A stretch of DNA of 26,194 nucleotides, taken from a virus. The stretch is from the IMG/VR virus record IMGVR_UViG_3300020214_000101, positions 1 to 26,194 of that record. The stretch is one strand, 5' to 3'. The position numbers and the translations under genes were made by a program. Below the pieces are notes generated by a model that was given only the letters and a program-made list of their open reading frames with translations, was not told the origin of the DNA and made no database searches. This document shows positions 1-26,194 of the stretch, piece after piece; the stretch's first letter is position 1; each line of letters starts with the position of its first letter.

Positions 1-3000
1 TGCTCCAGAATACGGATTGCCATAAGATGCAATTGTATTTTGTACTGGAGTAGATGTCGATCCAATTCCAGTGTAGTGAGATGAGAATTTAGTATTATTT
101 AAAGTTATTGTAGAAACTCCCGAAGATGTCGTATCACCTATAGCAACAGTAATACTGTAGAAATTTGATGTATGAGCTAAAGCGACATTTGGAGTAAAAT
201 CTAGATTAATATTTGGTCCAGAGTAATAAAAATGATAAGTTCCTAATCCAGAAGAAGTTTCTGAAGAAGCATTTGACATTAAACCATAATCTAAAACGTG
301 AATATCAGTTCCATCATGAACCAAAGAGAATTCTATAAATTCTAAATCTTCGAGATTTAACGCTTCAACACCAACTAAAATCTTTGCAGATCTATTTGTT
401 TTTGGGATAGATAAAATATTGGATGGACCAGTTGATCCAGACGCAACATATTTTGTTGTAGCTGCAATACCAACTACACCAAGAGAAGTTGAATCGCTTC
501 CATTCAGATAATTATTCATATTATATGAAATATATGAAATATCATAATCATTAACTTCAAAATTAACTGGATAGAAAAGAAGTTTTCCTTCATCTCCACT
601 AATAACAAAATCGAAAGAACCAAGATTTCTTGCTGTATCAATTCTTCCATATTGATTCAAATAAGAATCAAAACTATCATACGTCATACTAATGATAGAG
701 AATTGTCTTTCTCCAATAAATCTTTGATCTCTTACATAAGTAATATACTTTTTAAATCTGTCATTTTCTAGTCTGAAACTATCTACAACACTAAATGGAG
801 TGGATCTGGGAGTATTATTGAATTTAGGACTTACATCGTCAAAAAGCAATACCCTATTACCAATAGACTCAAAATAATCTTGAAGATCTCTAGAATTAAA
901 TATTATTTCATTCGATATATTAGTAGATCCAATTTTTATAGTTTTTTCTGATGCTAAATCAAAATCTACTATAGAATTTAAATCTACGACTTCAATTATA
1001 TCAGAGAAAGTATCGACAGAAACTCCTGAAATTTCTTCAGATATTACAGATACAACTAAATCGGAATTTAAAGAATCTGAACTAGATTCCATTTGCAAAT
1101 CCGAAAACTTTTTAAATCCAGATGTGTGATTCAAAGAACTTACATAGGAATTCCAATCATCATATTCGACTTTTGATTTCAATGAATATGAGAAGTATTG
1201 ATAATAGTCACTATCTTGAATTCTTTGGGTATTTTCATTTAGGAATCCTACTTTATCCTGCCATCCATTAATAACAAGTCCAGATGAATCTAAACTATAA
1301 AATCCAAAAGAATTTTCAACAAATACAATTTTAGATTTTGTATTTGTTGTTTCACCATAAATTTGATCATTTTCTTTGAAATTATCTTTAGATATTACTT
1401 TAATCTTATCATTTTCTTTATCTACATCAATAACTTTGGATCTAATAGTTCCGTTTGTTATATACTCACCTATTTTATAACTACCTTTTTCTATTTTAAT
1501 TTCAAATATTGGGAAGTATTTCTCTGGTATCACTAATCCATTTGAGAGTAAAGGATAAAATGTTCCAGGAGTTTCATTTCCAGAAATAAAATCTTTAATG
1601 TTAAAAGTTATAGACGAATTCGATCCACCAATATTTGGATCTCTACTCTTTACTACAAATGATTTGTAATTATAATTTGAAGAATTATAACCTTTTCCAA
1701 TTGTTCCAACTCCAACACTTACGTTTTCAATTATAAATGTATCATTTATTTTAAATGGGAAATCATCTAAAGAACTATAACTTACACCCAATCCAACAAT
1801 AACATCTTTAGTCGTAGAATTATAATTTATCGATATAATTGGAATTCCATTAGTATTACTTACTGGAACAACTTTAATTGAAGATCCAGTTATTGAATTA
1901 GTATTTTTTACAATAGAAACATAATTTTCTGATGAAGAATATTGCAATTCCACATCATCTATCACGACATTTTTTATTGGATCTACTAATACTAATTTTG
2001 GATCTGTGGTATAATTTATTCCAGGACTTAACTTTTTAATATATTCCAATTTCCCCAAAGGGAATATTGATATTATTTGTGGTAATTTAAATTGTGGTTT
2101 TAATGTTATATCGGATGGGAATGCAAATCCAATATCTTTAACTTCAATTTTTCTTGGTAATCCAATATTTAAACCAACAGGATAAATTAGAGAATCTTTT
2201 CCTTTGATTGAATTTATAGAAGATATTGCGGGCAAATATTTGAAGTTCTTTGTTGAATATGGTTGAACTTTATACAGTCCCCCAGTTTCTGTGGCAGAAG
2301 AAGTAGCATAAAGAATGTTAGTATTTTCATTATTAGTATAACTTAATTCCTCTGGAGTTAATGGGAGATAGCATTCAAAATTTGTAGATCCAATACCAAC
2401 TTTATTAATGTTATATTCTCCAGTGTAATCACTATAATCTATTAATAACGTATTATTATTTTGGATATTTTCGTTATCAACTATAATATCTTTTTTAGTT
2501 TGAGATATTTTATCCAGATTTATTGTATTTACTTTATAGTATAGTACTGTAGGTTCTTTAAATTGCAACTCAATTCTTGAATTAGTATCAATTCCGACAT
2601 TACCATATTGAATTATGTCTGGATTAGTTGTGAATTCATATTCATCTTTGAATTGATTATCGATATAAAAATTAATTTTAAATGCAGAGTATAATCTAGA
2701 ACCGACATTATATGATAGTGAAGGATCAGATAAATCAAATATGGTTTTTCTTCCAGTTTGCAATCTCAATAATGGATTAATTAATCCAATTTCTCCAGTA
2801 GAAGCAGAACCAATATTTACATAATTTGGATCCAAACTTAATGCTCCATAGTAAGAATCACACAACCTTATAGTATCTTCATCTACAACATTAATATAAT
2901 ATATTTTGTTGTTAATAAGATTTGTTGATGGGGAACTTGAAGTATATACTACTTTTTGTCCGGTTGTAAATCTATGTCTTACTATTTTTATAGTATCACT

Positions 3001-6000
3001 ACTTGGATTTACATCCAAGTCACTAAATTCATAATTTCCAATTAAAATTCTTCTATTGTAATCATTGTACTTAACTTTTATGGTTGTAGATATTCCAATA
3101 TTTTTTACAAATAAATCCAAGGTATCATTTACCTTCATATTATGAGTAGATGCCACAGAAACTACAACACTTCCATCTTTAACTTGGAATGGTTTTATAT
3201 TGCTATAGTTGGTTTTAAAACTATGATTTGTTCCAGACCCATTTGATACAAGATACATTAAATTATTAGTTGTTGTTATTCCAACATAATTTCCTGTAGA
3301 TCCCAATCCAACAACTGAAGTTGATATGCCTATAAAGTCATTTGATAGAGTTACAGAATAAAGTTCCGAACCATCAGTAAGATTATAATTGTTAATTCCA
3401 TCCAAAGATACATCAATTCCAGAACCACCATTTGAACTGTATATGATCCTAGTTCCATTTTCTATTTGATGATTCGGAATGTAAATTGATCTAATTGGAA
3501 CAAATACTTGAGATGCTCCAAGTCCAGGATTGGATATTGTTAATGTAGATCCTATTCCAATTGTACCAATACCAACAGATTCCGATGGGTTAAAATAATA
3601 TTCTTTATTAGTTTTTAAATTATTAGTAGAAATATTTTGAGGTAAATTAACATAGAACTTTCTAGTATTTTCAGTTAAAGATTCTCCAATAGTATATGCC
3701 AATCCAGCAGTTCCATTATATGCTCTTTCAACTTTAATTCTAGATGAAATGTTATCTACTTCTAGAATTTTAAGTTTTTCATCTCTAATACTGTATATGT
3801 CATTTGTTGTTATATTTGGATATGATAAAGGACCATACACATCAAAATAAGTAACTATTCCAGTAATGGAGGTGTCTTGAACACCTTTACTTAAGAATAG
3901 TACATTATTTTTAATCTTTATTTCAAATTGTTGATTTAATTTAAAATCGAAAGTATTTGTTCCAATTCCACTGAAAAATATTGGTTGCTTATCAGTTAAA
4001 TTATGTGGGGAAGTACAGAATCCGATAAAATTTCCATATGGATCTTGATTTGGTACTATTTCTACGTTATTGATTTTTTGACTTTTATACGATATATTAG
4101 AAACTTCTCTTCCAGTAATAGATCTAACCTTACCATAAATGTCCTCATCATTAAAATTAACTATATCTCCGACTTTATATCCATTTCCAGGAAATGGAAT
4201 TGCTATATCGGTTACATTACCTATAGAAACATCTCTTAAAAAATTAGTAACTGATTTAATTTTATTTGGATTTAATATGTAATTATATCCAGAAGTTGAA
4301 GATTCTAAATTATAGTGATTAGTATATCTGACTATATTACTTGTATCAAGATTTTCGAAAGATAAAGTATTTCCAAAATTGTCTTCTGATGGAGTATGTC
4401 TGTAAGTATTTCCAATAATATATGGAAAGGCGGGTTTTTTGTAATTAGTAAATGGACCAGAAGTTTCAACTTGTCCTTCGTTTATAGTAGCGAAATATGC
4501 ATATATTCCATTGGGATATTCTGGAGTTATAGTATATCTTCCATTATGTTGATCCAGATCTCCACCATCAACAAAATCATAGTCTTCAACAAAAAATCCT
4601 TCTGGATATAAATTAACACTAGGTCTTTTTGATTTTAAGGATGATGTATATCCAGACCTCATTAATTTTACACTTCCTCCAGTTGAAGTCTCATATCCAT
4701 ATGGACCATAAATTGGATTTCCATCATATGCCCATCCAATTATTGGAGAATGATACGTAGTTTCAACTTCTTTTGAATTGACAAGATTTAAATCGGGAAG
4801 AAAAATTGTTTCTCCATCTGATACTTTTGATCCTAGTATTGTTCTTCGCAAATTTCTTGGTGCATATAAATGATAATACTGAAGAGTTCTACCCAAAGAA
4901 TTATTTTTTTCTAAAACACCATCATCTTGAGTTATTGCATCTTTCTTTATTAATTTTTCAACATTATTAACAGTCCATTTTTTTGAATTAAATTTTAACT
5001 GGCATTTTCCACCTAAAGATGAAATCTGCAATGTTGTTTGACCTTTAATATATCCAGAACCACCATTTATAACTTTAACATCTACAATAGATCCATTTTG
5101 TACTATTGGAGTTAATATTGCTCCAGATCCAGAAAGAGAATAGACTATAATTAATGGACAATCATCATAATTGGATCCGCTATTCTGTATATTTACTCCA
5201 ATTATTGTACCATTAGAAATTATTGGAGATAATTGAGCACCTTTTCCGTTCTCTAATCTATATAATGGTTGTCTATTATAATTTAATATTTCTTCTGATC
5301 CATAATAATCGCCACCATTAGAAATGAAAACAGAATTAATGGATCCTGTTACAATTGGCGATATTACCGCATTAAAATCTTGACCATTTAATGTTGAAAT
5401 TCCAATTTTTCCAGTTATTTTTGCTTCAATTGGTGGATAATTAAAATAATGAATTCCAGACCCAACGGTGTTTAAATTTATATATTCACCTCTATTAATA
5501 TAATAATTTTTTGCAGTTGTTCCAACTCCAACCAAAGATAATTTAAATTTGTCGATATCTACTTTTGTCACATAATATGATGATGCTGAAGTCAATCCAC
5601 TTACTGGAGTATGTGATGCATTATATACTATAATTTCTCCAGTCTCATATCCATGATTTTTTATTGTTATAGTATTTGTTATTGTACTTATTCCAGAAGA
5701 GGTAGTTTCAATTAATCTATTTTTATAACCTTCTCCATTATTTTCAATAATAAACCTCTGGATTTTCTTTTTGGTAAAATGAGACTCTATGGAATGTCTT
5801 CCTGTTCCATACGAAGTAATATTTACCGTGTTTATTCCAGATACAGAATCTAATTCTGTATTATGAATAGTTATAGATTTTGAACTTAAAGTCTTTATAT
5901 AATATATTGAATTGTCAATTAATCCACCAATTGGAGTTTGATTAAATGCTCTGTAAATAACTTTCTCAAAATCTCTAAATTTATGATCTTCAGAAAACGT

Positions 6001-8442
6001 TATTACATTTGTAGTTAGATTTACATTATTATTATCTTCCGATTTAAATAACTCTTCATGTGTGAATAAAGATAACTCAGCTCGAACTACTGCGCCTCTT
6101 CCTCCACCTCCAACTATATCAACAACAGGAGTATCAATATAATCAAATCCTGGATCTATTAATTTTATTCCAGTTAAAGATCCAGCAACTCCAACATACC
6201 CTTTTGCAAAATCGTTGGTTGTTCTTTGTGAATCATATTTATCAGTGATTACCAATGTTGGCGGATTAACAACATTGTAATCATAACCTCCATCTAGAAC
6301 ATCTATACTTTCAATTTCACCGTAATAAACTAGGTCTGATGATTTATAATTTAAAATTTCTACGCCATTGATCAAAATTCCAGTATTTTGATTCGGATTA
6401 GTTTCGTAAAAATCTAAAGAATCTCTTTTCTGTAATTCTGGAATTTTTTTCAATAATTTATATGGAGCAAAATTGTTATCATAAAATTTTTCTGATACAA
6501 TTGTATTGTTTGTAATATTTCCAACTAAATTTATGAATTTATTTCCATAAATTGCAGATTTACTTCTAGATAATTTTATTTTTGATGAACTTATTCTCTT
6601 AATATAGTATAAACCAAATTCTATATTTAAGGTGTTATTAGAATTTTGTGGGATATAATATACAGTGTCTCCAGTTAAAAACGAATGAGTTCCAATCTCA
6701 AGTTCTTCTCCATTAAAATTTCCACTAAAAGATACAGTATATTTTTTTATATCAAGAGTTAAGTTGGAATATGAAGGTAAAGAATTAGATGCAACATAAT
6801 TATCACCCCCATAAAAATCATAATACAAGTTACTAACATTTGAAGTTATTTGATCTATGGAGGATTCTCCAGTATTAACATAAGATATTTGCCTTTCCAC
6901 ATAATATTTTTCAAATAAATCTATTGTCCCTTGTTGAGATTCAACAACTAATGATTTTTTATTGTTTAATGATGTGACTTTAAGATTTTTTTTATTTCCT
7001 TTCGTATCATATAAAACTAGTGTATCACCAACGTAAATATAAGAATCATCATAAAGACCAATAGAATATGAAAAATTAGAAGAATCTACTAAAGTTATAT
7101 TCTTAACTTCATAATAAATGGAATTATTATATAACCATGATGTATGGATTGGTCTATTACCAGATAATCCAATATTATCAATTATAATAGGATCATTTTT
7201 TGAATATCCCCCTATTGGATTTAAAATGGTAAAGTCGGAAATTACCGCAGTAATTTTAAACTCAATTTTATTATTATCTAAATCATATCCATAACAATAA
7301 TTCGTATCTTCGACATCACTTCCTGATGGAATATCGAATAATACTCCAGAACACTCTAAAAATTGATTAATATTTTTATCATAATAGTTTATCAATTTAG
7401 TGGTGCCATCAGAAAGTTTAATTAATAACTCTCCTTCATTTGGGAACCCAATGGTGGAATCAACAGTTATAAAAGTAGAATTGTTTTTTATATTTGAAGT
7501 TATTTTTGTTTTTGGACTTATTGTAAATGATCCAGATATTGTTCCACTAGAAACGCTGATATCTCTATTATAATCGTTATCTAAACTAATTTTATAATAG
7601 ATTGAATCTCCCCTTTTTATCTCCTCAATACCTAATATGGTAGCAAAAGATTTATTGGTTGAATTTATTTTATTTTGATATACAGTTTTTCCAACAAGTT
7701 GTAGAATGTTTCTGTTATCACATTCTACAACTAATTGTTGAGATCTTTGATATTTTGATGCTGATGGTGATATCAAATTATCAGAGGGTCTTAATACTTG
7801 TACTTTTTCTCCATACAAAGCATTAAAAAGTATTTTAAAGGACTTATCTGATCCTTTGGAAGAATAAAAATCTTTTACTTGTTTAATAAAAAGTTTTTCG
7901 TTTAAATTTTCATTAAATTTTACCCCCTCAAATCCTGGGGCAATTTGTTTCTTTAACTTATATAAAAATTCTTTTAAAAATAGACTACTTAAATTTAAAA
8001 TTAAACTATTATCTGTATGAGAATCTGAATTGGTAGTGGAAAAAATTAGTTTATCATTTTTACCATTTAGATCACTTATTCCACTAAATCCTCTTATACA
8101 CTCCTCAAAACTATTATCAGTTTTTGATTTATATGTAATAATTTCATTATCAATTTTTATAATTCCATACTTATCTGGAAATCCTATAGTAGATGTAACA
8201 GAAATAGAATTTTCAAAGGGATCAATATCCCCAATTAAATTTGTAGAGTCGGATACACTCTTAATATTATCGATTTTTGCATATAAATCAATATTATTCA
8301 GTATATCTGATGGACCACCTGGTATCTCTAAAGACTTATAATATTGCGATAAAAACTCAGATACGAGAGGAAATTCCTCCGTAACGAATGCTGGAAGTTG
8401 ATTTTCAACAATTTCGCTGATATTAACTCTTGAATTTACCAT
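1..8442 (-). CDS. Giant virion structural protein in the gp7 position, C-terminus outside the window
   Basis: The frame starts with ATG at 8442 one base after the gp6 stop and stays open to base 1, so at least 2,814 residues are present and the C-terminus is missing. The start (residues about 12-30, NQLPAFVTEEFPLVSEF) and the FYSSKGSDKSFK segment near residue 192 are of a type I know from very large tail or baseplate proteins of T4-like cyanophages. The rest is rich in S, N, T, I and G and looks like many beta modules: at least five elements of the form H-x-[FYI]-x-x-G-x-x-[VI]-x-Y with histidines at about 586, 820, 930, 1658 and 1823, weaker ones at 1480 and 1767, which resemble the FCCH-type fold annotated in other phage tail proteins. 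Gly-Gly-x-Tyr segments recur near 718, 757, 893, 1035, 1090, 1121 and 2135. Residues about 1229-1249 (YHSPIIGWAYDGNPIYGPY) match the YHYH family motif. T4 has gp7 at this place, but sequence similarity to gp7 is not evident. Confidence 0.85.
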   Translation of the reverse strand, partial: MVNSRVNISEIVENQLPAFVTEEFPLVSEFLSQYYKSLEIPGGPSDILNNIDLYAKIDNIKSVSDSTNLIGDIDPFENSISVTSTIGFPDKYGIIKIDNEIITYKSKTDNSFEECIRGFSGISDLNGKNDKLIFSTTNSDSHTDNSLILNLSSLFLKEFLYKLKKQIAPGFEGVKFNENLNEKLFIKQVKDFYSSKGSDKSFKILFNALYGEKVQVLRPSDNLISPSASKYQRSQQLVVECDNRNILQLVGKTVYQNKINSTNKSFATILGIEEIKRGDSIYYKISLDNDYNRDISVSSGTISGSFTISPKTKITSNIKNNSTFITVDSTIGFPNEGELLIKLSDGTTKLINYYDKNINQFLECSGVLFDIPSGSDVEDTNYCYGYDLDNNKIEFKITAVISDFTILNPIGGYSKNDPIIIDNIGLSGNRPIHTSWLYNNSIYYEVKNITLVDSSNFSYSIGLYDDSYIYVGDTLVLYDTKGNKKNLKVTSLNNKKSLVVESQQGTIDLFEKYYVERQISYVNTGESSIDQITSNVSNLYYDFYGGDNYVASNSLPSYSNLTLDIKKYTVSFSGNFNGEELEIGTHSFLTGDTVYYIPQNSNNTLNIEFGLYYIKRISSSKIKLSRSKSAIYGNKFINLVGNITNNTIVSEKFYDNNFAPYKLLKKIPELQKRDSLDFYETNPNQNTGILINGVEILNYKSSDLVYYGEIESIDVLDGGYDYNVVNPPTLVITDKYDSQRTTNDFAKGYVGVAGSLTGIKLIDPGFDYIDTPVVDIVGGGGRGAVVRAELSLFTHEELFKSEDNNNVNLTTNVITFSEDHKFRDFEKVIYRAFNQTPIGGLIDNSIYYIKTLSSKSITIHNTELDSVSGINTVNITSYGTGRHSIESHFTKKKIQRFIIENNGEGYKNRLIETTSSGISTITNTITIKNHGYETGEIIVYNASHTPVSGLTSASSYYVTKVDIDKFKLSLVGVGTTAKNYYINRGEYINLNTVGSGIHYFNYPPIEAKITGKIGISTLNGQDFNAVISPIVTGSINSVFISNGGDYYGSEEILNYNRQPLYRLENGKGAQLSPIISNGTIIGVNIQNSGSNYDDCPLIIVYSLSGSGAILTPIVQNGSIVDVKVINGGSGYIKGQTTLQISSLGGKCQLKFNSKKWTVNNVEKLIKKDAITQDDGVLEKNNSLGRTLQYYHLYAPRNLRRTILGSKVSDGETIFLPDLNLVNSKEVETTYHSPIIGWAYDGNPIYGPYGYETSTGGSVKLMRSGYTSSLKSKRPSVNLYPEGFFVEDYDFVDGGDLDQHNGRYTITPEYPNGIYAYFATINEGQVETSGPFTNYKKPAFPYIIGNTYRHTPSEDNFGNTLSFENLDTSNIVRYTNHYNLESSTSGYNYILNPNKIKSVTNFLRDVSIGNVTDIAIPFPGNGYKVGDIVNFNDEDIYGKVRSITGREVSNISYKSQKINNVEIVPNQDPYGNFIGFCTSPHNLTDKQPIFFSGIGTNTFDFKLNQQFEIKIKNNVLFLSKGVQDTSITGIVTYFDVYGPLSYPNITTNDIYSIRDEKLKILEVDNISSRIKVERAYNGTAGLAYTIGESLTENTRKFYVNLPQNISTNNLKTNKEYYFNPSESVGIGTIGIGSTLTISNPGLGASQVFVPIRSIYIPNHQIENGTRIIYSSNGGSGIDVSLDGINNYNLTDGSELYSVTLSNDFIGISTSVVGLGSTGNYVGITTTNNLMYLVSNGSGTNHSFKTNYSNIKPFQVKDGSVVVSVASTHNMKVNDTLDLFVKNIGISTTIKVKYNDYNRRILIGNYEFSDLDVNPSSDTIKIVRHRFTTGQKVVYTSSSPSTNLINNKIYYINVVDEDTIRLCDSYYGALSLDPNYVNIGSASTGEIGLINPLLRLQTGRKTIFDLSDPSLSYNVGSRLYSAFKINFYIDNQFKDEYEFTTNPDIIQYGNVGIDTNSRIELQFKEPTVLYYKVNTINLDKISQTKKDIIVDNENIQNNNTLLIDYSDYTGEYNINKVGIGSTNFECYLPLTPEELSYTNNENTNILYATSSATETGGLYKVQPYSTKNFKYLPAISSINSIKGKDSLIYPVGLNIGLPRKIEVKDIGFAFPSDITLKPQFKLPQIISIFPLGKLEYIKKLSPGINYTTDPKLVLVDPIKNVVIDDVELQYSSSENYVSIVKNTNSITGSSIKVVPVSNTNGIPIISINYNSTTKDVIVGLGVSYSSLDDFPFKINDTFIIENVSVGVGTIGKGYNSSNYNYKSFVVKSRDPNIGGSNSSITFNIKDFISGNETPGTFYPLLSNGLVIPEKYFPIFEIKIEKGSYKIGEYITNGTIRSKVIDVDKENDKIKVISKDNFKENDQIYGETTNTKSKIVFVENSFGFYSLDSSGLVINGWQDKVGFLNENTQRIQDSDYYQYFSYSLKSKVEYDDWNSYVSSLNHTSGFKKFSDLQMESSSDSLNSDLVVSVISEEISGVSVDTFSDIIEVVDLNSIVDFDLASEKTIKIGSTNISNEIIFNSRDLQDYFESIGNRVLLFDDVSPKFNNTPRSTPFSVVDSFRLENDRFKKYITYVRDQRFIGERQFSIISMTYDSFDSYLNQYGRIDTARNLGSFDFVISGDEGKLLFYPVNFEVNDYDISYISYNMNNYLNGSDSTSLGVVGIAATTKYVASGSTGPSNILSIPKTNRSAKILVGVEALNLEDLEFIEFSLVHDGTDIHVLDYGLMSNASSETSSGLGTYHFYYSGPNINLDFTPNVALAHTSNFYSITVAIGDTTSSGVSTITLNNTKFSSHYTGIGSTSTPVQNTIASYGNPYSGA

Positions 8443-8443
8443 A

Positions 8444-10342
8444 TTATTTTAATATTTGTGGTCCGTTTGGATAACTTGAAGTTACTAGGTATGTGCTTCC
8501 AGAAGAATCTGCTCCAGAAGAAATATCATCAGGAACTATGGTCAATTTACTTCTATTAATATCTATCTGCAAATACAAATCCTGTAATCCAATAACATCA
8601 TTAGATTTTGGAATGGCAGAAATCATAACAACAGGTTCTCCATCTTGTAAAATTTCAGTAGAAGTTATAGAGATAGATTCTAAGTATATTTCACCCGTTT
8701 CATAATTTATTTTACCAACTTCACTAAAATAATCTGAAGTTTCACCATTAAATAAAAATAACTTCCCTGATGTTGTATTATTTGGATTGGGGAGATCAAA
8801 CAAATAAACAAAATTATCAAGTCCATCTATCTTAAATCCAGATGACTTTATGTTCTGACCTTGAATATTTTTAACATGAAATTCATTTCCAAAACAAATT
8901 TCATAATTTCCTACTGCATTTATATTTACTTTAAGATTTCTTCTCATTGAAATCTTAGTGATATTTGAGGTGACAGCAGAATTGCTATCGTCTATTAACT
9001 TCAAGAATTTACTATATTTAAATCTTGCTCCATATCTATTAACCTCACTAGATTTAGTATATTCCAAAATATTATTATAAATCGAATTTGTCACATTATT
9101 TTCATTTGAAGCGAGGTTCTTATTATAATAAACTGTAGTATCATATTCAACATAAAGATATTTAAGATCCATAAATTCTGGAACTATTCCAGCAACAGCA
9201 TATTTTCTCAATTCTGATCTAATAAAATCTTTAGTTGCAGAAGAAAGGAAAAATCCATTCGTAGGTTTAATTGCGATAAAAACTTTTCCGTATTGTGGTG
9301 GATCTAGAGTTTCTCCACCAAATACTGAAATTGATTCAGTTTCTGGATAAATCTGTGGTATTAATGACTCATAATCATTTGATGTAACTGCTCTATTTTG
9401 CGTAGAATATATTTTAGGTGCATACTTTTTGATGTAACTTACTGATTCAATCTCTTTACCACCACTTGTAGATGCTTCAGAAGTAACAAAAGAAACTTCC
9501 GAATTAACGATACTGCCATCATTTGCAACCAGTCTTCCAGCATAAGTAAAGTCTGCTATTCCATTCGCTGCTTCACCATTGGTTACAACATAAGAAACCG
9601 TAACATAGTTTTCTGGAACGAGTTTTTTTCCAAATAATCCATCACCAAAAAGTAGTTCATATCTTTCATCTTCAATTTCTTGAATTAAGAATATTTTTGA
9701 TGTCGAGTCTATATTTGCAATATTGTCGATACTCTTAAAAACCTTAGTATCACTTGATAAAGCAGTATCCTTTACAGTTACGGATATTGTCGAAGTGTCT
9801 ATTCCAGAGTTGTCTAATATAAATCTTTGATAACTTGTGCTATCTACTGTAAAATTCTGAGTAATTAATGTTCCTTCGTAGATGGTAACATTTTCAAAAG
9901 ATGCTACTTCATCTTTAACTGAAACAGTAACATCTTCAGGAATGGAAAATGAATTACTTTCTCTACCAAAAGTAGTTAAAGTAGTAAAGCATATTCCCTT
10001 TTTAAGGGTTAAAGTCAATGGTTTTACATTTGAACCAGAAAGATCCACAAAAAATGAAACCTTAGTCCTTGCCGCAGTCTTTGATCTAGGAACATAACCA
10101 ATATTTCTTGCAAGAGAAACAACATTTTCTCTAAGTGTAGCGCCATCAAGAAATAATTCATTGCTAATCATATTAGCATTATATGAATTTATGTACGTAT
10201 TGTACGCCAATACATCAATCAATACAGATAAACTAGATCCTTCAAAGTCGTAATCTGTAAAATTTGAATTTGTTTTTATATAATCCTTTATCGAAGTCTT
10301 GATGTCTTCGAAATCTAAATTTGTAAAATTAACTAATGCCAT
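8444..10342 (-). CDS. 6: Baseplate wedge protein gp6
   Basis: This 632-residue protein corresponds to T4 gp6 (660 residues), which dimerises to tie neighbouring wedges of the hexagonal baseplate together and drives its change of shape during tail contraction; it belongs to the baseplate J-like family. The N-terminus (MALVNFTNLDFEDIKTSIKD) and the segment around residues 65-90 (NELFLDGATLRENVVSLARN) are typical: the first helical region binds the wedge core, and the later part around residues 295-400 (KKYAPKIYSTQNRAVTSNDYE) is the gp6/J-like ring domain. It starts at 10342 with a one-base overlap with the gp25 stop codon, so translation is probably coupled. The gene order gp25-gp6-large protein is that of T4. 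AT-rich codon use matches its neighbours. Confidence 0.94.
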   Translation of the reverse strand: MALVNFTNLDFEDIKTSIKDYIKTNSNFTDYDFEGSSLSVLIDVLAYNTYINSYNANMISNELFLDGATLRENVVSLARNIGYVPRSKTAARTKVSFFVDLSGSNVKPLTLTLKKGICFTTLTTFGRESNSFSIPEDVTVSVKDEVASFENVTIYEGTLITQNFTVDSTSYQRFILDNSGIDTSTISVTVKDTALSSDTKVFKSIDNIANIDSTSKIFLIQEIEDERYELLFGDGLFGKKLVPENYVTVSYVVTNGEAANGIADFTYAGRLVANDGSIVNSEVSFVTSEASTSGGKEIESVSYIKKYAPKIYSTQNRAVTSNDYESLIPQIYPETESISVFGGETLDPPQYGKVFIAIKPTNGFFLSSATKDFIRSELRKYAVAGIVPEFMDLKYLYVEYDTTVYYNKNLASNENNVTNSIYNNILEYTKSSEVNRYGARFKYSKFLKLIDDSNSAVTSNITKISMRRNLKVNINAVGNYEICFGNEFHVKNIQGQNIKSSGFKIDGLDNFVYLFDLPNPNNTTSGKLFLFNGETSDYFSEVGKINYETGEIYLESISITSTEILQDGEPVVMISAIPKSNDVIGLQDLYLQIDINRSKLTIVPDDISSGADSSGSTYLVTSSYPNGPQILK

Positions 10343-10743
10343 TATCGTGTTGGAGTGAGTGCAAATGATAACTGTTGAGTTGGCACATCAATTCCTATAA
10401 TTTTATATTTTATTACTATATCGAATTGATTTTCATCGTAATTTGGTTCAACATCTAATGATATGAGGGACACTCTAGGCTCATAATTGGTAATTACATA
10501 TTCAATTTCGTTTCTCATAAAAATAGAAGTGCTTAGGTCAAGATTTTCGAAGAGAAGTCTAGATACTTCCGATCCCAATTGACTGTTAAAGAACCTCTCT
10601 CCTTTTTGAGTAAGAACTAAATTGCGAACAGAACGTGCTATCGCCCTCTCATTAGTAATTGTCAGAATATCACGAGTCAAAGGATTACTCTGTAATGTTA
10701 AACTGACATCTTTAAATGGTTTGCTAGCACGTTCTAGAGGCAT
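10342..10743 (-). CDS. 25: Baseplate wedge subunit gp25
   Basis: The product has 133 residues, almost exactly the length of T4 gp25 (132), a lysozyme-fold protein that joins the inner baseplate wedge and helps start sheath assembly. Visible family features are the N-terminal strand with LTRDILTITNERAIARSVRNL (split over residues about 22-42), followed by GERFFNSQLGSEVSRLLFENLD, the characteristic EPR-type segment (residues about 49-70, with the conserved E-x-x-x-L-L-F-E pattern), and YEPRVSLISLDV near residues 88-99. It is the first gene of the baseplate cluster in this stretch: a T4-like late promoter lies 30 bases upstream, and its TAA overlaps the gp6 start by one base. Confidence 0.94.
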   Translation of the reverse strand: MPLERASKPFKDVSLTLQSNPLTRDILTITNERAIARSVRNLVLTQKGERFFNSQLGSEVSRLLFENLDLSTSIFMRNEIEYVITNYEPRVSLISLDVEPNYDENQFDIVIKYKIIGIDVPTQQLSFALTPTR

Positions 10744-10772
10744 TTATTGTATCATAGAGGTCAATTATAACT

Positions 10773-10780
10773 TATTTATT
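10773..10780 (-). promoter_or_regulatory. T4-like late promoter before gp25
   Basis: On the minus strand the octamer reads AATAAATA, one base from the T4 late core TATAAATA recognised by the gp55 sigma factor. It lies 30 bases before the gp25 start, in the only clear gap of this cluster. A -35 box is not needed for this promoter class. The role is inferred from motif and position. Confidence 0.55.
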
Positions 10781-10789
10781 AGGTTTATT

Positions 10790-11038
10790 TTAACTTTTAG
10801 ATCCATAAGTAGGTTCAGTTCCATATTCCCAGTCATCATAATCTTCATCATTTCTGATTTTTTGATGTAATTCGTTTTGAATCTTCAAGTTATGCTTTTT
10901 AACGGCATAATCATCGTTCATAATTTCAGAAATCATCTGTTTTGGATGATTATCTAATGATCCGTAGTCTGTTACAAGACCATTTGTACCCCACATACTC
11001 ATCATATAGTCCCTATTTCGATCTGATTGTTTTCCCAT
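10790..11038 (-). CDS. Hypothetical protein, 82 residues
   Basis: I do not recognise a function. The ATG at 11038 gives a hydrophilic protein with mixed charge, beginning MGKQSDRNRDYMMSMWGTNG and ending in an acidic, tyrosine-rich stretch (NDEDYDDWEYG, residues about 63-73). No membrane segment or signal peptide is visible. It sits 46 bases before gp25, separated from it by the late promoter, and 56 bases after the stop of the 199-residue gene upstream. Its position among late genes would fit a small virion or assembly protein, but nothing in the sequence shows this. Confidence 0.6.
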   Translation of the reverse strand: MGKQSDRNRDYMMSMWGTNGLVTDYGSLDNHPKQMISEIMNDDYAVKKHNLKIQNELHQKIRNDEDYDDWEYGTEPTYGSKS

Positions 11039-11094
11039 AACGGTTTTCCGATTTTTAGAGTTAAATCAGAACTTTTTACGGGGTTCCTATCCCG

Positions 11095-11694
11095 TTAGTC
11101 GATATAAAATCCAATTCTATGGTATTCTTTTGCCTCTATAAAGGTTAAATTATCTTTTTCTTCTACTTTTTCACCTTCCCAGACGGGAATCGCAACGGTA
11201 TTTCCATATCTAAAGTTAGGATTTCTGCGAAAATGCACTTCAATCAGTCTATTTCCTATAAATTCACAGTTTATCCACTCATAATCACCCTTTACATCAT
11301 TTAGAACCTCTGGAAAATCAAATTCTATGTCAATTTTAGTCCAACTTTTCCATTTATACAATGGATCTTCTTTATATTTGTCACCAACAACAACTAATTT
11401 TGATTTTTTATTCTGAAAATCAACACTATAGTGAGTTCCTTCAAAGATCTCACACCAGAACTCGGCAGGATGTAGATGTTCTGTATTCTTCTCCAAATAT
11501 TCTATACGAGAAAACCTACCCATTCCAAGTAAATTAATAGTTGGTCGAACGATATAATCTCCAGATACAGGAACGGGGCACCCTGCTGGACCGCAGAGAT
11601 GCCCCAAACGACGATTTAAGAATAACTTACTATAAACCCAAGAATCATCTGGATGAATTGCATTCCATTCATCAAAGACTTCTAAATGATACAT
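11095..11694 (-). CDS. Conserved cyanophage protein of unknown function, 199 residues
   Basis: The start MYHLEVFDEWNAIHPDDSW and the following CGPAGCPVP segment (residues about 34-42) are of a type I recognise from several T4-like cyanophage genomes, where the function is unknown. The protein is rich in tryptophan and aromatic residues, with no membrane helix or signal peptide; strands alternate with charged loops, which suggests a globular beta-rich protein. Its first 23 bases overlap the end of the preceding gene, so the two are probably translated together. The 56 bases after its stop hold a small inverted repeat (ACGGG and CCCGT) that lacks a T run on the transcribed strand. Confidence 0.72.
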   Translation of the reverse strand: MYHLEVFDEWNAIHPDDSWVYSKLFLNRRLGHLCGPAGCPVPVSGDYIVRPTINLLGMGRFSRIEYLEKNTEHLHPAEFWCEIFEGTHYSVDFQNKKSKLVVVGDKYKEDPLYKWKSWTKIDIEFDFPEVLNDVKGDYEWINCEFIGNRLIEVHFRRNPNFRYGNTVAIPVWEGEKVEEKDNLTFIEAKEYHRIGFYID

Positions 11695-11887
11695 CTGGAT
11701 AGTTTCTGTGTAAGGTATAATTCATTTGAATTCGAATGTCAGAATTTTTAAACGTCCAACATTCTCCATTACTATCTAGAAAGACTACCCACTCTAAATC
11801 ATGTTCTTGTGATCGATCAATCATAAAAAAAGCCCAACCTTTACCTTTTGTGGTAATAACTGGGATTTGTGGATTTAATTGAATCAC
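11672..11887 (-). CDS. Conserved small cyanophage protein, 71 residues, GTG start
   Basis: The protein starts (V/M)IQLNPQIPVITTKGKGWAF and carries the segment LEWVVFLDSNGECWTFKN (about residues 31-48); similar small proteins with a D-x-x-G-E-C-W-T motif are common in cyanophages and have no known role. The start at 11887 is GTG and overlaps the TGA of the preceding 47-residue gene in a GTGA junction, which decides this start. Its 3' end overlaps the next gene by 23 bases. It is part of a translationally coupled set behind the glycosyltransferase-like gene. Confidence 0.75.
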   Translation of the reverse strand: MIQLNPQIPVITTKGKGWAFFMIDRSQEHDLEWVVFLDSNGECWTFKNSDIRIQMNYTLHRNYPDVSFRSL

Positions 11888-12027
11888 TTACCTTGTCCTC
11901 TGTACTTTTTCTTTGCCTTATTACGGGATGTGGCGGCATATTTGGTTCTACCACCTTGACCTTGAAGAGTTTTCTTCAGTTTAGGTTCAATTGCAACTTT
12001 ATCCGAAAGTGACGGTCGTTTTGCCAT
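11884..12027 (-). CDS. Very basic 47-residue protein
   Basis: Reading from ATG at 12027 gives MAKRPSLSDKVAIEPKLKKT followed by QGQGGRTKYAATSRNKAKKKYRGQGK and TGA. About one third of the residues are Lys or Arg, so a nucleic-acid-binding or ribosome-associated role is possible, but this is inference from charge alone. The ATG overlaps the TAA of the preceding gene by one base and the TGA overlaps the GTG start of the next gene, so both ends are fixed by coupling. It is too short to have been found by usual length cut-offs. Confidence 0.7.
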   Translation of the reverse strand: MAKRPSLSDKVAIEPKLKKTLQGQGGRTKYAATSRNKAKKKYRGQGK

Positions 12028-12173
12028 TAGATTTCCTCCAATTCAATTTCATTTACATCATACTCCTCGTTCTCATAATAGTCTTGAGCGAGGTTGTCAA
12101 GAACCTCAGCACATTCTTCGTGTGTGAGGTTCTGATATATCTTACGTCCTTTGTATAAGATATTAAAAGTCAT
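12027..12173 (-). CDS. Conserved small cyanophage protein, 48 residues
   Basis: The frame from ATG at 12173 reads MTFNILYKGRKIYQNLTHEE, then an acidic tail rich in Glu, Asp and Tyr that ends EIELEEI. Similar short proteins with the pattern YKGRxIYxNLxxEE occur in other cyanophages as proteins of unknown function. It overlaps the stop of the glycosyltransferase-like gene (ATGA junction) and the start of the basic 47-residue gene (TAATG junction). The overlap on both sides is strong evidence that it is a real gene. Confidence 0.75.
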   Translation of the reverse strand: MTFNILYKGRKIYQNLTHEECAEVLDNLAQDYYENEEYDVNEIELEEI

Positions 12174-12943
12174 CAGATAACGCGGGTCTTCTCGTGTCCT
12201 ACTCGAATACGTGGATCACACCAGATTTCAAATCCTGCCGCAATTGCATCGAGACAGAATGAAACGTCTTCTCCACACATATCTTGAACTGCACCAGATT
12301 CAAAGACTTGCATCTTAGGTGCAAACCAAGGATATTCAAGATTCTCAAATACGCCTTTTTTAATCAGAACCCAACCAAAACCAGTGTAATCAACAGTAAA
12401 TGGTTTGCGACGCTTAGAGATTGAATCGACAGTCTCATGGTTCATTACACCACCGTTCTTACGAAAATCATCTTCCTCAAGCCAGTGTGCAACAGAGGTT
12501 GTGTGACCATCTTCTGTTGCATACCATCCAGCAACAACTTCCTTCTCTTCACCTTCTTCTGAAAGGGCAAGATCACAAAGTTGCCAGAACTTTTCGGTGT
12601 TGAATACGATGTCACTATCAATCCACAGTTGGTAATCGTATTCCAGTTTTCCATCCCAAGGTACTTGCTTCGGACCTCGGAGAACATTTGCACCCAATAC
12701 TTTGCAACGGGCGAAATTAACCATGGATGAATAATCCTGAGAAATTTGAATACTCATTCCATTTTGTACAAGATCAAAGCACAGTTGCACAAATGCTTTC
12801 AGAAAGATAAACGAACATCCTCTGCCAGGAAGGCAGAAAACAATCGATTTTCCTTTCATTCTTTCTTTGATTGCACCGTAGTCCCAACTATCAGTTTCAG
12901 TGGGTTTCGGTGGGTTTGCTTTTACAGTAAATCCTTTTGCCAT
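12173..12943 (-). CDS. Glycosyltransferase-like protein, GT-A type
   Basis: The 256-residue protein has a putative nucleotide-sugar and metal-binding DxD motif in YQLWIDSDIVF (D109 and D111), preceded by a Rossmann-like first half that begins with the strand SIVFCLPGRG (residues about 33-42). A second acidic motif, CGEDVSFC (E225, D226), and DPRIRVGHEKT with H250 lie near the end, as in metal-dependent GT-A enzymes where the Glu-Asp pair serves acceptor binding or catalysis and the histidine binds the metal. Such genes are frequent in cyanophages and may modify virion proteins or host surface sugars; the substrate cannot be read from the sequence. No membrane helix is seen. The gene has its own consensus-like promoter and leads a coupled five-gene set. 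Confidence 0.72.
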   Translation of the reverse strand: MAKGFTVKANPPKPTETDSWDYGAIKERMKGKSIVFCLPGRGCSFIFLKAFVQLCFDLVQNGMSIQISQDYSSMVNFARCKVLGANVLRGPKQVPWDGKLEYDYQLWIDSDIVFNTEKFWQLCDLALSEEGEEKEVVAGWYATEDGHTTSVAHWLEEDDFRKNGGVMNHETVDSISKRRKPFTVDYTGFGWVLIKKGVFENLEYPWFAPKMQVFESGAVQDMCGEDVSFCLDAIAAGFEIWCDPRIRVGHEKTRVI

Positions 12944-12966
12944 AGAGATAACATTACTTCTTTCAA

Positions 12967-12995
12967 ATTTTATCTGTTATTTCGTCAATTGTCAA
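12967..12995 (-). promoter_or_regulatory. Sigma70-type promoter of the glycosyltransferase-like gene
   Basis: On the minus strand TTGACA (12995-12990), a 17-base spacer and TAAAAT (12972-12967) lie 24 bases before the start codon at 12943. The -35 box is a perfect match and overlaps the end of the upstream gene. This would let host RNA polymerase read the gene inside an otherwise late-type block. Confidence 0.6.
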
Positions 12996-13186
12996 TGAGA
13001 AGATTCCAAGGTGGTGCTCTTATTTACTGTGAGTTCGATGAATGTAAGGTCATCTACAGTATAGTCGGTCTTCATTAAACCTACCATATTCTTAAGAGTA
13101 TTCCAAGTAATTTCAAACTCTTCCTCCTTGAGAGAATGGAAAAGGCAGCGTTCCTTGGCGTATATGTGGTAAATTTTCTCCATCAT
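12992..13186 (-). CDS. Conserved small cyanophage protein, 64 residues
   Basis: The protein begins MMEKIYHIYAKERCLFHSLK and contains EEEFEITWNTLKNMVGLMKTD (read across residues about 20-41); I recognise this kind of short protein from cyanophages, with no known function. It may start at the first or the second ATG (13186 or 13183). Its TGA at 12992 lies within the -35 region of the next gene. Upstream, the minus strand shows TATATA-like sequence near 13208-13214 that could be a promoter, but no clear -35 box. It is the last AT-rich gene before the compositional change to the right. Confidence 0.7.
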   Translation of the reverse strand: MMEKIYHIYAKERCLFHSLKEEEFEITWNTLKNMVGLMKTDYTVDDLTFIELTVNKSTTLESSH

Positions 13187-13200
13187 TTAGTTAATTGACA

Positions 13201-13518
13201 ACCGCTTTATATATAAGTACTAAAATAAATCCGAGTGGTAATAACACTACCTTCGGATACCTTATTAACCATCCAGCAAGCACAACCTTCCAAAAATTCC
13301 AGTAGGGGGTATTTCGGTATTTTTTTCTGGGAGAAATTTTTTTGTATGACACGGAATCAATCTTTGAATTTGGTTGAGTTCTTGTTGAATAATTTTCGGT
13401 CGCTTGGGGACCTTTGTAGGTTACATAGGACCCATTTTTTAATAAGGGGGGGGGCGCACGGCGACCGCCATAACGATAACGTTATATCGTATAACTGTCC
13501 TGCTGAAAGAACGAATAA
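13201..13518. other. Gene-free boundary stretch between AT-rich and GC-rich blocks
   Basis: No convincing gene is seen on either strand. The left part is AT-rich with runs of T; a run of nine G (13446-13454) then marks an abrupt change to GC-rich sequence. At 13476-13485 there is a palindrome ATAACGTTAT within a wider imperfect dyad. A plus-strand TTGACA at 13195-13200 faces this stretch but has no matching gene. Confidence 0.5.
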
Positions 13519-13544
13519 GGGGGACGGTCCTGGAACTGTCCCCC
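13519..13544 (-). terminator. Hairpin after the 60-residue gene
   Basis: GGGGGAC (13519-13525) pairs with GTCCCCC (13538-13544), and the stem extends inwards by further pairs. It lies just after the stop codon of the gene ending at 13553. The T run after the stem is weak (TTATTCGTT on the minus strand), so termination is likely but not certain. Confidence 0.55.
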
Positions 13545-13552
13545 CATAAGAA

Positions 13553-13735
13553 TCAATCCAGGTCGGGTGTGCTCACTTCGTGGGCATAGCGATCGGCGTA
13601 GCATCCTGCCAACCACCAACCCTCCACTGGGTTGATCTGTCCAGCGAACGTATGCTGGGGGGCATCATCGGTCTTGCGAGAAACCCACATGGTTTCGCGG
13701 GTTTCGATGTTGCTGCAGGCGGAGTAGATTGCCAT
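13553..13735 (-). CDS. Hypothetical protein, 60 residues
   Basis: I do not recognise this protein. It begins MAIYSACSNIETRETMWVSR and has a Trp/Gly-rich centre PVEGWWLAGCYADRYAHE (residues about 36-53). There is no membrane segment. The gene is GC-rich like its neighbours upstream. A possible extended -10 box (TGTAGAAT, 13763-13770 on the minus strand) lies about 30 bases before the ATG, and a GC hairpin follows the stop. The last gene transcribed in the GC-rich block. Confidence 0.62.
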   Translation of the reverse strand: MAIYSACSNIETRETMWVSRKTDDAPQHTFAGQINPVEGWWLAGCYADRYAHEVSTPDLD

Positions 13736-13762
13736 GATCGGGTGGGGTGCGTTTGCTCTGGA

Positions 13763-13770
13763 ATTCTACA
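13763..13770 (-). promoter_or_regulatory. Extended -10 box for the 60-residue gene
   Basis: The minus strand reads TGTAGAAT, a TG element directly attached to TAGAAT, 28 bases before the ATG at 13735. No -35 box is visible. Confidence 0.35.
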
Positions 13771-13787
13771 GGGTCTGGGGGCGGGAG

Positions 13788-13973
13788 TCAATACCCCAAC
13801 CACACCAGAAATTCGCCCGTATCGACCCTGCCGAATTTGGCGGTGGTGCCATAGTCGGTGCGGAAGTCATCCCACAGACCGTGCTCCTTAGCAGCTTGGC
13901 AGGCGGTGCTCCAGAGGATCGTGCCATTGTCGTCGGTGCAGTTCCAGAGGATCTCAGCGAAAGTGGCGTTCAT
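13788..13973 (-). CDS. Conserved small phage protein, 61 residues
   Basis: The protein begins MNATFAEILWNCTDDNGTIL and ends with DTGEFLVWLGY. The pattern of an N-terminal DNGT(I/L)LW and a C-terminal (D)xGEFLVWLGY is one I associate with small proteins of cyanophages and related phages; the function is not known. The ATG at 13973 is preceded by a leader with a GC-rich hairpin (13999-14020) and an extended -10 box TGCTATGAT (14024-14032). The gene stands alone between short gaps. Confidence 0.7.
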   Translation of the reverse strand: MNATFAEILWNCTDDNGTILWSTACQAAKEHGLWDDFRTDYGTTAKFGRVDTGEFLVWLGY

Positions 13974-13998
13974 CGGTAGGATTGCGATGGGGTGAGAA

Positions 13999-14020
13999 GG
14001 GGAGGGGTTGATTCCTCCCC
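13999..14020 (-). other. GC hairpin in the leader of the 61-residue gene
   Basis: GGGGAGG (13999-14005) pairs with CCTCCCC (14014-14020), with an 8-base loop. It lies downstream of the predicted -10 box at 14024-14029, so it would form at the very 5' end of the mRNA; it could instead stop transcripts from the gene to the right. No T run follows. Confidence 0.5.
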
Positions 14021-14023
14021 CGT

Positions 14024-14032
14024 ATCATAGCA
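14024..14032 (-). promoter_or_regulatory. Extended -10 promoter TGCTATGAT
   Basis: The minus strand carries TG-C-TATGAT directly after the stop codon of the upstream gene (stop at 14035-14037), 50 bases before the ATG at 13973. There is no clear -35 box; the TG extension may compensate. Confidence 0.45.
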
Positions 14033-14034
14033 GA

Positions 14035-14295
14035 TCAGACGGGCAGCAGCGCGGCGACCAGTCGATCACGCTTACGGATCGCAGTTGAAACGATGAACCA
14101 CTCATCACGCTTGCCGTTGGCGGAGCGGGTGGCATCCAGCACACCAGCGGTTTCCAGATCAACCATAAGGGCGTGAATGGTGCCCTTGTGGCGGCGGGGA
14201 TCCATCCCCAGATGATGCACTAAGTTGCTGCAGGTCATCGGTCCGTTCTGAATCAGAGCGGAGCGGATGGCAGAGCGGAGGAGAGATGCGAACAT
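14035..14295 (-). CDS. Small winged-helix-like DNA-binding protein
   Basis: The 86-residue protein reads MFASLLRSAIRSALIQNGPM and then TCSNLVHHLGMDPRRHKGTI and HALMVDLETAGVLDATRSAN, followed by GKRDEWFIV. This is the expected order of a winged helix: helix 1 (residues 3-16), short helix 2 (21-29), recognition helix with many basic and small residues (32-50), and a beta wing ending in WFIV (about 54-71). It resembles small MarR/ArsR- or restriction-type wHTH proteins but I cannot assign a family. The gene stands in the set of cassettes whose promoters carry a palindrome, so it is a candidate for the protein that binds there; this is inference from proximity. Confidence 0.65.
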   Translation of the reverse strand: MFASLLRSAIRSALIQNGPMTCSNLVHHLGMDPRRHKGTIHALMVDLETAGVLDATRSANGKRDEWFIVSTAIRKRDRLVAALLPV

Positions 14296-14322
14296 TGGTC
14301 GGTGTCGTTTGGTGACTTGCTC

Positions 14323-14355
14323 AGTATAGGCGGAGAAGGGGGCGGTGGAACCCCC
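14323..14355 (-). promoter_or_regulatory. -10 box and hairpin before the winged-helix gene
   Basis: TATACT (14328-14323 on the minus strand) is followed by GAGCAAGTCACC. Just upstream a GC hairpin, GGGGG (14338-14342) with CCCCC (14351-14355), closes the previous gene. The leader between here and the ATG is nearly the same as that of the next gene upstream (14603). Confidence 0.5.
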
Positions 14356-14366
14356 CTTGCGCCAGT

Positions 14367-14603
14367 TCAGAGATCGTCCATCATGGCGTTGATCTCCAGA
14401 CCGTCAATGGCAGGGTCATCCCAGCGGGCACCGTCGGGGGTCTCCTTGCTGCCACAGTCGCGGAGCAGGGCGACCAGATCCTGATAGTTGGCAGCGTGGC
14501 GGGCGGCATCATAGAGTCCCTCGTCGTTCTGAATCCAGAGGGCGACGTTCCAGGTCTCCCAGTTTGCCCATCCGTTGAAGGTGTCGGGGGTGGTGGCGGT
14601 CAT
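14367..14603 (-). CDS. Conserved small phage protein with N-G-W-A-N-W-E-T-W-N motif
   Basis: The 78-residue protein starts at the ATG at 14603; a longer frame exists upstream but would run through the promoter. It contains FNGWANWETWNVALWIQNDE (residues about 9-28), a motif found in a widespread phage and bacterial family of unknown function, followed by acidic helical sequence ending INAMMDDL. The Trp-rich motif is typically next to GLY(D) as here. No membrane segment is seen. It has its own -10 box and is separated from the winged-helix gene by a GC hairpin. Confidence 0.75.
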   Translation of the reverse strand: MTATTPDTFNGWANWETWNVALWIQNDEGLYDAARHAANYQDLVALLRDCGSKETPDGARWDDPAIDGLEINAMMDDL

Positions 14604-14630
14604 CGGTCGGTGTCGGTTGGTGACTTGATC

Positions 14631-14662
14631 AGTATAGGGGCAGAGGGGGCGGTTGTGCCCCC
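14631..14662 (-). promoter_or_regulatory. -10 box and hairpin before the NGWANWETWN gene
   Basis: TATACT (14636-14631) followed by GATCAAGTCACC on the minus strand. The hairpin GGGGGC (14645-14650) with GCCCCC (14657-14662) lies just upstream, between this promoter and the stop of the previous gene, so it may act as the terminator for that gene. Confidence 0.5.
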
Positions 14663-14674
14663 CCAATGGTCGGT

Positions 14675-14884
14675 TCAGCGACCGAACACCAGATCAGCGA
14701 TGGCGTTGGTGTTCTCATCACAGCGGCACCAGGCAATTGCCTTACCGCTGGCGGGCACCATCCAGATCATGCAGGGTTCCCCCCAGATCTTACCATGCAG
14801 GTAGGCGTGGCGCATGTCGGTTGCCCACTCACAACCGTGAGGATCAAAAGCACCCCAGGAGATGGGTTGGACTGCGAAGGTCAT
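14675..14884 (-). CDS. Hypothetical protein, 69 residues
   Basis: I do not recognise this protein. It begins MTFAVQPISWGAFDPHGCEW, continues with an aromatic, Met-rich centre (IWGEPCMIWMVPASGKAI, about residues 33-50) and ends DLVFGR. No clear membrane helix is present. The stop codon lies in a small hairpin (GGTCG and CGACC arms on the minus strand). Its promoter carries the first full copy of the 12-base palindrome. The leader immediately before ATG reads GGAACTCCA, which offers a weak ribosome-binding site. Confidence 0.62.
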   Translation of the reverse strand: MTFAVQPISWGAFDPHGCEWATDMRHAYLHGKIWGEPCMIWMVPASGKAIAWCRCDENTNAIADLVFGR

Positions 14885-14898
14885 TGGAGTTCCGTTGA

Positions 14899-14913
14899 AC
14901 TGAGATCAGTATA
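14899..14913 (-). promoter_or_regulatory. Promoter with palindromic operator-like site, copy A
   Basis: The 12-base perfect dyad ACTGA-GA-TCAGT (14899-14910) overlaps the -10 box TATACT (14913-14908). A protein bound to the dyad would cover the transcription start. Drives the 69-residue gene; a hairpin AGAGGG/CCCTCT (14921-14943) lies just upstream. Confidence 0.6.
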
Positions 14914-14955
14914 AGGGTTGAGAGGGATCAGGCGCGACCCCTCTTGTGCCACTGT

Positions 14956-15150
14956 TCAGACTGTCCAGGTGATCTGTTCAGGGGTGAAGCGGGAGAGAAC
15001 CTGTTGCAGGTATGCCTCAGCGACAGGGCGACGGGCAACGGGCAATCCCTGCTCCCATCCTGTGGCGACCCATCCCTGGCTGGGGTGGCGGTCAAAGGTC
15101 ACACGCTGTCCAGCGATCATGATCCAGGTTGCGGTGTTGAGATCGGGCAT
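14956..15150 (-). CDS. Hypothetical protein, 64 residues
   Basis: The protein starts MPDLNTATWIMIAGQRVTFD and ends with LQQVLSRFTPEQITWTV. The first half looks like a small beta sheet (TWIMIAGQRVTF, GWVATGW), the second like one helix. I cannot assign a family. The ATG at 15150 is chosen because the promoter with palindrome copy B lies 14 bases upstream. A 3' TGGCAC element follows the stop. High GC content like the surrounding cassettes. Confidence 0.62.
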   Translation of the reverse strand: MPDLNTATWIMIAGQRVTFDRHPSQGWVATGWEQGLPVARRPVAEAYLQQVLSRFTPEQITWTV

Positions 15151-15163
15151 CGGTTTGGTTTGA

Positions 15164-15178
15164 ACTGAGGTCAGTCTA
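15164..15178 (-). promoter_or_regulatory. Promoter with palindromic operator-like site, copy B
   Basis: The dyad ACTGA-GG-TCAGT (15164-15175) keeps both arms and overlaps the -10-like box TAGACT (15178-15173). The stop codon of the 51-residue membrane gene upstream (15171-15173) lies inside the dyad, so gene end and promoter are fused. Confidence 0.55.
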
Positions 15179-15326
15179 AGGTCTCAGGGTGGAGCATGTT
15201 CCCCACAGTGTGCAGGATCTTCGCTGTCACATACCTGGCAGGTTCCATCGGTTGCCAGAGCATCAGGAGCAGAGCGATTCCCGCTGCGGCCTTGAGCATG
15301 GTAGGATTGCGGGTTAGGGTTGCCAT
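15171..15326 (-). CDS. Small single-span membrane protein, 51 residues
   Basis: The ATG at 15326 gives MATLTRNPTMLKAAAGIALL followed by LMLWQPMEPARYVTAKILHT and a short tail. One hydrophobic helix (about residues 11-25) follows a basic N-terminus, so an N-in inner-membrane peptide is likely. It begins seven bases after the stop of another tiny membrane protein gene, so the two probably form one transcript and perhaps one complex. No family is recognised. A longer frame in the same phase runs upstream but would overlap the neighbouring gene. Confidence 0.6.
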   Translation of the reverse strand: MATLTRNPTMLKAAAGIALLLMLWQPMEPARYVTAKILHTVGNMLHPETLD

Positions 15327-15333
15327 AGGATCT

Positions 15334-15486
15334 TCAGCGATTGGAGGGCCAGAAGGGCAGGGAGACTGCTGTAACAGCGGCAGTGCCCAATACCAAAGCA
15401 GGAGAGATGAAGCAGGCAGGCAGCAGTAGGATAGCGGCGGTGCCCCCCACAAGGAGGGCGGTCATCTCACGGGTTTCGGTGTTCAT
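15334..15486 (-). CDS. Small membrane protein, 50 residues
   Basis: The ATG at 15486 gives MNTETREMTALLVGGTAAIL followed by LLPACFISPALVLGTAAVTA and a short end SLPFWPSNR. It is almost entirely hydrophobic after residue 8, with one long or two short membrane spans; the cysteine at residue 25 is not in a proper lipobox. A promoter-like TGCTACAAT lies 26 bases upstream, and the next gene follows after seven bases. Function unknown; small phage membrane peptides often alter host envelope functions, but that is not shown here. Confidence 0.6.
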   Translation of the reverse strand: MNTETREMTALLVGGTAAILLLPACFISPALVLGTAAVTAVSLPFWPSNR

Positions 15487-15511
15487 CGGTGAATCCGTTG
15501 TGGTTGAGAGA

Positions 15512-15520
15512 ATTGTAGCA
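15512..15520 (-). promoter_or_regulatory. Extended -10 promoter TGCTACAAT
   Basis: On the minus strand TG-C-TACAAT lies 26 bases before the ATG at 15486, right after the stop of the upstream gene at 15536. A G run (15522-15529) next to it may form the stem of the upstream terminator. Confidence 0.45.
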
Positions 15521-15535
15521 CGGGGGGGGAACCCC

Positions 15536-15700
15536 TCAGACTCCCCCATCAGTGTATTCGCCGATGATGATGCCATTCTGGCGAACCTGAGCGTACCCGT
15601 ATTCTTCAGAGAGGGAGAGGCAGAGATCCCAGGCACGATCCTCATCAATGGTGATGTTCTCCCAGGGAGCGGAGGGGCAGATCACGTCGAGTCGTTGCAT
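15536..15700 (-). CDS. Hypothetical acidic protein, 54 residues
   Basis: The frame from ATG at 15700 reads MQRLDVICPSAPWENITIDE, then DRAWDLCLSLSEEYGYAQVR and QNGIIIGEYTDGGV before TGA. The pattern (helix with E-D-R-A-W-D-L-C, then short strands) suggests a compact small protein; I cannot name a family. It has no membrane segment. The promoter with palindrome copy C starts 14 bases upstream of the ATG, which supports this start. Confidence 0.65.
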   Translation of the reverse strand: MQRLDVICPSAPWENITIDEDRAWDLCLSLSEEYGYAQVRQNGIIIGEYTDGGV

Positions 15701-15713
15701 TTGCTTTGTTTGA

Positions 15714-15728
15714 ACTGAGATCAGTATA
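15714..15728 (-). promoter_or_regulatory. Promoter with palindromic operator-like site, copy C
   Basis: Perfect dyad ACTGA-GA-TCAGT (15714-15725) overlapping TATACT (15728-15723). The stretch from the dyad into the -10 box is the same as in copies A and E. Upstream lies a perfect hairpin (15739-15756). Confidence 0.6.
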
Positions 15729-15738
15729 AGGGGTGAGA

Positions 15739-15756
15739 GGGGTCAGGTGTGACCCC
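15739..15756 (-). terminator. GC hairpin between cassettes
   Basis: GGGGTCA (15739-15745) pairs perfectly with TGACCCC (15750-15756), loop GGTG. It separates the stop of the 74-residue gene from the promoter of the 54-residue gene. There is no T run on the minus strand, so rho-independent termination would be weak. Confidence 0.5.
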
Positions 15757-15760
15757 CCGT

Positions 15761-15782
15761 GTGCCAGAGATCAGACTGCCAC
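15761..15782 (-). other. Hairpin with the stop codon in its loop
   Basis: GTGCCAG (15761-15767) and CTGCCAC (15776-15782) pair except at the central base. The loop holds the TGA of the 74-residue gene (15771-15773). Confidence 0.45.
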
Positions 15783-15995
15783 CCAGTAGGATTTGCCGTT
15801 GATCTCCCGCTGCTCTGCCATGATGTAGGCGGCGGATCCCATGCTGCAGCGCCAACTCTGGACTTGATAGTAGCACTCCTCCAGGGTGGAGGGATAGGCG
15901 CAAGTGCTGGTGATCTTACCATCCTTCACTGCTGCCACCGCGAACGGGTAGCGGGAGGGGGAGAGGATGGTCTGGAGAGGGGTGGGGATGGTCAT
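15771..15995 (-). CDS. Hypothetical protein, 74 residues
   Basis: The protein begins MTIPTPLQTILSPSRYPFAV and contains AAVKDGKITSTCAYPSTLEE and a Cys/Ser/Tyr-rich second half that ends REINGKSYWVAV. Three cysteines (about residues 32, 41 and 50) could bind metal or form a disulfide, but no known motif is seen. The start at 15995 is followed upstream by AACCGATG, the usual leader end here, and by promoter copy D. Not recognised as a known family. Confidence 0.62.
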   Translation of the reverse strand: MTIPTPLQTILSPSRYPFAVAAVKDGKITSTCAYPSTLEECYYQVQSWRCSMGSAAYIMAEQREINGKSYWVAV

Positions 15996-16009
15996 CGGTT
16001 GAGTTCCGA

Positions 16010-16024
16010 ACTGAGATCATTATA
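16010..16024 (-). promoter_or_regulatory. Promoter with degenerate palindrome, copy D
   Basis: ACTGAGATCATT (16010-16021) keeps the left arm of the dyad; the right arm has changed by one base, which turns the -10 box into a perfect TATAAT (16024-16019). A hairpin GGAGGG/CCCTCC (16035-16053) lies upstream. Confidence 0.55.
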
Positions 16025-16066
16025 GGGGCAAAAGGGAGGGGGTTGATCCCTCCGTTGTGCCACTTG

Positions 16067-16246
16067 TCAGAGCGCACCCTGACTGTTCAGAATCCCCCAG
16101 GCAACCTCAAACCCGTTAGGGGTGCGGTAGATACCGACGTAGCGGTTGCCGATGGAGACTGCTGCTGCCTCATCCCGAACACGGGCGCGAGGGTTGATTG
16201 CAGCGTAGAAGATCGGTTCAATGAAGCGGGGAGTGCGGATGATCAT
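16067..16246 (-). CDS. Hypothetical protein, 59 residues
   Basis: The frame from ATG at 16246 reads MIIRTPRFIEPIFYAAINPR, then ARVRDEAAAVSIGNRYVGIY and RTPNGFEVAWGILNSQGAL. It looks like a small alpha/beta protein with the strand pair RYVGIYRTPNGFEVAW; such a shape recurs in tiny phage proteins but I cannot name it. The start overlaps the stop of the upstream 46-residue gene in an ATGA junction, so translation is coupled. The TGA sits in the loop of a short GTGC/GCAC hairpin (16057-16077). Confidence 0.65.
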   Translation of the reverse strand: MIIRTPRFIEPIFYAAINPRARVRDEAAAVSIGNRYVGIYRTPNGFEVAWGILNSQGAL

Positions 16247-16383
16247 TTGACCAGTTCAGCAGGGGAACCACAGGAACGATAGAATTCTACCATACGCTCT
16301 GCCTCCACCAGGGTGGGGAAGGTTTGCGTTCTCCACTCGCAGGCATTGTAGGGAGACTGATAGCGAATCGTGAAACCGAGCAT
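16243..16383 (-). CDS. Hypothetical protein, 46 residues
   Basis: The frame reads MLGFTIRYQSPYNACEWRTQ, then TFPTLVEAERMVEFYRSCGS and PAELVK. A strand (GFTIRYQS) followed by one helix (LVEAERMVEFYRSC) suggests a small beta-alpha fold. The overlap with the next gene (ATGA at 16243-16246) and a perfect TATAAT 23 bases upstream of the ATG support this as a real gene. The function is unknown. It is too short for usual gene finders. Confidence 0.62.
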   Translation of the reverse strand: MLGFTIRYQSPYNACEWRTQTFPTLVEAERMVEFYRSCGSPAELVK

Positions 16384-16405
16384 TGTGGGGTCAGGCGACA
16401 GAATC

Positions 16406-16411
16406 ATTATA
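16406..16411 (-). promoter_or_regulatory. -10 box TATAAT before the 46-residue gene
   Basis: Perfect TATAAT followed by GATTCTGTCGCC on the minus strand. It shares the TATAATGAT start with copy D but has lost the palindrome. A short stem GGGGT/ACCCC (16413-16425) lies directly upstream. Confidence 0.5.
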
Positions 16412-16425
16412 GGGGGTGGCACCCC

Positions 16426-16665
16426 TCAGAATGCCACCAGTTGATCCAGATCCCATTGTGGCACATCCTGAACCTCACCGCCACAGTTTTGTGCCAGCCA
16501 GGCGTTAATGTGCTTGCTGGTGGTCACGCTCCATTTTGTAGTGGTGCGGATCCACCCTTTGCCAGGGACCAGAGCAGCAACGGGAGTGCTGTAGGAGAAG
16601 AGCACACAGGTGCCATCTGCCAGTTCCACTTCGGTCTTGTTGCTGCCGATGGGTTGGACTTTCAT
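16426..16665 (-). CDS. Conserved small phage protein (S-Y-S-T-P-V-A-A motif)
   Basis: The 79-residue protein reads MKVQPIGSNKTEVELADGTC, then VLFSYSTPVAALVPGKGWIR and TTTKWSVTTSKHINAWLAQN. The elements NKTEV, FSYSTPVAA, R-T-x-x-K/R-W-S-x-T-T-S/T-K/R-H-I-N-x-W are shared by a widespread phage family of unknown function (I believe it is catalogued as a DUF; the number is not certain). It is probably a small beta-barrel followed by one helix. Expressed from its own promoter with palindrome copy E. The start at 16665 is the only ATG before the conserved part. Confidence 0.8.
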   Translation of the reverse strand: MKVQPIGSNKTEVELADGTCVLFSYSTPVAALVPGKGWIRTTTKWSVTTSKHINAWLAQNCGGEVQDVPQWDLDQLVAF

Positions 16666-16679
16666 TGGAGTTCCTTTGA

Positions 16680-16694
16680 ACTGAGATCAGTATA
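16680..16694 (-). promoter_or_regulatory. Promoter with palindromic operator-like site, copy E
   Basis: Perfect dyad ACTGA-GA-TCAGT (16680-16691) overlapping TATACT (16694-16689). The leader from the dyad to the ATG (GTTCAAAGGAACTCCA) is close to that of copy A, with one base changed. Confidence 0.6.
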
Positions 16695-16699
16695 AGGGG

Positions 16700-16825
16700 T
16701 CAGATGCTCACTTGCTGGACTGAGGGGGACACTTGCTGAGGTGTCACAGGCGGAACGTGATCTAAGATGATACCAACAAACACGCCAAGGAGCACGAACT
16801 GCAGGAAGTTCTCAATCCGTTTCAT
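16700..16825 (-). CDS. Small single-span membrane protein, 41 residues
   Basis: The frame reads MKRIENFLQFVLLGVFVGII and continues LDHVPPVTPQQVSPSVQQVS with a final I before TGA. One hydrophobic helix (residues about 7-21) follows a short basic start, and the rest is a Pro/Gln/Val-rich tail that would face the periplasm. The cut-off from the promoter of the next gene is only six bases. Upstream, TGCTAAACT (near 16853-16861, minus strand) may be an extended -10 box. No family is recognised. Confidence 0.55.
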   Translation of the reverse strand: MKRIENFLQFVLLGVFVGIILDHVPPVTPQQVSPSVQQVSI

Positions 16826-16866
16826 TCAATCAGGGCAAGGGAGCAAAATCAGTTTAGCACGAAAAG

Positions 16867-16884
16867 GGGGGGCGGTTGCCCCCC
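16867..16884 (-). terminator. GC hairpin with short T run
   Basis: GGGGGGC (16867-16873) pairs with GCCCCCC (16878-16884), loop GGTT. The minus strand continues CTTTTCG. It lies seven bases after the stop of the 85-residue gene and is a plausible intrinsic terminator for it. Confidence 0.6.
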
Positions 16885-16891
16885 TGTAGAA

Positions 16892-17149
16892 TCACACTGC
16901 CACTTCCTGCAGATCACCACTACGGCGACCCTCAGAGATGAAGGTGCCCATAGAGCGACCCTTCAGATCCTCATCGGTCACCACTTCCACCAGATCGCTC
17001 AGGAAGGCGGGCGAAGCGGTGAAGGAGTAGGTGCGGTCAGGATTGGACTGGAACGCCACTTGCACAGTGCTACCGTCGATTTCCAGGGCAGCGATGGCGC
17101 TGGACTGTTCGGAAGTGAAGTTGCGGGCGATCACGGTTGCGTTAGACAT
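16892..17149 (-). CDS. Small protein, possibly KTSC-like, 85 residues
   Basis: The protein begins MSNATVIARNFTSEQSSAIA and contains ALEIDGSTVQVAFQSNPDRT followed by YSFTASPAFLSDLVEV. The order strand-strand with F-x-x-x-P-D-R-x-Y-x-F and a following helix resembles the small KTSC domain, although the length and the end (GRSMGTFISEGRRSGDLQEV) differ; I hold this only as possible. The gene has one of the best promoters of the region (17209-17237) and its own terminator, so it is likely to be made in quantity by host polymerase. Confidence 0.65.
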   Translation of the reverse strand: MSNATVIARNFTSEQSSAIAALEIDGSTVQVAFQSNPDRTYSFTASPAFLSDLVEVVTDEDLKGRSMGTFISEGRRSGDLQEVAV

Positions 17150-17208
17150 AATTTAGAATCAGCGATTAATCAGGGTTTGAAGGAGAGGCATTTCCCTCTC
17201 ACATTCAT

Positions 17209-17237
17209 AAGATACAACGGATTGGGGGTGGAGTCAA
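17209..17237 (-). promoter_or_regulatory. Sigma70-type promoter of the 85-residue gene
   Basis: TTGACT (17237-17232), 17-base spacer, TATCTT (17214-17209) followed by ATGAATGTG on the minus strand, 60 bases before the ATG at 17149. Same TATCTTATG form as at 19893 and 21116. Confidence 0.65.
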
Positions 17238-17282
17238 GCGGTAGTGGTCACTTGCCCAACTGGCACAATCCCGAGTGAGCAC

Positions 17283-17303
17283 AAAAAAAGGGGGGCGATA
17301 ATG
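17283..17303 (-). terminator. Intrinsic terminator after the 155-residue gene
   Basis: GGGGGGC (17290-17296) with GCCCCCC (17303-17309) and, on the minus strand, a following run of seven T (17289-17283). The features are those of a standard rho-independent terminator for the gene that stops at 17317; the stem's right arm reaches 17309. Confidence 0.8.
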
Positions 17304-17316
17304 CCCCCCGATCCTA

Positions 17317-17784
17317 TCACTTCCAGAGACCTTCAGCAATCAGGCGATCGAGCAGGATTTGCGAAAGGGCACCACACAGAGGACACCCAGATGAACGCTT
17401 GATTTCAGAACGCAGAGCGTACTTTTCAGACCTTTTGAATCCGCCGAACTTGTACCGATAGACTGCACTTACAGTGCGGAGGAGTTCGGTCTTTTGAAGA
17501 TCCCCACCAGTTACTTTAGGATAAGTGGGGCAGAAGAAACGGAAGTCTCCTTTCTGGCGGGAAAGGTTAAGTTCGTTGCTGATCAGTTTAGCGTCCTTTG
17601 CACCGAAGTAGGGGGTGAGTTCCACTTGCAACCAGGCGTGAAATGGTGCCAGTTCATCTACTGCAGCAACGGGAACTTGCTGCTGCTTTTGCATCTCTTC
17701 TACCGCAACTTTCAGGGTAGCGATCGAATCAGTGATCGTCTCCAGAGCAGCGGTCAGAGAGGCGATGCTGGTGTTGGCGGACAT
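17317..17784 (-). CDS. Hypothetical protein, 155 residues, coiled-coil start and Cys pair
   Basis: The start is set at the ATG at 17784 (MSANTSIASLTAALETITDS); a frame extending upstream would run through the leader and promoter. Residues about 6-33 form a likely coiled coil (TAALETITDSIATLKVAVEEMQ), followed by Gln/Val-rich linker, then a globular part with FHAWLQVELTPYFGAKDAKL and, near the end, RSSGCPLCGALSQILLDRLI, with a C-x-x-C pair that could bind zinc. I cannot name a family. It is the largest product of the GC-rich half and ends at a strong terminator. Possible promoter: TTGCAC, 17-base spacer, CATTCT near 17844-17872. Confidence 0.65.
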   Translation of the reverse strand: MSANTSIASLTAALETITDSIATLKVAVEEMQKQQQVPVAAVDELAPFHAWLQVELTPYFGAKDAKLISNELNLSRQKGDFRFFCPTYPKVTGGDLQKTELLRTVSAVYRYKFGGFKRSEKYALRSEIKRSSGCPLCGALSQILLDRLIAEGLWK

Positions 17785-17920
17785 TGGAATGTCGGTGTTG
17801 GTGGTTTGGGATCGGGTGGGGTTGTCTCCCCCCCGATGAACATAGAATGACAGATGCCAGGGGCAAGTGCAATAGGCAATGGACACTTACCGAACTGGCA
17901 CAAGGTCGCTAGACAGGCAC

Positions 17921-17944
17921 AAAAAAAGGGGGCAGTGTGCCCCC
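17921..17944 (-). terminator. Intrinsic terminator after the 46-residue gene
   Basis: GGGGGCA (17928-17934) pairs with TGCCCCC (17938-17944), loop of three, followed on the minus strand by seven T (17927-17921). It directly follows the stop at 17949. Confidence 0.8.
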
Positions 17945-17948
17945 TCAA

Positions 17949-18089
17949 TCAAAACTCAATCTCATCCAATGTAGGATCATTCATAGGAGAGCAATCCATA
18001 GAATCAGAAGTGATCGCATCAAGAATCGAAAGGATCTCATCACCAGTTTCTCCCTGGCGAAGCATCGAAACCAGAACTTTTGTAGGCAT
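17949..18089 (-). CDS. Conserved small phage protein, 46 residues
   Basis: The frame reads MPTKVLVSMLRQGETGDEIL, then SILDAITSDSMDCSPMNDPT and LDEIEF. The N-terminal pattern K-V-L-x-S-M-L-R-Q-G-x-T-G-D/E-E-I-L-x-I-L-D is one I recognise from short proteins encoded in phages, including cyanophages; function unknown. It would form two helices with an acidic tail. A TGATACAAT extended -10 box (18144 region, minus strand) lies about 55 bases upstream, overlapping the stop of the gene before. Confidence 0.72.
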   Translation of the reverse strand: MPTKVLVSMLRQGETGDEILSILDAITSDSMDCSPMNDPTLDEIEF

Positions 18090-18137
18090 TGTTTCATTGC
18101 AAGGTTGGGCGGAGTCTTTATGGGCGCTGCCGTTCCC

Positions 18138-18146
18138 ATTGTATCA
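18138..18146 (-). promoter_or_regulatory. Extended -10 promoter TGATACAAT overlapping a stop codon
   Basis: On the minus strand the TGA stop codon of the 43-residue gene is the first part of TGATACAAT, so the end of one gene is the promoter element of the next. A clear -35 box is not seen. Confidence 0.45.
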
Positions 18147-18275
18147 GTCCCGATCTTCGATGACTGTAACGATTTCCTGGGAGTTGTGCAGGTATTCGGT
18201 TTGAATGATGCCAGGACCGATTTCAGTCTGTCCCACAATCATAGCAAAGGCGAGCAGTTCAATCATCGGAATCAT
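18144..18275 (-). CDS. Small protein with hydrophobic start, 43 residues
   Basis: The frame reads MIPMIELLAFAMIVGQTEIG, then PGIIQTEYLHNSQEIVTVIE and DRD. The first 15 residues are hydrophobic without a basic start, which could be a membrane anchor. Similar short proteins with GQTEI(A/G)PG are known to me from phages with no role assigned. A TGTTATAGT extended -10 box (18320-18328) lies upstream, with a GC hairpin (18299-18319) between it and the ATG. Confidence 0.62.
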   Translation of the reverse strand: MIPMIELLAFAMIVGQTEIGPGIIQTEYLHNSQEIVTVIEDRD

Positions 18276-18298
18276 CAGTGGGAAAGTATTCGGGAAAG

Positions 18299-18328
18299 GT
18301 GGGGAGGTCTCCCTCCCACACTATAACA
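18299..18328 (-). promoter_or_regulatory. Extended -10 box with hairpin at the mRNA 5' end
   Basis: TGTTATAGT (18328-18320, minus strand) is followed directly by a near-palindromic GTGGGAGGG / CCTCCCCAC stem (18319-18299). As in the leader of the gene at 13973, the hairpin would be at the extreme 5' end of the transcript. Confidence 0.45.
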
Positions 18329-18356
18329 CCTGAATCAAAGAGTTCAGAGAATGACA

Positions 18357-18512
18357 TCAAAAGTCGTGGGTTGAATCCAGAGGGATGCCAGCGGCAAGAT
18401 CATCATACTCCTCATCATAGAATGATTCAATCTCCCGTTGCGTTTCTTCATCATCATAGAATCCGAAGGAGATTGCCTCTTCGATTTGGATGTCGTCGGT
18501 GAAGTGGTTCAT
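18357..18512 (-). CDS. Very acidic hypothetical protein, 51 residues
   Basis: The ATG at 18512 gives MNHFTDDIQIEEAISFGFYD, then DEETQREIESFYDEEYDDLA and AGIPLDSTHDF. Roughly a third of the residues are Asp or Glu, which could mimic nucleic acid or simply reflect a small helical protein; this is a guess from composition. The start is preferred over an upstream in-frame codon because the leader (GGAACCCCAAACC) resembles that of neighbouring genes. No family is recognised. Confidence 0.6.
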   Translation of the reverse strand: MNHFTDDIQIEEAISFGFYDDEETQREIESFYDEEYDDLAAGIPLDSTHDF

Positions 18513-18556
18513 GGTTTGGGGTTCCTTTGAACAATCACAATTTAGCGAGAGGGAGA

Positions 18557-18573
18557 GGGGGGAGCAACCCCCC
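18557..18573 (-). terminator. GC hairpin after the 52-residue gene
   Basis: GGGGGG (18557-18562) pairs with CCCCCC (18568-18573), loop AGCAA, ten bases after the stop at 18583. No T run follows, so its strength is uncertain. Confidence 0.5.
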
Positions 18574-18575
18574 TT

Positions 18576-18597
18576 GTGCCACTTAGATAACTGACAC
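18576..18597 (-). other. Hairpin with the stop codon in its loop
   Basis: GTGCCA (18576-18581) and TGACAC (18592-18597) pair except for one mismatch; the TAA of the 52-residue gene (18583-18585) lies in the loop. Confidence 0.4.
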
Positions 18598-18741
18598 CTC
18601 CACACGCTTCAGGTTCAATCCAGCAAGTTGATTTAAGACGCGGTTGTGGATCGTGTCGCAGGCGTTCTTCAGTTTGGAACGCTCATACCAGATCGTGATA
18701 CAACCGTCGTAAGTTTCAACAAAGATGCGGATGTCTTTCAT
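18583..18741 (-). CDS. Hypothetical protein, 52 residues
   Basis: The frame from ATG at 18741 reads MKDIRIFVETYDGCITIWYE, then RSKLKNACDTIHNRVLNQLA and GLNLKRVEVSVI. This predicts strand-strand-helix-strand (DIRIFVETYDGCITIWYE, then a basic helix, then RVEVSVI), a compact ferredoxin-like half. No family is recognised. Its leader and -10 box (CATACT, 18774-18769) are an almost exact copy of those at 19536-19574. Confidence 0.65.
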   Translation of the reverse strand: MKDIRIFVETYDGCITIWYERSKLKNACDTIHNRVLNQLAGLNLKRVEVSVI

Positions 18742-18777
18742 TGGAGTGTTCTGGTGTTGAACAAACGTAGTATGGCA
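18739..18777 (-). repeat. 39-base duplicated promoter-leader, copy 1
   Basis: This stretch from the ATG of the 52-residue gene to beyond its CATACT box is identical to 19536-19574 in 38 of 39 positions. The coding regions that follow are unrelated, so only the control segment was copied. Confidence 0.8.
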
Positions 18778-18779
18778 TC

Positions 18780-18803
18780 AAAAAAGGGGGACCGCAATCC
18801 CCC
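18780..18803 (-). terminator. Intrinsic terminator of the five-gene set
   Basis: GGGGGA (18786-18791) pairs with TCCCCC (18798-18803), and six T follow on the minus strand (18785-18780). It lies 13 bases beyond the stop at 18816 and 6 bases before the CATACT box of the next promoter. Confidence 0.75.
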
Positions 18804-18804
18804 T

Positions 18805-18828
18805 TGTGCCACTTGTCAGTCTGTCACA
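18805..18828 (-). other. Hairpin with the stop codon in its loop
   Basis: TGTGCCA (18805-18811) and TGTCACA (18822-18828) pair with one mismatch; the TGA at 18816-18818 is in the loop. The hairpin directly precedes the intrinsic terminator. Confidence 0.45.
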
Positions 18829-18998
18829 TCCTCCAGCAGTTCGGGATAGTATTCTTTACACTCAGTGATCAATTCTTCATCAGAATACTTTGCATAACCC
18901 TCATCCAGATAATCATAACAGAGGCAGGTCATTGTCTTAAGATCCATGTCATCCAGCATCTGCTGAATCAGTTGATCTTGAAGTTCAGTGCGGTTCAT
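18816..18998 (-). CDS. Conserved small phage protein, 60 residues
   Basis: The protein reads MNRTELQDQLIQQMLDDMDL, then KTMTCLCYDYLDEGYAKYSD and EELITECKEYYPELLEDVTD. The end (S-x-E-E-L-x-x-E-x-K-x-Y-Y-P-E-L-L-E-D) belongs to a short all-helical family that I know from phages of cyanobacteria; function unknown. It starts with a one-base overlap (TGATG) with the stop of the gene before it, is the last gene of a coupled set, and is followed by a terminator. Confidence 0.76.
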   Translation of the reverse strand: MNRTELQDQLIQQMLDDMDLKTMTCLCYDYLDEGYAKYSDEELITECKEYYPELLEDVTD

Positions 18999-19198
18999 CA
19001 GAAGGAAAGGTAAGGGTGATCAGAGTCTAACACGTCATTGGTGTCAGATGCGGTGAGAAGTGTTGTGATGGGATAATACTCATCCGCATCAGGATCATAC
19101 ACCGTAGGAGTGCAGTCGAGTTGCTCTACTGTCATAGACTGTAACATGAGCAGCAGATCCTTATAGGTCTGGCAACCGTAGGGTGCGTTAGGTGTCAT
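18998..19198 (-). CDS. Conserved small phage protein, 66 residues
   Basis: The protein begins MTPNAPYGCQTYKDLLLMLQ and contains SMTVEQLDCTPTVYDPDADE followed by YYPITTLLTASDTNDVLDSD and HPYLSF. The pattern M-T-x-E-Q-L-D/E-x-T-P-T-V/L-Y-D, then E-Y/F-Y-P-I-T, and D-x-D-V-L-D-x-x-H-P recurs in small phage proteins of unknown role. It overlaps the preceding gene by four bases (ATGA) and the following one by one base, so it is inside a translationally coupled operon. Confidence 0.76.
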   Translation of the reverse strand: MTPNAPYGCQTYKDLLLMLQSMTVEQLDCTPTVYDPDADEYYPITTLLTASDTNDVLDSDHPYLSF

Positions 19199-19389
19199 TT
19201 CAGAACGTGACGATAATCAATGGACTTGATGCACCAACCGTAGGCAGTTGTGATCTCTTCTACAAGATCATCTTCATCATCTGCCTCCCAGATGTGTCCT
19301 ACTGTATCCTCGATGATGTCAGATTTCTCCTCAGGATGCAGATCCTCATCATCAAAATCAAACTCGATTGCAGTAACTTGAAATTGCAT
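19195..19389 (-). CDS. Conserved acidic small phage protein, 64 residues
   Basis: The protein starts MQFQVTAIEFDFDDEDLHPE and contains HIWEADDEDDLVEEITTAYG followed by WCIKSIDYRHVLK. This resembles a family of short phage proteins with the pattern V-x-A-I-E-F-D-F-D, W-E-A-D-D-E-D-D-L-V-E-E-I and G-W-C-(I/V)-K-S-I-D-Y, likely a beta-alpha-beta fold. Function unknown. Starts one base into the stop of the gene before it (TGATG) and overlaps the next by four bases. Confidence 0.78.
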   Translation of the reverse strand: MQFQVTAIEFDFDDEDLHPEEKSDIIEDTVGHIWEADDEDDLVEEITTAYGWCIKSIDYRHVLK

Positions 19390-19538
19390 CAGACTTCATC
19401 CCTCATTTCAGAGAGTTTCTCATAGAGTGCGGGAATGTCGCACCCTACGATTTCACTACATTCGATCCAATCATCGTGAAACTCAATCAATGCCAGAATG
19501 GCATCAAGTTCCTCAAAGGTCAGAGTAGTTTGAGTCAT
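19389..19538 (-). CDS. Hypothetical protein, 49 residues, first gene of the coupled set
   Basis: The frame from ATG at 19538 reads MTQTTLTFEELDAILALIEF, then HDDWIECSEIVGCDIPALYE and KLSEMRDEV. It predicts two acidic helices joined by a short loop. It is the first of four genes joined by overlaps (19538 to 18816) and is preceded by the second copy of the duplicated CATACT promoter-leader. No family is recognised with certainty. Confidence 0.68.
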   Translation of the reverse strand: MTQTTLTFEELDAILALIEFHDDWIECSEIVGCDIPALYEKLSEMRDEV

Positions 19539-19574
19539 TGGAGTGTTCTGGTGTGGAACAAACGTAGTATGGCA
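19536..19574 (-). repeat. 39-base duplicated promoter-leader, copy 2
   Basis: This copy, with -10-like CATACT (19571-19566), differs from 18739-18777 at a single base. The stop codon of the membrane-protein gene (19579) is only five bases away. Confidence 0.8.
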
Positions 19575-19578
19575 CCCC

Positions 19579-19842
19579 TTAGGCGACCTTGGTACGTTTG
19601 GGGGACTGTTGCTGAACTGGCACAGTCACAGGATCAGCAAAGAATACTTTGCTATGTTGAATCAAAGTATCAACAAACTGAAGAACAGTTTGAATCACTT
19701 TGCGGACTTTTTCGTTGCCATTGTTCTCATTGTAGGAGCGAATCAGAAACTGACACAAACCCACAACGATTGCGGCAATTGTTGCAACATTCATAACCAG
19801 AGTGTTAATGAATGTCCAGTAGAAAGTGTTGGCGGTTTTCAT
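19579..19842 (-). CDS. Single-span membrane protein, 87 residues
   Basis: The protein begins MKTANTFYWTFINTLVMNVA and continues TIAAIVVGLCQFLIRSYNEN. A hydrophobic helix at about residues 12-34 is followed by a charged helical part (NGNEKVRKVIQTVLQFVDTL) and a Pro/Gln/Lys tail, so an N-out or N-in membrane anchor with a cytoplasmic helix is likely. The positive-inside rule favours the C-terminal part in the cytoplasm. No family is recognised. It has a sigma70-type promoter and is likely a host-takeover peptide, which is inference from context only. Confidence 0.7.
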   Translation of the reverse strand: MKTANTFYWTFINTLVMNVATIAAIVVGLCQFLIRSYNENNGNEKVRKVIQTVLQFVDTLIQHSKVFFADPVTVPVQQQSPKRTKVA

Positions 19843-19892
19843 AATAAATGGTGTGGGAGGGAAAGTGTAGAGAATGCCTCAACCACACACAT

Positions 19893-19921
19893 AAGATAAC
19901 AGGAAACCAGGAGAACTGCAA
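19893..19921 (-). promoter_or_regulatory. Sigma70-type promoter of the membrane protein gene
   Basis: TTGCAG (19921-19916), 17-base spacer, TATCTT (19898-19893) followed by ATGTGTG on the minus strand. The -35 box sits on the arm of an inverted repeat GGAGAACTG (19910-19918) / CAGTTCTCC (19934-19942), so the promoter may compete with a hairpin or a bound protein. Confidence 0.6.
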
Positions 19922-19925
19922 GGGG

Positions 19926-19955
19926 TCTTGTGACAGTTCTCCAGGTGGCACAAGA
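19926..19955 (-). terminator. Hairpin after the 52-residue gene
   Basis: TCTTGTG (19926-19932) pairs with CACAAGA (19949-19955) just after the stop at 19961. A similar hairpin with compensating change (CTTATG/CATAAG) is at 21933-21962. There is no T run, so a role in mRNA end processing or termination is only likely. Confidence 0.45.
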
Positions 19956-19960
19956 GTGAG

Positions 19961-20119
19961 TTATACAAACTCCTCAATGTAGTAATCTACAGTGATTTCG
20001 TGCTCTGCACAGAATTCTTCAATGTCATCAGGAAGAAATCCTGCAATGTTATACTCTGCGAACTTCTCCCAGAGTTTATAAAACTGTTGTTCGTTGAGCA
20101 TTAGAATTGAATCGAACAT
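19961..20119 (-). CDS. Conserved small acidic phage protein, 52 residues
   Basis: The frame from ATG at 20119 reads MFDSILMLNEQQFYKLWEKF, then AEYNIAGFLPDDIEEFCAEH and EITVDYYIEEFV. The pattern L-N-E-x-Q-F-x-x-L-W, then Y-N-x-x-x-x-L-P-x-D-x-E-E-F-C-x-E-H-E-(I/V)-T-x-D-Y-Y-I is one I recognise from short cyanophage proteins; function unknown. All-helical and acidic. The TAA lies at the end of a small GAGTT/AACTC stem. A TATATT box (20129-20124 region, minus strand) is close to the start and could be its promoter. Confidence 0.74.
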   Translation of the reverse strand: MFDSILMLNEQQFYKLWEKFAEYNIAGFLPDDIEEFCAEHEITVDYYIEEFV

Positions 20120-20131
20120 TGCTAATATACA

Positions 20132-20162
20132 CACATATCACACGTTGTGCTCGTGATATGTG
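20132..20162 (-). terminator. Ten-base-pair hairpin spanning a stop codon
   Basis: CACATATCAC (20132-20141) pairs perfectly with GTGATATGTG (20153-20162); the TGA of the 66-residue gene (20138-20140) lies in the stem. It may end the transcript or control read-through into the next gene. Confidence 0.55.
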
Positions 20163-20338
20163 CCAGTTTCCAAACTGTCCTCTAGGAGTGGATCTGTGAG
20201 ATCTATTGTGTTTAGAATGGATGCTAGAACCTTACGATCATCATCGTATTCTGTCTCTCTCCATTGATGATACACAATCTCGTATATGTAATCCAACTGT
20301 GTATCGTTGAATGTTACGTTATAGTATGCACGATCCAT
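20138..20338 (-). CDS. Hypothetical protein, 66 residues
   Basis: The protein begins MDRAYYNVTFNDTQLDYIYE and contains IVYHQWRETEYDDDRKVLAS followed by ILNTIDLTDPLLEDSLETGT. It has a strand-helix-helix pattern, with many Asp/Glu and Tyr. No family is recognised with certainty, though the general look is that of other early cyanophage peptides. Its promoter (20388-20417) is the best match to the sigma70 consensus in the window. The end of the gene forms a hairpin. Confidence 0.68.
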   Translation of the reverse strand: MDRAYYNVTFNDTQLDYIYEIVYHQWRETEYDDDRKVLASILNTIDLTDPLLEDSLETGTYHEHNV

Positions 20339-20340
20339 GT

Positions 20341-20600
20341 ATCTAGAGTAACTATAAGATATATGAATCTAGAAACCCAACAAAGGTATTATACACATAT
20401 CTCGAAGGGTGTGTCAAGTGTATGTTACATCTAGTAACAATCTAGTATTGATGAGTCTAGTAGAGTATAACACTAGTATTATATGATAATATGATGAATC
20501 TCGAATAATGATCTAGTATGATGAATCTAGTTGATTGAGATCTAGTATTGATGATCTCGAAGTAAAATCTAGTGATCTAGTGTATCACACCTAAAACACT
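20341..20600. repeat. TCTAG/TCTCGA-rich repeat stretch 1
   Basis: No gene is visible. About ten copies of TCTAG, often in the context ATCTAGTATTGATGA or GATGAATCTAGT, and three of TCTCGA occur in about 240 bases, mostly after A or GA. Spacing is irregular. The stretch is AT-rich, covers the strong promoter of the gene at 20338, and ends at an intrinsic terminator for the ArdA-like gene. Confidence 0.7.
20388..20417 (-). promoter_or_regulatory. Perfect-consensus sigma70 promoter
   Basis: On the minus strand TTGACA (20417-20412), an 18-base spacer and TATAAT (20393-20388). Both boxes match the consensus exactly. A TCTCGAAG repeat lies inside the spacer. The ATG is 50 bases downstream. Should be a strong early promoter. 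Confidence 0.8.
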
Positions 20601-20633
20601 AAAAAACCCTGCTAGAGGCGATTCTAGCAGGGT
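20601..20633 (-). terminator. Intrinsic terminator of the ArdA-like gene
   Basis: ACCCTGCTAGA (20606-20616 on the plus strand) pairs with TCTAGCAGGGT (20623-20633), an 11-base stem with a 6-base loop, and six T follow on the minus strand (20606-20601). The stop codon is at 20655. Confidence 0.88.
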
Positions 20634-20654
20634 CTGGTGAGGGTTTAGACTAGA

Positions 20655-21068
20655 TCAATAATCACTGAAGATGTGACCATCGCAATTGGTGAAATCGTAA
20701 CGCAGCGAAGTATCCCACGTTGCCTGCCAATCGATCACCAGAGCACAGGGAACTTCATAGAGTTCGCTGTAGTATTCTTCAGCAAAGTCTGCCTCAGAAC
20801 GATAAGAACCACGATAACGTTCATCACAACAATCAACGTAGGACATATCACCCATTTCTTCAATCAGTGCATCAACAGCATCGTAACCGATTGCTTCACC
20901 ACAACGAACATACTCCTCATAAAAGTTGCAGAAATCATCTTCGTTGTGAGCATCGATGAATTCCAGCATATCATCGAGAGCGTAGTTATCCTCAAGGCGC
21001 TCTTCAATGAATGCCACAGTCTGAGAATCCAGAACTTCTTTGTAGTTGGAAGTCAAGGTGATTGCCAT
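20655..21068 (-). CDS. ArdA-like anti-restriction protein (C-terminal domain only)
   Basis: The 137-residue protein (ATG at 21068, MAITLTSNYKEVLDSQTVAF) matches the later part of the ArdA family: a helical part EERLEDNYALDDMLEFIDAH (residues about 22-41), then CGEAIGYDAVDALIEEM (57-72), and the diagnostic CDERYRGSYRSEADFAEEYY (81-100), followed by VIDWQATWDTSLRYDFTNCD (111-130) and GHIFSDY. Full ArdA has about 165-170 residues in three acidic domains that imitate a bent DNA duplex and block type I restriction enzymes; the N-terminal domain is shorter or missing here. The protein is strongly acidic, as expected for DNA mimicry. It has its own TATCTT promoter and an excellent terminator. The other possibility is that the family has a modified role in cyanophages. 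Confidence 0.72.
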   Translation of the reverse strand: MAITLTSNYKEVLDSQTVAFIEERLEDNYALDDMLEFIDAHNEDDFCNFYEEYVRCGEAIGYDAVDALIEEMGDMSYVDCCDERYRGSYRSEADFAEEYYSELYEVPCALVIDWQATWDTSLRYDFTNCDGHIFSDY

Positions 21069-21115
21069 GGAAAGAAAGGCGATGGAGTGTCGGTGGAATT
21101 CCCTCCGACTCCTAT

Positions 21116-21144
21116 AAGATAGGACATCGGAGGGGTGAAGTCTA
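21116..21144 (-). promoter_or_regulatory. Sigma70-type promoter of the ArdA-like gene
   Basis: TAGACT (21144-21139), 17-base spacer, TATCTT (21121-21116), then ATAGG on the minus strand. The -10 box lies in the centre of an inverted repeat CCCTCCGA (21101-21108) / TCGGAGGG (21127-21134), so a protein or a hairpin could control it. Confidence 0.6.
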
Positions 21145-21153
21145 TGGGTCTTG

Positions 21154-21173
21154 TGCCAGTTCCTTATCTGGCA
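21154..21173 (-). other. Hairpin with the stop codon in its loop
   Basis: TGCCAG (21154-21159) pairs with CTGGCA (21168-21173); the TAA of the upstream gene (21164-21166) is in the 8-base loop. Confidence 0.5.
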
Positions 21174-21604
21174 TACAGGTAGGATCCTGACCAGTCTGCG
21201 TGTGCTAGGAGCCACTCACGATCTTTAATCAGTCGCAGATCGTAGCGAACACCTTTGGCGGGTGCTTTCCAGGATGCAGACTTATACACTTCACCAGTCT
21301 GCTTATCTACAAAAGCGTGGACAGAGCGAGAACCATTCGCAACCATAATGATTTTGTGATACTTACGACCCGTTTCGGGATAGAACTCATAACCACAATT
21401 ACCATTGCGAAGGTCTTGAATACAAGCAATATGGTAGTGAGCATTATCACCACGCTCCACACTATGCTTGTGAGACTTGATGCTGTAAGCAATGAAGTTC
21501 TGCCGCAATGCTTCACACAGAGCATAAGTATGCCCGAGCACTGCTGCAGCAATGTCTTTACGTGCTTCTGCCTGAGCAGAATATTCAGCGAAGGTGGTTG
21601 TCAT
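21164..21604 (-). CDS. Conserved phage protein of unknown function, 146 residues
   Basis: The ATG at 21604 (MTTTFAEYSAQAEARKDIAA) is chosen because the upstream in-frame codon is TTG. The second half contains GRKYHKIIMVANGSRSVHAF, followed by VDKQTGEVYKSASWKAPAKG and VRYDLRLIKDREW (residues about 83-133). The sequence R-K-Y-x-K-I-I-M-V-x-N-G-S-R-S-V-H-A-F-V-D and G-E-V-Y/F-K-x-A-x-W-K-A-P-A-K-G-x-R-Y is shared by a family common in phages, with unknown function. Basic and likely to bind nucleic acid or a polyanion, but this is inference. It lies upstream of the ArdA-like gene with its own end hairpin. Confidence 0.72.
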   Translation of the reverse strand: MTTTFAEYSAQAEARKDIAAAVLGHTYALCEALRQNFIAYSIKSHKHSVERGDNAHYHIACIQDLRNGNCGYEFYPETGRKYHKIIMVANGSRSVHAFVDKQTGEVYKSASWKAPAKGVRYDLRLIKDREWLLAHADWSGSYLYAR

Positions 21605-21662
21605 CAGGAAACTGCGGTGACTCAATTAATATACCTCAAGATCAGTGACCCTGGGGCATCAG

Positions 21663-21686
21663 TGTGCCAGTTCTATACCTGGCACA
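21663..21686 (-). other. Perfect 8-base-pair hairpin with the stop codon in its loop
   Basis: TGTGCCAG (21663-21670) pairs perfectly with CTGGCACA (21679-21686). The loop TTCTATAC holds the TAG of the 66-residue gene (21673-21675). Best example of this element in the window. Confidence 0.6.
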
Positions 21687-21873
21687 TTTCAATCAGTAGA
21701 TTACGGATATCATACATTTCCATATCATCCATATCCATTTCGTTCATATCAACTGGGGCGAATTCCGAGAGATTCACTGTAGAATCATCGTAGATCGGTG
21801 CATAATACAATTCCTTCTCATTTTCATCGAGAGTGAAGATACAACCGTATCCAGTGGAAGTGTAGAAAACCAT
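21673..21873 (-). CDS. Hypothetical acidic protein, 66 residues
   Basis: The protein begins MVFYTSTGYGCIFTLDENEK and continues ELYYAPIYDDSTVNLSEFAP, then VDMNEMDMDDMEMYDIRNLL ending IEMCQV. The Met/Asp-rich segment (residues about 41-55) is striking: five Met and seven Asp or Glu in a short run. Two predicted strands precede it. No family is recognised. A sigma70-type promoter lies 28 bases before the ATG, and its stop is in a perfect hairpin loop. Confidence 0.66.
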   Translation of the reverse strand: MVFYTSTGYGCIFTLDENEKELYYAPIYDDSTVNLSEFAPVDMNEMDMDDMEMYDIRNLLIEMCQV

Positions 21874-21900
21874 TTGAGGTGTCGTTGATTGGACTTGCCC

Positions 21901-21929
21901 AACATAAGGGTTCTGTGGCGATCCTACAA
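21901..21929 (-). promoter_or_regulatory. Sigma70-type promoter of the 66-residue gene
   Basis: TTGTAG (21929-21924), 17-base spacer, TATGTT (21906-21901) on the minus strand. Just upstream lies a hairpin CTTATG (21933-21938) / CATAAG (21957-21962). Confidence 0.5.
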
Positions 21930-22025
21930 GACCTTATGTGACAGTTCTCCAACTGGCATAAGATACTAAGAATCCCCCCACTCTATGATAGACTGAGGGG
22001 ACTCAGAGACCTTAGAGAGATAATT

Positions 22026-22202
22026 TCACCAACGATCAGGGCGAGAGAGATCCTCCACATAAGCAGATGCCTTCTCATTGCCTTGAAGATCTAGGACCTT
22101 ATTCCAATCGATTTGATGTGGATCAAAGTCTTCTAGAACTTCCAGTTCTAGTGTAACACGATACCTTTGCTTTTGACCAGCAAGATAAGAACTAGTTGCC
22201 AT
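22026..22202 (-). CDS. Conserved small phage protein, 58 residues
   Basis: The frame reads MATSSYLAGQKQRYRVTLEL, then EVLEDFDPHQIDWNKVLDLQ and GNEKASAYVEDLSRPDRW. The pattern (N/D)P-H-x-I-D-W-N-K-x-x-D-L-Q-G-(D/N)-E and Y-V-E-D-L-S-x-P-D-R-W is one I recognise from short cyanophage proteins; it has no known function. The hydrophobic face of EVLEDF with the C-terminal YVEDLS suggests a compact protein. It has a TTGACA promoter and no SD sequence. It lies on the left side of the control region. Confidence 0.74.
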   Translation of the reverse strand: MATSSYLAGQKQRYRVTLELEVLEDFDPHQIDWNKVLDLQGNEKASAYVEDLSRPDRW

Positions 22203-22228
22203 AAGAACCTCGTGATGAAACTATAGAA

Positions 22229-22257
22229 ATGATAGTATGATCTCGATGAAATGTCAA
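22229..22257 (-). promoter_or_regulatory. Sigma70-type promoter of the 58-residue gene
   Basis: TTGACA (22257-22252), 17-base spacer, TATCAT (22234-22229) on the minus strand. Its spacer contains one TCTCGA repeat. A second box CATACT overlaps the -10 box. Confidence 0.62.
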
Positions 22258-22560
22258 ATGATGATGTGACAAATCTCGAAGTGTCACATCTCGAACAACT
22301 TTCATATCTATATGGGTTAATCTAGTTTGATGATGAATTATGTTGATCTCGTAATATCTCGAAGGTCTTATGATCTAGTAGAATGATATAATAGTATTGT
22401 GATATGATGATGTAAATCTAGTTTAAACTGAGAATCTAGTCGATATTGTGAGCATAAGATCTCGATGTGAATCTCGAAGAGAATCTCGCATAAGATCTCG
22501 AAGGCAATCTCGAAGGCAATCTCGAAGAAAAAAGAGGATCTCGAAGGCGTTCGTTGCTGC
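22235..22560. repeat. TCTCGA/TCTAG repeat stretch 2, with 12-base periodic array
   Basis: No convincing gene is seen. About a dozen TCTCGA and four TCTAGT copies occur, mostly after A or GA. Between 22468 and 22545 the copies are spaced mostly 12 bases apart (ATCTCGAAGGCA twice, ATCTCGATGTGA, ATCTCGAAGAGA, ATCTCGCATAAG). It would be transcribed as an untranslated leader from the promoter at 22594-22622. Confidence 0.72.
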
Positions 22561-22593
22561 CCTCGAAATCCTCCCCCAATCACCAACAGATAT

Positions 22594-22622
22594 ACTATAA
22601 GACCTTATGGGGGATCTGTCAA
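22594..22622 (-). promoter_or_regulatory. Consensus sigma70 promoter pointing left
   Basis: TTGACA (22622-22617), 17-base spacer, TATAGT (22599-22594) on the minus strand. It faces the repeat stretch and the 58-residue gene, and is back to back with the plus-strand promoter at 22701. Confidence 0.68.
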
Positions 22623-22649
22623 GTGCCTCGGAGGGTCTCAGAGATCAGT

Positions 22650-22692
22650 GGTCCTTATGGGAAATATTTCGGGTCCTTATGGAAAAATTTCG
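22650..22692. repeat. Two 21-22-base direct repeats between opposed promoters
   Basis: GGTCCTTATGG plus an A/T tail ending TTTCG occurs at 22650-22671 and 22672-22692, without gap; a shorter relative (GACCTTATGGG) is at 22601-22611. The tandem position between two divergent promoters is typical of activator or repressor sites. Confidence 0.7.
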
Positions 22693-22700
22693 CCCGCCCC

Positions 22701-22729
22701 TTGACAAAAAGACGCTCGTGTGGTAGGGT
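22701..22729 (+). promoter_or_regulatory. Sigma70-type promoter pointing right
   Basis: TTGACA (22701-22706), 17-base spacer, TAGGGT (22724-22729). It would transcribe the tandem repeats and the HNH gene 250 bases downstream. The -10 box is weak, so it may need an activator. Confidence 0.5.
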
Positions 22730-22746
22730 GCAGTCTAAGATCACAA

Positions 22747-22839
22747 GGATCTGACTCATTTACACAAGAATCAAAAAGGATCCAGAGCATTTACACAAGA
22801 ATCAAAAAGGATCTGACTCATTTACATAAGAACCAGAAG
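22747..22839 (+). repeat. Three 31-base tandem repeats
   Basis: Units begin at 22747, 22778 and 22809: GGATC, then five to six variable bases, then CATTTACACAAGAATC and an A run. The first two agree except in the variable bases; the third differs slightly (ACATAAGAACCAG). A half copy (TTACATAAGAATC) follows at 22842. The period of 31 is not a multiple of three, so it is not coding. It could be a leader-RNA element, protein sites or origin iterons. Confidence 0.75.
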
Positions 22840-22981
22840 GTATTACATAAGAATCATCACTATATTTAATCATAACACTATCATTATATTCTCTTAACCT
22901 AATTATTACGAAATAAACCCATTATTTATAATACCTTACAGACACCCTTAAATACTGTTAGAAACACAAAACAATTACACA
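22840..22981. other. AT-rich leader before the HNH gene
   Basis: Almost only A and T rich sequence with no ORF. TATAAT at 22927-22932 has no -35 partner. No Shine-Dalgarno sequence stands before the ATG at 22982. Confidence 0.4.
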
Positions 22982-23515
22982 ATGAATTGCAGTCCAGTCA
23001 CCAGCAAAGAACTCTCAGAACTACCAGGAATGGATGAATATACTGGTTACTACATTGATATACGTGGTGATCTTTATTCGATCAAGTATAAGATCTGTAA
23101 GAAAATTAAAACCTATAAGACTAAAAGAGGAAAGAGAACCTACCTACTTGCACAACTAACTAACGGTAAAGGAAAGAGAAGTAGTTTCTACTTACATCGT
23201 TTAGTTGCTCTTGCATTCATTCCAAATCCTGATAGTTCTTGGGGTATAGAACATATAGACGGTAATATAGAGAATAATGCAATCGAGAACTTACGTTGGA
23301 TAAGAAAGAAAAGAGAAGGTTTAACTAAGAATCAATTAAACCTATCTGAAGAGATGAGTGACTATATTAAACTTGTTCATTACTCTGCTACCATTAAAGG
23401 TATTCCTGTTCCTACTGACTTTGAATTCTTTCACGGTATGTTAAATGAGAGTTTAGAAGAATTCATTAATCGATACGGTCTTAGGAAAACAATGTATCAA
23501 TTACAGAACTCTTGA
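22982..23515 (+). CDS. HNH endonuclease with NUMOD4-like start
   Basis: The 177-residue protein has a NUMOD4-like DNA-binding start (residues about 9-33, ELSELPGMDEYTGYYIDIRG) and then an HNH_3-type nuclease: SSFYLHRLVALAFIPNPDSS (67-86) with H72 and R73, GIEHIDGNIENNAIENLRWI (88-107) with H91, D93, N98, N99 and N103. In this family the first histidine and the H-x-D-G-N core coordinate the metal and cut one strand. It ends with about 65 extra residues (LSEEMSDYIKLVHYSATIKG and so on), which may be a DNA-binding tail. It is the only plus-strand gene here, AT-rich, and its end overlaps the convergent gene by 19 bases, as expected of an inserted free-standing homing endonuclease. Confidence 0.87.
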   Translation: MNCSPVTSKELSELPGMDEYTGYYIDIRGDLYSIKYKICKKIKTYKTKRGKRTYLLAQLTNGKGKRSSFYLHRLVALAFIPNPDSSWGIEHIDGNIENNAIENLRWIRKKREGLTKNQLNLSEEMSDYIKLVHYSATIKGIPVPTDFEFFHGMLNESLEEFINRYGLRKTMYQLQNS

Positions 23516-23691
23516 TCTTCTCTACGTTTAAGTTCTTGAATCAATTCATTTAAATATTCATCCGCCTCTTTTGTTTTAATCAATGCGGCATCTGCTATCT
23601 CAAAAGATAAATCAGAATCAGCAAGTTCTTTGAGTTCTTCTGTTGTATAGAATCCGTGGTTATTCATTTTAGAAAGAATAGTGTCAGTCAT
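23497..23691 (-). CDS. Hypothetical acidic helical protein, 64 residues
   Basis: The ATG at 23691 gives MTDTILSKMNNHGFYTTEEL, then KELADSDLSFEIADAALIKT and KEADEYLNELIQELKRREDQ ending EFCN; an in-frame TTG exists 9 codons earlier. It is mostly helical with strong Glu/Lys content. It overlaps the upstream gene by eight bases and ends 19 bases inside the HNH gene (convergent overlap), so the two transcripts would be antisense at their ends. No family is recognised. Confidence 0.62.
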   Translation of the reverse strand: MTDTILSKMNNHGFYTTEELKELADSDLSFEIADAALIKTKEADEYLNELIQELKRREDQEFCN

Positions 23692-23887
23692 TGTCGAGTT
23701 GATCAATAAGATCTTCAAGTTCTTTGAGAAGTTCAGAAGTGAATAACTCTACAATAGGTTGTGGTTCTTCATCTTCATTACAATCATAATACAATGCACA
23801 TTCATACTCCCAGGCAAGATCATCATCCAATAGAATCAAATTCTCAAGTTGTTGTTCAATACTCCGAATCAATTGCTCTTTCATCAT
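23684..23887 (-). CDS. Hypothetical very acidic protein, 67 residues
   Basis: The protein begins MMKEQLIRSIEQQLENLILL and contains DDDLAWEYECALYYDCNEDE, then PQPIVELFTSELLKELEDLI and DQLDND. It is acidic (about a third Asp/Glu) with a coiled-coil-like first helix. It may start at the first or second Met (23887 or 23884); the latter overlaps the TM gene's stop in an ATGA junction, the more usual form here. I do not recognise a family. Confidence 0.6.
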   Translation of the reverse strand: MMKEQLIRSIEQQLENLILLDDDLAWEYECALYYDCNEDEEPQPIVELFTSELLKELEDLIDQLDND

Positions 23888-24069
23888 TTGGCAGGATAGA
23901 TACAGGAACTAATTTCACCAGGGCGAGTGAGGACTTGACCTCCTTTTGCTGCACACATTGCCTCAATTTTTGGATTGGTAATTGAAAGAAGAAAAGCAGC
24001 AACAAAGAGAAATACTACACCAATACCAAAACAAACGGATATTTGAAACCAAGTTGAGTTGCTGTTCAT
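23884..24069 (-). CDS. Small exported or membrane protein with two Cys, 61 residues
   Basis: The protein reads MNSNSTWFQISVCFGIGVVF, then LFVAAFLLSITNPKIEAMCA and AKGGQVLTRPGEISSCIYPAK. A hydrophobic helix covers about residues 8-30, followed by a short domain with cysteines at about 39 and 56 that could form a disulfide outside the membrane. It could be a membrane anchor or an uncleaved signal. The ATG at 24069 follows a 45-base gap, the only real gap of this operon. Function unknown. Confidence 0.66.
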   Translation of the reverse strand: MNSNSTWFQISVCFGIGVVFLFVAAFLLSITNPKIEAMCAAKGGQVLTRPGEISSCIYPAK

Positions 24070-24114
24070 AAGAACACTTTGCTTTACTCACATAGTGTAA
24101 CGTGTCGAAGTGTC

Positions 24115-24570
24115 CTATGGTTCCTCTGGTGTGACAGTTTCTGGACTGACCCTCCACGAATACTTTTCTTCTATTTCGTGTGTTACATCTGCAAAGTCTT
24201 GTAACTGACCATTCTTAAAATGAAGTCGCAGTCTTGGCCATTGTTCCCATTCACCTTTCCAATTTTCGGGATATACTTCAATATACCTCGTAAAGTAAAT
24301 CATTGGCGATAACTTACCGTGTTCTCCAGTTGGAATCCATTCGTAATTCAAAAACAGTGTTTTAGGATTGTATCTTGGATCATCCTTTTCAATGATTTCA
24401 AATGTGTTCGTTCCCCTGTAATCAGGATACCACAATTGACCAGAAGGATCTAACCAATAGAGAGTCATTGTTCCACCAATGCAATCCTCAATGTCTTTGG
24501 TTTGGCAGATTTTATTTGTAAATTGCTCGCCCAAATCATAAGACGATCTGAAGTAATCGAACATACCCAT
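24115..24570 (-). CDS. Conserved phage protein of unknown function, 151 residues
   Basis: The protein begins MGMFDYFRSSYDLGEQFTNK and continues ICQTKDIEDCIGGTMTLYWL, then DPSGQLWYPDYRGTNTFEII. The start M-G-M-F-D-x-x-x-S-S/C-Y-D-L-G-E-x-F-T-N-K and the Q-T-K-D segment mark a family common in cyanophages and other phages, with unknown function. It is a soluble, Trp- and Tyr-rich protein with no membrane segment. A good ribosome-binding site (AGGAG) lies before the ATG at 24570, with a three-base gap to the preceding gene. No cofactor motif is visible. Confidence 0.8.
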   Translation of the reverse strand: MGMFDYFRSSYDLGEQFTNKICQTKDIEDCIGGTMTLYWLDPSGQLWYPDYRGTNTFEIIEKDDPRYNPKTLFLNYEWIPTGEHGKLSPMIYFTRYIEVYPENWKGEWEQWPRLRLHFKNGQLQDFADVTHEIEEKYSWRVSPETVTPEEP

Positions 24571-24573
24571 TGG

Positions 24574-24768
24574 TTATTTCTCCTTTCTGGTAACTCTACC
24601 ACATTCGTTTGTGGGATAATACAATTTAGGAAACTTATCATCTTCCACAAGATGACTGTAGATTAAATTAGCAAAGATCTCATATGGTTTTTGCCTTGTT
24701 TCAATTGCAGACGATGTTGAAACAGCCCACATAATCTGCAGTTCTTCTTTTGTTGGTTTATTCTTCAT
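24574..24768 (-). CDS. Hypothetical protein, 64 residues
   Basis: The ATG at 24768 gives MKNKPTKEELQIMWAVSTSS, then AIETRQKPYEIFANLIYSHL and VEDDKFPKLYYPTNECGRVT ending RKEK; the in-frame codon at 24780 is TTG and would lie deeper in the upstream gene. The first part resembles a short helix pair. It overlaps the gene upstream by 11 bases and carries the AGGAG ribosome site of the next gene in its end. No family is recognised. Confidence 0.66.
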   Translation of the reverse strand: MKNKPTKEELQIMWAVSTSSAIETRQKPYEIFANLIYSHLVEDDKFPKLYYPTNECGRVTRKEK

Positions 24769-25150
24769 CGTCTTCTCCAAATAAATTTACATCAACACCA
24801 TCAGTAAGTTCTTTTAATCGTTCAAAAAAGTCCTCATCCAGTGGATAGACCTTCTCTTTACCAGTTTGTACATCATCGGCAAGTTTCATTAAATATTCCA
24901 GAAACTCCTTAGGATAAACGTTATCTTCTCCAAGAGAAACCCAGAACCATTCATAACATTCAGTAAATGGATCATCATCATGAAGAAGAGTGTAATCTTT
25001 AAAGTTATTCGTCATCAGATCACTCCAGATTTGGAATGCTCCACGAATACTTTGCCATCCTGTCATCCAACAATGTCCAATCCAATACTCCCACCAATTC
25101 AGTTTGGTGGATTCTTTATTTGTTGCCAAGATTCGGTTTGAGAATTTCAT
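24758..25150 (-). CDS. Conserved phage protein of unknown function, 130 residues
   Basis: The protein begins MKFSNRILATNKESTKLNWW and has a Trp-rich middle (EYWIGHCWMTGWQSIRGAFQ, residues about 21-40) and an acidic end EFLEYLMKLADDVQTGKEKV, then YPLDEDFFERLKELTDGVDV. The C-terminal pattern E-F-L-E-Y-L-x-x-L-A-D-D-V-x-T-G-K-E-K-V and F-F-x-R-L-K-E-L-T-D/G is known from other cyanophage proteins with no role assigned. The GH-C-W middle could be an amphipathic membrane-associated stretch. Overlaps both neighbours. Confidence 0.72.
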   Translation of the reverse strand: MKFSNRILATNKESTKLNWWEYWIGHCWMTGWQSIRGAFQIWSDLMTNNFKDYTLLHDDDPFTECYEWFWVSLGEDNVYPKEFLEYLMKLADDVQTGKEKVYPLDEDFFERLKELTDGVDVNLFGEDDEE

Positions 25151-25323
25151 TTTAGATGTTTATGTCGTTCTGAATCGTAAAATGTCCATTTTGCAATACC
25201 AAGACACATCAGAATAGTTTCGTGTTCTCTGAATTCTCTTGGAGTTCCTTTATGAAGATATCGGCGTTGATAAGCACAACACCATACGTTCTTAAAGATC
25301 TTATCCTTTTCGGTGATGGTCAT
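25147..25323 (-). CDS. Hypothetical basic protein, 58 residues
   Basis: The frame from ATG at 25323 reads MTITEKDKIFKNVWCCAYQR, then RYLHKGTPREFREHETILMC and LGIAKWTFYDSERHKHLK. It is basic, with Cys-Cys (15-16) and a later Cys-Leu-Gly that could bind metal, but no known motif is complete. It overlaps the next gene in an ATGA junction, which fixes its end. The first 23 bases overlap the end of the 86-residue gene upstream. Confidence 0.68.
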   Translation of the reverse strand: MTITEKDKIFKNVWCCAYQRRYLHKGTPREFREHETILMCLGIAKWTFYDSERHKHLK

Positions 25324-25561
25324 ATTCTATCACATATTTCTGATGTTCGTTGTTCTTGTCGCTACAAACATAATGACTCAATGTACCACCAAGTATTTTT
25401 GCAATTTCTTCCAATTCGTCTTTAATTTTTTTATTGCATACACTCATAATGGCATCAACAAAGTCCTGTTCGCTCCAGGTATTTAATTTTGATTCAATTG
25501 GATCGTTTTCATCCCACGAAATATCAAATGATCCATCTCCTTTGTCTTCTACTTTAATCAT
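25301..25561 (-). CDS. Conserved small phage protein, 86 residues
   Basis: The ATG at 25561 gives MIKVEDKGDGSFDISWDEND, then PIESKLNTWSEQDFVDAIMS; the remainder includes VCNKKIKDELEEIAKILGGT and ends VIEYDHHRKG. The start M-I-x-V-x-D-x-G-D-G-S-F-D-I-S-W-D-E-x-D-P-(I/V)-E-S marks a small family in phages of unknown role, typically a beta hairpin followed by one helix. A longer in-frame TTG start is rejected because it lies inside the preceding gene. Overlaps both neighbours by 8 and 23 bases. Confidence 0.76.
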   Translation of the reverse strand: MIKVEDKGDGSFDISWDENDPIESKLNTWSEQDFVDAIMSVCNKKIKDELEEIAKILGGTLSHYVCSDKNNEHQKYVIEYDHHRKG

Positions 25562-25724
25562 ATTTTTGTGGCGGACACGATGAATAGAATTGACCTTCAA
25601 TATAACACGATTTACCCGATTCGTAAAACTTCAGTTTTGGAGGTTGTGATCTTTCGCAGATATAATGACCTTCCAGACAGAAAATTAACAATGAATTGAT
25701 TAGAATTGCATTCATTTCAGTCAT
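25554..25724 (-). CDS. Small Cys-containing protein, 56 residues
   Basis: The ATG at 25724 gives MTEMNAILINSLLIFCLEGH, then YICERSQPPKLKFYESGKSC and YIEGQFYSSCPPQKYD. The hydrophobic start (about residues 5-17) is followed by a Cys-rich part with cysteines at 16, 23, 40 and 50, which may be exported or zinc-binding. The longer upstream TTG start is less likely. It overlaps the previous gene by eight bases. No family is recognised. Confidence 0.6.
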   Translation of the reverse strand: MTEMNAILINSLLIFCLEGHYICERSQPPKLKFYESGKSCYIEGQFYSSCPPQKYD

Positions 25725-26061
25725 CTTTATCCCACGGTGCTTTACGTTGCAATAATCTTGCAATCTTTTCGTTATATTGTGGTGGTTCGTTGAGTTTCTC
25801 TACCAGTGCATCAAAGTTTTCTTTGGATAGGATAATCTTTTCTGGTGGATAGGAACCTTTTCCCCAATATGTTTCAAATACCCATTTATAATTCATATCA
25901 TCCCACCCACCATTCAGTGAAGACCAGAATGATCCCCAGATGTGATAGTCATCAAATCTAAATCCTTGGTGCATCATCAATCTCAACCACCACCAGAATG
26001 GTGTATACATAATCGGTTTAAATCCGATTAACCTTTTGTATATGAACACTGGAATGATCAT
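25717..26061 (-). CDS. Trp-rich protein with TacA/DUF1778-like end, 114 residues
   Basis: The protein begins MIIPVFIYKRLIGFKPIMYT and is Trp- and Phe-rich up to about residue 70. The end, ILSKENFDALVEKLNEPPQY followed by NEKIARLLQRKAPWDKDD, resembles the C-terminal end of the TacA (DUF1778) antitoxins, whose pattern is L-S-x-x-D/N-F/W-x-x-x-x-x-x-L-(D/N)-x-P-P-x-P/Y-N-x-x-L-x-x-L-L-x-R-x-x-P-W. In TacA this tail binds the TacT acetyltransferase toxin; the ribbon-helix-helix start of TacA is not present here. So it might neutralise a host toxin, or be chance similarity. The ATG overlaps the preceding gene by four bases. Confidence 0.68.
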   Translation of the reverse strand: MIIPVFIYKRLIGFKPIMYTPFWWWLRLMMHQGFRFDDYHIWGSFWSSLNGGWDDMNYKWVFETYWGKGSYPPEKIILSKENFDALVEKLNEPPQYNEKIARLLQRKAPWDKDD

Positions 26062-26194
26062 TGTAATACCTTTTCAATAGACATAACTTTTACATTTAGG
26101 TCTTCTCTTGCTTCAAGAATAAGAGCATAAGCAACTGCTTCTTGAAGTGTATTTCTTGTTTGTGATGTAGAGGTTTCGTTTATTTTTTTATAAG
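26058..26194 (-). CDS. 3' end of a gene, N-terminus outside the window
   Basis: The frame is open at the right edge and ends with TGA at 26058-26060 in an ATGA overlap with the next gene. The 45 visible codons read K-I-N-E-T-S-T-S-Q-T-R-N and then TLQEAVAYALILEAREDLNV, KVMSIEKVLQ. It predicts one long helix. The sequence does not show what the missing part is. The overlap shows that the operon continues beyond the edge. Confidence 0.65.
   Translation of the reverse strand, partial: YKKINETSTSQTRNTLQEAVAYALILEAREDLNVKVMSIEKVLQ

Follow-up and report, generated by a model that had tools for sequence, protein, structure and literature searches.

The locus described here raises the question of whether a 12-base palindrome fused to the -10 box of several small-gene promoters is the operator of a regulator that these genes have in common, as a sequence-only reading of the DNA had proposed. 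The window (the whole stretch analysed, 26,194 bases) is a complete IMG/VR record and probably represents a genome fragment. Its closest DNA matches are to Kyanoviridae and baseplate genes lie at its low coordinates; by sequence similarity, its source is a T4-like cyanophage. The palindrome sites lie inside an island of tiny minus-strand genes of approximately 52-60% GC, the left part of the fragment being approximately 30% GC.

Palindromes and -10 boxes in the small-gene island

Exact copies of the palindrome (ACTGAGRTCAGT) were found at all four proposed positions (14899-14910, 15164-15175, 15714-15725 and 16680-16691), and a copy with one mismatch at 16010-16021, where one arm is indeed altered and the box is TATAAT. 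When up to two mismatches were allowed, the window held 12 matches compared to 3.9 ± 1.9 expected, a number that none of 100 shuffles reached, so the palindrome stands above chance in the window. In the minus-strand (coding) orientation, three sites read TATACTGATCTCAGTTC, one TAGACTGACCTCAGTTC and one, at 16024, TATAATGATCTCAGTTC. Each palindrome is fused to a minus-strand -10 box, with 28-29 nt from hexamer to ATG at all five sites, and the claimed overlap with TATACT stands except at 15164, where the -10 box (15178-15173) is TAGACT. The partial boxes at 14323 (TATACTGAGCAAGTC) and 14631 (TATACTGATCAAGTC) were also read correctly, and both lie 33 nt from the ATG. An additional similar box, TATAATGATTCTGTC at 16411, carries no palindrome.

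All of these elements are on the minus strand. The unit at 14899-14913 (TATACT with palindrome TATACTGATCTCAGT) is the predicted promoter of the gene at 14675-14884, the unit at 15164-15178 (TAGACT with the variant TAGACTGACCTCAGT) that of 14956-15150, and the unit at 16010-16024 (TATAAT with the one-arm-changed form TATAATGATCTCAGT) that of 15771-15995, while a -10 box with the 12-base palindrome at 15714-15728 would serve 15536-15700 and another at 16680-16694 would serve 16426-16665. Among the boxes outside this set, TATACT at 14631-14636 belongs to the leader family AAGTCACC and would drive 14367-14603, TATACT at 14323-14328 would drive a winged-helix gene (14035-14295), and TATAAT at 16406-16411 has no palindrome. 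The genes behind the palindrome promoters fall into separate PHROG families or into none, and so look unrelated, as the earlier reading had held. The view that unrelated small genes here have promoter-like sites of a common regulatory design is supported at the level of sequence.

A dyad at a fixed distance upstream

Lining up 180 palindrome-bearing sites from viral contigs brought out a second conserved block upstream. Unsupervised iterative alignment of these sites with a free offset gave TGTGMCAGT-N6-ACTGKCACA, a dyad of 26 positions starting mostly 54-56 bp before the hexamer; it occupied the locked position in 159 of the 180 sites and in 0 when shuffled, and its first base lies 53-56 bp ahead of the -10 hexamer across the promoter class. 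When sites were aligned by the upstream block only, 205 of them had a -10-like box within the 13-bp stretch where one was predicted, compared to approximately 4-19 for other stretches, and several types of start region emerged, only some of which are palindromic. Within the window the dyad, strong to marginal, is present at all eight promoters between 14.3 and 16.7 kb, three of the eight being weak (scores 5.2-9.4). Upstream of the first palindrome it reads CCTGGACAGTCTGAACAGTGGCACAA (14944-14969; offset 56; score 16.5) and overlaps the end of the gene before it, with a GC-rich stem-loop (GAGGGGTCGCGCCTGATCCCTCTC, 14914-14943; -13.7 kcal/mol) between it and the -10 box. The remaining palindrome promoters have a weak copy that still holds the locked position (ATGTGACAGCGAAGATCCTGCACACT, 15207-15232; offset 54; score 5.2), GGGTGGCAGTCTGATCTCTGGCACAC (15759-15784; offset 56; score 14.2), AGGGTGCGCTCTGACAAGTGGCACAA (16055-16080; offset 56; score 12.5) and CTGTGACACCTCAGCAAGTGTCCCCC (16724-16749; offset 55; score 23.3). 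The box at 14323 is preceded by a dyad at 14357-14382 (score 12.9), that at 14631 by a weak one at 14665-14690 (score 7.8) and that at 16411 by a marginal one at 16441-16466 (score 9.4). Three further minus-strand modules of the same class, none with the palindrome, lie at 20124-20183 (dyad 20158-20183, -10 TATATT 20124-20129; score 21.7), 21628-21687 (dyad 21662-21687, -10 TATATT 21628-21633; score 17.2) and 24094-24154 (dyad 24129-24154, -10 TACACT 24094-24099; score 21.7).

The dyad matrix was trained on palindrome-bearing sites; the tests with a strict dyad and with cultured genomes are independent of the palindrome. The strict dyad occurs in at least 120 viral stretches and its reversed control in 2, and the core pattern has 170 matches in 14 cyanophage genomes compared to 14 for its reversed control, such controls keeping base composition and not dinucleotide order. 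No match to the core pattern was found in T4 or in the Pelagibacter phage HTVC008M. The strict-dyad set yielded 61 boxes at the locked offset, mostly TATAAT. A matrix scan of nine cultured cyanophages found 86 -10-like boxes at offsets 53-56 from dyads, compared to approximately 1.2 per offset elsewhere; the same scan found 0 in T4 and 1 in HTVC008M. Dyads exceeded first-order Markov shuffles in each of S-PM2, Syn9, S-RSM4, P-SSM2, S-SRM01 and P-HM2, and were scarce in S-CREM1, S-SM1 and DSL-LC02, where they lay weakly above control. The dyad thus recurs in T4-like phages of both Synechococcus and Prochlorococcus. In S-PM2 the modules precede small-gene clusters, gp32, cobS, the tRNA cluster, a helicase gene and, at a longer distance, psbA, and in Syn9 the dyads cluster in the small-gene region at 43-53 kb. 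A -35-like TTGAC at 17-bp spacing accompanies a minority of sites, as a sigma-70 promoter predicts.

Our data make it likely that these sites belong to an activator-dependent promoter class of T4-like cyanophages in which the upstream dyad is the common control element and the palindrome is the mark of one cassette family. From the site, spacing and distribution of the dyad, all of them observed, we infer a bound protein, activation and early timing; the class is probably early. It would be one class of sigma-70-type promoters running through the T4-like viruses that infect ocean and lake cyanobacteria, and most of its members have no recognisable -35 hexamer. Its control element would be the 26-bp dyad (G)TGTGMCAGT-N6-ACTGKCACA, placed at approximately -66 to -41 from the assumed start and in many cases overlapping the stop codon of the gene before it. 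A putative dimeric protein on the dyad would most likely bring the RNA polymerase of the host to the -10 box, and the GC-rich stem-loop often found between the two perhaps ends the preceding transcript. The palindrome itself would arise at the junction of two independently varying pieces, its left arm being the -10 box plus discriminator (TATACTGATC) and its right arm belonging to a leader start that recurs (TCAGTTCA), with the RNA predicted to begin near AGUUCA. On this model it would identify a single promoter-cassette family in a subset of phages and would not be the operator of a common repressor.

Operator, hairpin or junction

The palindrome was proposed to be an operator at which a phage or host repressor covers the start site and shuts the genes off together. 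A near-perfect dyad at four unrelated genes favours this, as does the spread of the family, with the 17-mer TATACTGAYCTCAGTTC present in at least 119 stretches of viral contigs (up to six per locus) compared to 3 for the reversed pattern. The arms behave otherwise. Among 608 promoters with an upstream dyad and a loose -10 box, both arms were present in 140, the right arm only in 62 and the left arm only in 43, a count in which the both-arm class is inflated as most of the loci were fetched by the palindrome pattern. Single arms thus make up 105 of the 245 arm-bearing promoters. There is a statistical association between the two arms (odds ratio 19), measured on loci retrieved for the most part with the palindrome pattern itself; away from the canonical family their positions are complementary at or below chance. 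The palindrome is also rare in the same promoter class elsewhere: it marks 2 of 104 dyad promoters in the nine cultured cyanophages and none of the 61 with a strict dyad, and when the loci of that strict-dyad set were scanned with the matrix it turned up at 4 of 481. Across these promoters it does not keep both half-sites in complementary form as an operator would, and independent arms together with this rarity disfavour the proposal, which we regard as unlikely. The earlier reading is supported in part, in that what look like promoters of a common design precede unrelated genes; the element in common is the upstream dyad and not the palindrome.

The repressor proposal had drawn on the adjacent winged-helix gene (14035-14295), which was suggested as one possible source of the regulator. 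The structural model of its product is a winged helix (mean pLDDT 87) that matches MarR-type DNA-binding domains by fold (best E-value 1e-3), and a promoter of this class precedes the gene itself. A tblastn search of 50,697 phage records, among them those of box-bearing cultured phages, found no relative of the protein, and on contigs that do have relatives the palindrome is present at only 17 of 199 promoters. The fold is real; for want of a relative in these phage records the gene is rejected as common regulator, and it probably does not encode the dyad binder either. In a sub-lineage, the sequences would allow that the palindrome may have an operator role. A two-site scheme, in which a virion-borne or immediate-early activator acts at the dyad and a second protein on the palindrome switches the same promoters off in one freshwater/estuarine lineage, seems to us very unlikely; if true, the small early genes would be expressed in a timed pulse.

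The upstream repeat could instead act as an RNA hairpin that terminates the preceding transcript or marks its 3' end for processing, with its distance to the next promoter a packing effect. The repeat often overlaps a stop codon, it folds better than shuffled sequence, and a second GC-rich stem often follows it. Against this, covariation between the arms was absent across 157 distinct sites (the best pair reached +1.9 standard deviations and several fell below expectation), so that there are no compensatory changes of the kind by which an RNA hairpin would be kept, and the distance to the next -10 box is locked within 3 bp despite the variable stem in between. The absent covariation and the rigid distance together indicate a protein bound to DNA, and the sequence comparison points to the dyad as a DNA site rather than a hairpin; the RNA reading is highly improbable. 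The spacer is a separate matter: 33% of 300 spacers between dyad and -10 box fold below all 20 of their shuffles compared to 5% expected, which perhaps fits a weak terminator for the preceding gene.

A putative dyad-bound protein and related systems

Within the activator model, the dyad-bound protein might be a host regulator, the promoters then being active before any phage protein is made. The need of early promoters to act at once favours this variant, as do a core pattern modestly above control in several host genomes (approximately 1.5-2.5-fold) and a box common to Synechococcus and Prochlorococcus phages. Set against it, the full module with TATAAT occurs 19 times in 2.8 Mb of cyanophage DNA and once in 25.3 Mb from ten cyanobacterial genomes, including WH7803. 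As the complete module is nearly absent from hosts, the class does not resemble a copied host regulon, an origin that we reject, and for the same reason the site would be a phage device whose protein could come from the host or from the virion. We hold a host regulator to be possible, if doubtful. The core cyanophage proteins examined as candidates gave no convincing dyad binder. S-PM2d194 (PHROG 385, labelled as a transcriptional regulator) is conserved in most cyanophages and was rejected, not being found in the dyad-bearing P-HM2. S-PM2d164 (PHROG 481) has a dyad in front of it in S-PM2, S-RSM4, P-HM2 and S-SRM01 and no clear one in the other five phages, and it has no recognised DNA-binding family.

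A novel early-gene regulatory element was reportedly described in Syn9 by Doron et al. in 2016 and is said to be conserved and abundant in T4-like cyanophages (also P-TIM40). The upstream dyad is probably this element and is therefore not claimed here as new. Like the reported element, the dyad is conserved in T4-like cyanophages, lying above control in all the cyanophages and weakly so in three; the 2016 description may not cover the palindrome-bearing -10/leader family or the lake and estuary contigs.

The class shares with the T4 middle promoters (MotA box, sigma appropriation) a phage-specific upstream box in place of the -35 element and a retained -10 box, but the MotA box is short and lies near -30, whereas here a 26-bp dyad is centred near -54 and starts 53-56 bp before the -10 box. 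Cyanophages are reported to lack motA and asiA (PMC2984593, PMC5780444) and to have no T4-like middle promoters (PMC5780444). Nor are the boxes (TATACT, TATAAT, TAGACT, TACATT) of the TATAAATA type of T4 late (gp55) promoters. As cited in PMC4503421, PeSLs are mobile promoter and stem-loop cassettes of T4-type phages (Arbiol, 2010; Comeau, 2014); going by that account, the present units would be similar in combining a promoter and a stem-loop between small unrelated genes and differ in having the stem-loop inside the promoter, between the upstream dyad and the -10 box. The same paper found PeSLs to be sparse in the S-PM2 ORFanage and names a host-like early promoter there, whereas the present class is usually without a -35 element. 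Puxty et al. (2018, PMC5931967) took the conserved motifs upstream of cyanomyovirus psbA for -35 and -10 elements. S-PM2 psbA likewise has an upstream dyad (125617), and this dyad lies approximately two helical turns farther from the -10 box than usual.

According to a review, cyanomyoviruses lack alt, modA, motA and asiA; it calls their early and middle control unclear and describes how the first genes are switched on without Alt, ModA, MotA and AsiA as unresolved (PMC2984593). The eye-catching palindrome at the -10 box serves here as a warning, since it is not the common control site. The upstream dyad predicts promoters for many small genes of unknown function, and, as a 26-bp site with a fixed position that can be counted in any genome, it offers a concrete bait for the putative activator.

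Dyads upstream of a conserved gene and of psbA

The top-scoring copy of the upstream dyad (the 26-bp element) with a -10 box at the fixed offset of 53-56 bp lay in the segment 111158-111246 of LN828717 (stretch L131) in S-PM2 and at 30431 in S-RSM4, and in both of these cultured T4-like cyanophages alike the conserved 79-aa gene S-PM2d164 (PHROG 481, unknown function) follows 88 bp downstream.

At psbA of S-PM2 a dyad is present at 125617 (25617 in L131), approximately 76 bp upstream of the -10 box, a distance that exceeds the usual one by about two helical turns, with a normal -35 element (TTGACG) lying between the two.

Start regions and leaders

A further start-region family, TACATTACATTCGTTCCTGAG, recurs downstream of the upstream dyad in many viral contigs (L491, L498, L455, L458 and others) and carries a -10-like motif in two copies, 6 bp apart. 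As a class, the leaders folded little better than shuffled sequences; a 5' hairpin (AGUUC...GAACU) is possible in three leaders of the window, those whose preceding -10 boxes lie at 14913, 16694 and 16024.

The winged-helix gene and the small-gene island

The winged-helix protein encoded at 14035-14295 (86 aa) has approximately 110 relatives among viral contigs, and tblastn against 50,697 phage records returned none.

The island of tiny genes at 13000-18000 has a GC content of 48-60%, compared to approximately 26-32% in the adjoining left part, and similar GC-rich arrays of small genes are also present in many of the viral contigs fetched.
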